Below, one piece after another: positions 1-64,000 of a stretch of 64,000 nt of DNA; within the stretch, counting starts at the first letter, position 1; each line of letters opens with the position of its first letter. The notes under the pieces were generated by a model. That model was not told where the DNA came from. It did no database searches and saw only the letters and a program-made list of their open reading frames with translations. The DNA is taken from the NCBI RefSeq assembly GCF_900156805.1, contig NZ_FTOQ01000003.1, forward strand, positions 124,001-188,000, in the 5' to 3' direction. A program made the translations under genes and the position numbers. This DNA comes from Roseivivax lentus (GTDB lineage Bacteria; Pseudomonadota; Alphaproteobacteria; Rhodobacterales; Rhodobacteraceae).

Positions 1-1421
1 TCTACCAGCAGCAGGAAACCGAGCGGGGCCGGCGGCTTTTCGACTTCGCGCTGCTCTATCTGGGCTTTGCCGTGCTGCTGATCCTCGCCGCCGTCTGGCT
101 CGGGCTGTGGTTCGCCGAACGGCTCTCGCGGCCCGTGGGTCGGCTGGCGGGTGCGGCGCAGCGCGTCGGCGCGGGCGATCTGGACGTGCAGGTCAAGGAG
201 GATGTGGGCGACGACGAAATCGCCATGCTGGGGCGGTATTTCAACCAGATGACCCGGCAGCTGAAGGGCCAGCGCGAACGCCTTCTGGAAAACACCCGTC
301 AGATCGAACGGCGGCAGCGACTCTTCGATTCCGTGCTGAGCTCGGTCACCTCCGGGGTCGCCGGGCTCGATGCCGAGGGCCGGGTGACCTTCGTCAACCG
401 CTCCGCAGAGCGGCTTCTGGGCATCGGTGCCACGCGCGCCGATCACCCCATCCACGTCGTGGTGCCGGAATTCGGCCCGCTTTTCGACCGGCTGATCGAG
501 ACCGGCGCGGAGGTGGCGCAGGAAGAGGTCAAGGTCAGCCGCGACGGGCGGCTCGAGAACCTGCTCGTGCGGATGTCGACGCGGCGGCGCGAGGATGGCG
601 GGCTCGAGGGCTACGTGGTGGCCTTCGACGACGTGACCGATCTGGTCTCGGCCCAGCGGATGGCAGCCTGGGGTGACGTGGCCCGCCGCATCGCGCACGA
701 GATCAAGAACCCGCTCACGCCCATTCAGCTCTCGGCCGAGCGGATCAAGCGCAAGTTCGGCCGCGCGTTGCCCGAGGAGGATGCCGAGAAGCTGGAGCAG
801 ATGACCGGCGTGATCATCCGCCAGACCGGCGACCTGCGCCGGATCGTCGACGAGTTTTCCAAGTTCGCCCGGATGCCCGAGCCCGAGCGCAAGCCCGAGG
901 ACCTGGCCGAGATCCTGCGCGGCGTGATCCTGCTTCAGGAGGCGGGCCAGCCCGAAGTGCGCTTCACCGCCGACCTGCCGGAGGGCCCGGTCGCGGCCGA
1001 GCTCGACGCCACGATGATCAGCCAGGCGCTGACCAACCTGGTCAAGAACGCGGGCGAGGCGACCCTGAGTGTCGTCGAGGCGGGGCGCGCGCCGGACGGC
1101 TACATCCCCGAGATCCGCGTCGCGCTGCGGCTGGCGGAAGATTCCCGCGCCGAGATCACCATTGCCGATAACGGCATCGGCCTGCCCGAGGACCGCGCCC
1201 GGCTTTTCGAGCCCTACGTGACCACCCGCGACAAGGGCACCGGCCTCGGCCTGCCCATCGTCAAGAAGATCATCGAGGAGCATGGCGGCACGCTGGCCCT
1301 CGAGGATGCGCCGTGCTTCGGCGACACCCCGCATTACGGCGCGCTGGCGGTGATCCGTCTGCCCGCCATGCCGGCTCCGGAGGGACAGCCCCCGGATGCG
1401 CGCGCCACCGAAACGGTTTGA
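1..1421 (+). CDS. ntrY: NtrY sensor histidine kinase, 5' end missing
   Basis: C-terminal part of the membrane sensor kinase of the NtrY/NtrX pair, which phosphorylates NtrX and is linked to nitrogen and redox control. The reading frame is open from base 3, so the gene starts before the window. Visible in order: a hydrophobic membrane segment (about bases 42-110), a HAMP linker with the RLSRPVGRLAGAA start, a PAS domain, the phosphoacceptor motif RIAHEIKNPLTPIQLSAERI with His codon 696-698, and an HATPase domain with NLVKNAGEA (N box), DNGIGLP and GTGLGLPIVKKI. ntrX follows 18 bases downstream, so the two are co-transcribed. The N-terminal sensor region cannot be judged. Confidence 0.95.
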   Translation, partial: YQQQETERGRRLFDFALLYLGFAVLLILAAVWLGLWFAERLSRPVGRLAGAAQRVGAGDLDVQVKEDVGDDEIAMLGRYFNQMTRQLKGQRERLLENTRQIERRQRLFDSVLSSVTSGVAGLDAEGRVTFVNRSAERLLGIGATRADHPIHVVVPEFGPLFDRLIETGAEVAQEEVKVSRDGRLENLLVRMSTRRREDGGLEGYVVAFDDVTDLVSAQRMAAWGDVARRIAHEIKNPLTPIQLSAERIKRKFGRALPEEDAEKLEQMTGVIIRQTGDLRRIVDEFSKFARMPEPERKPEDLAEILRGVILLQEAGQPEVRFTADLPEGPVAAELDATMISQALTNLVKNAGEATLSVVEAGRAPDGYIPEIRVALRLAEDSRAEITIADNGIGLPEDRARLFEPYVTTRDKGTGLGLPIVKKIIEEHGGTLALEDAPCFGDTPHYGALAVIRLPAMPAPEGQPPDARATETV

Positions 1422-1439
1422 GAAGGAGAGGATTGAGAC

Positions 1440-2867
1440 ATGAGCGACATTCTGATCGTCGACGATGAACGCGATATCCGCGAACTGATCGGGGACATCC
1501 TCGAGGACGAGGGGTTCACCATCCGGCTCGCGGGCAATTCGAACGAGGCCATGGCCGAGATCAACAGCGAGCCGCCGGCGCTCATCATCCTCGATATCTG
1601 GCTGAAAGACAGCAAGATGGACGGGATCGACATCCTCAAGACCGTCAAGCGCGACAATCCCGACATCCCCGTGGTCATCATCTCGGGCCACGGCAATATC
1701 GAGATCGCGGTCGCCGCGATCCGGCAGGGCGCCTATGATTTCATCGAGAAACCCTTCAACATCGACCAGCTTCTGGTGGTGATCCGCCGCGCGATGGAGA
1801 CCTCGCGCCTGCGCCGCGAGAACCACAAGCTCAAGCGCCGCGAGGCCGACGTGGCCGAGATGATCGGCGACAGCCCGGTCTACCGCAACCTCGTGAGCCA
1901 GCTCGACAAGGTGACGAAGTCGAACGGGCGCGTCATGCTGACCGGCCCCGCGGGCTGCGGCAAGGAAGTGGCGGCGCGCTACATCCACGCCAATTCCGGC
2001 CGCGCGCAGGGCCCCTTCGTGACGGTGAATTGCGCGGGCGTCACGCCCGAAAGCATGGAGGAGGTGCTCTTCGGCCGCGAAACCGCGGATCGCGGCGTGG
2101 AGCCCGGCCTTCTCGAACAGGCCCATGGCGGCATCGTCTATTTCGACGAGGTGGCCGACATGCCGCTCGGCACCCAGTCGAAGATCCTGCGCGTGCTGGT
2201 CGACCAGCAATTCACCCGGGTGGGCGGGCAGGACAAGGTGCGCGTCGATCTGCGGGTGATCTCGTCGACCAACCGCGACCTCGCCGCCGAGATCGAGGCG
2301 GGCCGCTTCCGGCAGGAACTCTTCCACCGTCTGAACGTGGTGCCGATCGCGGTGCCCTCGCTCGAGGATCGGCGCGAGGACATCGCGATGCTGGCCGAGC
2401 ATTTCATCGCCCTCTGCCACAAGGGCCAGGGCCTGCCCCGGCGCGCCCTTTCGGAGGATGCCATCGCGCTCTTGCAGACCATGGTCTGGCCCGGCAACGT
2501 CCGCCAGCTGAAGAACCTGATCGAGCGGGTGCTGATCCTCGGCGACAGCACTGACCCGATCGAGGCGGGCGAGCTGCCGCAGGAAACCGCACGCGGCGGC
2601 GACGGCGAAGGCCGCGTGGTGCTCTCGGGCACGCTCGCCACGATGCCGCTGCGCGAGGCGCGCGAGGCGTTCGAACGGGAATACCTGCTGACCCAGATCA
2701 ACCGCTTCGGCGGCAATATCTCGCGGACGGCGAATTTCGTCGGCATGGAGCGCTCGGCACTGCACCGCAAGCTGAAATCGCTGGGTGTCGTGACCTCGGC
2801 CAAGGGCGGCGCGCGCATCGCCCATGTGGACGAGGAGGAGGCCGAGCCCGAACGCCAATCGGCCTGA
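1440..2867 (+). CDS. ntrX: NtrX response regulator lacking the GAFTGA loop
   Basis: 475-residue partner of NtrY. The N-terminal receiver domain has the acidic pocket VDDE and phospho-acceptor Asp52 (LIILDIW). An AAA+ domain follows, with a Walker A-like TGPAGCGKE near residue 168 and Walker B-like VYFDEVADMP, then a Fis-type helix-turn-helix at the C-terminus (GNISRTANFVGMERSALHRKLKSL). In sigma-54 activators the segment after ELFG carries GAFTGA. Here the text runs LFGRETADRGVEPGLLEQAHGG, shorter and without it, so contact with sigma-54 is unlikely. NtrC of Rhodobacter capsulatus is known to have lost the same loop and to work with sigma-70 polymerase. ATG at 1440 follows GGAGAGG. Confidence 0.95.
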   Translation: MSDILIVDDERDIRELIGDILEDEGFTIRLAGNSNEAMAEINSEPPALIILDIWLKDSKMDGIDILKTVKRDNPDIPVVIISGHGNIEIAVAAIRQGAYDFIEKPFNIDQLLVVIRRAMETSRLRRENHKLKRREADVAEMIGDSPVYRNLVSQLDKVTKSNGRVMLTGPAGCGKEVAARYIHANSGRAQGPFVTVNCAGVTPESMEEVLFGRETADRGVEPGLLEQAHGGIVYFDEVADMPLGTQSKILRVLVDQQFTRVGGQDKVRVDLRVISSTNRDLAAEIEAGRFRQELFHRLNVVPIAVPSLEDRREDIAMLAEHFIALCHKGQGLPRRALSEDAIALLQTMVWPGNVRQLKNLIERVLILGDSTDPIEAGELPQETARGGDGEGRVVLSGTLATMPLREAREAFEREYLLTQINRFGGNISRTANFVGMERSALHRKLKSLGVVTSAKGGARIAHVDEEEAEPERQSA

Positions 2868-3328
2868 TCGGCAAGGTGCGCCCGGTCTCGACCGGCGGCA
2901 TCCGGCCGCCTTTAGACGGCCTTCCACACCGCGCGGCCGGGCCGCATCAATAAACCGGAACCGCAAACCGGCCTCTCAATCACATCTCGGCGCAGGGACC
3001 GGCGCGGCGCCTTTGCGGGCTCGGACCCCGAAAGCGCCGCAAGCGCCGGCGCCGCATCTGCGCGCAGCTCCCCTTGCGCTTCACCTTTCCGAAAAACCGC
3101 CGGGAGTGAATTGCCCGGGGTACCCGGGCAAGAGAGGGCAGCGCCCTCTTGACCGCCGGTCCGCCCCGAAGGGGCGGGGCCGGCCAGACCTGCGCGTGCC
3201 CCGAGGGGGCACGCCCGACCGGATCACGCGCCCGAGACACGGTCGCGGACGGGGGGGCAACGGGCCAGATTGACGCCCCGGCTAGCCCGTGTCAGACCGA
3301 AGTACCGGGCAGAGACGCAGGGGCGTTC
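2868..3328. other. Intergenic region ntrX-trkA with hairpins
   Basis: 461 bases without a convincing gene. A short hairpin GGCCG/CGGCC (2904-2921) lies just behind ntrX. The second half holds a structured repeat element (3079-3189). The remainder is GC-rich; I saw no clear sigma-70 promoter. trkA could be read in frame up to 3149, but that extension is low-complexity and has no family match, so the later ATG is used. Confidence 0.6.
3079..3189 (+). repeat. Structured intergenic element, copy A
   Basis: Begins CTTCACCTTTCCG and ends GGCCAGAC. It contains three hairpins: TTGCCCGGG/CCCGGGCAA (3111-3119 with 3123-3131), AGAGGGC-AGC-GCCCTCT (3133-3149) and CCGCCCC-GAA-GGGGCGG (3161-3177). Copy B at 49051-49156 has the same ends, the same middle hairpin and the same order, but different yet still fully paired first and third stems. 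That pattern indicates conserved structure rather than conserved sequence. Function unknown; terminator, RNA-stability element or non-coding mobile repeat are all possible. Confidence 0.7.
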
Positions 3329-4705
3329 ATGAAAATCATCATCTGCGGTGCGGGGCAGGTCGGCTGGCAGATCGCGCGGCACCTCTCGGGCGAACGCAAC
3401 GACGTCACCGTGGTCGACAGCAATGCTGATCTTGTGCGCCGCGCGACCGAAGCGCTCGACGTCCAGGGCATCGCGGGCTTTGCCTCCTATCCGGATGTGC
3501 TGCAGCGCGCCGGCGCCTCCGATGCGGAGATGATCATCGCCGCCACCCATTCCGACGAGGTCAACATGGTCACCTGCCAGGTGGCCCATTCGATCTTCTC
3601 GATCCCGCGCAAGATCGCGCGGCTGCGCGCGCAAAGCTATCTCGACGCGATCTATTCCGATCTCTACCGCCGCGACCACCTGCCCATCGACGTGGTGATT
3701 TCGCCCGAGCGCGAGGTGGCCGATGCCGCCCTGCAGCGGCTTGAGGCTCCCGCGGCCTTCGACACCGAGACGTTTCTCGACGGCGGGGCGCAACTCCTCG
3801 GGCTGACCATCGACGCCGATTGCGCGGTGGTGAACACGCCCCTGCGTCAGCTCACCGACCTCTTCTCGACCCTGCGCGCGGTCGTGGTCGGGGTGCGCCG
3901 CGAAGGCACGCTCTTCGCGCCCGAGCCGCGCGACCAGGTCTTCATCGGCGACAGCGTCTACGTGATGATCCATGCCGATGACATGGCCCGCACGCTGGAA
4001 ATCTTCGGCAAACCCAACCGCAAGCAGGAACGCGTCGTGCTGATCGGCGGCGGCAATGTCGGCCTGATGGTGGCCCGTGCCCTCGAGGAGCGCGAGGACC
4101 GCATCCGCGCCAAAGTGATCGAGAAGAACCGCAAATGCGCCGAACGCGCCGCCGAGGAGCTGGAAAAGACCATCGTCCTGCATGGCGACGGGCTCGATAC
4201 CGCGCTTCTGTCGGAGGCCAATATCGGCCGGGCCGATGCGGTGCTCTGCGTGACCGACGACGACAAGACCAACTTGCTGGCCGCGGTGCGCGCCAAGTCG
4301 CAGGGCTGCCCAATGGCGATCGCGCTGATCAACGACCCCACGCTGGCGCCGCTGATGGAGCCTCTGGGCATCGACGCCTATATCAACCCGCGCGCCACCA
4401 CCGTCTCCTCGATCCTGCGCCATATCCGCCATGGCCGCGTGCGCGCGGTCTATTCCATCGGCGATGCGGAGGCCGAGGTGATCGAGGCCGAGGTGCTGTC
4501 GACCTCGCCGATCGCGGGGCAGAAGATCCGCGATATCGACTTCCCCGAAGGCGTGCTGGTGGGCGCGCTGCGCAAGGCCGGCCGCGTGGTCAAGATTTCC
4601 GGCGCCACCCGGGTCGAGGAAGGCGACCAGATCGTGCTTTTCGTCCTGACCAAGGACGTGGCCGCGGTCGAGACGCTCCTGCAGGTCTCCATCGACTTCT
4701 TCTGA
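3329..4705 (+). CDS. trkA: Trk potassium uptake regulatory subunit TrkA
   Basis: Cytoplasmic NAD(H)-binding regulator of the Trk K+ channel. 458 residues, the normal TrkA length, when started at the ATG of [19 protein letters not shown]. Two RCK modules are present: the first Rossmann motif GAGQVG at residue 7, and the second ([19 protein letters not shown]) in the second half, each followed by an RCK_C-type beta-rich segment. The gene ends 3 bases before trkH, its membrane partner, so the pair forms one transcription unit. A longer upstream reading frame exists but adds sequence unlike TrkA. Confidence 0.95.
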
Positions 4706-4708
4706 CCG

Positions 4709-6223
4709 ATGGACCGGCTCCTCTCCATTCCCCTCTTGCTGCTGTTCGCGGGGGCGGCGTCGATCGCGATGATGGGCCCGGCGATCCTCGCCCTTTACGT
4801 CGAGGACTTCCACGACGCCCGCAGCTTTCTGCATTCGTCTCTTCTGGGCTTTCTCGTCACCTCGCTGCTGGTCATCACGCGGACCGGGCTGCCCAACAAC
4901 CGCAACGACCTGCGCCAGCTTTTCGCGCTGCTTCTGGCCTTCATCCTGCTGCCTGCGATGCTGGCGGTGCCGTTCCACCAGGCGGTGCGCAACACGAGCT
5001 TTCTCAACGCCTATGTGGAGATGGTCTCGGCGCTGACCACGACCGGGGCGACCTTGTTCGACCCCGCGCGGCTGTCGCTGGCCGAACATCTCTGGCGGGC
5101 GCAGGTGGGCTGGATGGGGGGACTTCTGATGTGGATCGCCGCGGCGGCGATCCTCGCGCCGCTGACGCTGGGCGGATTCGAGGTTACCGCCGTGTCGGAG
5201 CCGGGCCAGGGCACCGCGCCCGGTGCCGCGCATCGCGACAAGGCCGATCCACGCCAGCGGCTGGCGCGCGCGGTGCATGCGCTGGTGCCCACGTATATCG
5301 GCCTGACGCTCGCGCTCTGGCTTCTGCTGATGGTCACCGGCGACACGCCTTTCGTGGCGATCTGCCACGCGATGTCGACCATGGCCACCTCGGGCATATC
5401 GCCCATCGGCGGGCTCGAACAGGCGCCCTCGGGCTTCTGGGGCGAAGCGGTGGTGTTCTGCTTTCTGTTCTTCGCGCTCTCGCGCCTGACCTTCTCGAAC
5501 GACACCTCCGCCGCGCGGCGTCAGGGGCTTCTGAACGATCCGGAGTTTCGGATCGGCATCTCCATCGTTGCCGCCGTGCCGCTGATCCTCTTCGCGCGGC
5601 ACTGGCTTGCCTCCTTCGACATCGGCACCGAGGAAAACGTGGTCCTAGCGCTGCGGGCCTTCTGGGGCGCGGCCTTCACCACGCTTTCCTTCCTCACCAC
5701 GACGGGCTTCGAAAGCGCCGACTGGGCGCAGGCGCAGGGCTGGTCGGGGCTGAACACGCCGGGGCTGATCCTCATGGGCCTCGCCATCATCGGTGGCGGG
5801 GTGGCGACGACCGCGGGCGGGGTGAAGCTCTTGCGGGTCTTCATCCTCTATCTCAACGGCAAGCGCGAGCTAGAGCGGCTGATCCATCCCAACTCGGTCG
5901 GGCGGTCGGGCCTTCTCAGCCGCCGCACGCGGCGCGAGGGCGCTTTCATCGCCTGGGTTTTCTTCATGATCTTCGCGCTGACCATCGCGGTGATGGTGCT
6001 GGCCTTCTCGGTCCAGGGCATCGCCTTCGAAGGCGCCTTCGTGATGACCATCGCGGGGTTGACCAATACCGGCCCGCTGGTGGCGCTGGCCACCGAGATG
6101 CCGCTGCCGCTGGCGCAATATGCGCCTTCGGTGAAGGTGACGCTGGCGGCGGCGATGATCCTCGGGCGGCTGGAAGTGCTGGCGATCGTGGTCATGCTGT
6201 CGCCGGAACTGTGGCGCGATTGA
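4709..6223 (+). CDS. trkH: Trk potassium uptake channel subunit TrkH
   Basis: 504-residue integral membrane K+-translocating subunit that works with TrkA. It has about ten hydrophobic segments and the four selectivity-filter-like turns expected of the family: [27 protein letters not shown] and TNTGPLV. The start ATG lies 3 bases after trkA. The gene ends well before hfq; the intervening 128 bases carry two hairpins. Confidence 0.95.
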
Positions 6224-6294
6224 CGGCAGCGGACCGCCGCGGCTGGGGAAATTCCCGATTTGCTCTGGAAAGTCGGAAGTCGGCAGACCATACT

Positions 6295-6328
6295 CCCCTC
6301 TGGCGAGGGGCACCGCGTTGCGCGGTGC
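6295..6328 (+). promoter_or_regulatory. Two back-to-back hairpins ahead of hfq
   Basis: CCCCTC-TGGC-GAGGGG (6295-6310) is followed at once by CACCGCG-TTG-CGCGGTG (6311-6327). They end 24 bases before the hfq start codon. They could end trkAH transcription or form a structured hfq leader. No run of T follows directly, so a simple intrinsic terminator is doubtful. Confidence 0.5.
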
Positions 6329-6351
6329 GAAGAAGAATAAAAGGCTTTTCA

Positions 6352-6594
6352 ATGGCTTCCGATAGACAGAATCTCCAGGATGCATTTCTTAACCATGTTC
6401 GGAAAACCAAGGTCCCGGTGACCGTTTTCCTCATCAACGGCGTCAAATTGCAGGGCGTCATCACCTGGTTCGACAACTTCTGTGTGCTCCTGCGGCGCGA
6501 CGGGCAGTCGCAGCTGGTCTACAAGCATGCAATCAGCACGATCATGCCGGCCCAGCCGATCAACCTTTATGATGGTGACGGCGAGGGATCTTGA
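6352..6594 (+). CDS. hfq: RNA chaperone Hfq
   Basis: 80-residue Sm-like RNA chaperone that forms a hexamer and pairs small RNAs with mRNAs. Family signature is clear: [32 protein letters not shown] (Sm1) and [13 protein letters not shown] (Sm2), with the conserved Gln of the proximal face in QNLQD. The ATG follows AAAAGG. The stop codon overlaps the TTG start of hflX, the usual hfq-hflX order. The short acidic C-terminus GDGEGS is typical of alphaproteobacterial Hfq. Confidence 0.97.
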
Positions 6595-7865
6595 ACGAAC
6601 ACGATCCGCACGTCACCCGCGCCTGGGTTCTGCACCCCGACATCAAGAGCGACCGCGACCGACGCGATGCCGAGATCGGCCTCGCCGAAGCGGTTGCACT
6701 TGCCGTGGCGCTGCCGAATCTCGAAGTCGTCGGCCAGACCATCGTGCCGCTGCCGAAACCGCATCCCGGCGAGCTTTTCGGCTCGGGCAAGATCGCCGAG
6801 CTGAAAGAGCTGTTTCACGAGCACGAGGTCGAGCTGGTGCTCGTCGACGGGCCCGTGACGCCGGTGCAGCAGCGCAATCTGGAGCGCGCCTGGAAGGTGA
6901 AGCTTCTGGACCGGACGGGCCTGATCCTCGAGATCTTCTCGGACCGCGCGGCCACCCGCGAGGGCGTGCTGCAGGTCGAGATGGCGCATCTGAGCTACCA
7001 GCGCACGCGGCTGGTGCGGGCCTGGACCCACCTCGAACGGCAGCGCGGCGGGCTGGGCTTCGTGGGTGGCCCCGGCGAGACGCAGATCGAGGCCGACCGG
7101 CGGGCCATCGACGAACAGCTCGTGCGCCTGCGCCGGCAGCTCGACAAGGTCGTGCGGACCCGCAGCCTGCACCGCGCGGCGCGCGCCAAGGTGCCTTATC
7201 CGATCGTGGCGCTGGTGGGCTATACCAACGCGGGCAAGTCGACCCTGTTCAACCGGATGACCGGGGCCGAGGTGATGGCCAAGGACATGCTTTTCGCGAC
7301 GCTCGACCCGACCATGCGCGCGGTGAAGCTGGCCTCCGGGCCCGAGGTCATCCTGTCGGATACGGTGGGCTTCATCTCGAACCTGCCGACGGAGCTTGTC
7401 GCGGCGTTCCGCGCCACGCTCGAAGAGGTCACCGCCGCCGATCTCATCGTGCATGTGCGCGACATCGCCCATCCCAATTCCGAAGAGCAGGCGAACGACG
7501 TGCGCGCCATCATCGCCTCGCTCGGCGTGCTCGAGACGACGCCCCAGATCGAGGTCTGGAACAAGCTCGACCAGCTCGATCCCGAGGCCAAGGAGGGGTT
7601 CAGCGCCCGGGCCGCCCGCGAAGACGGGATCTACGCGCTGTCGGCCTGGACCGGGGAAGGGATGGACGCGCTGCTCGAGGGTATCGCCCAGCGGCTCGAG
7701 GGCGAGACGCGGGAGGATCACCTGCGGCTTGGCTTCGACGAGGGCCGCAAGCGTGCCTGGCTCTTCGAGCGGGGCCTCGTGGAAGACGAGGTTCAGGACG
7801 AAGACGGCTACGCGCTGAACGTGCGCTGGACGGCCCGGGAGGCTGCGCAGTTCGAGAAGCTGTAA
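6591..7865 (+). CDS. hflX: GTPase HflX
   Basis: 424-residue ribosome-associated GTPase that splits stalled ribosomes. An N-terminal HflX-specific domain (about residues 1-195, including [13 protein letters not shown]) precedes the G domain: GYTNAGKS (G1), DPTMR switch region, [10 protein letters not shown] (G3) and NKLD (G4). Start taken as TTG at 6591, sharing four bases (TTGA) with the hfq stop; it gives the usual family length and implies translational coupling to hfq. The first in-frame ATG is too far inside. Confidence 0.93.
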
Positions 7866-7954
7866 GACAGGGTGACGGGCGCGCAGCCAGCGGCCCCATG
7901 CGACCCCGATCGGTGCGCGGCACCGCCCTTTTGAGTATTGCACCAGTGACCGGT

Positions 7955-7985
7955 TGCCGGATCCCGCTTGGTGCAGGGTCCGGCA
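7955..7985 (-). terminator. Hairpin closing the peptide operon
   Basis: TGCCGGA and GGGTCC-containing arms (7955-7965 with 7976-7985, one bulged base) form a strong stem directly after the last peptide gene on the minus strand. An outer pairing TGCACCA/TGGTGCA overlaps it. It lies between convergent hflX and the peptide operon and probably ends one or both. No long T run is present. Confidence 0.45.
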
Positions 7986-7989
7986 TTGG

Positions 7990-8223
7990 CTAGCGGCGCA
8001 CGAGGTCGCGACCGGGCATCTCTCCGATCAGGTTGCATTGCGGAGAGTTGCACTGACAATTGTTCGGAGTGTCGGTGATCGCGCCGTTGATCAGGTCGAT
8101 CATCGCCATCCGGTCGCCGCTTTCGACCGCCGCTGTCAGGCGCAGGTTCCAAAGCTGCGTCCGACCGGCGACCAGGGCGCGTCTTGCCTCGCTCGCCGTC
8201 TTCATCTGCTGCTGGGTCAGCAT
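7990..8223 (-). CDS. Putative RiPP precursor peptide 3
   Basis: 77 residues. Paralogue of the two peptides upstream: leader core TQLWNLRLTAAVESGD (residues 22-37) matches TQLWNLRLQAAAETGD of peptide 2, and the C-terminal part carries NNCQCNSPQC. The Cys spacing is C-x-C-x4-C, one residue longer than in its sisters, and the tail after it (NLIGEMPGRDLVRR) differs most. ATG at 8223 lies 10 bases after the stop of peptide 2, with only a weak GGGG as ribosome site, so it probably depends on translation from upstream. No known family recognised; the RiPP role is inferred from the radical SAM gene in the same operon. Confidence 0.75.
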   Translation of the reverse strand: MLTQQQMKTASEARRALVAGRTQLWNLRLTAAVESGDRMAMIDLINGAITDTPNNCQCNSPQCNLIGEMPGRDLVRR

Positions 8224-8233
8224 GCTGTCGCCC

Positions 8234-8482
8234 CTAGCGGCGGATCGCGCCGCCGGGATTGACGATGGTGCCGAGACCCTCCTGCAGCGCACCGCACTGG
8301 ACGTTGCATCCGCAATTGTTGATGTCGTCCTCCACCGAGGCGCCGATGCGCTCCATCACCGCCTTGGCGTCGCCGGTTTCGGCCGCCGCCTGGAGCCGCA
8401 GGTTCCAAAGCTGGGTCTGCGCCGTCAGCTTGGCCTGCTTGGCCTCGGTCACGGCCTTGAGCTGTTCTTTCGTGAAAGCCAT
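8234..8482 (-). CDS. Putative RiPP precursor peptide 2
   Basis: 82 residues, start ATG at 8482 behind AAGGAG at ideal spacing. Predicted helical, charged leader with TQLWNLRL (23-30) and ETGD, then a core region EDDINNCGCNVQCGALQ (51-67) and a Gly/Pro-containing tail ending in RR. The three Cys (57, 59, 63) follow C-x-C-x3-C. Eleven bases separate it from the stop of peptide 1. It has no signal peptide and no membrane segment. Best explained as a substrate of the radical SAM/SPASM enzyme encoded upstream; a small metal-binding protein is the alternative. Confidence 0.8.
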   Translation of the reverse strand: MAFTKEQLKAVTEAKQAKLTAQTQLWNLRLQAAAETGDAKAVMERIGASVEDDINNCGCNVQCGALQEGLGTIVNPGGAIRR

Positions 8483-8493
8483 TGTTCCGCTCC

Positions 8494-8739
8494 TTACCGC
8501 CGGGTGATGCCGGGATTGACGAGCCCGCCGAGATCGGGGTCCTGCAGCGCGCCGCACTGAACGTTGCAGCCGCAATTGTCGATCTTGTCCTCGACGGGGC
8601 TCTTCAGGTGATCGAGCACGGAGGAGATGTCACCGGCCTCCACCAGCGCCTCCAGCCGCGTGTTCCACAGCGTCATCTGCGCGTCGACGATCTGTTTTCG
8701 CGCCGCCATGGCTTCGGTCGCCATCTTCTTGGTATCCAT
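8494..8739 (-). CDS. Putative RiPP precursor peptide 1
   Basis: 81 residues, ATG at 8739 preceded by AAAGGA. First of three tandem paralogues behind the radical SAM gene (66 bases after its stop). Leader: MTLWNTRLEALVEAGD (22-37), the same W-N-x-R-L and E-x-GD landmarks as peptides 2 and 3. Core: EDKIDNCGCNVQCGALQ (50-66), with C-x-C-x3-C identical to peptide 2. Tail: LGGLVNPGITRR. The near-identity of the cores, with looser leaders and tails, suggests selection on the Cys region. Confidence 0.8.
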   Translation of the reverse strand: MDTKKMATEAMAARKQIVDAQMTLWNTRLEALVEAGDISSVLDHLKSPVEDKIDNCGCNVQCGALQDPDLGGLVNPGITRR

Positions 8740-8773
8740 AACACATTCCTTTCAAATCAATTTCGGTTGGGTC

Positions 8774-8790
8774 GGGCGGCTCATCCGCCC
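8774..8790 (-). promoter_or_regulatory. Hairpin between radical SAM gene and peptides
   Basis: GGGCGG-ATGAG-CCGCCC on the minus strand, in the 66-base gap after the enzyme stop codon and 35 bases before the first peptide ATG. It could stabilise a processed peptide mRNA or partly terminate, allowing different amounts of enzyme and substrate from one transcript. Confidence 0.4.
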
Positions 8791-8805
8791 CGGGATCCCC
8801 GAACG

Positions 8806-10176
8806 TCATGCCGGGGATGGCTGGCGCGCCTCCTGTAATTGGTGCGCGGCAACTGTGACCATGCGTTCGTAATCCGCAGGGGTGAACGGGCAGGGCGGCT
8901 CGCCCTGGTCCATCGCGGCCAGCGGGCAGGCCCGGCTCTGGCAGGCCGCCGAGAAGGAGCAGGTCCCGCATTTGCCCGATGGGGAATGGGGCTCGGTCCA
9001 GGCGCGCCACTTGGCGCGGTCGATCTCGAGCGTGCCGTCGGGATAAAGCCGGCCCACCTTGTTGCGGTCGTCCTCGAACGCCACGGTGCATTTGTAGATC
9101 GTCCCGTCCGAGCCCACGACCATGGACGAGGCCTTGCCCGCATAGCAGGCGGCCCCGTGGGGCTTCAGCGCATCGAGCGCCGAGGTCGCCGGGAAGCCGT
9201 GGCAGGCGGCCTGGTCGATGAGGCCAAGCCGCGCGGCGGAGGCGCTTTGTTCCTCGACCACGGCCATTTCGCGATCGTTGGGTCCGCCCCAGCGTCCGAC
9301 CGCGTGGAAATCGAGGAAGAAGCGCGGATCGTCCGAAAGGTGTGGCGCCGCCTCCTTCAGGAAATCGTCAATGGTGCGGATGGTCAGGGGATTGAAATTC
9401 ACCCGCACGGCGACGCTGAAATCGCGGCTCTGCGCGGTCATGCCGATCAGGTTCTTGAAGATCCGCCGATAGGTGGGCTGGCCGCCGCGCAACCGGCGCA
9501 CGGTGTCATGCGCCTCTTCCGAGCCGTCGATGGTGATCTGGAAATGCTGCACCCCGGCATCGAGAAGACGTCCGACGGTGGCCTCGTCAAGGAAATATCC
9601 ATTGGTGGTGATGGCAGCGCGGTAGCGAATGCCTGCATTTTCGCAAAGCGACTGGAACGCGGCGGAGAGCTCGTAGATCACGTCGCGCGCAAGGCACGGC
9701 TCGCCCCCGAACCAGCCCACGTTCAGAAGGCGGATATCGGGCATCTGGCGGGCGATGTAGGCCTTGAGGCCCGCGACGATGTCGGGGGACATCTTGCCGC
9801 GCGCGAAACTCTCATAGCAGTAGGTGCAGCGGAAATTGCAATCCTCATGCGGCAGGATGATGAGATGCGTGCCGAAGTCGCGCTCGCGTCGGAGCAGGTC
9901 CTCGGCGCGCTTTTCCTCGCGCAGCGCCTCGTCCACCACGAAACCCTGACGATACAATTCCTGCGCGAAGGCGTCGCGCGCGGTGAGCACCGGCTGGATA
10001 TCGCGGTTCTTGGCCCTGAGCGGCGCGAGCCAGGGCGCCATGCGCCGCGCGATTTCGGGCGGCACGACCATCAGCGCGCCCATGAACGAATTGTGCAGGT
10101 ATCCCCCGCCATCTGTGTGATCGGGAATGAATCGGCAATAGCGGGACGCCCGCCAAACGGGATCCGAATGGGTCAT
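8806..10176 (-). CDS. Radical SAM/SPASM peptide maturase
   Basis: 456 residues, ATG at 10176 after GGAG. The N-terminal domain (1-100) has YLHNSFMGALMVVPPEIARRM, a layout seen in peptide-modifying radical SAM enzymes. The radical SAM core carries Cys113-x3-Cys117-x2-Cys120 for the catalytic 4Fe-4S cluster and GGEP (157-160) for S-adenosylmethionine. The C-terminal SPASM domain has seven Cys (344, 363, 403, 406, 412, 417, 429), fitting C-x13-G-x4-C ... C-x2-C-x5-C-x4-C ... C and able to hold two auxiliary clusters. Such enzymes install thioether or carbon-carbon links in ribosomal peptides. The three Cys-containing peptides downstream are the likely substrates. Exact chemistry cannot be read from sequence. 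Confidence 0.92.
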   Translation of the reverse strand: MTHSDPVWRASRYCRFIPDHTDGGGYLHNSFMGALMVVPPEIARRMAPWLAPLRAKNRDIQPVLTARDAFAQELYRQGFVVDEALREEKRAEDLLRRERDFGTHLIILPHEDCNFRCTYCYESFARGKMSPDIVAGLKAYIARQMPDIRLLNVGWFGGEPCLARDVIYELSAAFQSLCENAGIRYRAAITTNGYFLDEATVGRLLDAGVQHFQITIDGSEEAHDTVRRLRGGQPTYRRIFKNLIGMTAQSRDFSVAVRVNFNPLTIRTIDDFLKEAAPHLSDDPRFFLDFHAVGRWGGPNDREMAVVEEQSASAARLGLIDQAACHGFPATSALDALKPHGAACYAGKASSMVVGSDGTIYKCTVAFEDDRNKVGRLYPDGTLEIDRAKWRAWTEPHSPSGKCGTCSFSAACQSRACPLAAMDQGEPPCPFTPADYERMVTVAAHQLQEARQPSPA

Positions 10177-10224
10177 GAAAATGCTCCGGGATGGAAAAAT
10201 GTGAACGATACGGAATCGACCAAT

Positions 10225-10259
10225 GACGCGATTATACCACGAATCGGGCGTCGTTCGTA
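10225..10259 (-). promoter_or_regulatory. Extended -10 promoter of the peptide operon
   Basis: On the minus strand TGG-TATAAT (-10 hexamer 10231-10236), a perfect consensus with the TGn extension. The -35 at 17-base spacing is poor (TACGAA), as extended -10 promoters allow. Predicted start near 10225 gives a leader of about 48 bases before the maturase ATG. It separates this operon from the penicillin-acylase gene upstream on the same strand. Confidence 0.65.
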
Positions 10260-10301
10260 TGCGGGAATACCTGACTGAAAAGGGGCCGCCGCCGGTAGGA
10301 C

Positions 10302-12770
10302 CTATTCCGCGGCGGGCACCAGTTCGGTGATCCCCACCGCCGCAGCGCGCGCCAGATCGGGGTCGAGGGACATCGGGATGTATTCCCCCCGGCGCCAGAG
10401 CTGTCCGAGGTCGTCGTAATGGCGCGACAGAAAATGCCCCGACTGACCCGTCGAGGTGATGAAGACCGACGAGTCCGGATCGGCGAAGTCGTAGACCCCG
10501 CGATAGCCCGCGCCATGCACGTTCAGGAACGGGTTCGGCCCGCGTCCGCGCGTGGCGCCGCGCTGCAGCGTGAAATCGCCGCCGCTGGTGGATTGGCGGA
10601 TATTCACGAAGGCCTGCAGCACCGGCACCTCGCCCAGCACCTCGTGGTCGTGGGTGGCCTCGTGCGCATCGCCCCAGCGCAGCGAGGCAAGCGTGGTGTT
10701 GTAGGTCTCCTCGATCCAGATCAGCGCGTCGTCGAGGGCGAGCCGGGCGAGATCCGAGCAGCTTTCCTCGACCGCCGAGCGGGCCACGTCGCACCAGGCC
10801 GCGGCGCCATCGACATCGCGGTAGACCCGTTCCAGAAAGAGCGGCTCGATCCGGGTGAACTCATCGGCGAGCGGGCCCAGATCGTCACGAATGAGCCGGT
10901 CCTGCAGGAAGCGCAGCCAGGCCGCGTAGATCAGCGGCTCCGGCAGATGCTCGCTCATCTCGCCGTTCCATTCGGCCAGCAGGTCAAGCGCATCGCGCCG
11001 GCGGCGTTCCGGCGTGCCCTCGGGGGCCGCCTCGCCGGTGAACCACAGGTCGGCACCGATCAGGGGCAGCAGCGTGCGCGCGGCCTCGGACACGGTGTCG
11101 AGCTGGAACTCGATGAAGCTGTCGCGGGTATGGACCTCGCGGCCCTGCATCAGCGTGCGCCAGCGCTGCACCCGCTGGCTGTCGCCCCATTCGTAGCTGA
11201 CATGGAGCGGGAAGGGCCGGTCGAGCACCTTGTTGTTGGTGTTGCCGACGATCCCGCCCAGCGGATCGGCGAAGCGCGGATTGGCGCTGTAGGGCAGGCT
11301 GCCCTGCCAGCGATTTGCCGCGATCCAGCCGGGCGCGGGCATTCGGCCCTGGCTTTGATGGGCATCGTCGCGGGCGGGCATGGCGCCGATGAGCTGCATC
11401 GCGACCTCGGTGCCGTCGGTCAGCGTCAGCATCTGCGAGGGCGCGACATAGGCCTCGCTTTGGGCGATCGCGTCGTCGATGGTCTCGGCGTACATCAGGC
11501 CCACCGCCGCGGTCAGCGAGGTGTCGGCGGGCGACAGCGCGGTCCAGGACAACGCCATCACGTGTCCGGGCGGCGTGATCGCGCCCAGGTCGAACTGCGT
11601 GCCGGGCAGGACCGGGCCGTTCTCGGTCCAGCGCAGGGTGACGGTGACGGGGGTGGCATCCTTGATGTTGATGATCGAGCGCCGGGTCTCGAAGCGCCGC
11701 CAGCCCTCGGGGCCCTGGTACTGGTCGGGATTGTCCGGGTTGAGCTTTTCGAGAAACAGGTCTTGATCGTCGAGATAGGACGAGGTCAGCCCCCATCCCA
11801 GCGCCTCCGACCGGCCCACCATGATCGCCGGAATGCCCGGAATCGTGCCGCCGATCACCCCGCCCGACGAGAGCTGCATGCGGGCGAGGTACCAGATCGC
11901 GGGCGCGGTAAAGCCCAGATGCGGATCGTTGGCCAGAAGCGCGCCCCCCGAGGCCGAGCGCGTGGGATCGGCCGCCCAGGCGTTCGACGCACCGGCAAGG
12001 CCATGCTCCGGCACCGGCCAGAACCCGCCCTTGGGGGCGGCGGCGATGCGGGTCTGGCCGGTGGCTCCGGGCGCGAGGCTGGAATATTCCGGCAGCACGG
12101 CCGTGCCGGTGCCGGGCACGTCGGGCAGGATGTCGGCCAGCCGATCGGCATCGTCGAGCGCGAGAGAGGTTCGCGCGCGCAGCACCTCGTTCGACAGGTG
12201 GCCCGAGAGCTGCAGTGCCATCAGTTTGACGATGGCCAGCGAATCCGCCGGTTGCCAGGGCGCGAGCTCCGCCCCGAAGAGGAAGAACTCGGGCGCGCCG
12301 CGGCCGAGGCTTTCGCGGTTGATCTCGTCGATGCGCGCGTTCACGCCATCCGCATAGGCCCGAAGCGCGGCCTTCGTGCGGTCGTCCTGCGCCGCGACGC
12401 TCCGCCGGGCCAGCGTGTAGAGATCGAGCCTGCGCAACAGGTTGTCGGTCTCGACCGTGCGCGTGCCGAAGACCTCGGAGAGGCGGCCCTGAACGGTGCG
12501 GCGCATCAGCGTCATCTGCCACAGCCGGTCCTGCGCATGCACGTAACCGAGCCCGAAAAAGGCGTCCCGGTCGGTCGCGGCCATGATATGCGGCACGTTG
12601 GAGTTGTCGCGCACGATCTCCAGGGCCTGGTCGAGCCCCGTCACCGCCGCCCGCACGTCGTAATCCGGTAGCGACCGCGCGCCCAGGTAATAGACCAGCA
12701 TGACGGCCAGCGCGCCCAGGATCAGCGCCACGCCCACAAGGCGCACAAGCCAGCGAAAGATGATCCGCAT
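10302..12770 (-). CDS. Penicillin-acylase family Ntn hydrolase
   Basis: 822 residues. An N-terminal membrane segment (about 13-32) anchors or exports it, followed by an alpha-subunit region. The autocleavage site is GLAGA-SNAWA: Ser262 would become the N-terminal nucleophile of the beta chain after self-processing. The beta chain has the expected GGALLANDPHLGF and GLTSSYLDDQDLF. These enzymes hydrolyse amides such as beta-lactam side chains or acyl-homoserine lactones; the natural substrate here is unknown. The start at 12770 lies behind GAGAGAGG; a further ATG 48 bases upstream lacks a ribosome site. The gene is transcribed divergently from the dehydrogenase at 12901. Confidence 0.9.
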   Translation of the reverse strand: MRIIFRWLVRLVGVALILGALAVMLVYYLGARSLPDYDVRAAVTGLDQALEIVRDNSNVPHIMAATDRDAFFGLGYVHAQDRLWQMTLMRRTVQGRLSEVFGTRTVETDNLLRRLDLYTLARRSVAAQDDRTKAALRAYADGVNARIDEINRESLGRGAPEFFLFGAELAPWQPADSLAIVKLMALQLSGHLSNEVLRARTSLALDDADRLADILPDVPGTGTAVLPEYSSLAPGATGQTRIAAAPKGGFWPVPEHGLAGASNAWAADPTRSASGGALLANDPHLGFTAPAIWYLARMQLSSGGVIGGTIPGIPAIMVGRSEALGWGLTSSYLDDQDLFLEKLNPDNPDQYQGPEGWRRFETRRSIINIKDATPVTVTLRWTENGPVLPGTQFDLGAITPPGHVMALSWTALSPADTSLTAAVGLMYAETIDDAIAQSEAYVAPSQMLTLTDGTEVAMQLIGAMPARDDAHQSQGRMPAPGWIAANRWQGSLPYSANPRFADPLGGIVGNTNNKVLDRPFPLHVSYEWGDSQRVQRWRTLMQGREVHTRDSFIEFQLDTVSEAARTLLPLIGADLWFTGEAAPEGTPERRRRDALDLLAEWNGEMSEHLPEPLIYAAWLRFLQDRLIRDDLGPLADEFTRIEPLFLERVYRDVDGAAAWCDVARSAVEESCSDLARLALDDALIWIEETYNTTLASLRWGDAHEATHDHEVLGEVPVLQAFVNIRQSTSGGDFTLQRGATRGRGPNPFLNVHGAGYRGVYDFADPDSSVFITSTGQSGHFLSRHYDDLGQLWRRGEYIPMSLDPDLARAAAVGITELVPAAE

Positions 12771-12900
12771 ATCGCCCTCTCTCCGCGCGCCCGAACTGGC
12801 GCCGCTCTCACCGGGCACTAAACCCTATGCCGGAGCTTGCCAAGTCGCTGCCCGGGGGCGACAAAGCCCCTGAAACATACGGACAAGAGGGAGACAGGCC

Positions 12901-13773
12901 ATGGCGAAATGCGCATTTTTGGGGCTCGGCGTGATGGGATACCCGATGGCGGGGCATCTGCAGGCCAAGGGGCACAACGTGACCGTCTACAACCGCACCT
13001 TCGCCAAGGCCGAAGCCTGGGCGTCGGAGCATGGCGGCGCGGCCCAGCAAACCCCGCGCGCGGCGGCCGAGGGCATGGATTTCGTCATGTCCTGCGTCGG
13101 CAATGACGACGATCTGCGCTCGGTCTGCCTCGGCGAGGACGGTGCGTTCGCGGGCATGAAGGACGGCGCGATCTTCGTCGATCACACCACCGTTTCGGCG
13201 GAGGTGACGGCGGAGCTTTACGCCGCCGCGAAGGAAAAGGGCATCGCCTTCGTGGATGCGCCGATCTCGGGCGGGCAGGCGGGGGCCGAGAATGGCGCGC
13301 TGTCGGTGATGTGCGGCGGCGACGCGGAGGCCTATGCCAAGGCCGAGCCGGTGATCGACGCCTATGCGAAACTCTGCCGCCGCATCGGGGAAAGCGGCGC
13401 GGGCCAGATGACCAAGATGTGCAACCAGATCGCCATTGCGGGCCTCGTCCAGGGCCTCTCGGAGGCGCTGCATTTCGCCGAGAAGGCGGGGCTCGACGGC
13501 CGCGCGGTGGTCGAGGTGATCAGCCAGGGCGCGGCAGGCTCCTGGCAGATGCAGAACCGCTACGAGACCATGCTCGACGACCATTTCGACCACGGCTTCG
13601 CGGTGGACTGGATGCGCAAGGATCTGGGCATCTGCCTCAAGACCGGCGACGAGGTCGGTGCGTCGCTGCCGGTCACCGCTCTGGTCGACCAGTTCTACAA
13701 GGACGTGCAGAAGATGGGCGGCGGGCGCTGGGACACGTCGAGCCTCATCAAGCGGCTGCGCGCGCCGGGTTGA
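12901..13773 (+). CDS. Beta-hydroxyacid dehydrogenase, NAD(P)-dependent
   Basis: 290-residue member of the 3-hydroxyisobutyrate/tartronate-semialdehyde/GLYR dehydrogenase family. N-terminal Rossmann motif FLGLGVMGYPMAGHL (GxGxxG), substrate-binding loop DAPISGGQAGAENG, and catalytic Lys172 in GAGQMTKMCNQI. The C-terminal half is all-alpha, with the usual KDLGICLKTG segment. The start is supported by GAGGGAG. Substrate is not decided by sequence: hydroxyisobutyrate, glyoxylate/succinic semialdehyde and tartronate semialdehyde are all handled by close relatives. Monocistronic; toxin-antitoxin genes follow after 90 bases. Confidence 0.9.
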   Translation: MAKCAFLGLGVMGYPMAGHLQAKGHNVTVYNRTFAKAEAWASEHGGAAQQTPRAAAEGMDFVMSCVGNDDDLRSVCLGEDGAFAGMKDGAIFVDHTTVSAEVTAELYAAAKEKGIAFVDAPISGGQAGAENGALSVMCGGDAEAYAKAEPVIDAYAKLCRRIGESGAGQMTKMCNQIAIAGLVQGLSEALHFAEKAGLDGRAVVEVISQGAAGSWQMQNRYETMLDDHFDHGFAVDWMRKDLGICLKTGDEVGASLPVTALVDQFYKDVQKMGGGRWDTSSLIKRLRAPG

Positions 13774-13803
13774 GGCCCGGTTGCGCCATGCAGGAATATA
13801 TCC

Positions 13804-13832
13804 TTGAAATCATATACCACAAAACGTATATT
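13804..13832 (+). promoter_or_regulatory. Sigma-70 promoter with operator palindrome of the toxin-antitoxin pair
   Basis: -35 TTGAAA (13804-13809), 17-base spacer, -10 TATATT (13827-13832). Inside it lies the inverted repeat ATATAC-8 bases-GTATAT (13812-13817 with 13826-13831), which covers the spacer and -10. This is the normal arrangement for autorepression by an antitoxin. The stretch is strikingly AT-rich against its surroundings. Confidence 0.75.
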
Positions 13833-13863
13833 GTGAGCGTGGATGGCGGGGCGGCCCTGCGCC

Positions 13864-14229
13864 ATGCGTAAGGTCGCCCCGTTGCCCGCCTACCACGATG
13901 CGGTGCTCGACGAGTTCCGCGCGTTGTCGCGGCCCTGCGTGGCCGGGGCGGAATTCCTGCTCGAGGAGTTGGAAAGCGCCGATCCCGACCCCGACGAGCG
14001 CTGCGGCCTGCTGGAGGATCGCTATGAGATCTACACGCTCGCCATCCCGGGCTGTCGCGGCACCGCTCTCGCGCTGGCGCTCGATACCGCGCGGCGGCCG
14101 CCCTGGCCGTGCCTTCTGCTGGGGCTCATGTCGCGCCGCGGCGATCTCTGCGAGGCCGCCCGCCGCCGCGCCACGCAACACCTGTCCCTGATCGACCCAA
14201 GCTGGGAGCCCGCCCATGGCAAAGACTAG
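13864..14229 (+). CDS. RelE/HigB-like toxin, probable
   Basis: 121 residues with the outline of the RelE/ParE fold: an N-terminal helix pair (VLDEFRALSRPCVAGAEFLLEELES), then RCGLLEDRYEIYTLAIPGCRGTALALALD and PWPCLLLGLMSRRGDLCEAARRRATQHL, which correspond to the core strands and the closing helix with basic residues. The match is by pattern, not by strong motif. The call leans on the XRE antitoxin gene overlapping its 3' end by 14 bases. ATG at 13864 is preferred because an earlier ATG at 13843 would be almost leaderless behind the promoter. Such toxins usually cleave mRNA on the ribosome. Confidence 0.65.
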   Translation: MRKVAPLPAYHDAVLDEFRALSRPCVAGAEFLLEELESADPDPDERCGLLEDRYEIYTLAIPGCRGTALALALDTARRPPWPCLLLGLMSRRGDLCEAARRRATQHLSLIDPSWEPAHGKD

Positions 14230-14566
14230 TTTCCGATCCCACCTGAACGCCGCCCGGCCAGATATCGCCGAGGCCAAGCGCGGCCACGAGATGAAGCGCA
14301 AGCTGGCGCTCGCCCTGCGCGCCCTGCGCAAGGAGAAGGGGCTGACGCAGAAGGATATCGAGGCGCGGTCGGATCTGACCCAGCCGATGATCTCGCGGCT
14401 CGAACAGCCCACCGGCGCGCTGCCCAACTGGGATACCGTGACCCGCTATGTCGAGGCCTGCGGCGGGCACATGCTCATCAGCTTCTCGGGCGCCAAGGTA
14501 GACGAGGAGGCGTTTCTCGACGCCCAGCCGCCACGGGCCGAAACCGTCGCGGCCATCGCCGTTTAA
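14216..14566 (+). CDS. XRE-family antitoxin/transcriptional regulator
   Basis: 116 residues. Helix-turn-helix LTQKDIEARSDLTQPMISRLEQPTGALPNWDTVTRYVEACGG (about 41-83) is a textbook XRE/Cro domain. An N-terminal basic helix precedes it and a short acidic tail follows. It overlaps the toxin gene by 14 bases and its stop overlaps the next start (TAATG), so three genes are coupled. It should neutralise the toxin and repress the promoter at 13804-13832 through the palindrome there. Confidence 0.85.
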   Translation: MAKTSFRSHLNAARPDIAEAKRGHEMKRKLALALRALRKEKGLTQKDIEARSDLTQPMISRLEQPTGALPNWDTVTRYVEACGGHMLISFSGAKVDEEAFLDAQPPRAETVAAIAV

Positions 14567-14856
14567 TGGCGCCGGCCGAGCTGCATTGGTGGCTGAACCT
14601 CGCCGCGGCTTCGGGTATCGCCGTGCTGGCCGTGCCGGCCTGGTCGCTCAATTCCCGCAAGAAGAAACTGCAGGCGGTGCAGGATGCGCTGCCGCAGACG
14701 CCCGAGACGTTCCGCGACAGCGTGAAGGGTATTCTCGGCGACAAATGGCGCCGCGACGTGGCCGCCTGGCGCCGGATCGACGAGGTCTGCCTGGCGCTGG
14801 GATACCTTCTGCTTCTGGGCAGCGCGGTCCTGCGGCTCTTCGTGCCCATCCCCTGA
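14566..14856 (+). CDS. Small membrane protein, unknown
   Basis: 96 residues with two hydrophobic segments (about 10-27 and 77-93) and a basic, amphipathic stretch between (SRKKKLQAVQDAL...GDKWRRDVAAWRR). The ATG shares its A with the antitoxin stop codon TAA, so it is translationally coupled to the toxin-antitoxin pair. No family recognised. Its place in the operon may be chance, or it may be an accessory gene. Confidence 0.7.
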   Translation: MAPAELHWWLNLAAASGIAVLAVPAWSLNSRKKKLQAVQDALPQTPETFRDSVKGILGDKWRRDVAAWRRIDEVCLALGYLLLLGSAVLRLFVPIP

Positions 14857-15346
14857 TATGGCGCTTCCGGGCGCAGGGGGCGCGATATCCGGCCGTGCCC
14901 GCGTCCGCCGGATGCATGCCCAACGCCTGCCGCGCATTTGCCTTCCGCGCTTTTGCCCATTGTCTTTTGACACTTTTCCCGCGTAATGTGACCGTGTTGG
15001 CGAGCAGCGTCTCGCCCCCGAATTCGCTGAACGGACAGGATTTCCGGGCCTTACCGGTCCCGCCCGTCCCGACAGACCGATGCGGCCGCAAGGCCATCTC
15101 ACTCCGCCCGTGCCGCAACCGATGTGGTGCCGGGTTATCAAATCGGCGCCAGGTCCGGACATGTTCCGGCGCGCGCCAGGGACCAAATGCGATGATCCAC
15201 GCGACAGAGACGAGGCAGGATATGCGCGGCACAGACGTGTCCGCATGCCGCCCGCGCTTGTTGCGTGCATCGCTCAGACAAGACACAGGCTCATCACCTC
15301 TCCGCACCGACAGGGGCGGGGGGTCGAGGCCGTGCAAACGGACAAT
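14857..15346 (+). other. Gene-free region, probable rne leader
   Basis: 490 bases between the small membrane gene and the RNase E start with no credible coding sequence. A TTGACA hexamer sits at 14967-14972, but the -10-like TAATGT (14984-14989) is only 11 bases away, so it does not make a standard promoter. A long 5' untranslated region is usual for rne, where RNase E controls its own mRNA. Several short GC-rich inverted repeats are present; I could not assign one as the control element. Confidence 0.45.
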
Positions 15347-18154
15347 ATGGCAAAGAAGATGCTCATCGACGCCACCCACGCGGAAGAGACCCGCGTCGTG
15401 GTGGTCGACGGAAACAAGGTCGAGGAATTCGACTTCGAATCGGAAAACAAGCGGCAGCTCGCGGGCAATATCTACCTCGCAAAGGTAACGCGCGTCGAAC
15501 CCTCGCTGCAGGCGGCCTTCGTCGATTACGGCGGCAACCGCCACGGCTTCCTGGCCTTCTCGGAAATCCACCCCGATTATTACCAGATCCCCGTCGCCGA
15601 CCGTCAGGCGCTGATGGAGGAAGAAGAGGCCCAGGCGCGCGCCGAGGCCGAGGACGAACAGCCCAAGAGCAAGTCGCGCCGGCGTTCCCGGTCGCGCAAG
15701 CCCGAGGCCGAGAAGACCGTCTCGGACGATGCCGTGGCAACGAAGTCCGCCGACGGCCCCGCCGGCATGGAGACCATCGATCTCAGCGAGGACGAGGGCA
15801 GCGAAACGGACGATCCCGCCGAAGGGCTGTCGCCGATGGAGACCGTGGCCGAAACCCCGGTCGAGGAGCCTGAGGGCGATAGCGCCGAGCCCGGCGACGA
15901 CGACGAGGACGCCCCCAAGGCGGCCGCGGACGAGGCCGGCGAGGACGATCACGGCGATGCCGCGGCGCGCGACGAGTCGATCGAATCCGTCGCCGACGAC
16001 GACACCGAGGAAGATATCCGCCCGGCCCGCAAGCCGCGGGCCCGCCGCTACAAGATCCAGGAAGTCATCAAGGTCCGCCAGATCCTGCTGGTGCAGGTCG
16101 TCAAGGAAGAGCGCGGCAACAAGGGTGCTGCGCTCACCACCTACCTGTCGCTCGCCGGTCGGTATTGCGTGCTGATGCCCAACACCGCCCGTGGCGGCGG
16201 CATCAGCCGCAAGATCACCAACGCGGCCGACCGTTCCAAGCTCAAGGAGATCGCGAACTCGATCGAAGTTCCGAAAGGCGCGGGGCTCATCATCCGCACC
16301 GCGGGCGCCAAGCGCACCAAGACCGAGATCAAGCGCGATTACGAATACCTCCAGCGCCTGTGGGAGCAGATCCGCGAGCTGACGCTCAAGTCGATCGCGC
16401 CGGCGAAGATCTACGAAGAGGGCGACTTGATCAAACGGTCGATCCGCGATCTCTATAATCGCGACATCGACGAGGTCTTCGTGGAGGGCGAGCGCGGCTA
16501 CCGCATCGCCAAGGACTTCATGAAGATGATCATGCCGTCCCACGCCAAGAACGTGAAACTCTACAACGACCAGATGCCGCTCTTCGCGCGCTACCAGGTC
16601 GAAAGCTACCTCAGCTCGATGTTCAACCCGACGGTGCAGCTCAAATCGGGCGGTTACATCGTGATCGGCGTGACCGAGGCGCTGGTGGCCATCGACGTGA
16701 ACTCGGGCAGAGCGACCAAGGAAGGCTCGATCGAGGAGACCGCGCTCAAGACCAACCTCGAGGCCGCCGAGGAAGTGGCCCGCCAGCTGCGCCTGCGCGA
16801 CCTTGCGGGGCTCATCGTGATCGACTTCATCGACATGGACGAGCGCAAGAACAACGCCGCGGTCGAGAAGAAGATCAAGGACAAGCTGAAGACCGACCGC
16901 GCGCGCATCCAGGTGGGCCGCATCTCGGGCTTCGGCCTGATGGAGATGTCGCGCCAGCGTCTGCGCCCCGGCATGATCGAGGCGACGACGGCCCCGTGCC
17001 CCTCCTGTCACGGCACCGGCCTGATCCGCTCGGACGACAACATGGCGCTGCAGATCCTGCGCCAGATCGAGGAAGAGGGCACGCGCCGCCGCTCGAAGGA
17101 GGTCTGCGTGAAGGCCCCGGTGGGCATCGCCAACTTCCTGATGAACCAGAAGCGCGAGCATATCGCTCAGATCGAGGCACGCTACGGCATGGCGGTGCAG
17201 ATCGAGGGCGATCCGTCGCTGGTCTCGCCCGATTTCTCCATGGAGAAGTTCAAGACCGCGTCGCGCACCGTGCCCGAGGCGCTGGCCCCGGTCGTGTCGG
17301 TCGACACCTCGATCATGGATGCGATCGACGCGGACGAAGCGGCTGCCGCTGCGGCAGAGCCCGATCCGTCCGAGGCGCCGCCGGCACCGGGCGACGAGGC
17401 CGACGCGCCTTCGACCCCGTCTTCGCATTCCGGTTCTGCCGCCTCTTCCGACGAGGGCGACCAGAAGCCCAAGAAGCGCCGCCGCCGCCGTCGCCGCAGC
17501 AAGAAGAACGGCAATGGCGAGGGCTATGAGGCCCAGGGCGACGCGTCCTCCGAGAATGGCGACGCGGAGCAGTCCGAGACCTTAGCCGACGCGCCCTCCG
17601 AGGTCGCGGCGTCCGACGCAGAGCCCGCCGAGGAGACGCAGGAGAAGCCGAAGCGGACCCGCACGCGCAGCAAGAAGAAGACTGCGCCCGTCGAGGAAAC
17701 CGCCGAAGCCGACGCCTCCGACGCGGCCCCGTCCGAGCCCGTTGCGGATGATCCGGCCGAAGACGCGCCGAAGCCCAAGGCCAAGCGCAAGCCTTCGACC
17801 CGCCGGAAGAAGACCGAGCCCGCCCTGGCCGAGGAGGCGGCGGACGACACCGCCCAAACCATGTCTGAGCCTGCGCCCGAGCCGCAACCCGCGCCGGTCG
17901 ATGCGAAGATCGAGGAAACCCCCGCCGCCCCCGAACCGGCGGCGGTCGAGACCGGCACGGCGCCTGAGGCGCGTCCCGCTCCCGAGGAAGCCGCGGTCGA
18001 GACCACACCGGTCCCCGACCCGCAGCCCGCCCCCGAGGAGGCCGCGCCCGCGGCCGAGGAGGTGCGCCCCCTCGAGCCCGCGGAAGGCGATGTCGACGCG
18101 GCGGAGGATGCGTCCAAGCCGAAGAAACGCGGCTGGTGGAACCTCGGACGCTAA
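15347..18154 (+). CDS. rne: Ribonuclease E
   Basis: 935-residue endoribonuclease and degradosome scaffold. The S1 RNA-binding domain begins QLAGNIYLAKVTRVEPSLQAAFVDYGGNRHGFL, is broken by an acidic, low-complexity insertion (about residues 90-235), and resumes YKIQEVIKVRQILLVQVVKEE. The catalytic DNase I-like domain has Asp450 (VAIDVNSG) and Asp493 (VIDFIDMD) for Mg2+, and the zinc-link CPSCHGTG. After about residue 650 comes a disordered tail rich in Glu, Pro, Ala and Arg (KKRRRRRRRSKK), ending KKRGWWNLGR, the likely partner-binding scaffold. Start ATG at 15347 gives MAKKMLIDATH, the standard alphaproteobacterial N-terminus. Confidence 0.95.
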   Translation: MAKKMLIDATHAEETRVVVVDGNKVEEFDFESENKRQLAGNIYLAKVTRVEPSLQAAFVDYGGNRHGFLAFSEIHPDYYQIPVADRQALMEEEEAQARAEAEDEQPKSKSRRRSRSRKPEAEKTVSDDAVATKSADGPAGMETIDLSEDEGSETDDPAEGLSPMETVAETPVEEPEGDSAEPGDDDEDAPKAAADEAGEDDHGDAAARDESIESVADDDTEEDIRPARKPRARRYKIQEVIKVRQILLVQVVKEERGNKGAALTTYLSLAGRYCVLMPNTARGGGISRKITNAADRSKLKEIANSIEVPKGAGLIIRTAGAKRTKTEIKRDYEYLQRLWEQIRELTLKSIAPAKIYEEGDLIKRSIRDLYNRDIDEVFVEGERGYRIAKDFMKMIMPSHAKNVKLYNDQMPLFARYQVESYLSSMFNPTVQLKSGGYIVIGVTEALVAIDVNSGRATKEGSIEETALKTNLEAAEEVARQLRLRDLAGLIVIDFIDMDERKNNAAVEKKIKDKLKTDRARIQVGRISGFGLMEMSRQRLRPGMIEATTAPCPSCHGTGLIRSDDNMALQILRQIEEEGTRRRSKEVCVKAPVGIANFLMNQKREHIAQIEARYGMAVQIEGDPSLVSPDFSMEKFKTASRTVPEALAPVVSVDTSIMDAIDADEAAAAAAEPDPSEAPPAPGDEADAPSTPSSHSGSAASSDEGDQKPKKRRRRRRRSKKNGNGEGYEAQGDASSENGDAEQSETLADAPSEVAASDAEPAEETQEKPKRTRTRSKKKTAPVEETAEADASDAAPSEPVADDPAEDAPKPKAKRKPSTRRKKTEPALAEEAADDTAQTMSEPAPEPQPAPVDAKIEETPAAPEPAAVETGTAPEARPAPEEAAVETTPVPDPQPAPEEAAPAAEEVRPLEPAEGDVDAAEDASKPKKRGWWNLGR

Positions 18155-18163
18155 GACACAGAG

Positions 18164-18193
18164 GCCCCGGGATTTTCACGAAAGTCCCGGGGC
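18164..18193. terminator. Terminator-like hairpin between rne and tusA-like gene
   Basis: GCCCCGGGA... pairs with ...TCCCGGGGC through a 13-bp stem with one G-T wobble and a four-base loop (18164-18176 with 18181-18193). It lies between convergent genes and can serve both. There is no strong T tract on either side. Confidence 0.6.
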
Positions 18194-18224
18194 ACAATTC
18201 TCCAAGAAATCGTGCCGCCCGAGT

Positions 18225-18446
18225 TCAGCGTTTTTCGATGAGCCAGTGCATCTCCGCGCCCTCGGCGCGACTTTCCACCAGGTGGTGACCGCTTTCCCGG
18301 CAGTAATGCGGCATGTCGACCACGGCCGCGGGATCGTCCGTCGTCACCGCGATCCGCTCACCCGCATCGAGCGCGGAGAGCCGCTTGCGGGTCTTGAGAA
18401 CGGGCAGGGGGCAGAGCAGCCCCCGAGCATCGAGCACATGTGTCAT
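18225..18446 (-). CDS. TusA-family sulfur carrier
   Basis: 73 residues. Signature DARGLLCPLPVLKTRKRL with the active Cys12 that carries persulfide sulfur, and the HHLVESRAEGAEMHWLIEK C-terminal strand of the IF3-like fold. TusA-type proteins pass sulfur to tRNA thiolation or molybdenum cofactor synthesis. Start taken at MTHVLDARG, which gives the family length; an 18-residue upstream extension has no match. It is divergent from ccdA, so the two may share a regulatory region. Confidence 0.88.
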   Translation of the reverse strand: MTHVLDARGLLCPLPVLKTRKRLSALDAGERIAVTTDDPAAVVDMPHYCRESGHHLVESRAEGAEMHWLIEKR

Positions 18447-18561
18447 GACGCGAGAGCTAGGCACTCGCCGCGCCGGTGTCCAGCGCGATATTTCAGCCAT
18501 ACCACGGGCATGTGACGCGGCAAGGCGTGACGCCGCGCAGCCGATGGCCTAGGTCTGGATC

Positions 18562-19314
18562 ATGTTTGGAATCGAGATCATCGATGCAGGGTTGCTGCCC
18601 GCCATGATCGTGGCGCTGATCGCCGGCGGGCTGTCCTTTCTAAGCCCCTGCGTGCTGCCCATCGTGCCGCCTTACCTGGCTTATATGTCCGGCGTCAGTG
18701 TCGCCGAGATGCAGGGCGGCGGCTCGGCGCGGGCGCGCGCCGGGATGGCCGCGCTCTTTTTCGTGTTGGGCCTGTCGACGGTGTTCATCCTGCTGGGGTT
18801 CACCGCGTCGTGGCTGGGCTCGCTGTTCCTGCAGAACCAGCTGCTGCTGGCGCGGATTTCCGGCGTGGTGGTGATCGTCTTCGGGCTGCATTTCCTCGGC
18901 GTGTTCCGCATTCCCTTCCTCGACCGCGAGGCGCGGATCGATGCGGGTGACAGCGGCGGGTCGGCTTTCGGCGCTTACGTGCTGGGCCTGGCCTTCGCCT
19001 TCGGCTGGACGCCCTGCATCGGCCCGCAGCTGGGCGCGATCCTGTCGCTCGCCGCCTCCGAGGCCAATGCCAGCCGCGGCGCGCTCTTGCTGGCGGTCTA
19101 TGCCGCGGGGCTCGGCATTCCGTTCCTGCTGGCCGCGATCTTCCTGACCCGGGCGATGGGCCTGATGAACCGCATCAAGCGGCATATGGCGCTGATCGAG
19201 AAGGTGATGGGCGGGCTTCTGGTGGCGGTGGGCCTCGCGCTGGTGACCGGCGCCTTCACGGCCTTCTCCTTCTGGCTGCTGGAGACCTTCCCGGCGCTGG
19301 CCGCGCTCGGCTGA
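18562..19314 (+). CDS. ccdA: Cytochrome c biogenesis protein CcdA
   Basis: 250-residue inner-membrane thiol transporter with six hydrophobic segments. The redox pair is visible: Cys30 in LSFLSPCVLPIVPPY and Cys152 in FAFGWTPCIGPQLG, both with the conserved Pro neighbours. CcdA moves electrons from cytoplasmic thioredoxin to periplasmic proteins that keep apocytochrome c haem-site Cys reduced. That fits a cell with c-type cytochromes such as the one at 23237. ATG at 18562. Confidence 0.95.
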   Translation: MFGIEIIDAGLLPAMIVALIAGGLSFLSPCVLPIVPPYLAYMSGVSVAEMQGGGSARARAGMAALFFVLGLSTVFILLGFTASWLGSLFLQNQLLLARISGVVVIVFGLHFLGVFRIPFLDREARIDAGDSGGSAFGAYVLGLAFAFGWTPCIGPQLGAILSLAASEANASRGALLLAVYAAGLGIPFLLAAIFLTRAMGLMNRIKRHMALIEKVMGGLLVAVGLALVTGAFTAFSFWLLETFPALAALG

Positions 19315-19420
19315 CCCGCCCGGCACGACAATCGCGCCCATTTCGCCAAATTGTGCGCAAATCGCCTTAAACGCGCCGCGAAGGCGCGCTAGCCTTGCCG
19401 CGCGAGTTGGAGGACGGGCC

Positions 19421-20662
19421 ATGGCGACGCGCCAGAGCGGGAACGGGGCAGAGGTGACGCGGCGGCGGGTGTTCTACATCCCGGGCTACGATCCGATCCA
19501 TCCGCGCCGCTACCGCGAGCTCTACCGCAAGGAGGGTGCCGCGCAGGCGGCGATTTCGGGCTACGAGCTGACACTCCGCCCGAAGACCACCAAGGGCCCT
19601 TACGGCTGGCACGTGGACAGCGTGATCGACAATCAGGTCTCCAGTGCCGATATCGAGGTGCTGGTCTGGTCCGACATCGTGCGCGACTCCATGTCGACCT
19701 CGATCCCGGCGACCTATCTGAGCCTTGTCCGGACCGCGTGGGTCTATATCGCCTCGGGCGCCCTGCGGCGGCTGATGCTGCTTCGTAAGGGGCCGGTGAT
19801 CGCGGCGCTTTATCCGATCGGGATGCTGCTTCTGCAGGCGCTGATCGCGCTGCTGGCGTTCTGGGCGCTCTATGCCGGGGCGCAGCTTGTCGGCCCGTTG
19901 CCGGACCTCCTCGCCCGTATCCTCGGCGGCGCTGCGGGCGTGGCGGCGGGCATCGCGATCCTGCGCTGGTTCAAGGCGCGGGACGGCAAGATCTTCGCCT
20001 ATTACCTGATGCATGATTACGCCTATTCGGCGCGCCGCAAGGGCGCCAACCCGCCCGAGCTCGAGGCGCGGATGACCGCCTTCGCCGACCGGATCGCCGA
20101 GGCGCTGACCGGGGAATTCGACGAGGTGCTGGTCGTTGGGCATTCCTCGGGGGCGCATCTGGGCGTGTCGATCCTCGCTGACCTCATCCGTGCAAAGCGC
20201 GTGCCCGCAAACGGTCCGCGCCTTGCGTTTCTGTCGCTGGGCCAGGTGGTGCCCATGGTGTCCTTCCTGCCCAGGGCGGACCGGTTGCGCGCCGATCTGC
20301 ATTACCTGTCGGCAAGCGACGCGCTGACCTGGGTCGATGTCACCGCACCCGGCGATGGCTGCGCCTTCGCGCTCTGCGATCCGGTCGCGGTCTCGGGGGT
20401 TGCCCCCCCGGACAAGCGCTGGCCGCTCGTCTTTTCGGCGCAATTCACTCGCTCGCTCAGCCCGGAGCGCTGGAAGGAGCTGCGCTGGCGGTTCTTCCGG
20501 CTGCATTTCCAGTATCTCTGCGCCTTCGATGCGCCGCTCGATTACGATTATTTCCAGATCACCGCGGGACCGGTGAGCCTGGCCGCGCGCTACGCGGACC
20601 GTCCGGCCTCGGCGAGCCGGATCGACATTCCGGTGTCGAAATTCACCTCCATGGCGGCATGA
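19421..20662 (+). CDS. Membrane protein with alpha/beta-hydrolase motif
   Basis: 413 residues. N-terminal RRRVFYIPGYDPIHPRRYRELYRKE, then two hydrophobic segments (about 125-165), then a soluble region with EVLVVGHSSGAHLGVSILADLI. The GHSSG nucleophile elbow and YIPGYDP resemble an oxyanion-hole strand of alpha/beta hydrolases, suggesting a membrane-bound esterase/lipase-like fold. I do not recognise a named family. The stop overlaps the P450 start (ATGA at 20659), so the two are translated together and may act in one oxidation/hydrolysis step on a lipid-like substrate (inference). Confidence 0.75.
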   Translation: MATRQSGNGAEVTRRRVFYIPGYDPIHPRRYRELYRKEGAAQAAISGYELTLRPKTTKGPYGWHVDSVIDNQVSSADIEVLVWSDIVRDSMSTSIPATYLSLVRTAWVYIASGALRRLMLLRKGPVIAALYPIGMLLLQALIALLAFWALYAGAQLVGPLPDLLARILGGAAGVAAGIAILRWFKARDGKIFAYYLMHDYAYSARRKGANPPELEARMTAFADRIAEALTGEFDEVLVVGHSSGAHLGVSILADLIRAKRVPANGPRLAFLSLGQVVPMVSFLPRADRLRADLHYLSASDALTWVDVTAPGDGCAFALCDPVAVSGVAPPDKRWPLVFSAQFTRSLSPERWKELRWRFFRLHFQYLCAFDAPLDYDYFQITAGPVSLAARYADRPASASRIDIPVSKFTSMAA

Positions 20663-22020
20663 GACCGCCGAAACCCCGGTCACGTCCGGACCGTGTCTCG
20701 CTTCGGCATTATGCGCGGCTTTTCCGCGAAGACATCCTGTCGGCGCAGCCCGCACGGCTCTACCGGGCCTGGATGGCGGAGTTCCGCACGCCCTTCTTCC
20801 GATCCTATCTGATGAACCAGCCCGAGCTCGTAAAGACCGTGCTGAAGGACCGGCCCGGCGATTTTCCGAAATCCGACCGCGTGGGCGAGGGGCTGCGCCC
20901 GCTTCTGGGCGAGAGCGTGTTCCTGACCAACGGGGCCACCTGGGAACGCCAGCGGCGCATCATCGATCCGGCCTTTGAAGGGGGACGGCTGCGCGACACA
21001 TGGGCGCCGATGTGGGAGGCCGGGCAACGCATCGTCGCGCGCCTGTCGGAGCGCACCGGCACTCCGGTCGAGATCGAGGCCGAGGCGAGCCATGCCGCGG
21101 CCGACGTCATCTTCCGCACGCTCTTCTCGATTCCCATCGAGGACGAGATCGCGCAGGCCGTCTTCCGCGAATTCCGGACCTACCAGCGCAGCCAGCCGAT
21201 CCTGAACATCGCGGCCTTCGTGCCGCTGCCGCGCTGGCTGCCGCGGTTCTTCCGCTCCGACACGAAACGGGCGGCGGCGCGCATCCGCGGGCTGATCCGG
21301 CAATTGACCGAGGCGCGCATGGCGGCGATCCGCGCGGGCACCGCGCCCGACGATCTGGCCACCAAGATCATGACCACCCGCGACCCCGAAACCGGCGAGA
21401 CCTTCAGCACCGACGAGATGGTCGACCAGGTGGCGATCTTCTTCCTGGCGGGGCACGAGACCTCGGCCTCGGCCTTGGCCTGGGCGCTTTACCTGCTGGC
21501 CATTCATCCCGACTGGCAGGCGCGCGTGGCTGAGGAGGCCGAGGGCATCGAAGGTGCGTTCTCGGACATGAGCCGCCTCCGGATCAGCCGCGACGTGTTC
21601 CGCGAAACCCTGCGGCTCTACCCGCCGGTGCCGATGATGGTGCGCGAGAATACCTGTCCCGAACGCTTTCGCGACCGCGACATCCGGCGCGGATCGCAGC
21701 TCGTGCTGAGCCCCTGGCATCTGCACCGGCACGAACGGCTCTGGGAGGCGCCGGACGATTTCGACCCGGCCCGCTGGGCCACCGAGAACGGCAAGACCTG
21801 TGCGCGCGACGCCTACATTCCGTTCTCGGCGGGCGCGCGCGTCTGTCCGGGGGCGGGATTCGCCATGGTCGAGGGCCCGCTTCTGATGGCTTTGATCGTG
21901 CGGGCCTTCCGGATTGCCGCCGCACCCGGTGCGGCGCCCGATCCGGTGGCGCATCTGACCGTGCGGGCGCGGGACGGAATTCACCTCGTGCTGACGCCGC
22001 GCGGGCCACACGAAGCGTGA
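20659..22020 (+). CDS. Cytochrome P450
   Basis: 453 residues, soluble bacterial type with no membrane anchor. I-helix oxygen-binding motif FFLAGHETSASALAWALYLL, K-helix ExxR in FRETLRLYPPVP, and haem loop YIPFSAGARVCPGAGFAMVEG with the thiolate ligand Cys396. It needs ferredoxin and reductase partners, none of which are adjacent. Coupled by ATGA overlap to the hydrolase-like gene. Substrate unknown. Confidence 0.93.
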   Translation: MRPPKPRSRPDRVSLRHYARLFREDILSAQPARLYRAWMAEFRTPFFRSYLMNQPELVKTVLKDRPGDFPKSDRVGEGLRPLLGESVFLTNGATWERQRRIIDPAFEGGRLRDTWAPMWEAGQRIVARLSERTGTPVEIEAEASHAAADVIFRTLFSIPIEDEIAQAVFREFRTYQRSQPILNIAAFVPLPRWLPRFFRSDTKRAAARIRGLIRQLTEARMAAIRAGTAPDDLATKIMTTRDPETGETFSTDEMVDQVAIFFLAGHETSASALAWALYLLAIHPDWQARVAEEAEGIEGAFSDMSRLRISRDVFRETLRLYPPVPMMVRENTCPERFRDRDIRRGSQLVLSPWHLHRHERLWEAPDDFDPARWATENGKTCARDAYIPFSAGARVCPGAGFAMVEGPLLMALIVRAFRIAAAPGAAPDPVAHLTVRARDGIHLVLTPRGPHEA

Positions 22021-22028
22021 AATCAAAG

Positions 22029-22052
22029 GTTTAGCGCTAAACTTAGCGCTAA
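22029..22052 (+). promoter_or_regulatory. Double LacI-type operator upstream of aldolase gene
   Basis: GTTTAGCGCTAAAC (22029-22042) is a perfect 14-base palindrome; next to it TTAGCGCTAA (22043-22052) repeats the same core, centres 12 bases apart. AT-rich flanks around a central CG/GCGC are typical of LacI-family regulator sites. They lie 79-102 bases ahead of the aldolase ATG. A sugar- or central-carbon-responsive LacI protein is the likely reader (inference). Confidence 0.7.
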
Positions 22053-22130
22053 CCGCGCGCTGCGCTCCCTATCCTTCGCGCCCGGTATGTCGTATTTCTG
22101 GGGCGATTTGGCCCAGAAAGGACGACGCGC

Positions 22131-23036
22131 ATGGCTCCGAACCCAGAAATCTTCGCCGCCCAGAAGGCCCGCATGAGCACGGGGCAGGGTTTCATCGCCG
22201 CGCTGGATCAATCGGGCGGCTCGACACCCAAGGCGCTGCGCCTCTACGGGGTCGACGAGGACGCCTATGACGGCGAGGACGCCATGTTCGCGGAAATCCA
22301 CGAGATGCGGTCGCGAATCATCACCGCGGCGCCGTTCTCGTCCGACAAGGTGCTGGGCGCGATCCTGTTCGAGAAGACCATGCGCGGCGTGGTCGATGGC
22401 AAGCCCACCGCCGAGACGCTGTGGAGCGGCCTCGGGATCGTGCCGTTCCTGAAGATCGACAAGGGGCTCGAAGACAAGGCCGACGGCGTGCAGCTGATGA
22501 AGCCGATGCCCGGGCTCGATGCGTTGCTGCAGGAGGCGGCGGGGCTGATGATTTTCGGCACCAAGGAACGCTCGGTCATCCACGAGGCCAATGCCGACGG
22601 GATCGAGGCCATCGTCGCGCAGCAATTCGAGGTGGCCCGGCAGGTGCTGGCCGCCGGTCTCGTGCCGATCCTCGAGCCCGAGATCGACATCCATTCGCCC
22701 ACCAAGGAAGCCGCCGAGGACATGCTGCTGGCCGCAATCCTGCGCCATCTGGACACGCTGGAGGAGGGCCAGGAGATCATGCTGAAACTGACCATCCCGA
22801 CGAAGCCCGGCCTTTACGACCCGGCGGCGGATCACCCGCGCGTGCTGCGCGTCGTGGCGCTCTCGGGCGGCTATTCCACCGACGAGGCCTGCGCGCGGCT
22901 GGCCGAGAGCCCGAAGATGATCGCGAGCTTCAGCCGGGCGCTGACGGAGGGGCTTTCGAAGCAGCAAACCGAGGCGGAATTCACCGCGGCGCTCGGCTCC
23001 AATATCGACAAGATATACAAGGCCTCCGCGGCCTGA
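22131..23036 (+). CDS. Fructose-bisphosphate aldolase, class I
   Basis: 301 residues. Cleaves fructose 1,6-bisphosphate to two triose phosphates by a Schiff-base mechanism. Seen: GFIAALDQSGGSTPKAL, FEKTMRGVVDGKPTAE, FLKIDKG, PILEPEIDIHSPTK and the Lys-bearing strand IMLKLTIPTKPGLY, then VALSGGYSTDEACARL with the phosphate-binding glycines. The layout is that of the short bacterial class I aldolases. ATG is preceded by AAAGGA. A strong terminator follows, and the double operator in front suggests carbohydrate control. Confidence 0.93.
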   Translation: MAPNPEIFAAQKARMSTGQGFIAALDQSGGSTPKALRLYGVDEDAYDGEDAMFAEIHEMRSRIITAAPFSSDKVLGAILFEKTMRGVVDGKPTAETLWSGLGIVPFLKIDKGLEDKADGVQLMKPMPGLDALLQEAAGLMIFGTKERSVIHEANADGIEAIVAQQFEVARQVLAAGLVPILEPEIDIHSPTKEAAEDMLLAAILRHLDTLEEGQEIMLKLTIPTKPGLYDPAADHPRVLRVVALSGGYSTDEACARLAESPKMIASFSRALTEGLSKQQTEAEFTAALGSNIDKIYKASAA

Positions 23037-23091
23037 CCTGACCGCCTGATCCGAAGGAGCGGATGCCTGCAGCCTCCGCGCCTCTCATGTC

Positions 23092-23122
23092 AAAAGCGCC
23101 CCCGAAGACGGGGGCGCTTTTT
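23092..23122. terminator. Intrinsic terminator behind aldolase gene
   Basis: GCGCCCCCG-AAGA-CGGGGGCGC (23096-23117) with a run of A before and T after (TTTTT, 23118-23122). A perfect 9-bp stem with tetraloop and T tract; the A run makes it usable from the opposite strand for the convergent cytochrome gene as well. Confidence 0.9.
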
Positions 23123-23236
23123 CCTGTGGGCGATGGGTGGCGCGCGGGGCGCGCCGATCCGCGCTGCGCAGCGCTGCGGAGGGATCAGGGGGATCAGGGA
23201 CGCGCAGCATCGGGGATGCCGCGTCCCTGCGCCGGA

Positions 23237-24286
23237 TCAGTTCTGCAGCGACCAGAGATAGGCCAGAAGGTCCTTGCGGTCGCCCTCGTTCTTGACGCCG
23301 GGATAGCTCATCGAGGTGCCGCTTGCATATTCGCGCGGGTTGGTCAGCCAGGCGTCGAGCTCCTCGGGGGTCCATTGCTGACCCTGCAGCTCCTGCAGCG
23401 CGCTGCTGTAGCGGAAGCCGTTGATGGAGGCGATATCGCGGCCGACGATGTCCACGAGATGCGGGCCGACGCGGTTCTGTTCCTGATCGACCACGTGGCA
23501 GGCCCGGCACTGGTTCCAGATGCGGGTGCCGGCCTCGGCATCGCCGTCGAGATAGGCCATCTGCGCCTCGGGCCAGGCCGCATCGCCATCCGCCGACGCG
23601 GTTTCCTCGGCGGCGGCCTCTTCGGCGGGAGCTTCCGCGGTCTCGGTTGTCTCTTCCGTGGCCTCGGTTTCGGTCGCCTCGGCACTTTCCTCGGCCGGGG
23701 CGGCCTCTTCGGCAGGGGCTTCCGCGGTCTCGGTCGTCTCTTCGGTGGCCTCGGTCTCGGATGCCTCGGCGGTTTCCTCGGCAGGCGCGGCCTCTTCAGC
23801 GGGGCCTTCCGCGGTTTCGGTCGTCTCTTCGGTTGCCTCCGTCTCTGTCGCCTCGGCACTTTCCTCGGCCGGGGCGGCCTCTTCGGCGGGGGCTTCCGCG
23901 GTTTCGGTTGTCTCTTCGGTCGCCTCGGTTTCGGTCGCCTCGGCGGTTTCCTCTGCCGGGGCTGCCTCCTCGGCGGGGGCTTCCGCGGTCTCGGTCGTCT
24001 CCTCGGTGGCCTCGGTTTCGGACGCCTCGGCGGTTTCCTCTGCCGGGGCTGCCTCTTCCGCAGGCGCTTCCGCAGTCTCGGTCATCTCCTCAGCGGGCGC
24101 TTCCTCGGCGGGGGCCTCCGCGGTCTCGGTCTCTTCCTCCGGCGCGCTCATTTCCGTGGGCGCCTGGGCGGTCTGCGGGTCGGGCACGACCAGGGCGTGC
24201 CAGGCCGACAGCAGGACGAGGCCGCCGCCGAAGACGACGAGGCCGCCCAGGATGGCTTGATCGAAAGGATCCTTGTTCTTGAACAT
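23237..24286 (-). CDS. Membrane-tethered cytochrome c with repeated acidic linker
   Basis: 349 residues. A signal-anchor segment (about 11-32, AILGGLVVFGGGLVLLSAW) holds it in the membrane. Residues 53-235 form an Ala/Glu/Thr/Pro linker made of five full 29-residue repeats plus partial ones. Residues 236-349 are a class I cytochrome c domain with haem site CRACH (260-264), HLVDIVGRD, and Met ligand in GTSMSYPG (326). The build matches cytochrome c-y/CycM of Rhodobacter and Paracoccus, which carries electrons from the bc1 complex to cytochrome oxidase, but the linker is longer and repetitive. ATG at 24286 after AGGAGAT. Confidence 0.93.
   Translation of the reverse strand: MFKNKDPFDQAILGGLVVFGGGLVLLSAWHALVVPDPQTAQAPTEMSAPEEETETAEAPAEEAPAEEMTETAEAPAEEAAPAEETAEASETEATEETTETAEAPAEEAAPAEETAEATETEATEETTETAEAPAEEAAPAEESAEATETEATEETTETAEGPAEEAAPAEETAEASETEATEETTETAEAPAEEAAPAEESAEATETEATEETTETAEAPAEEAAAEETASADGDAAWPEAQMAYLDGDAEAGTRIWNQCRACHVVDQEQNRVGPHLVDIVGRDIASINGFRYSSALQELQGQQWTPEELDAWLTNPREYASGTSMSYPGVKNEGDRKDLLAYLWSLQN
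23648..24082 (-). repeat. Five 87-bp repeats coding the cytochrome linker
   Basis: Residues 69-213 of the cytochrome consist of five in-frame 29-residue units starting TETAEAPAEEAAPAEE and ending ETEATEET, alternating between S/T variants (EASETEATEE and EATETEATEE). Partial units flank the array to about 24130 and 23600. Copies differ mostly at third codon positions, so the array is not brand new, but its length could still change by recombination. Confidence 0.9.
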
Positions 24287-24449
24287 GGGGCAATCTCCTA
24301 AATGCGCTGGAATATGACATGGAGCGATGCGCGGCGGGGGAAAGGCAAAACTGCGTCCTTTTGACCCTCCGCGCGGCACCGAACGGCAAAGCCCCGCCGA
24401 ACGGGCCTGATGGCTGCGGCGGCACGATCGACGCGCCGCCGCGCCTGGG

Positions 24450-25742
24450 TCAGTGGCCGGCCTTGGCCAGCGCCTGGTCGAGATCGGCAATCAGGTCCTC
24501 GGCATCCTCGATCCCGATGGAGATCCGCACGACATTCGGCGCCGCACCCGCCGCGACCTGCTGCTCTTCGGTCAGCTGGCGGTGGGTGGTGGAGGCCGAA
24601 TGGATCACGAGGCTGCGGGTATCGCCGAGATTGGCGACGTGGCTGAAAAGCTCGAGGCTGTCCACGAAGGTCTTGCAGGCCTCGTAGCCGCCCTTCAGCG
24701 TCACCGTGAAGAGCCCGCCTGCGCCCTTGGGGCAGATCCGCGGCACCCGGTCGAAATAGGGCGAGGAGGGCAGGCCGGCATAGGTCACGGCCTCGACGGC
24801 GTCGTGGTTTTCAAGCCATCCCGCCACGGTCTCGGCGTTCTCCACGTGCTTTTTCATGCGCAGGGACAATGTTTCGATCCCCATCAGCGTATAATGCGCC
24901 GCCTGCGGATTGAGCGTCATGCCGAGATCGCGCAGACCGACGGCGATGCCGTGGAAGGTGAAGGCGAGATGCCCGAAGGTCTCGTGGAACTTGAGGCCGT
25001 GATAGGCGGGCTCGGGTTCGCTGAGCGAGGGGAACTTGCCCGAGGCGGACCAGTCGAACTTGCCGGAATCGATCACCACCCCGCCGGTCACGGTGCCGTT
25101 GCCCGTGAGGAACTTGGTCATGGAATGCACGACCAGCGTCGCCCCATGCTCGATGGGCCGGCAGAGATACGGCGTGGCCGAGGTGTTGTCGACGATGAGC
25201 GGCAGGCCCGCCGCATCCGCGACCTTGGCCGCCGCGTCGAGATCGGTGATGTAGCCGCCCGGATTCGCGATCGACTCGCAGAAGATTGCGCGGGTGTCGT
25301 CGTCGATGGCCGCCGCGACCGCGTCCATGTCGTCGAAATCGACGAATTTCGCGGACCAGCCGAAGCGCTTGATGGTCTGGCTGAACTGGGTGACCGAGCC
25401 GCCGTAGAGACGCGTCGAGACGACGATGTTGCGCCCGGGCCCCATCAGCGGGAAGAGCGCCATGATCTGCGCTGCGTGGCCCGAGGAGCAGCAGACCGCC
25501 CCCACGCCGCCTTCGAGCATCGCCATCTTTTCCTGCAGAACCGCTACGGTGGGGTTCGTGAGGCGGGAATAGATGAAGCCCACCTCCTGCAGGTTGAAGA
25601 GCGCCGCCGCGTGATCGGCGTCGCGGAAGACATAGGCGGTGGTCTGGTAGATCGGCGTCTGGCGCGCGCCGGTGGCCGGGTCGGGCCGGGCGCCCGCGTG
25701 GATCAGCAGCGTGTCGAAGCCGTATTGCGGTTGGTCGGTCAT
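24450..25742 (-). CDS. metY: O-acetylhomoserine sulfhydrylase (MetY-type)
   Basis: 430-residue PLP enzyme of the Cys/Met-metabolism family. It makes homocysteine from O-acetylhomoserine and sulfide, or methionine with methanethiol. N-terminal [34 protein letters not shown] is characteristic of MetY; PLP Lys210 lies in [28 protein letters not shown] and YSRLTNPT also match. Start at MTDQPQYGF gives the usual length; an in-frame ATG 87 bases upstream adds a basic, unrelated tail. Divergent from the small monooxygenase-like gene. Confidence 0.93.
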
Positions 25743-25910
25743 GTCTGGGTCTCCCTGTTCCCTGTCACGCGGCACGCTAGGAGATCGGGACGAGGGAGAA
25801 AAGGTCTGCCGCTCGTCCGGCCGGGCCATTTCTGGCCGTTCATGCTATAATGCGCAGGTGCCGAGGCAGGTCACGTCGCGGGAAACCGGTCCATGAAGGA
25901 GGGGGTCCCC

Positions 25911-26207
25911 ATGATCATGCGTGTCTTTCAGGTCCGGACGCGGCCCGGACAGGAATCGGCGTTCGCGACATTCTTTCACGACACCGCCATCCCGCTGATG
26001 AAATCCACCGATGGCATCGTCGAGGTGCTGCCCGGCGCGGCCCGTGCCGAGAGCCCGCGCGAATTTTGCTTAGTCATGGTCTGGCGCGATCTCGCGGCGC
26101 TGCAGGCCTTCGTGGGCGAGGATATCGACAGCCCGCATGTGGACGCGGCCGAGGCGGAGCTGGTCGAGCGCCGGGTGATCCGACATTACGATCTGATTAC
26201 GGGCTGA
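25911..26207 (+). CDS. Antibiotic-biosynthesis-monooxygenase (ABM) domain protein
   Basis: 98-residue single-domain protein of the dimeric ferredoxin-like ABM fold: MIMRVFQVRTRPGQESAFATFFHDTAIPLMKSTDGIVEVLPG...FCLVMVWRDLAALQAFVGED. Such proteins act as small cofactor-free oxygenases, haem-degrading enzymes or quinol-handling proteins; which one is not decided. ATG at 25911 is chosen because AAGGAGG ends 8 bases before it; the ATG at 25893 lacks a site. Convergent with the next gene, only 4 bases away. Confidence 0.8.
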   Translation: MIMRVFQVRTRPGQESAFATFFHDTAIPLMKSTDGIVEVLPGAARAESPREFCLVMVWRDLAALQAFVGEDIDSPHVDAAEAELVERRVIRHYDLITG

Positions 26208-26211
26208 GCGT

Positions 26212-27216
26212 TCAGCGCATCCAGAAGCCGTTGCGCTTGATCTTGTTGCGGATCGCCTGTTCCTTGCGGGGCAGGTCGTCCTGATCGAAGAGCGCGCGGA
26301 CCTTGGCCCCGCGCCCCTGGTAGACCATGCGCTTGATCGGCTCGTATTCCTTCAGCACCTTCTTGACGCGGTTGGGCGCGGTGATGGCTTCCAGCGTGTC
26401 GATCACGCCCTGATCCTCGCGCGCATAGAGCATGGGCAGCATGCGGTAGTGGCAGGTCGTCCGGCCATCGAGCCATCCCGGCTCGAGCGCGTCGCGCCCG
26501 CCGCCGAGCCCGTGGATGACGAGCGGCAGGGCCACCTGGTCGAGCCAGGGATCGAGGCTCTGGCAGACAAGCTCCGGCGGCGCGTCGTCCCGGATCGTGA
26601 GCGCGTAGTCGAGGAAGCGCTCGGCGAAGGGCCGGGCGGCCTTGTAGTAGAAAAAGCCCGCGTTGAAATAGAGATAGCGCTGCCAGTATTCGTCGGGCTG
26701 CGTGAGGTCGAGCGAGGTCTCGAAATCGAGCCCGAACCGGTCGTAGAGGCTTTTCCAGGTGGCAGCGTAGCCCGGGCCGTAAAGCTCGATCTCGGGCCAG
26801 GTGCCCTCGCGCTTCAGCGATGCGGTGGGGCGGGCGTAATCGATGGGCGCCGCCGACAGATCGCCGGTGATCAGCGTGTCGGTGTCGAAGAAGAGAAACG
26901 GCTCTGCCTCGGGCAGCGCGAAGAGTGCCTCGATCTTGTTGCCGTAAGGATAGGCATGACCGAAATGGCGGCTCTCGAAGGGCAGGAAGGTCGCACCCTG
27001 ATCCTCCAGAAGCGCGCGCAGCTCGGGCGACTGGATGCGCGGATCGTGATGCCAGAGAGCGCCCGGCTGCGGTTCGGCGATGAAGAGGTTGAACCGGTCG
27101 CCGGTGGTGTGCGCATTGAGCGACAGCGCGAAGAGTGCGGCCTCGTAACCGAGCCGCCCCTCTTGTCCGACGATCAGAAGATTGACCCGCTTGGGCGGGG
27201 CTTTCCTGCGTGCCAT
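26212..27216 (-). CDS. Glycosyltransferase-like protein (DxD motif)
   Basis: 334 residues, soluble. The N-terminal VNLLIVGQEGRLGYEAALFALSL and the motif EPFLFFDTDTLITGDL resemble a GT-A fold, in which DxD binds the metal and nucleotide sugar; YFNAGFFYYKAARPFAERFL and LDQVALPLVIHGL are typical acceptor-side segments of GT8-like enzymes. No exact family is certain. The C-terminus is strongly basic (IRNKIKRNGFWMR). The UPF0173 gene lies upstream on the same strand across a 92-base hairpin-containing gap. Confidence 0.65.
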   Translation of the reverse strand: MARRKAPPKRVNLLIVGQEGRLGYEAALFALSLNAHTTGDRFNLFIAEPQPGALWHHDPRIQSPELRALLEDQGATFLPFESRHFGHAYPYGNKIEALFALPEAEPFLFFDTDTLITGDLSAAPIDYARPTASLKREGTWPEIELYGPGYAATWKSLYDRFGLDFETSLDLTQPDEYWQRYLYFNAGFFYYKAARPFAERFLDYALTIRDDAPPELVCQSLDPWLDQVALPLVIHGLGGGRDALEPGWLDGRTTCHYRMLPMLYAREDQGVIDTLEAITAPNRVKKVLKEYEPIKRMVYQGRGAKVRALFDQDDLPRKEQAIRNKIKRNGFWMR

Positions 27217-27260
27217 GCCGACTGCTCTTGCCTTTTGCGGCGGAGGTTAACCGTGATGGC

Positions 27261-27299
27261 GCGGGCGGCAAAGAGCCGGTTTTGCAAATCGCCGCCCGC
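27261..27299 (-). terminator. Inverted repeat behind UPF0173 gene
   Basis: Perfect 9-base arms GCGGGCGGC and GCCGCCCGC (27261-27269 with 27291-27299) separated by 21 bases. It sits right after the UPF0173 stop codon on the minus strand. No T tract, so a weak or Rho-assisted terminator at best. Confidence 0.4.
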
Positions 27300-27308
27300 T
27301 GTGGCCGA

Positions 27309-27998
27309 TCAGAACGTGATGGGGGTCAGGACCTCGGGCTCGATGACGTCCACGCCGGGCAGGGCCTCCTTCAGCGCGTCCGCCGATTGTTCCAGCAGCG
27401 GGAAGGTCTTGTAGTGGCAGGGAATGACCGTCTTGAAATCGAAGAAGGTCTTGGCGGCATAGGCGGCACGTTTCATGTCCATGGTGAAATGCCCGCCCGC
27501 GCAGAGAATGCCGGTCTGTGGCGCGTGCAGATCGTTGAAGACCTTCATGTCGGCCATCACGTCCGTGTCGCCCGAGACATAGACGGTGTGCCCCTCGGCC
27601 GCGATCATGTAGCCGCATTCGCTGCCCACGGCGACCGGGCCCTCGGCGGTCTTGAAGGTTGAGGAATGGGTGGCATGGACCATCGTGACCTTGACGCCCG
27701 CCAGATCGACCGTGCCGCCCTTGTTGAACCCGAGAGTCTCGAGGCCCTGATCGCCGAGATAGGTGGCGAGATCGGCGATGGCGACCACGGGCGCGCCGGT
27801 CTCGCGGGCGATCTCCATGACCTCGTCGGCATGGTCGAAATGCGCGTGGGTCAGCAGGATATGGGTGGCGCCCGCCAGGGCGTCGCTGCGGCGGTCGTCG
27901 GGAAAGACCGGGTTCCCGGCCAGCCACGGGTCCAGAAGGATGACCGCGTCGGCGGCCTCGATGCGGAAGGAGGCATGTCCGAGAAAGGTGATCTTCAT
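27309..27998 (-). CDS. UPF0173 metal-dependent hydrolase
   Basis: 229-residue metallo-beta-lactamase-fold protein. Starts MKITFLGHASFRIE, has the zinc motif THAHFDHADE (HxHxDH), then VSGDTDVMADM and PCHYKTFPLL with the remaining metal ligands. This is the UPF0173/YtkL-type family; the substrate is not known. ATG at 27998 with GAGACAGACAC upstream. Divergent from gatC across 391 bases. Confidence 0.9.
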   Translation of the reverse strand: MKITFLGHASFRIEAADAVILLDPWLAGNPVFPDDRRSDALAGATHILLTHAHFDHADEVMEIARETGAPVVAIADLATYLGDQGLETLGFNKGGTVDLAGVKVTMVHATHSSTFKTAEGPVAVGSECGYMIAAEGHTVYVSGDTDVMADMKVFNDLHAPQTGILCAGGHFTMDMKRAAYAAKTFFDFKTVIPCHYKTFPLLEQSADALKEALPGVDVIEPEVLTPITF

Positions 27999-28389
27999 GT
28001 GTCTGTCTCCGGTCGGTTCCTGTGATCCGGGTGGAGGATAGCATGTTCCGCGGCAGGGGCGAGGCCTGCCGCGCCACGCGTGGCGCGGGGGCATGCGGGC
28101 CGGTCCGGGGCATCGAACCCCGGCCCGTCCCGACGAGAGGCCAGCCTCTCGCGCTCTCCGGCGGTTTTCCGGAAAGATGAAGGAAGGGGCTTGGCGCCTT
28201 GCCGGGCAGAGGGCGGCGCGGGCCCGGGCTGCGGGGGCCGCGGGGCGGGAAAACAAGTCGCCCCGTGCCTCCCCGCGCGGCGGTGCCGCGGCCGCGGGCG
28301 GATTTGACCCGGCGGGCGGCTTGCGGGGCGCGGGCGCGGGCGATAAACGCGGGGCAACGTTTCGCACCGCAGGAAAGAGGTCGTCGCCC
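27999..28389. other. Intergenic region UPF0173-gatC
   Basis: 391 bases between divergent genes, very GC-rich. About 28095-28182 carries a structured repeat on the minus strand. Several in-frame starts upstream of gatC exist, but the added sequence is low-complexity Ala/Gly/Arg and not gatC-like. No tRNA or small gene could be supported. Confidence 0.5.
28095..28182 (-). repeat. Structured intergenic element, copy C (diverged)
   Basis: Read on the minus strand it begins CTTCATCTTTCCGGAAAACC, nearly the start of copies A and B, then a hairpin CGAGAGGC-CA-GCCTCTCG (28134-28151) and a second CCGGGG-7 bases-CCCCGG (28105-28123). The shared start and hairpin layout suggest the same family, but the conserved middle hairpin of A and B is not preserved in sequence. 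Confidence 0.5.
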
Positions 28390-28677
28390 ATGTCGATCGA
28401 CGAAAAGACCGCAGCACACGTGGCCAAGCTCGCCCGGATCCGGGTGGATGACGCGCGGCTTCCCGAATTGGCGCAGGAATTCAACACCATCCTCGGCTTC
28501 ATCGAGCAGCTTTCCGAGGTCGATGTGGAGGGCGTGGAGCCCATGGTCTCGGTCGAGCCCATGCGGCTCAAGCGCCGCGCGGACTTGGTGACCGACGGCA
28601 ACCAGCAGGCCAAGGTCCTGTCGAACGCGCCCGATGCGCGCGAGGGCTTTTTTGCGGTTCCGAAGGTGGTGGAATAA
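28390..28677 (+). CDS. gatC: Asp/Glu-tRNA amidotransferase subunit C
   Basis: 95 residues, normal GatC size from the ATG at 28390. Pattern [52 protein letters not shown] is diagnostic, and [14 protein letters not shown] closes the protein. GatC stabilises the GatA-GatB complex that converts misacylated Glu-tRNAGln (or Asp-tRNAAsn) to the amide form. The stop TAA overlaps the gatA ATG by one base. Confidence 0.95.
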
Positions 28678-30158
28678 TGTCCGAACTGACCAAGATGACG
28701 ATCGCCGCCGCCCGCGATGCGCTGGGCAAGGGCGAGGTGACGAGCCTCGAGCTGACCGAGGCCTGCCTCACGGCCATCGACGGCGCCGATGCGCTCGGTG
28801 CCTTCGTGCATAAGACGCCCGATCTCGCGCGCGAGATGGCCGCTGCCGCCGATGCGCGCATCAAGGCGGGCGAGGCGGACAAGCTCACCGGCATCCCGCT
28901 CGGGATCAAGGACCTGTTCTGCACCAAGGGCGTGCCGTCACAGGCGGCAAGCCGCATCCTCGAGGGTTTCAGGCCGGAATACGAATCGACCGTCAGCCAG
29001 AAGCTCTTCGACGCGGGCGCGGTCATGCTGGGCAAGCTCAACATGGACGAGTTCGCCATGGGCTCGTCGAACGAGACCTCGGTCTACGGCAATGCGGTCA
29101 ACCCCTGGCGGGTGAACGGCCAGGACCTGACGCCCGGCGGCTCCTCGGGGGGCTCCGCCGCGGCCGTCGCGGCCGATCTCTGCCTTGGCGCCACCGGCAC
29201 CGATACCGGCGGCTCAATCCGCCAGCCCGCGGCCTTCACCGGCATCACCGGGCTGAAGCCCACCTATGGGCGGTGTTCGCGCTGGGGCATCGTCGCCTTC
29301 GCCTCCTCGCTCGATCAGGCGGGGCCGATGGCCAAGGATGTGCGCGATTGCGCCATCATGCTCGAGGCGATGTGCGGGCACGATCCGAAGGATTCCACCT
29401 CCGCCGATCTCGAGGTGCCGGATTTCGAGGCGATGCTGACGGGCGACATCCGCGGCAAGACCATCGGAATCCCCCGCGAATACCGCATGGACGGCATGCC
29501 CGCCGAGATCGAGGCGCTCTGGGCCGAGGGCCGCAAGATGCTTCAGGATGCGGGCGCGAAGATCGTCGACATCTCGCTGCCGCACACGAAATACGCGCTG
29601 CCCACCTATTACGTGATCGCCCCCGCCGAGGCGTCGTCGAACCTCGCGCGGTATGACGGTGTGCGTTTCGGCCACCGGGCGAAGCTGAGCCAGGGCGACG
29701 GCATCACCGAGATGTACGAAAAGACCCGCGCCGAAGGCTTCGGCCCCGAGGTGCAGCGCCGGGTGATGATCGGCACCTACGTGCTGTCGGCGGGCTTCTA
29801 TGACGCCTATTACAACCGCGCCCGCAAGGTCCGAACGCTGATCAAGCGCGACTTCGAGGACGCCTTCGCGCAAGGCGTCGACGCGATCCTGACGCCCGCG
29901 ACGCCCTCGGCGGCCTTTCCGCTGGGCCAGTCGGATGATGCGGACCCCGTTGCGATGTATCTCAACGATGTGTTCACGGTGACCGTGAACCTTGCCGGAC
30001 TTCCGGGTATAGCTGTGCCTGCGGGCCAGGACGGGCAGGGCCTGCCCCTGGGTCTGCAACTGATCGGACGGCCTTGGGAAGAGGGTGATCTGCTGAATAC
30101 CGCCTATGCGCTGGAGCGCGCGGCCGGGTTCGTGGGCAAACCCGAGAAATGGTGGTAA
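28677..30158 (+). CDS. gatA: Asp/Glu-tRNA amidotransferase subunit A
   Basis: 493-residue amidase-signature enzyme that releases ammonia from glutamine for tRNA-bound Glu/Asp. The catalytic Lys-cisSer-Ser triad is visible: [14 protein letters not shown] for Lys and [35 protein letters not shown] for both serines. C-terminal [19 protein letters not shown] is the usual ending. Translationally coupled to gatC. gatB is not in the window next to it; a lipoprotein gene follows. Confidence 0.96.
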
Positions 30159-30192
30159 CGCCCGGCCAGCCCGGTTTGGAGAGACACCGCTT

Positions 30193-30927
30193 ATGCGACG
30201 CCTGACGCCGACGACCCTGACGATCCTCACCTGCCTCGGCCTCGCGGCCTGCAGCCCGTCGGTTCCCGACAGCGGCGCGGGCGTGGGGTTCGACAATTAC
30301 GACAATTACGATCCGAACCGCCGCGCGGCGGTCGATGCGCAGTTGCAGGGCCGCACCAATGTCCAGCCCCCGGCGGGCGGTTTCGGCACCAGCGGGAGTG
30401 CTGCCGGCACGGGCACAGGCGGCGGCGGCGACGTGGCCGAGATGGCCGCCCGCGCGCTCGGCACGGAGACGAATTCCGGCGCGACGCCGATCCAGGCCTC
30501 TCCTTCCAATCCCGCGCCGCAGGTCGTGTCGAACAATGTCGGCATCTCCGGCGAGCAGGATTTCGACGCGGTCTCGGGCGAGCGCTCCATCGAGCAGGAC
30601 GCGGCGCTGATCGCGCAGAACCGCGCGCAATACCAGGTGATCCAGCCCGGCGCCGTGCCCCAGCGGCAGGGCAACGAGGGGCCAAACATCGTGGCCTATG
30701 CGCTGCAGACCACCAACGCGGTGGGCCAGCCGCTTTATCGCCGCAGCACCTTCGCCTCGAAGGAGAAGGAAGCGCGCAACTGCCGGGCCTATGCCTCGGA
30801 CGACCTCGCGCAGGAGGCGTTCCTCGCCGCCGGCGGCCCCGAGAAGGACCGCGAGGGGCTCGATGCCGATGGCGACGGTTTCGCCTGCCGGTGGAACCCG
30901 TCGGTTTTCCGCTCGGTGCGCGGCTGA
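30193..30927 (+). CDS. Lipoprotein with excalibur-like C-terminal domain
   Basis: 244 residues. Signal peptide with lipobox LGLAAC (lipidated Cys20). A long Gly/Ser/Asn/Gln-rich middle is probably disordered. The C-terminal end holds ARNCRAYASDD...DREGLDADGDGFACRWNP, an excalibur-type Ca2+-binding pattern (D-x-D-x-D-G with flanking Cys). Likely a periplasmic envelope protein; role unknown. The gene overlaps the amidase by 37 bases if the latter starts at its GTG. Confidence 0.82.
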   Translation: MRRLTPTTLTILTCLGLAACSPSVPDSGAGVGFDNYDNYDPNRRAAVDAQLQGRTNVQPPAGGFGTSGSAAGTGTGGGGDVAEMAARALGTETNSGATPIQASPSNPAPQVVSNNVGISGEQDFDAVSGERSIEQDAALIAQNRAQYQVIQPGAVPQRQGNEGPNIVAYALQTTNAVGQPLYRRSTFASKEKEARNCRAYASDDLAQEAFLAAGGPEKDREGLDADGDGFACRWNPSVFRSVRG

Positions 30928-31589
30928 TCGTCGAAGAGCACGCATCGCCCAATTGCGGGCCGCGGCGTGATGGCGCCCGCCCCGATCACGTCGTGCTGCA
31001 TTACACCGCGATGCAGAGTGCCGAGGCCGCGCTCAAGCGGCTGTGCCTGCCCGAGGCGGAGGTCTCCGCGCATTACCTGATCGCCGAGGATGGCCGCATC
31101 TGGCAGATGGTCGACGAGGCCGCGCGCGCCTGGCATGCCGGTGCCGGGTGCTGGCGCGGCATCGCCGACATGAATTCCCGCTCCATCGGCATCGAGCTGG
31201 CCAATACCGGCGCGCAGCCCTTCCCGGAGCCGCAGGTTGCCGCGCTCGAGGCGCTTCTGCCTGGTATCATGGCACGCTGGGACATCGCGCCCGAGGCGGT
31301 GATCGGCCATTCGGACATGGCGGTGGGGCGCAAGATCGACCCGGGCCGCCGCTTCGACTGGCGGCGACTGGCGCGGCGGGGTCTCGCGATCTGGCCCGAC
31401 CCGTGCGAGCCCGGCGATTTCCACGAGGACGCGGCACGCTTCGGCTATCATTGGGAGGCGGGCCAGGACGACGCGCTGCTCGCCGCGTTCCGCGCGCGGT
31501 TCCGGCCCGGTGCGGATGGGGCGCTGTGCGATGCGGATCGCGCGGTGATGGCCGCGCTCGCCGCGCAATGGCCCGGACCCGGGGCCTGA
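30891..31589 (+). CDS. N-acetylmuramoyl-L-alanine amidase (AmpD-type)
   Basis: 232 residues, Amidase_2 domain. Zinc ligands in VVLHYTAM (His) and AVIGHSDMAVGRKIDPGRRFDW (His and Asp), with SAHYLIAEDGRIWQMVDEAARAWHAG and NSRSIGIELANTG between, all as in AmpD. It cuts the bond between muramic acid and the stem peptide, either for cell-wall recycling in the cytoplasm or for wall turnover. No signal peptide, favouring recycling. GTG at 30891 is the only plausible start; it lies inside the lipoprotein gene. Confidence 0.88.
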   Translation: MEPVGFPLGARLIVEEHASPNCGPRRDGARPDHVVLHYTAMQSAEAALKRLCLPEAEVSAHYLIAEDGRIWQMVDEAARAWHAGAGCWRGIADMNSRSIGIELANTGAQPFPEPQVAALEALLPGIMARWDIAPEAVIGHSDMAVGRKIDPGRRFDWRRLARRGLAIWPDPCEPGDFHEDAARFGYHWEAGQDDALLAAFRARFRPGADGALCDADRAVMAALAAQWPGPGA

Positions 31590-31758
31590 TCGCGGGACAC
31601 CGCCGCCAAGCCGCGCAGGGGCCGCGGCGGAGGTCGACAAGCCGTCTGCGCCGGGGCCACGCCGCCTGCGTCGGAACGCCGCCCGGCGTGCCAAAGACCG
31701 AAATCGCCCTATTTCCTTCGCCAACGAAGGGATCCCTTTAACGGCACAGAGCAACGCT

Positions 31759-32772
31759 ATGAAAACGTGGTTCTTCTACGGTGTGGGCCTGTCCACCGTC
31801 CTGATCGGCACCGGCGCGGCGGCGCATGTGAACTGGTTCGTCCAGACCGATGCGGAGCCGCTGGCCAATGTCGCGGTCACCGACCCGATCTTCCTCGCCT
31901 GGTGCGTGCTGGCGGCCGGGATGGTCGCGTTTTCGGTCTGGCTGGACGGAAAGCTGCCGACCCCGCGCATCGTGCAATCGAAGCTGCGGCACGATTTCAT
32001 GGAAATCCTGCGCGTCTTCACCGGCATGAGTTTCCTGCTGACGGCCTATGACGGTGCTCTGGTCGCGCCGCACAAGCTGGCGGAAGGCGGTCTGGGCCTG
32101 ACGCTTTTGATCCTGCAGGCGGTCATCGGGATCCTGCTGATCGCCAATCGCTGGATCAAGGTCACGGCGGTCCTGATGCTTGTGCTGCATGCCGGGGTGA
32201 CGTGGAAATTCGGGTTCCTGCCCGCGCTCGAATACGCGATCGTTGTGGGCATCGCCTTCTTCCTGCTGTTCAATTCCTTCGAGAGCGAGGTCTGGCGCGA
32301 CCTGCTCAAGCCCTATTCCGTCGATGTGCTGCGTATCTGGACCGGCATTTCGCTCGTGGCACTGGCCGTGGGCGAGAAACTCGCGCCGAGCGCGATGGGG
32401 CAGGTCTTCGTGGCGCAGTACCAATGGAACTTCATGGAGGCGCTCGGCATCACGATCTTCGACGACCGGCTCTTCGTGCTGTCCGCGGGCATGGTGGAAG
32501 CGGTGCTCGGGATCGTGCTCATACTCGGGACGACCGTGCGCCTGGCCGTGCTGGCCTTGTCGATCATGATGGCGATCTCGAACATCGTTTTCATCCTGCA
32601 GGGCAACAACGAGGCCGCGCTTGTCGAGTTCATCGGGCACATGCCGATTATCGGGGTCGCCCTACTGCTGCTCTTGCTGGGCTACGGACAACGCCTGAGG
32701 ATCACCGATCTGCCGCCTGTGCGGAGCCTTTTGGGCGGGGTGGAGGAGCCGGTGCCCGTGCGGCCGCAATGA
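31759..32772 (+). CDS. Multi-pass membrane protein, DoxX-like
   Basis: 337 residues with eight or nine hydrophobic segments spread along the whole length and a short Pro-rich cytoplasmic tail. The repeated layout (LRVFTGMSFLLTAYDGALVAPHKL and LRIWTGISLVALAVGEKLAPSAM) suggests two related halves, reminiscent of DoxX/DoxD quinol-oxidase-subunit-like proteins. I would not assign a function. A hairpin CCTTCG-CCAA-CGAAGG (31715-31730) lies shortly upstream. Confidence 0.75.
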   Translation: MKTWFFYGVGLSTVLIGTGAAAHVNWFVQTDAEPLANVAVTDPIFLAWCVLAAGMVAFSVWLDGKLPTPRIVQSKLRHDFMEILRVFTGMSFLLTAYDGALVAPHKLAEGGLGLTLLILQAVIGILLIANRWIKVTAVLMLVLHAGVTWKFGFLPALEYAIVVGIAFFLLFNSFESEVWRDLLKPYSVDVLRIWTGISLVALAVGEKLAPSAMGQVFVAQYQWNFMEALGITIFDDRLFVLSAGMVEAVLGIVLILGTTVRLAVLALSIMMAISNIVFILQGNNEAALVEFIGHMPIIGVALLLLLLGYGQRLRITDLPPVRSLLGGVEEPVPVRPQ

Positions 32773-32919
32773 CCGGAGCGCCCGTGCCGTCGGCATGAGG
32801 TGCGACGTCAGCTCGGGCGGTTCAGGGCGCCTTCGTGGTTCCTATTGTGCATGTCCGGGCTTGCCTCCTCCGCCACCAAAGCGCTTGAAACCCCCGAGCG
32901 GAAGATCATCTCGCATCCC

Positions 32920-33393
32920 ATGTCATCGCTGCCCCCCGAAAACGTTCAGGACTATCCGCGTCCGCCCGCCCTCGCGCCGGTGGCCGCCACTCTGCGCGTC
33001 ATGCTCGCCGGGCAGACCATCGCCCAGACCTCCCGCGCGCTGCGGGTGCTCGAGACGCATCACGCGCCGACCTATTACATCCCTCCCGAAGATATCTCGG
33101 CCCGCCTGATCCCGGTCCGTGGCACGACCTTTTGCGAATGGAAGGGGCAGGCGGTCTATTTCGACGTAGAGGCCGGGGGCGTCTCCGCGCCGCGCGCCGC
33201 CTGGTCCTACCCGACCCCGAAGGCGCGTTTCGCGGATCTCGCCGGGTACATCTCCTTCTATGCCGGCGCGATGGAGGCCTGTTTCGTGGGTAAAACCCGC
33301 GTGCTGCCGCAGCCGGGCGATTTCTACGGCGGTTGGGTCACCCCGAACCTTCAGGGGCGCATCAAGGGTGCCGCGGGGACCGAGCATTGGTGA
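32920..33393 (+). CDS. DUF427 domain protein
   Basis: 157 residues from the ATG at 32920. The DUF427 beta-barrel pattern is clear: ARLIPVRGTTFCEWKGQAVYFDVEAGG...AAWSYPTPKARFADLAGYISFYAGAMEACFVGKTRVLPQPGDFYGGW. The family is widespread and uncharacterised. A longer frame from 32800 would add a hydrophobic N-terminus (FLLCMSGLASSA) of doubtful value. The stop overlaps the GTG start of the oxidoreductase (GTGA), so they are coupled. Confidence 0.85.
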   Translation: MSSLPPENVQDYPRPPALAPVAATLRVMLAGQTIAQTSRALRVLETHHAPTYYIPPEDISARLIPVRGTTFCEWKGQAVYFDVEAGGVSAPRAAWSYPTPKARFADLAGYISFYAGAMEACFVGKTRVLPQPGDFYGGWVTPNLQGRIKGAAGTEHW

Positions 33394-34337
33394 CATCGGT
33401 GCCGCGGATCGCCGTCATCGGCGCCGGCATGGCCGGTCTGAGCTGCGCGCGCAGCCTCGCGGATCGGGGTTTGTCGGTCGTGGTCTTCGACAAGGGGCGC
33501 GGGATCGGCGGCCGCATGGCCACCCGGCGCGCAGAGCCGGGCTTCCAGTTCGATCACGGCGCGCAATACCTCCGCGCGCGGGGTGAGGCCTTCGCCACGC
33601 TGCTGTCCGAGGCCGAAGCCGCGGGCGCCGTGGCACGCTGGCCGTTGCCCGGCCGCGATGCGGCCTATGTCGGCCTGCCGGGGATGACGGGTCTGCCGAA
33701 GTATCTCGGACGCGGGATCGAGATCCGTCAGGGCGTGCAGGTGGACAGGGTCGTCCCTGTGGGCGACGGCTGGAAGCTGGTCTGGAATGGGGGCGATGCC
33801 CCATTCGACCGCGTCGTCATCACGGCGCCCGCGCCGCAGATCGCGGCGCTTCTGCCCGAGGGCCACGCCTTTGCCGAGGTACTGACCGGGGTCGAGATGG
33901 CGCCCTGCCTGACGCTCATGGCCGGGCTGCCGCAAGGGGCCGAGATGCCTTTCACGCATCGCCGCGCACCCGAAGAGGATATCTCCTGGATCGCCTGCGA
34001 CCAGACCAAGCCGGGGCGGCCCGGCGCCGTCTGCCTTGTGGCGCAGGCCGGTCTGGATTGGAGCTTGCGGCACCTGGAGCTGGACCGCGACGAGATCGCC
34101 GCCGCGATGCTGCCTGCGGTCTCCGCCGCGCTGGGGCGCGATCTGGCGCGCGATGCGGCCTATGTCTCGGCCCATCGCTGGCGCTACGCTTTCGTCGCGG
34201 TGCCGCTCGGCGCGCCTTTCCTCGCCGATAACGCGCAGGGTCTTTTCGCGGGGGGCGATTGGTGTCTGGGCGCCAAGGCCGAAGATGCCTGGACCAGCGG
34301 TCGGGCGGTCGCCGAGGCGGTCCTGCGCGGGCTCTGA
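33390..34337 (+). CDS. FAD-dependent oxidoreductase, renalase-like
   Basis: 315 residues. N-terminal dinucleotide motif RIAVIGAGMAGLSCARSLADRG, then VFDKGRGIGGRMATRR and FDHGAQYLRARG, the fingerprint of the renalase/amine-oxidase-like family; C-terminal GLFAGGDWCLGAKAEDAWTSGRAVAEAV closes the FAD site. GTG start at 33390 is fixed by the family N-terminus and by the GTGA overlap with the DUF427 gene. Substrate unknown; renalase relatives oxidise off-pathway dihydro-NAD isomers. Confidence 0.9.
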   Translation: MTSVPRIAVIGAGMAGLSCARSLADRGLSVVVFDKGRGIGGRMATRRAEPGFQFDHGAQYLRARGEAFATLLSEAEAAGAVARWPLPGRDAAYVGLPGMTGLPKYLGRGIEIRQGVQVDRVVPVGDGWKLVWNGGDAPFDRVVITAPAPQIAALLPEGHAFAEVLTGVEMAPCLTLMAGLPQGAEMPFTHRRAPEEDISWIACDQTKPGRPGAVCLVAQAGLDWSLRHLELDRDEIAAAMLPAVSAALGRDLARDAAYVSAHRWRYAFVAVPLGAPFLADNAQGLFAGGDWCLGAKAEDAWTSGRAVAEAVLRGL

Positions 34338-34362
34338 AAGCGGCGGGCCTGTCGCGGCCCGG

Positions 34363-35802
34363 TCAGGCCTGGAACAGCGGCGTCGAGGCCGCGACGGCCC
34401 ATGCCAGGATCACCCCCGCGCCAAGGCCCGCCCCGACCGGACCGGTCCGTGCGGAGACCCAGCGCGCCATCGTGCCGTAGACCAGCCAGAAGAGCACCAG
34501 CACCGGCAGCACCGTGAATGCCAGACCAAGCTGCGCCGGGCCCAGCGTCATCGCCAGAAGAAGCGCCAGCAGGAACGGCACGCGCAGACCGATCCGCGCG
34601 AGCAGGCCGCGCCCGGCGACAAGCGCGCGGTCGGCCAGCGCGAAAAGCAGCGTCGCGGGCAGCAGCGCGAGCATGAGCGGCAGCCGCGGCCCCGTGGGCA
34701 GGAACGCCGCCCCGTAGCGGTCGAGTGCGATGGCGAATACCCCGAGCCCCCAGGCGATCAGCAGCGCCGCCCCGGCAAGGTCCGGTCCCGTGAGCCGCAT
34801 GCGCGGCCGCAGGATGGCCAGAACGGTCGCGCCCCAGAGGCCGAAGGCGAGCCCCAGCGCGCCGAAGCCCGCCAGCCCGAACAGCGGCAGGCCGGTCACG
34901 GCGACACCCCCCGTCACCAGCGCCGCCGAGGCGGCGGCCATCGCCCTCCGGCGCAGATCGGGGCGGGCGGGCGCGTCGGTGGCAGGAAGACGCGCGGCGA
35001 GGGGCCGGAACAGCACGACAATCGAGACGAGCAGCGCCGCGATCCACGGGCCGGTGAGGGCCGGGGCCACCCGGCCGCCGAGCCAGCCCGCGATTTCCGT
35101 CAGGGTCAGGGGCGCCCAGAGCACGCCCACATGCCCGACCCATGGCGCGCTGACCGCCCGGCGGATGACGCCGTTCCCGGTCACGGTCTCACCTTCCCCG
35201 GCGGGCCGGATCTGGGCCACGACGTCCAGCGCGACATCGCGCAGGCGGCCTTCGGTGGCGCCCGACACGATGAGAAGCCGCTCCGGATGGCTAGCGCTCA
35301 CCGCCTCGGAATACATCGAGATCGCCACCACCGCCTCTGTCGCGGGAAGCCGTGCCGCGGCCCGCACGATCACGTCGGTGGCCATGGAATGTCCGACCAG
35401 CGCGACGCGGGTCAGACCCGTCCGTGCCTGCGCCGCCGACACCACCGCCAGCGTCTGCCGAACGAGGTCCTCGGTCGTCCCGGTCACCGTCTCGACCGCC
35501 GGCGACAGCGGTGTCTCGTGGCGTCCATGGCCGTAATAATCGAAGGCAACGACGGTATGCCCCGCCCGCGCGAGGGTCAGCGAGATCGCCTCCATCATCT
35601 GGCGCGACCCAGCAAAGCCATGCGAGACGATGACCAGCAGGCCGGTATCCGCCTCGCCGGTATAGATCGTTGCGGGTGTCTCTTGGAACAGGACCTCTTC
35701 GATCCCGACCGCGCCGCGGGCCCGTTCGAGGAGGACGACCGACCACAGGGCGACCGCAAGGGCAATGATCGGGATCAGGACGGATGGGCGCAGGACTGGC
35801 AT
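34363..35802 (-). CDS. Alpha/beta hydrolase fused to a membrane domain
   Basis: 479 residues. N-terminal anchor (about 7-25). A hydrolase domain of about 200 residues with LVIVSHGFAGSRQMME (oxyanion strand), FDYYGHGRHE and nucleophile elbow VALVGHSMATDVIV (Ser in GHSMA). After residue 230 come about seven hydrophobic segments to the end, with no soluble domain left. The combination implies a periplasmic or cytoplasmic esterase/lipase held by its own membrane domain. Substrate unknown. Confidence 0.78.
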   Translation of the reverse strand: MPVLRPSVLIPIIALAVALWSVVLLERARGAVGIEEVLFQETPATIYTGEADTGLLVIVSHGFAGSRQMMEAISLTLARAGHTVVAFDYYGHGRHETPLSPAVETVTGTTEDLVRQTLAVVSAAQARTGLTRVALVGHSMATDVIVRAAARLPATEAVVAISMYSEAVSASHPERLLIVSGATEGRLRDVALDVVAQIRPAGEGETVTGNGVIRRAVSAPWVGHVGVLWAPLTLTEIAGWLGGRVAPALTGPWIAALLVSIVVLFRPLAARLPATDAPARPDLRRRAMAAASAALVTGGVAVTGLPLFGLAGFGALGLAFGLWGATVLAILRPRMRLTGPDLAGAALLIAWGLGVFAIALDRYGAAFLPTGPRLPLMLALLPATLLFALADRALVAGRGLLARIGLRVPFLLALLLAMTLGPAQLGLAFTVLPVLVLFWLVYGTMARWVSARTGPVGAGLGAGVILAWAVAASTPLFQA

Positions 35803-35849
35803 GGACGCTTATGTGGCGTTCGCCTGCGCGGAGGCTATATCTTTTTCGA

Positions 35850-35884
35850 CCCCCGGGGCCGCGACTTGCGCAACGCCCCGGGGG
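35850..35884. repeat. 10-bp inverted repeat in divergent promoter region
   Basis: CCCCCGGGGC (35850-35859) and GCCCCGGGGG (35875-35884) are perfect complements around a 15-base loop, between divergent genes. Could be a transcription barrier or leader hairpin for the minus-strand hydrolase gene. Confidence 0.5.
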
Positions 35885-35956
35885 CAGGAGATCGGCCCCG
35901 TGAGACGGCGGCAGCCTGCGGATGATCCCGGCCCCGCGAACGAAGGAGACGGCTTG

Positions 35957-36028
35957 ATGCGAGACCAGCGAAGCACCGCCATCGCGCCCTGCGACGCGAC
36001 CACGCCCGACCTGCCGGTCGGCAGATGA
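35957..36028 (+). CDS. 23-residue ORF coupled to membrane-protein gene
   Basis: ATG at 35957 behind a strong AAGGAG (8-base spacing). It encodes MRDQRSTAIAPCDATTPDLP and three more residues, then TGA overlapping the next ATG (ATGA at 36025-36028). The good ribosome site belongs to this ORF, not to the membrane protein, which lacks one, so translation of the latter probably depends on it. Leader peptide or tiny protein; no family known. Confidence 0.55.
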   Translation: MRDQRSTAIAPCDATTPDLPVGR

Positions 36029-36345
36029 TCGCGGCCGGGTATTTCCTTCTTCTCAGCGCGGCGCTGCACGTTCTGGGCAGCGTCCTGTCGGGCTTCAGTC
36101 CGGTCGGGCTGTTCCTGCTGTTCCCCGCCGTGCTCTATACGGGGTTCTTCTTCGGCCTGCGCGCCGCGCTCGTCTGGGTGGCCTGGCTTGCGCTCGTCTG
36201 CATGCTGGGCGGCATGGCAGGCACGGCGCTGGAGCTTGCCAAAGCCTCGACGGTTCCGGATTGGATCCTGGTCGGTGTGCTGATCGCCGATCTCGGCGCG
36301 GCGGTGATGCTGGTCCGGGCGCTCTGGCCGGCGCGGGCCGGCTGA
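36025..36345 (+). CDS. Small membrane protein, unknown
   Basis: 106 residues with four hydrophobic segments and almost no soluble part (MIAAGYFLLLSAALHVLGSVLSGF ... DLGAAVMLVRALWPARAG). No motif recognised. Its ATG overlaps the stop of a 23-residue upstream ORF that carries the only good ribosome site. Convergent with pccR, 44 bases apart. Confidence 0.7.
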   Translation: MIAAGYFLLLSAALHVLGSVLSGFSPVGLFLLFPAVLYTGFFFGLRAALVWVAWLALVCMLGGMAGTALELAKASTVPDWILVGVLIADLGAAVMLVRALWPARAG

Positions 36346-36389
36346 GCCAGGGCCGGGCCGGGCGGACTGCGCCCCCTGTCCCCGCGACG

Positions 36390-37787
36390 CTATTCCACCT
36401 CGTAGGGCAGGATCCCCCGGTGATCGGGCGCGATGGCGAGCGGGCGCTCCAGCGGCGGTACCGAGCGCTGATGGCATTCGCGGCGCTCGCAGATGCGGCA
36501 GGAGATGCCGATCGGCTCGAAGGCCTCGGCGCGGGTCACGTCCAGCCCGTCCGCATAGACCAGCGCGCCCGCATGGGTCACTTCGCAGCCCAACGCGATG
36601 GCATAGCGGCGCACGGGCGCATCGAAATGCCCGCCGGGCTTCGAGACGTCCCGCGCGAGGCTGATATACCGCACCCCGTCGGGCGTTTCGGCCAGTTGCC
36701 GCAGGAAGCGGCCCGGCGTCTCGAAGGCGCGGTGCACGTTCCATAACGGGCAGGCGCCGCCGAACCGGGCGAATTGCAGCCGTGTGGCGGAATGGCGCTT
36801 GGTGATGGTGCCGGCCTGATCGACGCGCACGAAGAAGAAGGGGATGCCCTTGGCGCCCGGCCGCTGCAGGGTCGACAGCCGGTGCGCCACCTGTTCGATC
36901 GAGGCATGGAACCGCGCCGAGAGCAGTTCGAGGTCGTGCCGCACCTCCTGCGCCGCTGCGAGGAATGCCCGATAGGGCATGAGGGCAGCGCCGGCGAAGT
37001 AATTGGCCAGACCGATCTTGGCGATGGCGCGCGCGCTGTCGGACTGGAAGCGTGCAAGATCGAGCGTCGCCTCCAGAAGCTTGTCGTGCTGGATCAGCGC
37101 GAGTTGCAGCAGCAGCTGGAAGGTCTGCGTCTCGGGCGGCACCAGCGCCGAGATATTGAGCCGCCTGAGCGCGGGATCGTAATGCCGGAGCGTGGTGTCG
37201 CGTAGAAAGCGCGTCTCGATGCCGAGGCCCGCGAAATGCTGGACCAGCGCGCGGCGCGGATCCTCGCCCTTTTGCAGCAGTTTCGAGGCGTTCTCGCCCG
37301 CGCGGTCCACCGGATCGATGTAATTGTCGCAATAATGAAAGAAGTCGCGCACCTCTTCCCAGGGTGAGGGCGCGAGCTGCGCGCCCTCGCGCCCCAGCGC
37401 CTCGTCGAGCGAGGCCAGCCGCTCATGGGTCTGGCGGTAGGCGCGGTGCAGTTCCAGGAAGGCCCGGGCGAGCGACGGGGCGTTCGATGCGGTCAGCCGC
37501 AGATCGGCCAAGGGGGCGGTGTCGGTGAAGACCGGATCGGCCAGCGCCTCGCGCATGTCGGTGATCAGCCGCTCCGCATCGCCCTGGCCCAGCTCGGTCA
37601 CGTCGAAGCCGAATTCCTGCGCCAGCGCCAGCATCACCGTCGAGGAGACCGGGCGATTGTTGTTCTCCATCTGGTTGAGATAGGGCAGGGAGACCCCCAG
37701 CTTGGCGGCGAAATCCTTCTGGGTCAGGTTCAGCCGCTGGCGCAATTCGCGCAGCTTCGCCCCGGCATAAAGTTTCTGTTGAGCCAT
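36390..37787 (-). CDS. pccR: PccR, short-chain fatty acyl-CoA regulator (ScfR family)
   Basis: 465 residues. XRE helix-turn-helix at the N-terminus (LRELRQRLNLTQKDFAAKLGVSLPYLNQMENNNRPVS), a long central IrrE/ScfR ligand region, and a C-terminal Cys cluster ISCRICERRECHQR. This is the build of PccR, PrpQ and RamB, which sense short-chain acyl-CoA. PccR of Rhodobacter sphaeroides is known to control pccB through TTTGCAAA boxes. Here pccB is 1.5 kb away with such boxes in front, and two perfect boxes lie just ahead of pccR itself, suggesting self-control. Start at MAQQKLYAGAKL. Confidence 0.9.
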   Translation of the reverse strand: MAQQKLYAGAKLRELRQRLNLTQKDFAAKLGVSLPYLNQMENNNRPVSSTVMLALAQEFGFDVTELGQGDAERLITDMREALADPVFTDTAPLADLRLTASNAPSLARAFLELHRAYRQTHERLASLDEALGREGAQLAPSPWEEVRDFFHYCDNYIDPVDRAGENASKLLQKGEDPRRALVQHFAGLGIETRFLRDTTLRHYDPALRRLNISALVPPETQTFQLLLQLALIQHDKLLEATLDLARFQSDSARAIAKIGLANYFAGAALMPYRAFLAAAQEVRHDLELLSARFHASIEQVAHRLSTLQRPGAKGIPFFFVRVDQAGTITKRHSATRLQFARFGGACPLWNVHRAFETPGRFLRQLAETPDGVRYISLARDVSKPGGHFDAPVRRYAIALGCEVTHAGALVYADGLDVTRAEAFEPIGISCRICERRECHQRSVPPLERPLAIAPDHRGILPYEVE

Positions 37788-37798
37788 GTCGCGCCGCC

Positions 37799-37828
37799 TT
37801 TGCAAAAGTGCTGACGCAAGTTTGCAAA
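37799..37828 (-). promoter_or_regulatory. Two TTTGCAAA boxes ahead of pccR
   Basis: Perfect palindromic octamers TTTGCAAA at 37799-37806 and 37821-37828, 14 bases apart, 12-41 bases upstream of the pccR start. The octamer is the known PccR operator half. They fill the gap between the MFS stop and pccR, so they probably mark an autoregulated internal promoter or block read-through. Confidence 0.75.
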
Positions 37829-37832
37829 AAGA

Positions 37833-39059
37833 TCAGGCCCGGTCCAGCCGGTTCAGCTGCCGTTCGCGGCGGATCACCACGACGATCGACACGACGCCGA
37901 GGATCGCGGTGCTCATCTGCAGCCACAGAAGCGGCCAGGGCCCGGTGCCGGGCTGCAGCAAGAGCCCCGCCAGCGCCGACATCGCCGCGCCAAGCCCGAT
38001 CATGATCGCCCCCGCAAGGCCCGAAGCCGTGCCCGCCAGATGCGGCCGGACGGACAGGGCGCCCGCCGTGGCATTGGGGATCGTCATGCCGTTGCCGATG
38101 CCGACGAAACACATGAAGCCGAAGAAGGACGCGGCCGAGCCCTGGCCCAGGGCGAAGATGAGCATCGACGCGCCGATGCCCGCCCCGTTGATCAGCGCGC
38201 CGATCAGCACCATCCGGTTGACGCCCACATCCTGGCTGAACCGCCCCGAGAGGTAATTGCCCATGAAATATCCCACCGCCGGGATGCCGAAATAGATGCC
38301 GAGCTGCGCGGGTGTCAGCCCGAAGACTTCCGAGCCCACGAAGGGCGCGCCGCCGAGATAGGAAAAGAACGCCCCCGACGACATGCCCGCCGCCAGCGCG
38401 TAGCCCCAGAAGCGCGGCGAGCGGAAGAGTTCGGGATATTCCCGGAATTGCTGGATCAGCGTCAGCCCCGAGGGCCGCGCGGTCTCGCCGAGGTCGCGCC
38501 AGGCCAGCCAGAACAGCGCCAGCCCGAGGATCAGCAGAAGCCAGAAATTGGCCTGCCAGCCGAAGACCTCGTCGAGCACGCCGCCGATGGCCGGGCCGAT
38601 CATCGGCACCACCGCCATGCCCATGGTGACATAGCCGATCATCGAGGCCGCCTGGTTCTGCGGGACCATGTCGCGCACCACGGCCCGGCTCAGCACCATC
38701 GCGGTGACGATGGCCGCCTGCATCATCCGGAAGCCCAGAAAGACCCAGATATCGGTGGCCAGCACGCAGCCGAGCGTGGCAAGGCAGAAGACCGCGATGC
38801 CGCCCAGGATCACCGGGCGCCGTCCCATCTTGTCCGAGATCGGCCCCACGAGGACCTGCAGCACCGCGTTCACCGCCAGGTAGACCGCCACCGACAGCTG
38901 GATCAGCCGGTATTCGGTGTCGAAAAATGCGGTCATCTTCGGCAGGCTCGGTAGGAAGATGTTCATGGCCAGCGCCGAGATTCCCGCAAGCAGGATCAGG
39001 GTGGCGATATGCGGTGGGCTCGTCCGGTCGAGAAAGCGGACGCTGTTGCGGTGGTCCAT
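37833..39059 (-). CDS. MFS multidrug-type transporter (Bcr/CflA family)
   Basis: 408 residues with twelve hydrophobic segments. MFS motif A between helices 2 and 3 reads [16 protein letters not shown]; the drug:H+ antiporter motif is visible as [22 protein letters not shown] and [25 protein letters not shown]. This is the Bcr/CflA group of drug or metabolite exporters. Start at MDHRNSVRF (39059), divergent from pccB. It may be transcribed with pccR downstream. Confidence 0.9.
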
Positions 39060-39136
39060 GGCAAGCGATCTAGGCAAGCGCGGCGGCAAAGTCCATTGGC
39101 GCGACATCGGCCCGGGGCCCGTTCCCGCGCGCGTGC

Positions 39137-39192
39137 TTCGCAATATTGCAATTAGCGATCCGCACGTTTTCCATTATTTGCAAATTTGCGGT
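39137..39192 (+). promoter_or_regulatory. PccR operator boxes ahead of pccB
   Basis: Two tandem double boxes: TTCGCAAT-ATTGCAAT (39137-39152) and TTTGCAAA-TTTGCGGT (39177-39192), 64-119 bases before the pccB ATG, in an AT-rich pocket between divergent MFS and pccB genes. The perfect TTTGCAAA matches the boxes at pccR. In R. sphaeroides mutation of such motifs removes acetate/propionate control of pccB. Confidence 0.75.
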
Positions 39193-39255
39193 ATTTTTCT
39201 TGTCGCCTGCACCGGCTTTTGGCAAAGCGGAGGGGACCGGACCAGGGAGCGGGCG

Positions 39256-40788
39256 ATGAAAGACATTCTTCAGGTACTCGAGAACCGGCGCGCCGAGGCG
39301 CGTCTCGGCGGCGGCGAAAAGCGCGTCGATGCCCAGCACGCCAAGGGCAAGCTGACCGCGCGCGAACGGATCGACCTGCTGCTCGACGAGGATTCTTTCG
39401 AGGAATTCGACATGTTCGTCGCTCATCGCTGCACCGATTTCGGCATGGAGAAGAACCGCCCCTACAGCGACGGCGTCGTCACCGGCTGGGGCACGATCAA
39501 TGGCCGCATGGTCTACGTGTTCAGCCAGGATTTCACCGTGCTCGGCGGTTCGGTCTCGGCGACCCACGCGCAGAAGATCTGCAAGATCATGGACATGGCG
39601 ATGCAGAACGGCGCGCCGGTGATCGGCCTGAACGATTCGGGCGGCGCGCGCATCCAGGAAGGCGTCGACAGCCTCGCGGGTTACGGCGAGGTCTTCCAGC
39701 GCAACATCATGGCCTCGGGCGTGGTCCCGCAGATCTCGGTCATCATGGGCCCTTGTGCGGGCGGGGCGGTCTATTCGCCGGCGATGACCGACTTCATCTT
39801 CATGGTGAAGGACAGCTCCTACATGTTCGTCACGGGGCCGGACGTGGTGAAGACCGTCACCAACGAGGTCGTCTCCGCCGAAGAACTGGGCGGTGCCACG
39901 ACCCATACCCGCAAGTCCTCGGTCGCCGATTGCGCCTTCGAGAACGATGTCGAGGCGCTGGCCGAAGTGCGCCGCCTAGTGGATTTCCTGCCGCTCAACA
40001 ACCGCGAGAAGCCGCCCGTGCGGCCCTTCTTCGACGAGCCCGGCCGCGTCGAGGCCTCGCTCGATACGCTGGTGCCGGAAAACGCCAACACGCCCTATGA
40101 CATGAAAGAGCTGATCCACAAGGTCGCCGACGAGGGCGATTTCTACGAGATCCAGGCGGAATTCGCGAAGAACATCATCACCGGCTTCATCCGCCTCGAA
40201 GGGCAGACAGTGGGCGTGGTGGCGAACCAGCCGATGGTGCTCGCGGGATGCCTCGACATCGACAGCGCGCGCAAGGCGGCGCGCTTCGTGCGCTTCTGCG
40301 ACGCCTTCGAGATCCCGATCCTGACCTTCATCGACGTGCCGGGCTTCCTGCCGGGGACCGGCCAGGAAGTGGGCGGCGTCATCAAGCACGGCGCGAAGCT
40401 GCTCTTCGCCTATGGCGAAGCCACGGTGCCGAAGGTGACGGTCATCACCCGCAAGGCCTATGGCGGCGCCTATGTGGTGATGTCCTCCAAGCATCTGCGC
40501 GGCGATTTCAACTATGCCTGGCCCACCGCCGAGATCGCGGTGATGGGCGCCAAGGGCGCGACCGAGATCATCCATCGCGCCGATCTTGGCGATGCCGAGA
40601 AGATCGCGGCCCATACCGCCAGCTACGAGGACCGCTTCGCCAATCCCTTCGTCGCCGCCGAACGGGGCTTCATCGACGAGGTGATCCAGCCGCATTCGAC
40701 CCGGCGCCGGGTGAGCAGGGCCTTCGCGGCGCTGCGCGGCAAGAAGCGCCAGAACCCGTGGAAGAAGCACGACAACATCCCGCTCTGA
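39256..40788 (+). CDS. pccB: Propionyl-CoA carboxylase beta subunit
   Basis: 510 residues, the usual PccB size. Carboxyltransferase subunit that moves CO2 from biotin on PccA to propionyl-CoA, giving methylmalonyl-CoA. Family landmarks: [66 protein letters not shown], and the C-terminal domain [29 protein letters not shown] with [15 protein letters not shown] forming the second oxyanion hole. ATG at 39256 behind AGGGAG; an upstream in-frame extension crosses the operator region and is rejected. Confidence 0.97.
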
Positions 40789-41094
40789 GGTGATTCGCTG
40801 CGTCCCGGGCAGATATGCGGATTTCTGCGCAGATTCGAGCGGATTGAGGAATAAATGACCACTTTACCGACCATATGGCTAAAAATCGGGCTTGATGTGT
40901 CGCTGCGCATTGGTCACTCTCCGACCAACCGCTTAAGGGCTGAGCATCACGCGAATGATGTGCGCCCGGCCCGGGTTGCGCAAAGCGCGCCCGGTGCGAC
41001 AAGCGCACAAGACGCGGGTTCGTCCCGCCTTTCGGCAGCCCCGGCGGGAGGAGCCCGGAAACGGGGCCAGGGCTGCCACCCCCTTTCACCGATC
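40789..41094 (+). other. Gene-free stretch behind pccB
   Basis: 306 bases. Early part is AT-richer (GGAATAAATGACCACTTTACC) and might contain the promoter of the next gene. Two inverted repeats lie near the end: GCGGG-TTCGT-CCCGC (41024-41038 area) and GGCAGCCC/GGGCTGCC (41034-41041 with 41070-41077). No gene could be supported. Confidence 0.4.
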
Positions 41095-41511
41095 ATGTCG
41101 CCGCGCGGGATGCCCGGCATGGCCCGTCTCGCGGCCGGTCTCGCCTTGCTGCTGCCCGGCGCGGCTGCCGCGCTCGAGGAGCCGATCCCCCTGCCATCGG
41201 GGCTCGTCGCGGATTTCCAGGAATTGCGCATCGAGACGCGCGAGGGGCAGGGCGCCCTGGCGCGCTTCCGCTTCGTTGCCCAGAACCTCGGCGAGACGGC
41301 GCCCGACCTGGACGTGCTCTCGGCGGATATGGACTTTCTGTGCGACCAGGTCGCGCTGCCCTCGATCCCGGTGGAATATCCCGATCCCGGCCAGATCGTC
41401 ATCTCGATCGGCGCCGCGCCGACCGAGTTCGGCGTCTCCCGCCCCGACATCCTGCAGGTCTTCGAATCCTATCGAATCGAAGAGGATCGCTGCATGTGGG
41501 AGGCCTTTTGA
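41095..41511 (+). CDS. Small exported protein, DUF6497-like
   Basis: 138 residues from ATG at 41095 (also possible: 41110 or 41119). A signal peptide MARLAAGLALLLPGAAAALEE is clear. The mature part (about 110 residues) is beta-rich: FQELRIETREGQGALARFRFVAQNL...DMDFLCDQVALPSIP...DPGQIVISIGAAPTEFGVSRPDILQVFESYRIEEDRCMWEAF, with two Cys that could pair in the periplasm. Similar small exported proteins occur beside pccB in Rhodobacterales; function unknown. The DUF number is from memory and should be checked. Confidence 0.65.
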   Translation: MSPRGMPGMARLAAGLALLLPGAAAALEEPIPLPSGLVADFQELRIETREGQGALARFRFVAQNLGETAPDLDVLSADMDFLCDQVALPSIPVEYPDPGQIVISIGAAPTEFGVSRPDILQVFESYRIEEDRCMWEAF

Positions 41512-41725
41512 TGCGCCCACAAGATATTGTTTTTCCATACGGTCTTGCCCCGGTCTTTGCGTCTTTCCGACCACAAGTGGCGGGCCTTCGCCGGTCGAGA
41601 TGTATTTGCCCGAACAATTCGGCTATGCTCGCCCGCGGTTGCCTCCAAGGAACCGATACCAAGACCAATCACGGGCCGATGGCTGAGGCAGCGTTTCGCC
41701 CGTACCACGGAAACAGGAGACAGAA

Positions 41726-41872
41726 ATGTCCAAGAGCATCAAGCTTCTCGCTCTCTTCGGCTTCGTCACCACGCTGGCCGCTTGCGGTCAGCAGTCGACC
41801 GAAGAAGAGTTCATCATTGTCGAGCCGGAGCCGATTTCGGTCGAGCCCGTCTACACCGGCAAGTACAAGTAA
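41726..41872 (+). CDS. 48-residue lipoprotein
   Basis: Short gene with a good ribosome site (AGGAG, 8 bases before ATG). MSKSIKLLALFGFVTTLAAC is a lipoprotein signal with Cys20, followed by a 28-residue acidic peptide GQQSTEEEFIIVEPEPISVE ending TGKYK. A terminator hairpin follows 8 bases after the stop. Codon use matches its neighbours. Probably an outer- or inner-membrane micro-lipoprotein of unknown role. Confidence 0.75.
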   Translation: MSKSIKLLALFGFVTTLAACGQQSTEEEFIIVEPEPISVEPVYTGKYK

Positions 41873-41880
41873 GAACGACC

Positions 41881-41906
41881 GGGGGCGGGCCTTCGGGGCC
41901 GCCCCC
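41881..41906 (+). terminator. Terminator hairpin behind micro-lipoprotein gene
   Basis: GGGGGCGGGCC-TTCG-GGGCCGCCCCC, eleven-base arms with one mismatch and a stable TTCG tetraloop. Only two T follow, so termination is probable but not strong. Confidence 0.65.
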
Positions 41907-41956
41907 TTCGCGCCGCGCATTGCGACATGGCTCTCCGCAGCGACGGGGGCGCGCCC

Positions 41957-42316
41957 ATGATCAAGCATCGCGGCTTTCCCGGCCGGCTGCCGGGCACCGA
42001 TTTCCAGTTCACCCTGCGCCGCGCCAACCCCAAGGGGGCGACGCCGATCATCCGGCGCGATCGCTTCGCCGATCGCCGGGCGCCCGACAAGCGGGCGGAT
42101 CTGTGGTTCATGGCGGCGCTGTGGGACCATTTCGGCACCGAACCCTTCGAACGCGGCAACCTCGATGCGGGGCGTCTGTCCTGGCTGTTCGGGCGTGAAG
42201 TGCTGGCCTTCGACGACCCGTTCGATCCCACCGATTACGAGGCGCGGCTCATTATCGACGAGCGCGCCGCCCGTGCGTCCTTTCCCGACGCCATCGACGG
42301 GGATCTTTGGGCATGA
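41957..42316 (+). CDS. Hypothetical protein between pccB and pccA
   Basis: 119 residues from ATG 41957 (a start 30 bases upstream is possible). Soluble, rich in Arg, Asp and Phe: KHRGFPGRLPGTDFQFTLRRANPKG...DRFADRRAPDKRADLWFMAALWDHFGTEPFERGNLDAGRLSWLFGREVLAFDDPFDPTDYEARL. No motif recognised and no signal peptide. It is followed by a good terminator at 42484-42527. Confidence 0.6.
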   Translation: MIKHRGFPGRLPGTDFQFTLRRANPKGATPIIRRDRFADRRAPDKRADLWFMAALWDHFGTEPFERGNLDAGRLSWLFGREVLAFDDPFDPTDYEARLIIDERAARASFPDAIDGDLWA

Positions 42317-42671
42317 ATATGCCGATGATCGCACACTTTAAGCGGGAAAAGGCCGATTTCCGCTCAGGCGATTTTTCGCGCTTTTCCGCGAGGATTTCGC
42401 GTGCCAACGTTTGGATGTCCCCAAAGGGGTCGCACCCGGTGAGGCGGTCTTGCACGCTTTCATCTCACCGTTACCCTTCCCCTACCGGGCGGTTCAGTCC
42501 ATCCCCGAACTGGCCGCCCGGTCTTTTCCCTCACACCGCCGGAGCAATCCGAGATTTTGCGCTGGAAACCGCCGAAACGAATGCATCTTGCGTTTTTCGG
42601 TGGAACTCCGCTCATGTCGCGGATGTTATCCCGGTACAGCAAAAACAAGTATCTCCGAGGGAGCACAACTC
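42317..42671 (+). other. Intergenic region before glycine-zipper lipoprotein
   Basis: 355 bases with one clear element, the terminator at 42484-42527. The AT-richer end (CGGTACAGCAAAAACAAGTATC) just before the lipoprotein gene probably holds its promoter and leader. No further gene seen. Confidence 0.5.
42484..42527 (+). terminator. Terminator with T run
   Basis: Arms ACCGGGCGG (42484-42492) and CCGCCCGGT (42514-42522) are perfect complements; the 21-base loop can pair further (CAGT/ACTG). CTTTT follows at 42523-42527. Confidence 0.65.
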
Positions 42672-42875
42672 ATGCGACATCTTGCGAAAATCTCCGCCGT
42701 TCTGGCGCTGTTCGGCCTTGCGGCCTGCGGCGACACGCTGGGCGAACAGGCCCTCATCGGCGGCGCCGTGGGCGCGGGCACCGCGGCTGCGGTCGACGGC
42801 GACGTCACGACCGGTGCGGTCGTGGGGGCGGCAGGCAACGTCGCCTATTGCCGGACCTATCCGGAACGCTGCTGA
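42672..42875 (+). CDS. Small glycine-zipper lipoprotein
   Basis: 67 residues. Lipoprotein signal MRHLAKISAVLALFGLAACG with Cys19, then a Gly/Ala-rich stretch (LIGGAVGAGTAAAVDGDVTTGAVVGAAGN) typical of glycine-zipper membrane-inserting segments, ending YCRTYPERC with two Cys. Ribosome site GAGGGAG is about 8 bases ahead. Lies between pccB and pccA, as small lipoproteins often do in this order; role unknown. Confidence 0.75.
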   Translation: MRHLAKISAVLALFGLAACGDTLGEQALIGGAVGAGTAAAVDGDVTTGAVVGAAGNVAYCRTYPERC

Positions 42876-43013
42876 TCGCATCGGGCGCGCCCTAGCGCCC
42901 GCACCATCGCATCATGCAATCGAGGCCACGCGGGCATTGCGCCCGGGTGGCCTTTTTCGTGGGACAGAGCCTGCGGGGCGCGGCCCCGTCCGGATAGCTG
43001 AAAAGGGACAGCC

Positions 43014-45014
43014 ATGTTCAAGAAGATCCTGATCGCCAACCGCGGCGAAATCGCCTGCCGCGTCATCAAGACCGCGCGCGCCATGGGCATCAAGACCGTG
43101 GCCGTCTACTCGGACGCCGACAAGAACGCGCTGCATGTGGAGATGGCCGACGAGGCCGTGCATATCGGCCCGCCGCAGGCGAACCAGTCCTATATCGTGA
43201 TCGACAAGATCATGGACGCCATCCGCCAGACCGGGGCCGAGGCGGTGCATCCGGGCTACGGCTTCCTGTCCGAGAACCCGAAATTCGCCGAGGCGCTCGA
43301 GAAGGAAGGCGTGGCCTTCATCGGCCCGCCCAAGAAGGCCATCGAGGCGATGGGCGACAAGATCACCTCGAAGAAGATCGCCCAGGAGGCGGGCGTGTCG
43401 ACCGTGCCCGGCTATATGGGCCTGATCGAGGACGCCGAAGAGGCGGTGAAGATCTCCAATGACATCGGCTACCCGGTGATGATCAAGGCCTCCGCGGGCG
43501 GCGGCGGCAAGGGCATGCGCATCGCCTGGAACGACGACGAGGCGCGCGAGGGCTTCCAATCCTCCAAGAACGAGGCGGCCAGCTCCTTCGGCGACGACCG
43601 TATCTTCATCGAGAAGTTCGTGACCCAGCCGCGCCATATCGAGATCCAGGTCCTGGCCGACAGCCATGGCAATTGTCTCTATCTCAACGAACGCGAATGC
43701 TCGATCCAGCGCCGCAACCAGAAGGTCGTCGAAGAGGCGCCGTCGCCGTTTCTCGACGAGGCGACGCGCAAGGCCATGGGCGAACAATCCTGCGCGCTCG
43801 CGCAAGCGGTGGGCTACACCTCTGCCGGCACGGTCGAGTTCATCGTCGACGGCGACAAGAACTTCTACTTCCTCGAGATGAACACCCGCCTGCAGGTGGA
43901 ACACCCGGTGACCGAGCTGATCACCGGCATCGACCTCGTGGAGCAGATGATCCGCGTGGCCAATGGCGAGGAACTGGCGCTCAAGCAATCCGATATCGGC
44001 ATCAACGGCTGGGCCATCGAGAACCGGCTTTACGCCGAAGACCCCTATCGCGGCTTCCTGCCCTCGATCGGGCGGCTGACGCGCTACCGTCCGCCCACCG
44101 AAGGCCCGATGGGCGACGGCATCGTGCGCAACGATACCGGCGTTTTCGAGGGCGGCGAGATCTCGATGTATTACGACCCGATGATCGCCAAGCTCTGCAC
44201 CTGGGGCAAGGATCGCGCCACCGCGATCGAGACCATGCGCAACGCGCTAGACAGTTTCGAGGTGGAGGGCATCGGGCACAACCTGCCCTTCGTGGCCGCG
44301 GTGATGGATCATCCGAAGTTCATCTCGGGCGACATGACGACGGCTTTCATCGAAGAGGAATATCCCGGCGGCTTCGACGGCGTGACCCTGGGCGAAGAGG
44401 GACAGCGCCGCGTCGCGGCCGCCGCCGCGGCGATGAACCGGGTGGCTGAAATTCGCCGCGCGCGCATCTCGGGTACCCTCGACAACCACGAGCGTCACGT
44501 CGGAGACAACTGGAATGTCGCCCTGCAAGACGCTGATTTCGATGTGACAATCGCGGCCGACCACGATGGCGCGACGGTGCGCTTCGCCGATGGGGCCGAG
44601 CACCGGATCACCGGCGACTGGACCCCCGGCGATCAGCTCGCCTGGATGCAGGTGGACGGCGCGCCGCTGGTGATGAAGGTCGGCAAGATCTCGGGCGGTT
44701 TCCGGATCCGCACGCGCGGGGCGGACATGAAGGTGCATGTGCGCACGCCGCGTCAGGCCGAACTCGCGCGCCTGATGCCGGTCAAGGAGGCGCCGGACAC
44801 CTCGAAGATGCTGCTCTGCCCGATGCCGGGTCTTCTGGTGAAGGTGAACGTGGCCGAAGGCGACGAGGTGCAGGAAGGCCAGGCGCTCTGTACGGTCGAG
44901 GCGATGAAGATGGAGAACATCCTGCGCGCCGAGCGCCGGGGCGTGGTCTCCAAGGTCAATGCGGGTCCGGGCGACAGCCTGGCCGTGGACGACGTGATCC
45001 TGGAGTTCGAGTGA
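43014..45014 (+). CDS. pccA: Propionyl-CoA carboxylase alpha subunit (biotin carboxylase/BCCP)
   Basis: 666 residues. N-terminal biotin carboxylase: FKKILIANRGEIACRVIKTARAMG, ATP-grasp loop KASAGGGGKGMRIAW, catalytic EMNTRLQVEHPVTE. A linker/BT domain follows, then the biotinyl domain with CTVEAMKMENIL, biotin on Lys632. Together with PccB it carboxylates propionyl-CoA in the methylmalonyl-CoA pathway. ATG at 43014 behind AAAAGGGA. It is 2.2 kb from pccB with four small genes between, an order usual in Rhodobacterales. Confidence 0.97.
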   Translation: MFKKILIANRGEIACRVIKTARAMGIKTVAVYSDADKNALHVEMADEAVHIGPPQANQSYIVIDKIMDAIRQTGAEAVHPGYGFLSENPKFAEALEKEGVAFIGPPKKAIEAMGDKITSKKIAQEAGVSTVPGYMGLIEDAEEAVKISNDIGYPVMIKASAGGGGKGMRIAWNDDEAREGFQSSKNEAASSFGDDRIFIEKFVTQPRHIEIQVLADSHGNCLYLNERECSIQRRNQKVVEEAPSPFLDEATRKAMGEQSCALAQAVGYTSAGTVEFIVDGDKNFYFLEMNTRLQVEHPVTELITGIDLVEQMIRVANGEELALKQSDIGINGWAIENRLYAEDPYRGFLPSIGRLTRYRPPTEGPMGDGIVRNDTGVFEGGEISMYYDPMIAKLCTWGKDRATAIETMRNALDSFEVEGIGHNLPFVAAVMDHPKFISGDMTTAFIEEEYPGGFDGVTLGEEGQRRVAAAAAAMNRVAEIRRARISGTLDNHERHVGDNWNVALQDADFDVTIAADHDGATVRFADGAEHRITGDWTPGDQLAWMQVDGAPLVMKVGKISGGFRIRTRGADMKVHVRTPRQAELARLMPVKEAPDTSKMLLCPMPGLLVKVNVAEGDEVQEGQALCTVEAMKMENILRAERRGVVSKVNAGPGDSLAVDDVILEFE

Positions 45015-45056
45015 TCCGATGACGTGGGCGGGCGCGACATATGGCGGGGCAGGGAC

Positions 45057-45071
45057 GGCGCGATGCGCGCC
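45057..45071. terminator. Hairpin between pccA and DUF4174 gene
   Basis: GGCGCG-ATG-CGCGCC, 6-bp stem, between convergent genes. Short and without T tract, so only a possible terminator. Confidence 0.35.
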
Positions 45072-45077
45072 GGCCCG

Positions 45078-45545
45078 CTACCGCGTCGTGCCCTGCTGGT
45101 CGCGGATTTCCTGCTGGCGCGCCGGCAGCTTGTCGATCGACCGCGACAACTCGCGCACATCCCACGGGAAGGGCTTGCGCAGCACGCGGGTGCCGTCCTT
45201 GGCGATCAGCACCAGCATGAAGCCCCGCGGGCGCAATTCGCGCCGGATCGCACCGTCGGCGGCGGGATCGGTATCGGTCAGCACGATCACGTCCCGCCCC
45301 TCCAGCGCGTCCATGCGGTCGGTGATGAACTGCATCTGCTGGACATACCGGGGATCGGCGGCGTTATCGGCGAACACGACCAGCGGCCGCTTGAGCCAGC
45401 GGAATTCCTCGAGGCTGCGACCCTCGGCGCTCTGGATCAGGCCGGGTTCGTCTTCGGTCGCGGCGCCATCGGCGGCAAGGACCGACGTGGCGGAGAAGGC
45501 GGGCAGCGCGGCGACGAGCGCCAACGTGGTCAATAATCTTTTCAT
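45078..45545 (-). CDS. Exported DUF4174-type protein
   Basis: 155 residues. Signal peptide MKRLLTTLALVAALPAFSATSVLAADG. The mature part reads LEEFRWLKRPLVVFADNAADPRYVQQMQFITDRMDALEGRDVIVLTDTDPAADGAIRRELRPRGFMLVLIAKDGTRVLRKPFPWDVRELSRSIDKLPARQQE, a thioredoxin-like strand order without a CxxC pair; this is the DUF4174 pattern. Probably periplasmic. Function unknown. Divergent from the sulfotransferase-like gene. Confidence 0.85.
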   Translation of the reverse strand: MKRLLTTLALVAALPAFSATSVLAADGAATEDEPGLIQSAEGRSLEEFRWLKRPLVVFADNAADPRYVQQMQFITDRMDALEGRDVIVLTDTDPAADGAIRRELRPRGFMLVLIAKDGTRVLRKPFPWDVRELSRSIDKLPARQQEIRDQQGTTR

Positions 45546-45685
45546 GTTTGCAGATATATGCGGGATCGGCCGCATTTCTAATGCTCGTTCGACCGCGAAC
45601 ATCAAAATATCGGCAATTAATCAGGGGATAACGTCTCAGGCCCTAGAATATCGCCCGAAAGCAGCGGCAAGGACGGGCGCGGACC

Positions 45686-46606
45686 ATGGACATCATCCTG
45701 CATCTCGGGGCGCATCGCAGCGCCTCGACCAGCTTCCAGCGCTACATGCGCAGCGTCGGCGCGGAGCTGAACAGGCAAGGCACGGGCTTCTGGGGGCCGG
45801 GCCGGACGCGCAAGGGCCTGTTCCACCGCATCGACAGCCGCGATGCCCGCGACCGGGACCGGGGCCGCGTCCAGCTGGCGCTTGCCGGGGCGGCGCAGCG
45901 CGGCGCGGCGAGGCTGGTGATCTCGGACGAGAACATGATCGGCACGATGCGCCGCAACATCGCGCGCGCCGACCTCTATCCCGATATCGGCGAACGGCTG
46001 GCGCGGTTCCGCGCGGCCTTCGGCCCGGTGAAACGGGCGCATCTGCAGATCCGCGCGCTCGATCTCTACTGGGCCTCGGCGCTGGCCTTCTGCCTGCCGC
46101 GCGGCATGCCGCTGCCCCGGACCGAGGGGCTGCAGGCCATGGTGCAAAGCGCGCGGGGCTGGCGTGGCGTGATCGAGGACATGGCCGCGGCTTTGCCCGA
46201 GACCGAGATCACCGTGACGCCTTTCGAACGGTTCGCGGGCCAGCCAGACCGGCTGCTCGCGGCGATGACCGGGCTGGCACAGGTGCCCCGCGACGGGCTC
46301 AGGCCCTGGGTGAACCGCGCGCCGGATCTCGCCACGCTCAGGTGCGTGCTGACCGACCGGGGGGAACCTGCCATGGCGCTCGGCTTCGGAGAGGGACGCT
46401 GGATGCCCTTCCTGCCCGATCAGGCCGCCGCCCTGCGCGAGACCTATCAGGACGATATCTACTGGCTGCGCGCCGGGGCCATGGGCCTTGCGCGCTACGA
46501 GGACGCGCCCGAGGGGGCCGAACCGGCGAAGACCGGGCTGCCCGCGGCGCAAGCAAGAGGACCGACCGATGAAACCGACCACCGACGATTGGCGGGCGCT
46601 GGCTGA
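45686..46606 (+). CDS. Sulfotransferase-like P-loop protein
   Basis: 306 residues. N-terminal [20 protein letters not shown] resembles the PAPS-binding 5'-phosphosulfate loop of sulfotransferases (H-x-G-x-HR-S/T-x-S/T-S-F). Later [14 protein letters not shown] and [13 protein letters not shown] match the 3'-phosphate region of a paralogue at 60918. The 3' end overlaps the mutase gene by 38 bases, so both are probably read from one promoter at 45546-45685. Substrate unknown. Confidence 0.7.
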
Positions 46607-48698
46607 GAAGGAACTGAAGGGCCGCAGCCTCGACAGCCTGACCTGGCACACGCTCGAAGGCATCGACATCAAGCCGCTCTATACCGAAGAGGATGTGAAG
46701 GACCTGCCGCATCTGGGCTCCGTCCCGGGGCTGGAGCCGTTCACCCGCGGCGTGAAGGCCACGATGTATGCGGGCCGGCCCTGGACCATCCGGCAATATG
46801 CGGGCTTCTCGACGGCGGAGGAGAGCAACCGCTTCTACCGCCGCGCGCTCGATGCAGGGCAGCAGGGCGTCTCGGTGGCCTTCGATCTGGCCACCCATCG
46901 CGGATATGACAGCGACCATCCGCGCGTGGTCGGCGATGTGGGCAAGGCCGGTGTCGCGATCGATTCGGTCGAGGACATGAAGGTGCTCTTCGACGGCATC
47001 CCGCTTGATCAGGTCTCGGTCTCGATGACGATGAACGGCGCGGTGATCCCGGTCCTGGCGAGCTTCATCGTCACCGGCGAAGAGCAGGGCCATGATCGCG
47101 CGCTCCTGTCGGGCACGATCCAGAACGACATCCTGAAGGAGTTCATGGTCCGCAACACCTACATCTACCCGCCCGAGCCTTCGATGCGGATCATCGCGGA
47201 TATCATCGAATACACCTCGGCGGAAATGCCGAAATTCAACTCGATCTCGATTTCCGGCTACCACATGCAGGAGGCCGGGGCGAACCTCGTGCAGGAGCTC
47301 GCCTTCACGCTTGCCGACGGCAAGGAATACGTGAAGGCCGCGGTTGATCGCGGCATGGATATCGATAAGTTCGCGGGCCGGCTGTCGTTCTTCTTCGCCA
47401 TCGGCAAGAACTTTTTCATGGAGGCCGCGAAACTGCGCGCGGCGCGCATGCTCTGGCACCGGATCATGACCGATCTCGGCGCGAAGAACCCCCGCTCGAA
47501 GATGCTGCGCACTCATTGCCAGACGAGCGGTGTCAGCCTCGCCGAACAGGACCCCTACAACAACGTCATCCGCACCGCCTACGAGGCGATGTCGGCGGTC
47601 CTCGGCGGCACGCAATCGCTGCACACCAACGCGCTCGACGAGGCGATGGCCCTGCCCACCGATTTCTCCGCCCGCATCGCGCGGAACACGCAGCTCATCC
47701 TGCAGGAAGAGACTGGCGTGACCAATGTGGTCGATCCGCTCGCGGGCTCCTATTACGTGGAGAAGCTGACCCACGATCTGGCCGAGGCCGCCTGGGCCAT
47801 GATCGAGGAGGTGGATGAGATGGGCGGCATGACCAAGGCCGTCGAGTCGGGCATGCCCAAGCTCCGGATCGAGGAGGCCGCGGCGCAGCGCCAGGCCAAG
47901 ATCGACCGCGGCGAGGACGTGATCGTCGGCGTGAACAAGTACCGGCTGGCCAAGGAAGACGATCTCGACATTCTCGATATCGACAATGCCAAGGTCCGCG
48001 ACAGCCAGGTCGCGGCCCTCGAACGCATCCGCGCCAGCCGCGACCAGGCCGCCTGCGATGCGGCGCTGGCGGAACTGGAACGCCGCGCGAAAGAGGGCGG
48101 CAATCTTCTCGAGGCAGCGGTTGAGGCAGCGCGCGCGCGCGCCAGCGTGGGAGAGATCTCGATGGCCATGGAAAAGGTATTCGGGCGCCACCGCGCCGAG
48201 GTGAAGACGCTGGCGGGTGTCTACGGCGCGGCCTATGAGGGCGACGAAGGCTTCGCCGCGATCCAGAAATCGGTGGAGGATTTCGCCGAGCAAGAGGGCC
48301 GGCGCCCGCGCATGCTGGTCGTGAAAATGGGCCAGGACGGGCATGACCGCGGGGCCAAGGTGATCGCCACGGCCTTCGCCGATATCGGCTTCGACGTGGA
48401 TGTGGGACCCTTGTTCCAGACCCCCGAAGAGGCTGCGCAGGACGCCATCGACAACGATGTGCACGTCATCGGCATCTCGTCGCAGGCGGCGGGCCACAAG
48501 ACGCTGGCACCGCAGCTGATCGAGGCGCTGAAGGCCGAAGGCGCGGACGAGATCCTGGTGATCTGCGGCGGCGTCATCCCGCAGCAGGATTACGACTTCC
48601 TGAAGAAGGCGGGGGTGAAGGCGATCTTCGGGCCGGGCACGAACATCCCCGAGGCCGCGCAGGACATCCTTAAGCTCATCCGCGCAGCGCGCGCCTGA
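46569..48698 (+). CDS. scpA: Methylmalonyl-CoA mutase
   Basis: 709 residues, single-chain type. Converts (R)-methylmalonyl-CoA to succinyl-CoA with adenosylcobalamin. TIM-barrel half: [90 protein letters not shown]. Cobalamin half: [22 protein letters not shown], with His592 as lower cobalt ligand, and [12 protein letters not shown]. It completes the PccA/PccB pathway for propionate, odd-chain acids and the ethylmalonyl-CoA cycle. ATG at 46569 after AAGAGGA. Confidence 0.97.
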
Positions 48699-48707
48699 GC
48701 GCCCTTG

Positions 48708-48733
48708 CCGGCCGTCGGGCAAATGGCGGCCGG
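48708..48733 (+). terminator. Hairpin behind methylmalonyl-CoA mutase gene
   Basis: Perfect 7-bp arms CCGGCCG and CGGCCGG with a 12-base loop, beginning 10 bases after the stop. The T run is not adjacent, so efficiency is uncertain. Confidence 0.5.
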
Positions 48734-49050
48734 TCGCCGGAAGAACGTTTTTTCGGAAAGGTGAAGCACAGGGCGCGGCACGCTCTTTCCGTAGCCGGTC
48801 CCGGGCGGCCGGCGCCGGGTCCGAGGTCCGGCAAACAAGTCGCACTTGACCGGCGCCGCGATCATCCGGTCGGTCCACCCCGCGCCGCCGCGTCTATCGG
48901 TTTCAAGGCCGCCTCTGGGCGGCGCGGGGCTTCACCTTTCACAGGGCTCGGGTCGCCACCCTGCCATGCGGCCTCAGGCTTGCACGCAATGGTTTACGAT
49001 CCATAAAGAATGGCGCGCCGAAGCCCCGATCGGGGATGCGCGGCCCCTGG

Positions 49051-49156
49051 CTTCATCTTTCCGAAACGTCGCCCGGGAGTGGATTGGCCGCTTGCGGCCA
49101 AGAGAGGGCAGCGCCCTCTGGCCTGCCCGATGAAGCCCCGCTTCATCGGGCCAGAC
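49051..49156 (+). repeat. Structured intergenic element, copy B
   Basis: Begins CTTCATCTTTCCG, ends GGCCAGAC. Hairpins: TTGGCCGC-TT-GCGGCCAA (49084-49101), AGAGGGC-AGC-GCCCTCT (49103-49119, identical to copy A) and CCCGATGAAG-CCCCG-CTTCATCGGG (49126-49150). Stems one and three differ in sequence and length from copy A but pair perfectly, and the linkers between are conserved. Confidence 0.7.
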
Positions 49157-49188
49157 ATGGGCGGGCGCTATGCGCCCGCGCCGCCGGA

Positions 49189-49746
49189 TCAGGGAATGAT
49201 GCGGGTGTATTTCGAGCCTTCGAGCGTCGCGCCAAGCCGCAGGCCCGCCTGGCCGAACACCACCGCGATGACCGGTGCGGTCGAGGTCAGCGTCTCCGCG
49301 GCCAGCGTCTCGCCGCCTTCGGGGATCGCGTATTCCACGTTGGCGCCCGCCGACCAGCCCGGCGAACGGCGGAAATTCATCAGCGATTCCTGGGTCATGA
49401 AGAACAGCACATGGGCGTATTGCTGCGCGCCGATCTGCAATCCCCCCGAGGCCTTGGCGACCGAATAGTAATCCACCGTCACGCCGCCCACGCGCAGCGC
49501 CCCGCGTCCGAAGGCGCCGCCGAAGCCGAGCCCGGCCTCGGTCACCAGCGGCATCACCAGGATGCCCGAGGACTTGTCGCGCAGCTGGGTCGTGCCGGGA
49601 TAGGTCCGGTAGAGGGTGGCCAGCGTCGAATCCACGCGCGCGTCGATGACGGCGGCATTGTTCGTGCCCACGCCGTTGTTGCAGGCGGCTGTCAGCCCCG
49701 TGGCGCCAAGCGCCAGGGTGAAGCCGCGTCGGGTCAGTTGTGTCAT
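49189..49746 (-). CDS. YSC84/SYLF-domain lipoprotein
   Basis: 185 residues. N-terminus TRRGFTLALGATGLTAAC combines a twin-arginine-like RR with a lipobox (Cys22), so it is an exported lipoprotein. The mature part is the YSC84/SYLF pattern: LRDKSSGILVMPLVTEAGLGFGGAFGRGALRVGG...YYSVAKASGGLQIGAQQYAHVLFFMTQESLMNF. SYLF domains bind lipids. Lies downstream of hemB on the same strand with a 142-base gap. Confidence 0.88.
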   Translation of the reverse strand: MTQLTRRGFTLALGATGLTAACNNGVGTNNAAVIDARVDSTLATLYRTYPGTTQLRDKSSGILVMPLVTEAGLGFGGAFGRGALRVGGVTVDYYSVAKASGGLQIGAQQYAHVLFFMTQESLMNFRRSPGWSAGANVEYAIPEGGETLAAETLTSTAPVIAVVFGQAGLRLGATLEGSKYTRIIP

Positions 49747-49835
49747 TGTACCGCTCTTTGTTTTGTGCCTGATCTCGTGCCTGATATGTCGGGCGCTGCC
49801 CGCAGCCGGTCTGCCGCCGGTTGATGCGCAAACTA

Positions 49836-49849
49836 CCGCCCATGGGCGG
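49836..49849 (-). terminator. Short palindrome behind hemB
   Basis: CCGCCC-AT-GGGCGG, a perfect palindrome 40 bases after the hemB stop on the minus strand, followed by TAGTTTG. Could be a weak terminator or operator for the downstream lipoprotein gene. Confidence 0.35.
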
Positions 49850-49888
49850 AAATGTCACCCGATATTGGGCGCTTTCGGCGTGAAACCG

Positions 49889-50887
49889 CTATCCGTTGAG
49901 GAGTTTCGCGGCTGCCGGCGCGAAATAGGTCAGGATGCCGTCGCAGCCCGCGCGGCGGAAGGCCATCAGGCTTTCCATCATCACCCGCTCTCCGTCGAGC
50001 CAGCCGCGTTCCGCGGCGCCGCTCAGCATCGCGTATTCGCCCGACACCTGGTAGGCGAAGGTGGGCGCGCCGAAGGCTTCCTTCACGCGCGCGCAGATGT
50101 CGAGATAGGCCATGCCGGGCTTGACCATCACCATGTCCGCCCCTTCCGACAGATCGCGCGCGACGAGCCGCAGCGCCTCGTCGCCATTGGCCGGGTTCAT
50201 CTGGTAGGTGGTCTTGTCGCCCTTGAGCGCGCCCGAGGCGCCCACCGCGTCGCGGAAGGGCCCGTAAAAGGCCGAGGCGTATTTCGCCGCATAGGACAGG
50301 ATGCAGACGGTATCGAAGCCCTCGGCCTCGAGTGCGGCGCGCATCGCGCCGATCCGTCCGTCCATCATGTCCGAGGGCCCGATGATGTCGGCCCCCGCGC
50401 GCGCCTGGCTCAGCGTCTGTTTCACCAGCGCCTCGACGGTGCGGTCGTTGACGATCACCCCGTCCTCGACGAAGCCGTCATGGCCGTCGATATTGTAGGG
50501 GTCGAGCGCCACGTCGGTCATCACCGCGATGTCCGGCACCGCCTCCTTGATCGCGCGGGTGGCCCGGTTCGACAGGTTCTCGGGGTTCCAGGCCTCGGCG
50601 CAATCGGCGGTCTTGAGCGCCGGATCGGTATAGGGAAAGAGGCAGATCGCCGGAATGCCCAGGGAATGGGCCTCGCGGGCGGCGGCGACCACGCGGTCCA
50701 CCGACAGCCGGTTCACCCCCGGCATCGAGGCGATGGGCTCCGCCACGTCCTCGCCGTCGCGCACGAAGACCGGCCAGATGAAATCCGACGGCGCGAGCGT
50801 GGTTTCGGCCACCAGCGCGCGCAGGGCGGGCGACTTGCGGGTGCGGCGGAACCGGGTGGCGGGGAAGGGGGCGTGGAGGGGCTGCAT
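49889..50887 (-). CDS. hemB: Delta-aminolevulinic acid dehydratase (porphobilinogen synthase)
   Basis: 332 residues. Joins two 5-aminolevulinate molecules to porphobilinogen for haem, bacteriochlorophyll and cobalamin. RFRRTRKSPALRALVAETTL start; Schiff-base lysines in ILSYAAKYASAFYGPFRDA and MVMVKPGMAYLDI. The metal site reads MTDVALDPYNIDGHDGF, Asp-rich where zinc-type enzymes have three Cys, so this is the Mg2+/K+-type enzyme. Start at MQPLHAPFPATRF (50887); the longer frame is rejected. Confidence 0.96.
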   Translation of the reverse strand: MQPLHAPFPATRFRRTRKSPALRALVAETTLAPSDFIWPVFVRDGEDVAEPIASMPGVNRLSVDRVVAAAREAHSLGIPAICLFPYTDPALKTADCAEAWNPENLSNRATRAIKEAVPDIAVMTDVALDPYNIDGHDGFVEDGVIVNDRTVEALVKQTLSQARAGADIIGPSDMMDGRIGAMRAALEAEGFDTVCILSYAAKYASAFYGPFRDAVGASGALKGDKTTYQMNPANGDEALRLVARDLSEGADMVMVKPGMAYLDICARVKEAFGAPTFAYQVSGEYAMLSGAAERGWLDGERVMMESLMAFRRAGCDGILTYFAPAAAKLLNG

Positions 50888-51103
50888 GGGCGGGCTTTCG
50901 GTCTGGAACTCTGCCCGCTCTTGATGTCCGCTCGGGGCGGCCAAGTCCAGCCCCGCGCCGGACCTGCGCCGCGGCCACACTCATCGCGGCCCTGCGCCCG
51001 CTCCCTCTGGGCAAGCCCCGCATCGGGCGCTAGACAAGGCCGGAACATCCATGGGTCGGAGCCTGCTTTGGACTGGCATCTCAAAGTCTTCGAAGTCATC
51101 GAC

Positions 51104-51595
51104 ATGCGATCCTTCTCGAACCTGTGGTTCTGGATCGCGCTGGCGGTGATGTGGTCCTCGGCCAGTCACTGGGTGCTGGGCGTGCCCTTCGACATGGTCA
51201 GCCGCGCCGCCAAGAACGGCGGCCAGGCCGAGATCGACCTCGAGGATCTGGTGCGCATCAACGCCAACCGCATCCTGTTCATCGCCGCCGAGGCGGGGCT
51301 CTGGCTGACCGGGCTCGGCGCGTTTGTGCTGTCCATGCTCGCCATTTCGGGCTTCGGCTTCGGCGTGGAGCTTGCCCAGGCGCTGTTTCTGCTGGGCATG
51401 CCCATGTCCCTGGTGGCGCTTCTGAGCACGCGCACCGCCGGCCTGATCCGCGAAGGCGCGCTGAAGGGGCCCGACCTGCGCCGCCGCCTTTCGCGCCACC
51501 GGGTCGCGGTGCAGGCCATCGGCATGGTGTCGATCTTCATCACGGCGCTGTGGGGCATGTACCGGAACATGTCGGTCGGTCCTTTCGGCGGCTGA
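51104..51595 (+). CDS. Membrane protein, unknown
   Basis: 163 residues with four hydrophobic segments (about 5-25, 58-80, 85-108, 135-155). Starts MRSFSNLWFWIALAVMWSSASHWVLGVPFDMV; contains the soluble stretch SRAAKNGGQAEIDLEDLVRINANR. Resembles small integral proteins that precede mfd in related genomes (memory, not verified). No motif gives a function. ATG at 51104; mfd follows 48 bases later. Confidence 0.75.
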   Translation: MRSFSNLWFWIALAVMWSSASHWVLGVPFDMVSRAAKNGGQAEIDLEDLVRINANRILFIAAEAGLWLTGLGAFVLSMLAISGFGFGVELAQALFLLGMPMSLVALLSTRTAGLIREGALKGPDLRRRLSRHRVAVQAIGMVSIFITALWGMYRNMSVGPFGG

Positions 51596-51643
51596 GCGTC
51601 GGTGACTTGACGCAGACCGCGGGCCGGGCCATTTGCCCACCCC

Positions 51644-54600
51644 ATGGCAGGTGACACACAGATCAAGATGGGCGGCGCGCCGGAAGGCTTCGACGCCACG
51701 CTGGTGCTTCGCGAGGTGGCGAAGGCCGAAGGCCCGGTCATTTTCGTGGCGCGCGACGATAAGCGGCTCACGCGCATGGCCGAGGCGCTGGCCTTCTTCG
51801 CCCCGGACATGCCCGTCCTCTCGTTTCCGGCCTGGGATTGCCTGCCTTACGACCGGGTCTCGCCCAATGCCGATATCTCCGCCGCGCGCATGGCGACGCT
51901 GGCGGGGCTCGTCCATGACATGCCCCGGCGGTTCGTCCTGCTGACGACGCTGAACGCTGCGACCCAGCGCCTGCCCGCGCGCGAGGTGCTGCGCGAGGCC
52001 GCCTTTACCGCCACGGTCGGCAGCCGCATCGACGAGGAGGCGCTGCGCACCTTCCTCGTTCGCATGGGCTTCAGCCAGGCCCCCACGGTGATGGAGCCCG
52101 GCGATTACGCCATCCGTGGCGGCATCATCGACGTCTATCCGCCGGGCGAGGGCGGGCCGGTCCGGCTCGATCTCTTCGGCGACGTGCTGGACGGGGCGCG
52201 GCGCTTCGATCCCGCGACCCAGCGCACCACCGACAAGCTTTCGGCGGTGGAATTCGCGCCGGTCTCCGAGGTCATCCTCGACGAGGCCGCGATCACCCGC
52301 TTCCGGCAGAATTACCGCATCGAGTTCGGCGCCGCGGGCACCGACGATCCGCTCTACGAGGCGGTGAGCGCCGGCCGCAAGCACCAGGGCATCGAGCATT
52401 GGCTGCCGTTCTTCCACGAGCGGCTGGAGACCCTGTTCGACTACCTGCCGGGCGCACCGGTGCTGCTCGACGATCAGAGCACGCCCGCGCGGATCGCGCG
52501 CTGGGACCAGATCGCCGATCAATACGAGACCCGCCGCCTCGCCCTGCAGGAAAAGAAACGGCTGGATTCGGTCTACAAACCCGCGCCGCCGGGCCTGCTC
52601 TATCTCGACGAGGCGGCCTGGGACGCCGCGGTCGCGGGCCGCCGGCAGGTGCAGTTCTCGCCTCTGCCGCAGGCCTCGGGGCCCAACACGGCGGATGCCG
52701 GCGGCCGGCTCGGGCGCAATTTCTCGCCCGAGCGGCAGCAGGAAAGCATCAGTCTTTTCGGCAGCTTGGCGGGACATGTTAAGAAAAAGCTCGAAGATGG
52801 ACCGGTGGTCATCGCGTCCTATTCGGAAGGCGCGCGGGAACGGCTGACGGGCCTCATCGAGGATGAGGGTCTCGGCGAGGTCATCGAGATCGAGAACGGC
52901 ACCCGCATCGGCAAGCGCGGGCTTTACGTTGCCGTCTGGGCGCTGGAGCACGGCTTCGAAGGCCCCTTCGGCGAGGGCCGCGCGACCTTCATCTCCGAAC
53001 AGGACGTGCTGGGCGACCGGCTGATCCGCGCCCCAAAGAAACGCCGCCGGGCGGAGAATTTCCTGACCGAGGTGCAATCGCTCAGTCCCGGCGATCTCGT
53101 GGTGCATGTGGACCACGGCATCGGGCGCTTCCAGGGGATGGAGGTGATCGAGGTCACCAACGCCGCCCATGAATGCCTGACGCTGGAATATGCCGAGGGC
53201 GCGCGGCTTTACCTTCCGGTCGAGAACATCGAGCTTCTGTCGCGCTACGGCCACGAGGAGGGGCTGCTCGACAAGCTGGGCGGCGGCGCGTGGCAGGCCA
53301 AGAAGGCCAAGCTGAAAGAGCGCATCAAGGAGATGGCCGACCGGCTGATCCGCATCGCCGCCGAACGTGCGCTGCGCAAAGCGCCGGTGCTGGACCCGCC
53401 GCAGGGTGCTTGGGACGCCTTCCTTGCCCGCTTTCCGTACCAGGAGACCGACGACCAGCAGCGCGCCATCGAGGACGTGATCGCCGACATGACCAGCGGC
53501 CAGCCCATGGACCGGCTGATCTGCGGCGATGTGGGCTTCGGCAAGACCGAAGTGGCCCTGCGCGCGGCCTTCATCGCCGCCATGTCGGGCGTGCAGGTCG
53601 CGGTGATCGCGCCGACCACGCTGCTCGCGCGGCAGCATTACAAGAACTTCGCCGAACGCTTCCGCGGCTTTCCGCTGGAGGTGCGGCCCCTGTCGCGCTT
53701 CGTCAGCCAGAAGGACGCCAATACCACGCGCGAGGGCCTGCAGAAGGGCACCGTGGACATCGTCGTGGGCACCCATGCGCTTCTGTCGAAATCAGTGAAG
53801 TTCCAGAATCTCGGCCTCGTGATCGTGGACGAGGAGCAGCATTTCGGCGTCGCCCACAAGGAACGGCTGAAGGCGCTGCGTTCGGACGTGCACGTGCTGA
53901 CGCTGACCGCGACGCCCATTCCGCGCACGCTGCAACTCTCGCTTTCGGGCGTGCGGGACCTGTCGATCATCGGCACGCCGCCCGTCGATCGCCTCGCCAT
54001 TCGCACCTATGTCAGCGAGTTCGACGCGGTGACGCTGCGCGAGGCGCTGCTGCGCGAGCATTATCGCGGCGGGCAGAGCTTCTATGTCTGCCCGCGCATC
54101 GCCGACCTGCCCGAGATCGAGGAGTTTCTGCGCGAGCAGCTGCCGGAGCTGTCCTACGTCGTGGCCCATGGCCAGATGGCCGCCGGTGAGCTCGATGACC
54201 GGATGAACGCCTTCTACGACGGCAAGTACGACGTGCTTCTGGCCACCACCATCGTCGAATCGGGCCTCGATATCCCCACCGCGAACACGATGGTCGTGCA
54301 CCGCGCCGACATGTTCGGGCTGGCGCAGCTGTATCAGATCCGGGGCCGCGTGGGCCGCGCCAAGACGCGCGCCTATGCCTATCTGACGACAAAACCGCGC
54401 GCCAAGCTGACCGCCACGGCGGAAAAGCGTCTGCGGGTCCTGTCCTCGCTCGACACGCTGGGGGCGGGCTTCACGCTGGCGAGCCAGGACCTCGATATCC
54501 GTGGCGCCGGCAACCTTCTGGGCGAAGAGCAATCGGGCCAGATGCGCGATGTGGGCTACGAGTTGTACCAGTCGATGCTGGAAGAAGCGATTGCCAAGAT

Positions 54601-55132
54601 CCGCTCGGGCGAGACCGAGGGCCTCCAGGATTTCGACGAACAATGGTCGCCGCAGATCAATCTCGGCGTGACGGTGATGATCCCCGAGGATTACGTGCCC
54701 GACCTCGACGTGCGGCTCGGGCTCTATCGCCGCCTGTCCTCGCTGACCACCAAGGTGGAGCTCGAGGGCTTCGCCGCGGAGCTGATCGACCGCTTCGGCA
54801 AGCTGCCGAAGGAGGTGAACACGCTGCTGCTCATCGTGCGCATCAAGGCCATGTGCAAGCGCGCGGGCATCTCCAAGCTCGATGGCGGGCCGAAAGGGGC
54901 CACGATCCAGTTCCATAACGACAAGTTCGCGGCACCCGAAGGGCTGATGGATTTCCTCAACGCCCAGAAGGGCTTGGCCAAGGTCAAGGACAACAAGATC
55001 GTGGTGCGCCGCGACTGGAAGGCCGACCGCGACAAGATCCAGGGTGCCTTCGCCATCGCCCGCGATCTCGCCGAAAAGGTGCGCGACGCGAAGAAGGCGC
55101 GCAAGACCAAGGCGGAAAAGGCCCGGGCCTGA
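51644..55132 (+). CDS. mfd: Transcription-repair coupling factor Mfd
   Basis: 1162 residues, full length. Removes stalled RNA polymerase at lesions and recruits UvrA. UvrB-homology region at the N-terminus (FPAWDCLPYDRVSPNADISAARMATLAGLV, YAIRGGIIDVYPPG), RNA-polymerase-interacting domain (LSPGDLVVHVDHGIGRFQGMEVIEV), RecG-like translocase with Walker A GDVGFGKTEVALRAAFIA, DEEQHFGV box and TATPIPRTLQLSLSGVRDLS, then QIRGRVGRAKTRAYAYL and the C-terminal TRCF domain. Lys-rich tail (KKARKTKAEKARA). Confidence 0.97.
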   Translation: MAGDTQIKMGGAPEGFDATLVLREVAKAEGPVIFVARDDKRLTRMAEALAFFAPDMPVLSFPAWDCLPYDRVSPNADISAARMATLAGLVHDMPRRFVLLTTLNAATQRLPAREVLREAAFTATVGSRIDEEALRTFLVRMGFSQAPTVMEPGDYAIRGGIIDVYPPGEGGPVRLDLFGDVLDGARRFDPATQRTTDKLSAVEFAPVSEVILDEAAITRFRQNYRIEFGAAGTDDPLYEAVSAGRKHQGIEHWLPFFHERLETLFDYLPGAPVLLDDQSTPARIARWDQIADQYETRRLALQEKKRLDSVYKPAPPGLLYLDEAAWDAAVAGRRQVQFSPLPQASGPNTADAGGRLGRNFSPERQQESISLFGSLAGHVKKKLEDGPVVIASYSEGARERLTGLIEDEGLGEVIEIENGTRIGKRGLYVAVWALEHGFEGPFGEGRATFISEQDVLGDRLIRAPKKRRRAENFLTEVQSLSPGDLVVHVDHGIGRFQGMEVIEVTNAAHECLTLEYAEGARLYLPVENIELLSRYGHEEGLLDKLGGGAWQAKKAKLKERIKEMADRLIRIAAERALRKAPVLDPPQGAWDAFLARFPYQETDDQQRAIEDVIADMTSGQPMDRLICGDVGFGKTEVALRAAFIAAMSGVQVAVIAPTTLLARQHYKNFAERFRGFPLEVRPLSRFVSQKDANTTREGLQKGTVDIVVGTHALLSKSVKFQNLGLVIVDEEQHFGVAHKERLKALRSDVHVLTLTATPIPRTLQLSLSGVRDLSIIGTPPVDRLAIRTYVSEFDAVTLREALLREHYRGGQSFYVCPRIADLPEIEEFLREQLPELSYVVAHGQMAAGELDDRMNAFYDGKYDVLLATTIVESGLDIPTANTMVVHRADMFGLAQLYQIRGRVGRAKTRAYAYLTTKPRAKLTATAEKRLRVLSSLDTLGAGFTLASQDLDIRGAGNLLGEEQSGQMRDVGYELYQSMLEEAIAKIRSGETEGLQDFDEQWSPQINLGVTVMIPEDYVPDLDVRLGLYRRLSSLTTKVELEGFAAELIDRFGKLPKEVNTLLLIVRIKAMCKRAGISKLDGGPKGATIQFHNDKFAAPEGLMDFLNAQKGLAKVKDNKIVVRRDWKADRDKIQGAFAIARDLAEKVRDAKKARKTKAEKARA

Positions 55133-55229
55133 GCCTGCGCGGAGGCCCGCACCCCCCGACTTAGGTCGCATATCTCCGGCCCGGCCCCGTTTGCGAGATT
55201 CCCTAACGTCAACGTAGGGAGGAACGTCG

Positions 55230-57029
55230 ATGCTCGATACAACTGCAAGCGATCAGACCCAAGCGGTCCTGGACGATTTGAACGCGGCACTCGCCAATGG
55301 CGATGCCAAGGCCGTGGCGGCGCTGTTCACCGATGACAGCTTCTGGCGCGATCTGGTCGCGGTCACCTGGAACCTGAAGACGGTCGAAGGCCCGGGCGGG
55401 GTCGAGGACATGCTGAACCACCAGCTGGCCTCCTCCGGATTGTCGGATTTCAGGGTCCAGGAGGGCGAAATCCCCGCCGAGGACGGTGGCGTCATCACCG
55501 CCTGGATTCATTTCGAAACCGGCACGGGACGCGGCGAAGGCCTGATGCGGATCCGCGACGGCAAGATCTGGACGCTGCTGACCGCGCTTTACGAGCTGAA
55601 GGGCTTCGAGGAGCCCAAGGGCGCCGGCCGCCCGCTCGGGGCCAAGCACGGGGCCGACCCGACCGAGAAGACCTGGCGCGAGAAGCGCGAGGAGGAGATG
55701 CAGACGCTGGGCTACGACACCCAGCCCTATACGCTGATCATCGGCGGCGGGCAGGGCGGCATCGCGCTCGGCGCGCGGCTGCGGCAACTGGGCGTGCCGA
55801 CGATCATCATCGAGAAGAACGACCGCCCCGGCGACAGCTGGCGCAACCGCTACAAGTCGCTCTGCCTGCACGACCCGGTGTGGTACGACCATCTGCCCTA
55901 TATCAAGTTCCCCGAGAACTGGCCGGTCTTCGCCCCGAAGGACAAGATCGGCGACTGGCTCGAGATGTATACCCGGGTGATGGAGCTGAATTACTGGGCC
56001 AGGACCGAGGCCAAGTCGGCGTCTTACGATGCGGCCAAGGGCGAATGGACCGTGGTGGTGGACCGCGACGGCGAGGAGGTCACGCTGCACCCCAAGCAGC
56101 TGGTTCTCGCGACCGGCATGTCGGGCAAGATGAACAAGCCGTCCTTCCCCGGCGAGGACAGGTTCAAGGGCGAGATCCAGCATTCCTCGGAACATCCCGG
56201 CCCCGATGCCTACAAGGGCAAGAAATGCGTCGTGGTGGGGTCGAACAATTCCGCCCATGATATCTGCGCCGCCCTCTGGGAAGCGGGCGCCGACGTGACC
56301 ATGGTCCAGCGCTCGACCACCCATATCGTGCGCTCGGACACGCTCATGGATATCGGCCTCGGCGCGCTTTATTCCGAGGAGGCGGTCGCGGGCGGCGTGA
56401 CCACCGAGAAGGCGGACATGATCTTCGCCTCGCTGCCCTACCGCATCCTGCACGAGTTCCAGATCCCGCTCTACGAACAGATGAAGGAGCGCGACAAGGA
56501 GTTCTACGAAGGGCTCGAGAAGGCGGGTTTCCGGCTCGATTGGGGGGCGGACGGCTCGGGGCTCTTCATGAAATACCTGCGGCGGGGCTCGGGCTATTAC
56601 ATCGACGTGGGCGCGAGCCAGCTCATCATCGACGGCAAGATCAAGCTCGCCCATGGGCAGGTGAAGGAATTCTCCGAGACCGGCGTGGTGCTGGAGGACG
56701 GCACCGAACTGCCCGCCGATCTTGTGGTGCTCGCCACGGGCTACGGCTCGATGAACGGCTGGGCGGCGGACCTGATCTCCCGGGAGGTTGCGGACAAGGT
56801 CGGCAAATGCTGGGGGCTCGGTTCGGACACGCCCAAGGATCCCGGACCCTGGGAGGGCGAGCAGCGCAACATGTGGAAGCCCACGCAGCAGGAGGCGCTG
56901 TGGTTCCATGGCGGCAACCTGCACCAGTCGCGGCATTACTCGCTTTACCTGGCGCTGCAGCTGAAGGCGCGGATGGAGGGGCTGGAGACGCCCGTCTACG
57001 CGCTGCAGGAAGTCCACCACAAAGGGTAA
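55230..57029 (+). CDS. Flavin-containing monooxygenase with NTF2-like N-terminal domain
   Basis: 599 residues. First 140 residues form an NTF2/SnoaL-like domain (LNAALANGDAKAVAALFTDDSFWRDLVAVTWNLKTVEGP). Then an FMO/Baeyer-Villiger-type enzyme: FAD motif LIIGGGQGGIALGARLRQLG near residue 172, EKNDRPGDSWRNRYKSLCLHDPVWYDHLPY, NADPH motif KKCVVVGSNNSAHDICAALWEAG near 332, and LVVLATGYGSMNGW. Substrate unknown; relatives oxidise ketones, amines or sulfur compounds. Start ATG behind AGGGAGG. A strong terminator follows. Confidence 0.92.
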   Translation: MLDTTASDQTQAVLDDLNAALANGDAKAVAALFTDDSFWRDLVAVTWNLKTVEGPGGVEDMLNHQLASSGLSDFRVQEGEIPAEDGGVITAWIHFETGTGRGEGLMRIRDGKIWTLLTALYELKGFEEPKGAGRPLGAKHGADPTEKTWREKREEEMQTLGYDTQPYTLIIGGGQGGIALGARLRQLGVPTIIIEKNDRPGDSWRNRYKSLCLHDPVWYDHLPYIKFPENWPVFAPKDKIGDWLEMYTRVMELNYWARTEAKSASYDAAKGEWTVVVDRDGEEVTLHPKQLVLATGMSGKMNKPSFPGEDRFKGEIQHSSEHPGPDAYKGKKCVVVGSNNSAHDICAALWEAGADVTMVQRSTTHIVRSDTLMDIGLGALYSEEAVAGGVTTEKADMIFASLPYRILHEFQIPLYEQMKERDKEFYEGLEKAGFRLDWGADGSGLFMKYLRRGSGYYIDVGASQLIIDGKIKLAHGQVKEFSETGVVLEDGTELPADLVVLATGYGSMNGWAADLISREVADKVGKCWGLGSDTPKDPGPWEGEQRNMWKPTQQEALWFHGGNLHQSRHYSLYLALQLKARMEGLETPVYALQEVHHKG

Positions 57030-57070
57030 GCCCGGAAGGGGTTTCGCCGCGCCTCGCGCGCGGCGACCGG

Positions 57071-57096
57071 CGGGGGGCTGTCGCCCCCCGTTTTTT
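57071..57096 (+). terminator. Intrinsic terminator behind monooxygenase gene
   Basis: CGGGGGGC (57071-57078) pairs with GCCCCCCG (57083-57090) around a 4-base loop, followed by TTTTTT (57091-57096). Textbook Rho-independent terminator, 42 bases after the stop codon. Confidence 0.93.
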
Positions 57097-57140
57097 GCGC
57101 GCCTGCCGGGGCGGGTGTGCGGGCGGCGCGGACGGCAAGG

Positions 57141-57687
57141 CGTATTTGGAAAGAGGCAAGAGCAGGCAGGCGGGGTGCAGGGCCTGAGCCGCGAGGCGGC
57201 CTCGAGGTCTCGAGCCCGGGGCGGAGAAGGCGGGTGCCCGGATCAGGGGCGTGGCGCGGCGGGTCAGGGAGATTTTGCGTATTTGGAAAGAGGCAAGCGC
57301 AGGGGGGGGGGCTGTCCGGTCGGGCCGGGATGGAGTTCCGGCTTCGGAAGCCTTGGGCGGAGAAGGATGTCGCCCGGATTGGAGGGCGCGGCGCGGCGGC
57401 GCGGAGGGACTTCACGTATTTGGGAAGAGGCAAGCGCAAGAGAGGGGCGCTGCCGTGCGCCGCGATGCGGCGGCGGGGCCTGCGGGAGCCGTGGGCAATG
57501 AAGGCCGGCGCCCGGTGGATGCAGTGGGCGCGGCGGCGGGGGGGAGTTTACGTATTTGGAAAGAGGCAAGCGCAAGAGAGCGGGCGCTGCCGTGGGCCGC
57601 GTTGCGGCGGCGGGGCCTGCCGGAGCCGTGGCCGGTGAAGGCCGGCGCCCGGTGGGTGGAATGGGCGCGGCGGCGCGGGGGCGCCGC
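57141..57687 (-). repeat. Four-unit tandem array, ~137-bp period
   Basis: CGTATTTGGAAAGAGGCAAG recurs at 57141, 57278, 57415 (one change) and 57551, spacing 137, 137 and 136. Units 3 and 4 are similar along nearly all their length; units 1 and 2 share the 20-base head and parts of the rest (GGCGGAGAAGG). The period is not a multiple of three, and no frame stays gene-like through it, so it is not a coding repeat. On the minus strand the head reads CTTGCCTCTTTCCAAATACG, similar to the CTTCATCTTTCC start of the structured elements, which suggests a common origin (inference). Confidence 0.85.
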
Positions 57688-57768
57688 GGCATGGGGCGCG
57701 GCGCGGGCTTTTGTTGCGCGGGAGTGCGGCAGGCGCGCGCGGGGACCGGGCCCCCGCGCGTTGTCCCG

Positions 57769-58818
57769 TCAGGCGCGGCGGCGGCGGCGGCCTCCGGCGC
57801 GGCCGCCTTCGAGGGCGGCGCCGGGCACGCGGTTGAACTTGATCCATTCCGCGCCCGAGGGATCGTTGTCGGTCAGGAAGTTGGCGGCCCGGATGGCCTC
57901 CATCTCCTTGCCCGGGCGCGGCTTGGTGGAGCCGAGGCCGAAGAGCTGGCAGAAGGTCTCGTCATCCATGTCCGCGGGCAGGGCGATGCCCGCCGCCTCG
58001 ACCTCGGCGCGCTTCTCGGCGATCTTGGCGGGGCCCACGGGCAGGGCGACGGGGTTCATGATGGCGCTCGTCATGCCGCTGGCCATGGCCATGGGCAGGA
58101 AGGCGTTGTTGATGCCGTGGCGGTTGGGCAGGCCGAAGGAGATGTTCGACGCCCCGCAGGTCGTGTTCACGCCCAGCTCCTCGCGCAGGCGGCGGACCAG
58201 GGTGAAGACCTGCAGGCCCGCCGTGCCCATCGCACCCACCGGCATGACCAGCGGATCGACCACGATGTCATGGGCCGGGATGCCGTAATCGGCGGCGCGC
58301 TCGACGATCTTCCTGGCCACGTTGAACCGCACTTCGGGGTCTTCGGAAATGCCGGTATCGTCGTTCGAGATCGCCACCACGGGCACATTGTACTTCTTGA
58401 TGAGCGGCAGGATCTGCTCGAGCCGTTCTTCCTCGCCGGTCACCGAATTGACCAGCGGGCGGCCATGGGCCACTTCGAGGCCTGCCTCGAGTGCGGCCGG
58501 CACCGAGCTGTCGATGCAAAGCGGCACGTCGACGAGGCCCTGTACGAGTTCCAGCACCTGGCGCATCAGCGGCGGTTCGGTCTCGTTGGGATTGGGGTTC
58601 GAATTGTAGACCACGCCCGCATTGACATCGAGCACGGTGGCCCCGGCCTCGACCTGGGCCACGGCGTCCTTCTCGACGGTGGAGAAATCGCCCGCTTCGA
58701 GCTCGGCGGCGAGTTTCTTGCGGCCCGTCGGGTTGATCCGCTCGCCGATCACGCAGAAGGGCTGGTCGAAGCCGATGATCGCCGTCTTCGTCTTGCTCTC
58801 GAGGATGGTGCGGGTCAT
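57769..58818 (-). CDS. Methyltetrahydrofolate:corrinoid methyltransferase
   Basis: 349 residues, pterin-binding TIM barrel like the folate domain of MetH. Signature FCVIGERINPTGRKKLAAELEAGDF, VLDVNAGVVYNSNPNPNETEPPLM, PLCIDSSVPAALEAGL, PLVNSVTGEEERLEQILP and GASNISFGLPNRHGINNAFLPMAMASGM. It passes the methyl group of 5-methyltetrahydrofolate to a cobalamin protein. In Rhodobacterales methionine synthase is split into separate proteins, and this is probably the folate-binding piece. The C-terminus is a Gly/Arg run (GGRAGGRRRRRA). The start overlaps the HAD gene stop (ATGA). Confidence 0.92.
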   Translation of the reverse strand: MTRTILESKTKTAIIGFDQPFCVIGERINPTGRKKLAAELEAGDFSTVEKDAVAQVEAGATVLDVNAGVVYNSNPNPNETEPPLMRQVLELVQGLVDVPLCIDSSVPAALEAGLEVAHGRPLVNSVTGEEERLEQILPLIKKYNVPVVAISNDDTGISEDPEVRFNVARKIVERAADYGIPAHDIVVDPLVMPVGAMGTAGLQVFTLVRRLREELGVNTTCGASNISFGLPNRHGINNAFLPMAMASGMTSAIMNPVALPVGPAKIAEKRAEVEAAGIALPADMDDETFCQLFGLGSTKPRPGKEMEAIRAANFLTDNDPSGAEWIKFNRVPGAALEGGRAGGRRRRRA

Positions 58819-59489
58819 GTGGGATATGCTCCTGTTTCGTCTGTGAGGCGCGCGAGCGCAGGCTCGAGCGCGGGATCGGTGAAATCTTCGAGCGTCAGAT
58901 GGGCGCCCGCCTGCCGCAACGCGTGATCGTCGAGGCTGGAGCGGATGCCGATCGTGTAGGCGCCCGAGCCGCGGGCGGCGCGCGCGCCCGACGGGCTGTC
59001 CTCGAAGGCGAGGGCGCGGTCGGGCGTCACGCCGAGACGGCGCATCGCCTCCTGGTAGGGCAGGGGGTCGGGCTTGGCACGGGCGCATTCGCCGCCGATG
59101 ACGAGTTCCTGCGCGTGGTCCGAAAGCCCGAGCGCGCTCAGCATCGCATGGGCGTTGTCGCGCGGCGCGTTGGTCACGATGGCGATGCTCCAGCCCGCCG
59201 CTGTCGCGCGCGTCATGAGCGCCGCCGCGCCGGGCATAATCGGCGCCTCGATGCGGGCGAGCCGGTCGCGGAACCGCGCCTCCTTCTCGTCGGACAGCGC
59301 ATGCGGGTCCTCGTCGGGAAACGCCTCGGAGAAGATCGCGACGTTCTCGCGGCCATGGATGTGGCGGTAGTAATCCGCGGCCTCGAAGGGCCTGCCGCGC
59401 TCGCGATAAAGATCGCCGAAGACCTCGACATGGATCGGATCGGAATGGATCAGCGTCCCGTCGAGGTCGAAAAGCAAAGCGGCAGGCAT
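58815..59489 (-). CDS. HAD-superfamily phosphatase
   Basis: 224 residues. HAD motifs in order: LLFDLDGTLIHSDPIH (motif I nucleophile Asp in DLDGT), IAIVTNAPRD (motif II), ARAKPDPLPYQEAMRRLG (Lys) and LAFEDSPSGARAARGSG (motif IV). A helical cap follows motif I, as in phosphoglycolate phosphatase/beta-phosphoglucomutase-like enzymes. Substrate unknown. It overlaps the methyltransferase gene by 4 bases and lies 11 bases behind the MetF-like gene, so it belongs to this operon and may remove a damaged or side product of C1 metabolism (inference). Confidence 0.9.
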   Translation of the reverse strand: MPAALLFDLDGTLIHSDPIHVEVFGDLYRERGRPFEAADYYRHIHGRENVAIFSEAFPDEDPHALSDEKEARFRDRLARIEAPIMPGAAALMTRATAAGWSIAIVTNAPRDNAHAMLSALGLSDHAQELVIGGECARAKPDPLPYQEAMRRLGVTPDRALAFEDSPSGARAARGSGAYTIGIRSSLDDHALRQAGAHLTLEDFTDPALEPALARLTDETGAYPT

Positions 59490-59500
59490 GCAGTCTCCGA

Positions 59501-60421
59501 TCAGCGGCTGGCGCGGTGCGGCGCGGCGCCCAGGTGACCCGCCGCCCAATCCGCGCTCGCCTTGATGCCGCCCAGCGGGAAGACATGCGCGCCCGCGATC
59601 AGGCTGCCCGGGTGGGCGGTCTTGTGCCGGGCGAGATCGGCGGCCACGTCGTCGGGCGTGTAGGGCAGGACGAGCTTGGTGACATCCATCGCGCGCTTCT
59701 GCAGCACCCGCAGGGACGGGCCGACACCGCAGGTGATGGCGAACTTGATCAGCGTCTGCAGCTTGGCAGGCCCGGCAAGCCCCACATGCACCGGCAGGTG
59801 CACGCCGTTGGCCCGAAGCCGCTCGGTCCAGTCGATGATCGGCTGCGCCTCGAAGGCGAACTGGGTGGCCATGGCCATCGCCGCATCGGTACGCTCGGAG
59901 AAGGCCTGTTTCCAGCGCGCGGCGTCCATGACGGCCTCTTCGCCGCCCGAGATGTCGATGTCGCGATTGCCTTCGGGATGGCCCGCCACGTGCAGATGGG
60001 TGAAGCCCGCGCGGTCGAAAAGGCCGGTTTCCAGCAATTGCATGGAGCTGTCGAATGCGCCCCGGGGCTCGGACACGCCGCCTGCGAGGATCAGGCCCTG
60101 GGTGATGCCCGCCGCGTCCTGGTAGCGGGCGATCCAGTCCGCCAGCATGGCCTTGTCGGCGATGATGCGGGCGGGAAAATGCGGCATGACCGCGAAGCCG
60201 TCCCGGGCGAGGCGGCGTGCGGTGGCGACCATCTCCTCGATCGGGGTGCCGTCGATATGAGCGATGTAGATGCGCGTGCCGGGCGCGAAGAGCGCGGTGA
60301 AATCCTCGATCTTCTCGGCGGTGCGGGGCATGACCTCGACCGAATGTCCCGCGAGGAACGCGCCGATATCCCCGTGGGCCGGGGCGGGTCTGGTCTTGGT
60401 GCGGAAGGGAAGCAGGGCCAT
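59501..60421 (-). CDS. Methylenetetrahydrofolate reductase-like protein
   Basis: 306 residues, TIM-barrel MTHFR family: SVEVMPRTAEKIEDFTALFAPGTRIYIAHIDGTP, MPHFPARIIADKAMLADWIARYQDAAGITQGLILAGG, AMATQFAFEAQPIIDWTERLRANGVHLPVHVGLAGPAKLQTLIKFA. It should make 5-methyltetrahydrofolate, the substrate of the methyltransferase two genes downstream. The sequence is divergent from classic MetF, so another folate activity cannot be excluded. ATG at 60421 behind GGAG at 6-base spacing. Confidence 0.85.
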   Translation of the reverse strand: MALLPFRTKTRPAPAHGDIGAFLAGHSVEVMPRTAEKIEDFTALFAPGTRIYIAHIDGTPIEEMVATARRLARDGFAVMPHFPARIIADKAMLADWIARYQDAAGITQGLILAGGVSEPRGAFDSSMQLLETGLFDRAGFTHLHVAGHPEGNRDIDISGGEEAVMDAARWKQAFSERTDAAMAMATQFAFEAQPIIDWTERLRANGVHLPVHVGLAGPAKLQTLIKFAITCGVGPSLRVLQKRAMDVTKLVLPYTPDDVAADLARHKTAHPGSLIAGAHVFPLGGIKASADWAAGHLGAAPHRASR

Positions 60422-60449
60422 TAAAAACTCCGTCGCGCGCCCGAACGAT

Positions 60450-60746
60450 CTACGCCCGGCCATGATTGTCGATCAGCGCCTTCAGCCGGGCCTGATCATA
60501 ATCCGCCTCGATGCGCCGCGCCTCGGACGCGGCCACTTCGGCGGGGGTGCCATCCACGGAATAGGGATCGGCCTTGCGCCATTCGGCGAGATAGGCATCG
60601 GTCTCGGCCGCGCCCGATTTCATCGCGGCGCGGTCGATGGCCTGCTCGAACCGCTCGGGCAGCTGCACCTTGTCGGCACGCCGGCCCTTGCCCACGATCA
60701 CCTGGGCGGGGATATCGCGCCAATAGACGATGGTGACCTCGGGCAT
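60450..60746 (-). CDS. Virulence-factor-family small protein (PF13769-like)
   Basis: 98 residues, soluble, start MPEVTIVYWRDIPAQVIVGKGRRADKVQLPERFEQAIDRAAMKSGAAETDAYLAEWRK. This pattern belongs to a family named virulence factor, found as a stand-alone gene beside MetF-like and methyltransferase genes in alphaproteobacteria; the name is historical. First gene of the four-gene operon, 28 bases before the MetF-like gene. Its constant company suggests a part in the split methionine synthase or corrinoid handling (inference). Confidence 0.8.
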   Translation of the reverse strand: MPEVTIVYWRDIPAQVIVGKGRRADKVQLPERFEQAIDRAAMKSGAAETDAYLAEWRKADPYSVDGTPAEVAASEARRIEADYDQARLKALIDNHGRA

Positions 60747-60917
60747 GTGCGGCTCATCCTTTTCCGTAACGCTTCCCTAACGCGAGAGCTGTGCATCGCG
60801 GCGTCGATTTTCGACCCTCGATGTCTCCTGCGCGACGTCCTTCATAAATAGAGCCTGCGCGCGGAGATCACCACAGCGGGGGAGTGGAAAACCCCTCACC
60901 TCGATGCTGAAGGCGGC

Positions 60918-61952
60918 TCATGTTGCGGGCGCCGCGGCCCCCGGCATCTCGACGCATGCCAGATGGGCGATCCGCTGCAGGTCGCGCGCATAGCGGTCGC
61001 GGAGAACCTGCGCGTCTTCGGGGGCGAATTCGGCGATCGACGGCCCGCTCTTGTCGTCGGCATAATCCGCGATCAGCCGCCGCGTGGCGCCGACACCGAG
61101 CTTGCGGCCCTCGGCGAAGATCGCCTGCATGGCGCGGCAGGCGGCGTCGGTGGGGCTCACGTTGACCTGGTCCGCGATGTCCCGAAGCGGCAGGCCGCGC
61201 GTTTCGGGGATGAGGTGGTGCAGCATCTCGGAATGGCGCGGCCGGTCTTCCTGGCGCAGCACCACGAGCGCCTCGGGCTCCAGCGCGCGCAGGATGTCGC
61301 CCGCCAGGTCGAACCAGCCGCGCCGGGCCTTGAGGGCCATGGGCACGTAGTTTTCGAACGGGTCGATCAGGCGGAACTCGCACCGCTTGCGGTAGGCCGA
61401 TTTGAGAAAGCTGTCGTAGGACCGGATCACCAGCAGCACCCGACGCACGGGATGCGTCATCTCTAAGCGCATGAAGCGCAGCCGGTCATAGGCCGCGCCA
61501 TAGGGACGGTCGGAGAAGAGCCCCTGGAAGCCCGAGGGGATGTTCTCCTCCGAGATGATCGTGCGCGGCGCGTTGTTGATGCGGTGCTTGCCGATCTCGT
61601 CGAGCAGGAATTCGCGCCGCTCCTCCAGATCGTTCCGGCGGAAATGCCGCGGGTCGGGCAGGCGCAGCTTGAGGCTCGACAGCGTGGCGGAATCGCGGTT
61701 CGCGACAGCGAGGTTGAACCCCGCCTCTTCGAGGACCGCCTGATTGAGCGCGAGGAATTCCTGGAACGACGACGTGCCGGTGCGATGCACCCCGAGATGC
61801 ATGTAAAGCCCGCGCCCGGCAGGGTTTTCCGGGCTGTCCGCAGGGGCCGTGTCGGGCTGGATATCGGGGTCGGCATCGCGCATGGCGGCATGATCGCCAA
61901 GCGCCGCGCGGCCCACAAGGCCCCGCCCGCCGCGCGCTGCGATTTTCGACAT
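60918..61952 (-). CDS. Sulfotransferase-like P-loop protein
   Basis: 344 residues. After a variable N-terminus, GLYMHLGVHRTGTSSFQEFLALN is a phosphosulfate-binding-loop-like motif (residues 49-71), and TIISEENIPSGFQGLF with RVLLVIRSYDSFLKSAYRKR gives the 3'-phosphate-binding Arg/Ser pattern. Paralogue of the protein at 45686 (shared H-L-G-x-HR-T/S-x-S-F). The start may instead be the internal ATG of MRDADPDIQ at 61883. Divergent from the ppx gene with almost no gap if the long form is real. Confidence 0.78.
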   Translation of the reverse strand: MSKIAARGGRGLVGRAALGDHAAMRDADPDIQPDTAPADSPENPAGRGLYMHLGVHRTGTSSFQEFLALNQAVLEEAGFNLAVANRDSATLSSLKLRLPDPRHFRRNDLEERREFLLDEIGKHRINNAPRTIISEENIPSGFQGLFSDRPYGAAYDRLRFMRLEMTHPVRRVLLVIRSYDSFLKSAYRKRCEFRLIDPFENYVPMALKARRGWFDLAGDILRALEPEALVVLRQEDRPRHSEMLHHLIPETRGLPLRDIADQVNVSPTDAACRAMQAIFAEGRKLGVGATRRLIADYADDKSGPSIAEFAPEDAQVLRDRYARDLQRIAHLACVEMPGAAAPAT

Positions 61953-62044
61953 GGATGCGGCTGCAGCGTGACATGCCCATTGCCGGATCGCTCGCGAATG
62001 CCTATCCTCTCTCTCAAGTTGAAATCGAGAGAAGGCGCGAAGTC

Positions 62045-63157
62045 ATGGCGCCTGAGCGTCCCGGCGGTGCGGGCGCTTTCCCGAAACCGGTTGAGAGCCT
62101 CGCGCCCGAAACCCCGGATCCGGCAGAGCTGTATGCTGCGCTGGATCTGGGTACAAACAGTTGTCGCATGCTGATTGCCCAACCCAAGGGCAGCCAGTTT
62201 CACGTGGTCGACAGCTTCTCCAAATCCGTCCAGCTGGGCCTCGGGCTCGAACGGACGGGCCGTCTGTCGCGCAGCTCCATGGGCCGCACGATCGCGGCCT
62301 TGCGCGTGTGCCAGCAGAAGATCAAGCGCCACAAGGTCAAGCACATGCGCCTCGTTGCGACCGAGGCCTGCCGCCGAGCGGCCAATGCGCGCGATTTCCT
62401 GCGCCGCGTACGCCGCGAGACCGGCTTGCCGCTCGAGATCATCCAGACAGAAGAGGAGGCGCGGCTGGCGGTCATCTCCTGCGCGCCGCTCGTCTCCACC
62501 CGCACGGAGCAGCTTCTGGTCGTCGATATCGGCGGCGGCTCCACGGAGCTGGTCTGGATCGACCTGTCCTCGGTGCCGCATCGGGAGCGGCCGCGCGCGA
62601 TCATGCGGCTGCATGCGGGCTTTCACACCCAGGACAGCCCGTTCCCCGCGGCGAAGGTGGTCGACTGGATCTCGGTGCCGCTGGGCGTGGCCACGCTGCG
62701 CGACCAGTTCTCGGACGTGGCGGACGATGCCGCGCGCTACGCGCTGATGTCCTGGTATTTCGAGGAAAACCTCGCCGAGTTCGCCCCCTACAAGGACGAG
62801 CAGACGCGCGAGGGTTTCCAGATCGTCGGCACCTCGGGCACCGTCACCACGGTCGCCGCCTCGCATCTGGGGCTGCGCCGCTACGACCGGACCAAGGTGG
62901 ACGGGCTGCGCATGACCTCGGACCAGATCGAGACGGTGATCCAGAACTACCTCGCCATGGGGCCCGACGGGCGGCGGCGCGATCCGCGTATTGGGCAGGA
63001 CCGGCAGGCGCTCATCATGTCGGGCGCTGCAATCCTGCAGGCGCTCCTGCGCTGCTGGCCCACGGACCGGCTGTCGGTCGCGGATCGCGGCCTGCGCGAG
63101 GGGTTGCTTTACGCCCAGATGTCGGCGCATGGGGTGCTGGAAGACGCGCCTTACTGA
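62045..63157 (+). CDS. Ppx/GppA exopolyphosphatase-like protein
   Basis: 370 residues from ATG 62045, preceded by GAGAGAAGG. Actin-like ATPase fold: phosphate-1 [15 protein letters not shown], phosphate-2 [15 protein letters not shown], and [15 protein letters not shown]. Catalytic Glu is expected in [10 protein letters not shown]. It cleaves polyphosphate or pppGpp; the short length (no C-terminal HD domain) fits the compact alphaproteobacterial type. A longer frame from 61955 would overlap the divergent promoter region. The rlmE gene follows after 20 bases, the usual ppx-rlmE pair. Confidence 0.92.
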
Positions 63158-63177
63158 GCGCGGACGGGGGACTGGCG

Positions 63178-63945
63178 ATGGCGAAGAAAGTCGAAGACCG
63201 CAAAAGCTCGGGCCGGGGACAGCGCGACCTCAAAGTCAAGGTGAAGTCCGCGCGCGGGCGCAAGCTGTCCTCGACGCGCTGGCTGCAGCGCCAGCTCAAC
63301 GACCCTTACGTCAAGCGCGCCAATGCCGAAGGCTATCGCGGGCGCGCCGCCTTCAAGATCCTCGAACTGGACGACAAGTACCGCTTCCTCGTACCGGGGG
63401 CGCGCGTCGTCGATCTGGGCTGTGCCCCGGGCGGCTGGTGCCAGGTCGCGGTGAAGCGCGTCAACGCGCTGGGCGAAAAGGCGGGCAAGTCGCAGGGCCG
63501 CGTTCTGGGCATCGACCTGCAGGAGGTCGACCCGATCCCCGGCGCCGAGATCCACGTTCTGGATTTCCTCGAGGACGAGGCCGACGACCGCGTCAAGGAA
63601 TGGCTCGGCGGCAAGGCCGACGTGGTGATGTCGGACATGGCGGCGTCTTCCTCGGGACACAAGCAGACCGACCATCTGCGCATCATCACGCTTTGCGAAG
63701 CGGCGGCGCAACTGGCCTTCGACGTGCTGGAAGAGGGCGGCACCTTCGTCGCCAAGGTTCTGGCGGGCGGGGCCGAGGGATCGCTGCAGGCGCTTCTGAA
63801 GCAGCGCTTCACCAAGGTCGCCAACGTCAAGCCGCCGGCCTCGCGCAGCGATTCGTCGGAGAAATTCGTCGTCGCGATGGGCTATCGCCCGGAAAGCCGG
63901 GATGCGGTGGCAGAGGCGGACGCGGACGACCCGCTGGCAGGCTAG
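63178..63945 (+). CDS. rlmE: 23S rRNA (uridine-2'-O)-methyltransferase RlmE
   Basis: 255 residues. SAM-dependent methyltransferase that methylates U2552 of 23S rRNA late in 50S assembly. [17 protein letters not shown] (catalytic Lys), SAM motif [23 protein letters not shown] (Asp), [10 protein letters not shown] (Lys) and [10 protein letters not shown] (Glu) complete the K-D-K-E tetrad. A basic N-terminal extension of about 40 residues ([22 protein letters not shown]) probably contacts rRNA; the short C-terminal tail is acidic. The last 55 bases of the window after it show nothing. Confidence 0.95.
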
Positions 63946-64000
63946 GGCGCAGGGGTCACGCGGTCTTGCCGGGCTCCGGTCGTCTGAGGCTGGCCCGGGC

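Follow-up and report, generated by a model that had tools for sequence, protein, structure and literature searches.

A maturase gene and three tandem cysteine-containing peptide genes in Roseivivax lentus form a probable RiPP cassette of the NxxC type

In the window (the whole stretch of 64,000 nucleotides from Roseivivax lentus that was analysed), a gene for a radical SAM/SPASM peptide maturase is followed by three small peptide genes, p1, p2 and p3 (Table 1). All lie on the minus strand, with 66 nt between the enzyme gene and p1, and 11 and 10 nt between the peptide genes. In a small tblastn search, p1 shared 53% identity with p2 (E 1.8e-21) and 38% with p3 (E 2.5e-10). The first-pass annotation had proposed three paralogous peptides of 77–82 aa directly downstream of the enzyme; this was confirmed, and the paralogy is beyond chance.

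Table 1 Features of the maturase–peptide cassette in the window.
Feature	Position	Strand	Remarks
Extended −10-like element TGGTATAAT, upstream of the enzyme	10231..10239	-	TGGTATAGT at the equivalent place in G005
Radical SAM/SPASM peptide maturase, 456 aa	8806..10176	-	ATG 10176, stop 8806; profiles, model, Foldseek
N-terminal domain, ~residues 1-85, probable RRE-like leader-binding	9922..10176	-	Predicted structure; absent from L077-type relatives
CxxxCxxC radical SAM motif, C113, C117, C120	9817..9840	-	
Seven-Cys SPASM region, C344 to C429	8890..9147	-	Pfam SPASM under cut-off
Precursor peptide 1 (p1), 81 aa	8494..8739	-	
p1 leader motif L-W-N-x-R-L, in predicted helix	8653..8670	-	
p1 core N55-C-G-C58-N59-V-Q-C62 (NxxC, NxxC)	8554..8577	-	
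Precursor peptide 2 (p2), 82 aa	8234..8482	-	
p2 core N56-C-G-C59-N60-V-Q-C63 (NxxC, NxxC)	8294..8317	-	
Precursor peptide 3 (p3), 77 aa	7990..8223	-	
p3 core N55-C-Q-C58-N59-S-P-Q-C63 (NxxC, NxxxC)	8035..8061	-	

The open reading frame, the cysteine positions and a match to Pfam Radical_SAM (E 2.2e-15) confirmed a radical SAM/SPASM enzyme with a CxxxCxxC motif and seven SPASM-region cysteines (C344, C363, C403, C406, C412, C417, and C429). The Pfam SPASM model itself scored 14.6 bits against a cut-off of 21.5. The nearest NCBIfam models, including PapB, Clo7bot, geopeptide, CefB, and TIGR04463, all scored under their cut-offs. TIGR04463 gave 162.6 of 525 bits, and thus the enzyme is not a TIGR04463 RiPP maturase; the PapB model NF047865 gave 95.4 bits (cut-off 340) and the SCIFF maturase model TIGR03974 gave 57.9 bits (cut-off 425). 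The structure model (pLDDT 89.3, pTM 0.88) had CteB (5why/5wgg, TM 0.65) as its top Foldseek match, and CteB was also the best sequence-profile match in the PDB. The N-terminal domain is modelled as four strands, two helices, a strand, a helix, and a strand, and is missing in relatives with another leader. Judging from this predicted fold, it is probably an RRE-like leader-binding domain.

The N, R, and L of the leader motif are invariant in all eight aligned peptides. In p1, a predicted helix (residues 3–35) carries this motif, and the core is predicted to be disordered. The peptides are unnamed by NCBIfam and Pfam, where the few matches at E values up to 10 were at chance level. Each core contains three cysteines, and the six cysteines in 45 residues of SCIFF peptides were not found. 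An N-x(2,3)-C motif is present in the core of all three peptides, and the core annotated earlier as C-x-C-x(3,4)-C would read better as a tandem of this motif (in p1, N55-CG-C58 and N59-VQ-C62). An acidic residue five positions after the last cysteine (C-x4-D/E) is kept in 6 of 6 peptides of this locus and that of the congener G005. Since the acidic residues lie 5 (in p1 also 7) and not 4 positions after the last cysteine, the peptides lack the repeated Cys-X3-Asp/Glu of the PapB type.

The enzyme gene had been credited with its own extended −10 promoter. The element TGGTATAAT is present, and its counterpart stands in G005, but its promoter function is putative because a consensus scan gave no complete −35/−10 pair. 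The cassette sits between hflX and an acylase gene. Towards the low coordinates, Pfam identified TrkA, TrkH, Hfq, and HflX. Towards the high coordinates, it identified penicillin amidase, a protein of the 3-hydroxyisobutyrate dehydrogenase type, and a small HTH protein; two small flanking ORFs had no Pfam match. As first annotated, no exporter or protease gene was among the Pfam-named flanking ORFs taken as genes, and no Rgg gene was found among the flanking genes using Pfam. The acylase was considered as a maturation protease and dropped, as it adjoins hflX also in two congeners without the cassette; for the same reason, it was not counted as part of the cassette. Rfam gave no match at 7000–11500.

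The cassette is shared with one of eight congeners, G005, in which the enzyme is 90% identical, and an empty site was observed at its position in another congener. Across the nine genomes of the genus, enzyme and peptides occur together in two, and neither was found in seven; thus, no peptide homologue without a radical SAM gene was detected in the enzyme-less genomes. Against the G005 copies, dN/dS was 0.056/0.541 (enzyme), 0.028/0.429 (p1), 0.067/0.284 (p2), and 0.273/0.757 (p3). The core is unchanged in all three peptide pairs, including p3, whose overall identity is only 62%. Among 218 genomes of the family (source included), the sole other peptide match was partial (18 bits, E 0.0067) and located in a 479-aa ORF, outside the core. 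Two MAGs carry the same enzyme–peptide pair. In the Clostridiaceae MAG L001, the enzyme is 39% identical and the peptide 46% identical over 72 aa (E 4e-22); in the Syntrophomonadaceae MAG L003, the enzyme is 38% identical. The L001 peptide has no acidic residue five positions after its last cysteine. A Chloroflexi MAG (L002) carries a close relative of the enzyme, with no recognisable peptide nearby or in the genome bin. Viral contigs contained 36 loci with enzyme relatives, and p1 had no relative there; a search with an exact DNA pattern of the core gave no match. Using tblastn, p1 had no match in plasmids and p2 had none in phages.

In a tree of 49 rows, a split with support of 95/88 unites the Roseivivax maturase clade (100/99) and Streptococcaceae enzymes in a 36-row group. 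The Roseivivax maturase thereby groups with enzymes encoded beside NxxC peptides, and shares 32% identity over 319 aa with the maturase of the L125 locus. Besides this maturase, L125 has an Rgg gene (TIGR01716, 138.9 bits) and encodes a peptide whose NxxC pair reads N20xxC23-N24xxC27. Passages of PMC8326336 and PMC13361665 describe an Asn20-Cys23 C-beta thioether in NxxcA, made by NxxcB, and in those of PMC8326336 one link only is reported for NxxcA. L125, a Streptococcaceae locus, stands in here for NxxcA/NxxcB, a presumed identity based on residue numbering and gene order. Both systems have a related full-length radical SAM/SPASM maturase and a tandem N-x-x-C core (NYGC-NSPC in L125, NCGC-NVQC in Roseivivax). 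However, the streptococcal precursors are approximately 30 aa with another leader, whereas Roseivivax has three precursors of 77–82 aa with the WNxRL leader. An Rgg gene lies beside L125 and L126 and an ABC transporter beside L119, whereas neither regulator nor exporter was found at the Roseivivax cassette. Because Pfam named no Rgg/SHP regulator among its flanking genes, the cassette was not filed in the streptococcal Rgg-linked NxxC RaS-RiPP subfamily. RRE-less relatives, such as L077 on a Sinorhizobium plasmid, also have a related maturase and a core (CGCNVPC) with two NxxC motifs, but they lack the N-terminal domain and have a VDxxGRVVIxxPE-like leader. With the L077 maturase, all NCBIfam models shown scored under their cut-offs.

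We counted residues around cysteines in small ORFs beside related maturases. The ORFs were taken mechanically: each lay on the strand of the enzyme gene and no more than 250 nt from it, was 15–135 aa long with two or more Cys, and was entered with one start choice, so that many are spurious. Before counting, an ORF was removed when its last 30 residues were 60% or more alike to those of another ORF in the set. Beside 32 superclade maturases, excluding the clade of the Roseivivax cassette, Asn stood at −3 to Cys in 37 of 166 cases against 8.9 expected, the top of 320 residue/offset pairs (z 9.7, a score that ignores relatedness). By clade, N(−3) per Cys was 13/98 in that of the Roseivivax cassette, where the distance limit was 900 nt (reached by 1/2000 shuffles), 25/110 in RRE-less plus Deinococcus loci (0/2000), and 11/54 in Streptococcaceae (2/2000). 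It was not enriched in the outgroups of more distant maturases (4/136; 1113/2000). In Streptococcaceae, N at −2 was nearly as common as N at −3 (10 vs 11), and a small ORF with NxxC was found in only 10 of 22 loci. Two Deinococcus loci had no convincing NxxC peptide. Duplicate loci were skipped for the count in the maturase group of at least 200 bits, which includes enzymes outside the tree superclade (L027, L028, L029, and L051) and L030, not placed in a tree.

The cassette probably encodes RiPPs of the NxxC kind, a ranthipeptide type with beta-thioether links. The earlier suggestion of a new RiPP system is supported in that the genes make up a RiPP-type cassette with a radical SAM/SPASM enzyme, which most likely forms cross-links. 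That the core fits no known class is not supported: N-x(2,3)-C matches the motif of the NxxC subfamily described in passages of PMC8326336 and PMC13361665, and the maturase groups with enzymes beside NxxC peptides. It is best read as a non-streptococcal NxxC branch that has three substrates, a leader of its own, and a probable recognition domain fused to the enzyme, and not as a new class; in its leader, its fused N-terminal domain, and its host group, it differs from the known NxxC systems of the passages available. In the passages on NxxC that were covered, we found no report of a Roseivivax-type system. The survey PMC9062424 describes other putative pathways and, in the parts covered, mentions no NxxC cluster. 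Searches on the NCBIfam neighbours FlmE/OhkG and TIGR04463/geopeptide/Clo7bot, and on SPASM with Rhodobacter, returned no paper.

We propose that the helical WNxRL leader would be bound by the N-terminal domain of the enzyme. The radical SAM cluster would generate a 5'-deoxyadenosyl radical that takes hydrogen from an Asn side chain, and the SPASM auxiliary clusters would assist in joining the thiol of the Cys three (or four) residues downstream to the Asn carbon. The N-x-x-C-N-x(2,3)-C core could accommodate up to two links, N55-C58 and N59-C62(63), with the first cysteine staying free. Later processing and export would presumably follow, and a biological role for the product is likewise presumed.

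Several observations were counted against the NxxC reading. The first core cysteine does not fit NxxC, and p3 needs one N-x3-C link. The conserved C-x4-D/E, the lack of a peptide in L002 and of a convincing NxxC in Deinococcus, the lack of Rgg or exporter genes beside the cassette, the single link of NxxcA, the presumed identity of L125, the low share of Streptococcaceae loci with NxxC, and the near-equal frequency of N at −2 there were also entered on this side.

If the NxxC were only context, the thioether could instead be PapB-like, from Cys to the Asp/Glu five positions after the last cysteine, or a sactionine to an alpha-carbon. PapB-type ranthipeptides are likewise products of leader-guided thioether formation by radical SAM/SPASM enzymes, and PapB is among the nearest NCBIfam models together with Clo7bot, geopeptide, CefB, and TIGR04463. 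In the passages available of PMC9413430, PapB accepts Cys-Xn-Asp with n of 0–6, and the RRE is proposed to contact a conserved Asn of the leader. However, its natural motif is Cys-X3-Asp/Glu, six times, in place of the C-x4-(D/E) kept in Roseivivax and absent from L001. Moreover, Asp/Glu was not enriched beside superclade maturases at +4 (11/142, expected 10.6) or +5 (12/134, expected 10.0), in contrast to N(−3). We therefore consider another thioether unlikely. CteB, a thioether-forming maturase, differs by its SCIFF substrate with six cysteines and a Cys-Thr link (passages of PMC8326336).

Modification without a Cys cross-link (a C-C cyclophane, epimerisation, or Asn hydroxylation), leaving the cysteines free for disulfides or metal, appears quite improbable. 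Metals can be bound by C-x-C pairs, and the chemistry of SPASM enzymes is varied, which would suit it. However, the thioether-forming CteB is the closest maturase of known structure in both sequence and fold, and the Asn/Cys core of p3 is constant while its flanks drift. It is very improbable that the small proteins are enzyme partners, or unrelated to the enzyme, and not RiPP precursors. The peptide-less L002 and the lack of a protease or exporter beside the cassette would fit this, but enzyme and peptides occur in the same two of nine genus genomes, the pair is kept in two Bacillota MAGs, and the model has a helical leader and a disordered core.

Within the preferred NxxC reading, we tentatively raise a further possibility. 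One enzyme might close two Asn-Cys beta-thioether rings directly next to each other (NxxC-NxxC) in each of three different precursors. The products would be bicyclic peptides in which the two rings adjoin and one Cys stays free. The enzyme might then belong to an unrecognised cross-phylum NxxC maturase family that swapped leader and leader-binding domain and kept the core.

In the passages available, the Asn-Cys beta-thioethers that such enzymes form come from streptococci. If the NxxC reading is true, this chemistry would extend to the present genome, which is alphaproteobacterial by its gene content. Judged by the motif, further candidates would lie in other Bacillota and in Streptomyces, Sinorhizobium, and Acetobacter. 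Clades with the same core but two leader and domain architectures make leader recognition directly testable. With its three natural substrates, so small a cassette would also be a handy model for studying how a single maturase deals with neighbouring rings.

We analyzed the cores of the three tandem precursor peptides, p1 to p3, by position. The core of p1 reads N55-C56-G57-C58-N59-V60-Q61-C62, that of p2 is the same shifted by one, and that of p3 is N55-C56-Q57-C58-N59-S-P-Q-C63. All three cores thus consist of N-x-x-C followed immediately by N-x(2,3)-C. The first-pass annotation had proposed a radical SAM motif, a seven-Cys SPASM region and three paralogous peptides; C113/C117/C120 and the seven-Cys region were indeed present in the maturase, and p1 shared 53% identity with p2 (E 1.8e-21) and 38% with p3 (E 2.5e-10). 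The intergenic gaps from the maturase through p1 and p2 to p3 are 66, 11 and 10 nt. The cassette is flanked by hflX, with Hfq, TrkH and TrkA genes further out, and on the opposite side by a penicillin-amidase-family acylase gene. This gene content agrees with the Rhodobacterales assignment of the first-pass annotation. No regulator or exporter gene was found in the flanks examined. The sequence upstream of the maturase is TGGTATAAT in the window and TGGTATAGT in the congener G005, and a consensus scan detected no full promoter there. Elsewhere in the window, one ORF has a long repeat of the EAPAEEAAPAEETAEA type and, after it, a CxxCH region resembling a c-type cytochrome.

Positions of the cassette genes and of other features described in the text
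Sequence	Feature	Position	Strand
Window	Radical SAM/SPASM maturase, 456 aa	8806-10176	-
Window	p1, 81 aa	8494-8739	-
Window	p2, 82 aa	8234-8482	-
Window	p3, 77 aa	7990-8223	-
Window	Repeat/CxxCH ORF	23237-24490	-
L002	Close maturase relative	5986-7332	
L007	(N/D)EG(D/N)-repeat ORF	3088-4092	
L073	Deinococcus plasmid locus	3036-5487	
L074	Deinococcus plasmid locus	3048-5489	
L077	RRE-less maturase	1544-2713	
L089	Related maturase locus	1324-2925, 2819-3755	
L090	Related maturase locus	1459-2826, 2931-3937	

The maturase was modeled with confidence (pLDDT 89.3, pTM 0.88). Its best matches among solved structures included CteB (TM 0.65), anSME, TigE and ChlB, and the sequence-profile ranking also placed CteB first. 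Residues 1-85 of the model fold in the order four strands, two helices, strand, helix, strand, and are read as a putative domain like the leader-binding RRE; relatives lacking this 85-residue N-terminal domain use another leader. The peptide model (mean pLDDT 66.3) has helices at 3-35 and 38-45 and a disordered core, with pLDDT under 50 from residue 51 on. In a tree of 49 maturases, a split with 95/88 support gathered 36 rows, comprising the window clade (100/99; 86/89 in an earlier 36-row tree), Streptococcaceae (100/99), the RRE-less plus Deinococcus maturases (97/87) and the pair L089/L090. This tree is rooted at its midpoint only and does not resolve the branching order among the four groups.

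The NxxC pattern also occurs beside related maturases whose peptides have different leaders: in plasmid relatives from Sinorhizobium meliloti (NILC, NVPC), Streptomyces (NMHC, NGNC, NINC) and Acetobacter (NGNC), in L026 from the same family as the window (NGAC), and in the viral-collection contig L038, with five NxxC in one peptide. We counted Asn placement relative to Cys in small Cys-containing ORFs adjoining maturases, chosen by position alone, with the maturases split at 200 bits by a five-sequence profile. At or above this threshold, the 15 other offsets gave counts of 2 to 18, and the shuffled mean at -3 was 19.4.

Asn three residues before Cys in small ORFs beside maturases
Maturases	Asn at -3/Cys	Shuffles of 2000 reaching the count	Loci with >=1 NxxC small ORF
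>=200 bits (45)	43/220	0	
<200 bits (49)	10/203	245	
Window clade	13/98	1	4/5
RRE-less plus Deinococcus	25/110	0	10/13
Streptococcaceae	11/54	2	10/22
L089/L090	1/10	933	1/2
Outgroups	4/136	1113	3/24

When the window clade was removed from the superclade that unites the four groups, Asn at -3 ranked first among 320 residue/offset combinations (37/166, expected 8.9, z 9.7), followed by Asn at +2 (z 4.3); in the outgroups it was outside the top ten. The Streptococcaceae signal is mixed, because Asn at -2 is also present there (10). The two Deinococcus loci, L073 and L074, gave no convincing NxxC among nearby small ORFs, and the one Deinococcus ORF that entered the count appears spurious.

In the comparison of the window with G005, the maturase had a dN/dS of about 0.10, p1 of 0.06, p2 of 0.24 and p3 of 0.36. 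Identity of p3 falls to 62%, and its sequence is unchanged from NNCQCN through the third Cys and the four residues after it; the p1 and p2 cores are likewise identical.

An acidic residue five positions after the last Cys (C-x4-D/E) is also conserved, in all six peptides from the window and G005. An enzyme like PapB, which joins Cys to Asp or Glu, might use this residue, and its conservation counts against a pure NxxC reading. The residue is absent from the homologous peptide of L001, and in the superclade without the window clade Asp/Glu stood close to expectation at +4 (11/142, 10.6 expected) and +5 (12/134, 10.0 expected).

The distribution of the cassette is patchy. The maturase (90% identity) and the same three peptides lie between hflX and the acylase gene in one of eight other genus genomes, G005; a peptide-profile search found all three peptides in the window genome and G005 and no match in the other seven. 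The matched ends of hflX and acylase are ~30 bp apart in G004 and about 515 bp in G006, versus some 2.4 kb in the window, and in the other five congeners no acylase was seen within 1.5 kb past hflX. Maturases at E 1e-40 or better occurred in 12/394 genomes of the family sample, the window counted: L026 fell inside the window's wider group in both trees, L027 just outside and eight further off, and L030 was placed in neither. Another family member (L007 in G013) has, adjoining a more distant maturase, an ORF that consists mostly of (N/D)EG(D/N) repeats. In the class sample, only the window itself reached 1e-65 (1/385). Close relatives came from MAGs of Clostridiaceae (L001, 39%), Chloroflexi (L002, 43%) and Syntrophomonadaceae (L003, 38%); in the phylum samples of L001 and L002, 2/398 and 2/301 genomes reached 1e-90, each count including the starting genome. 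A homologous peptide lies directly downstream in L001 and L003, and no recognizable precursor was found near L002 or in its whole bin.

Several related loci carry other features. The RRE-less maturases L077, L075, L076, L078 and L026 have nearby peptides with a VDxxGRVVIxxPE-like leader; L078 has ABC transporter and TolC genes upstream, and the L026 peptide starts with a Tat-like RR signal. L073 and L074 each pair a related maturase with a small ORF whose N-terminus is signal-like and with an ORF that carries an alkane 1-monooxygenase or LLM-class oxidoreductase annotation, and L074 additionally carries lantibiotic dehydratase genes. In L089 and L090, one per phylum sample (G738, G1005), a short peptide with a terminal Cys (SNCHNC, NPGCNFATGC) and a gene for a PF02441 flavoprotein come after the maturase. 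Such a locus may encode a RiPP that has a thioether and also undergoes decarboxylation of its C-terminal Cys.

The primary paper on the streptococcal precursor NxxcA and maturase NxxcB is reportedly Caruso 2019. According to reviews, NxxcB bonds Cys23 with the Asn20 β-carbon of Streptococcus orisratti NxxcA (PMC8326336); enzymes of this type had no earlier documented reaction of that kind, and NxxC counts among 16 Rgg-linked subfamilies (PMC13361665). NxxcB is also listed among S-Cβ formers (PMC9012708). Of 196 genomes from the family to which the Lactococcus locus L004 belongs, 37 encode a maturase that reaches E 1e-20. Locus L125 combines an Rgg regulator that scores 138.9 bits against TIGR01716, a maturase with 32% identity to that of the window over 319 residues, and a peptide of 30 aa carrying both N20xxC23 and N24xxC27; it also has an ORF resembling the Pfam-confirmed ABC transporter beside the L119 maturase. 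We infer that L125 is the characterized NxxcA/NxxcB system or a near twin.

The window cassette and the streptococcal system share a core motif and a maturase lineage, but differ in leader, precursor size and precursor number, and the flanking genes examined around the window cassette include neither a regulator nor an exporter. Because the Rgg feature is absent and the Asn-Cys bond is a prediction, we describe the cassette as NxxC-like in predicted mechanism rather than as a member of the streptococcal subfamily. The cassette in R. lentus most likely produces β-thioether-bridged peptides by NxxC chemistry.
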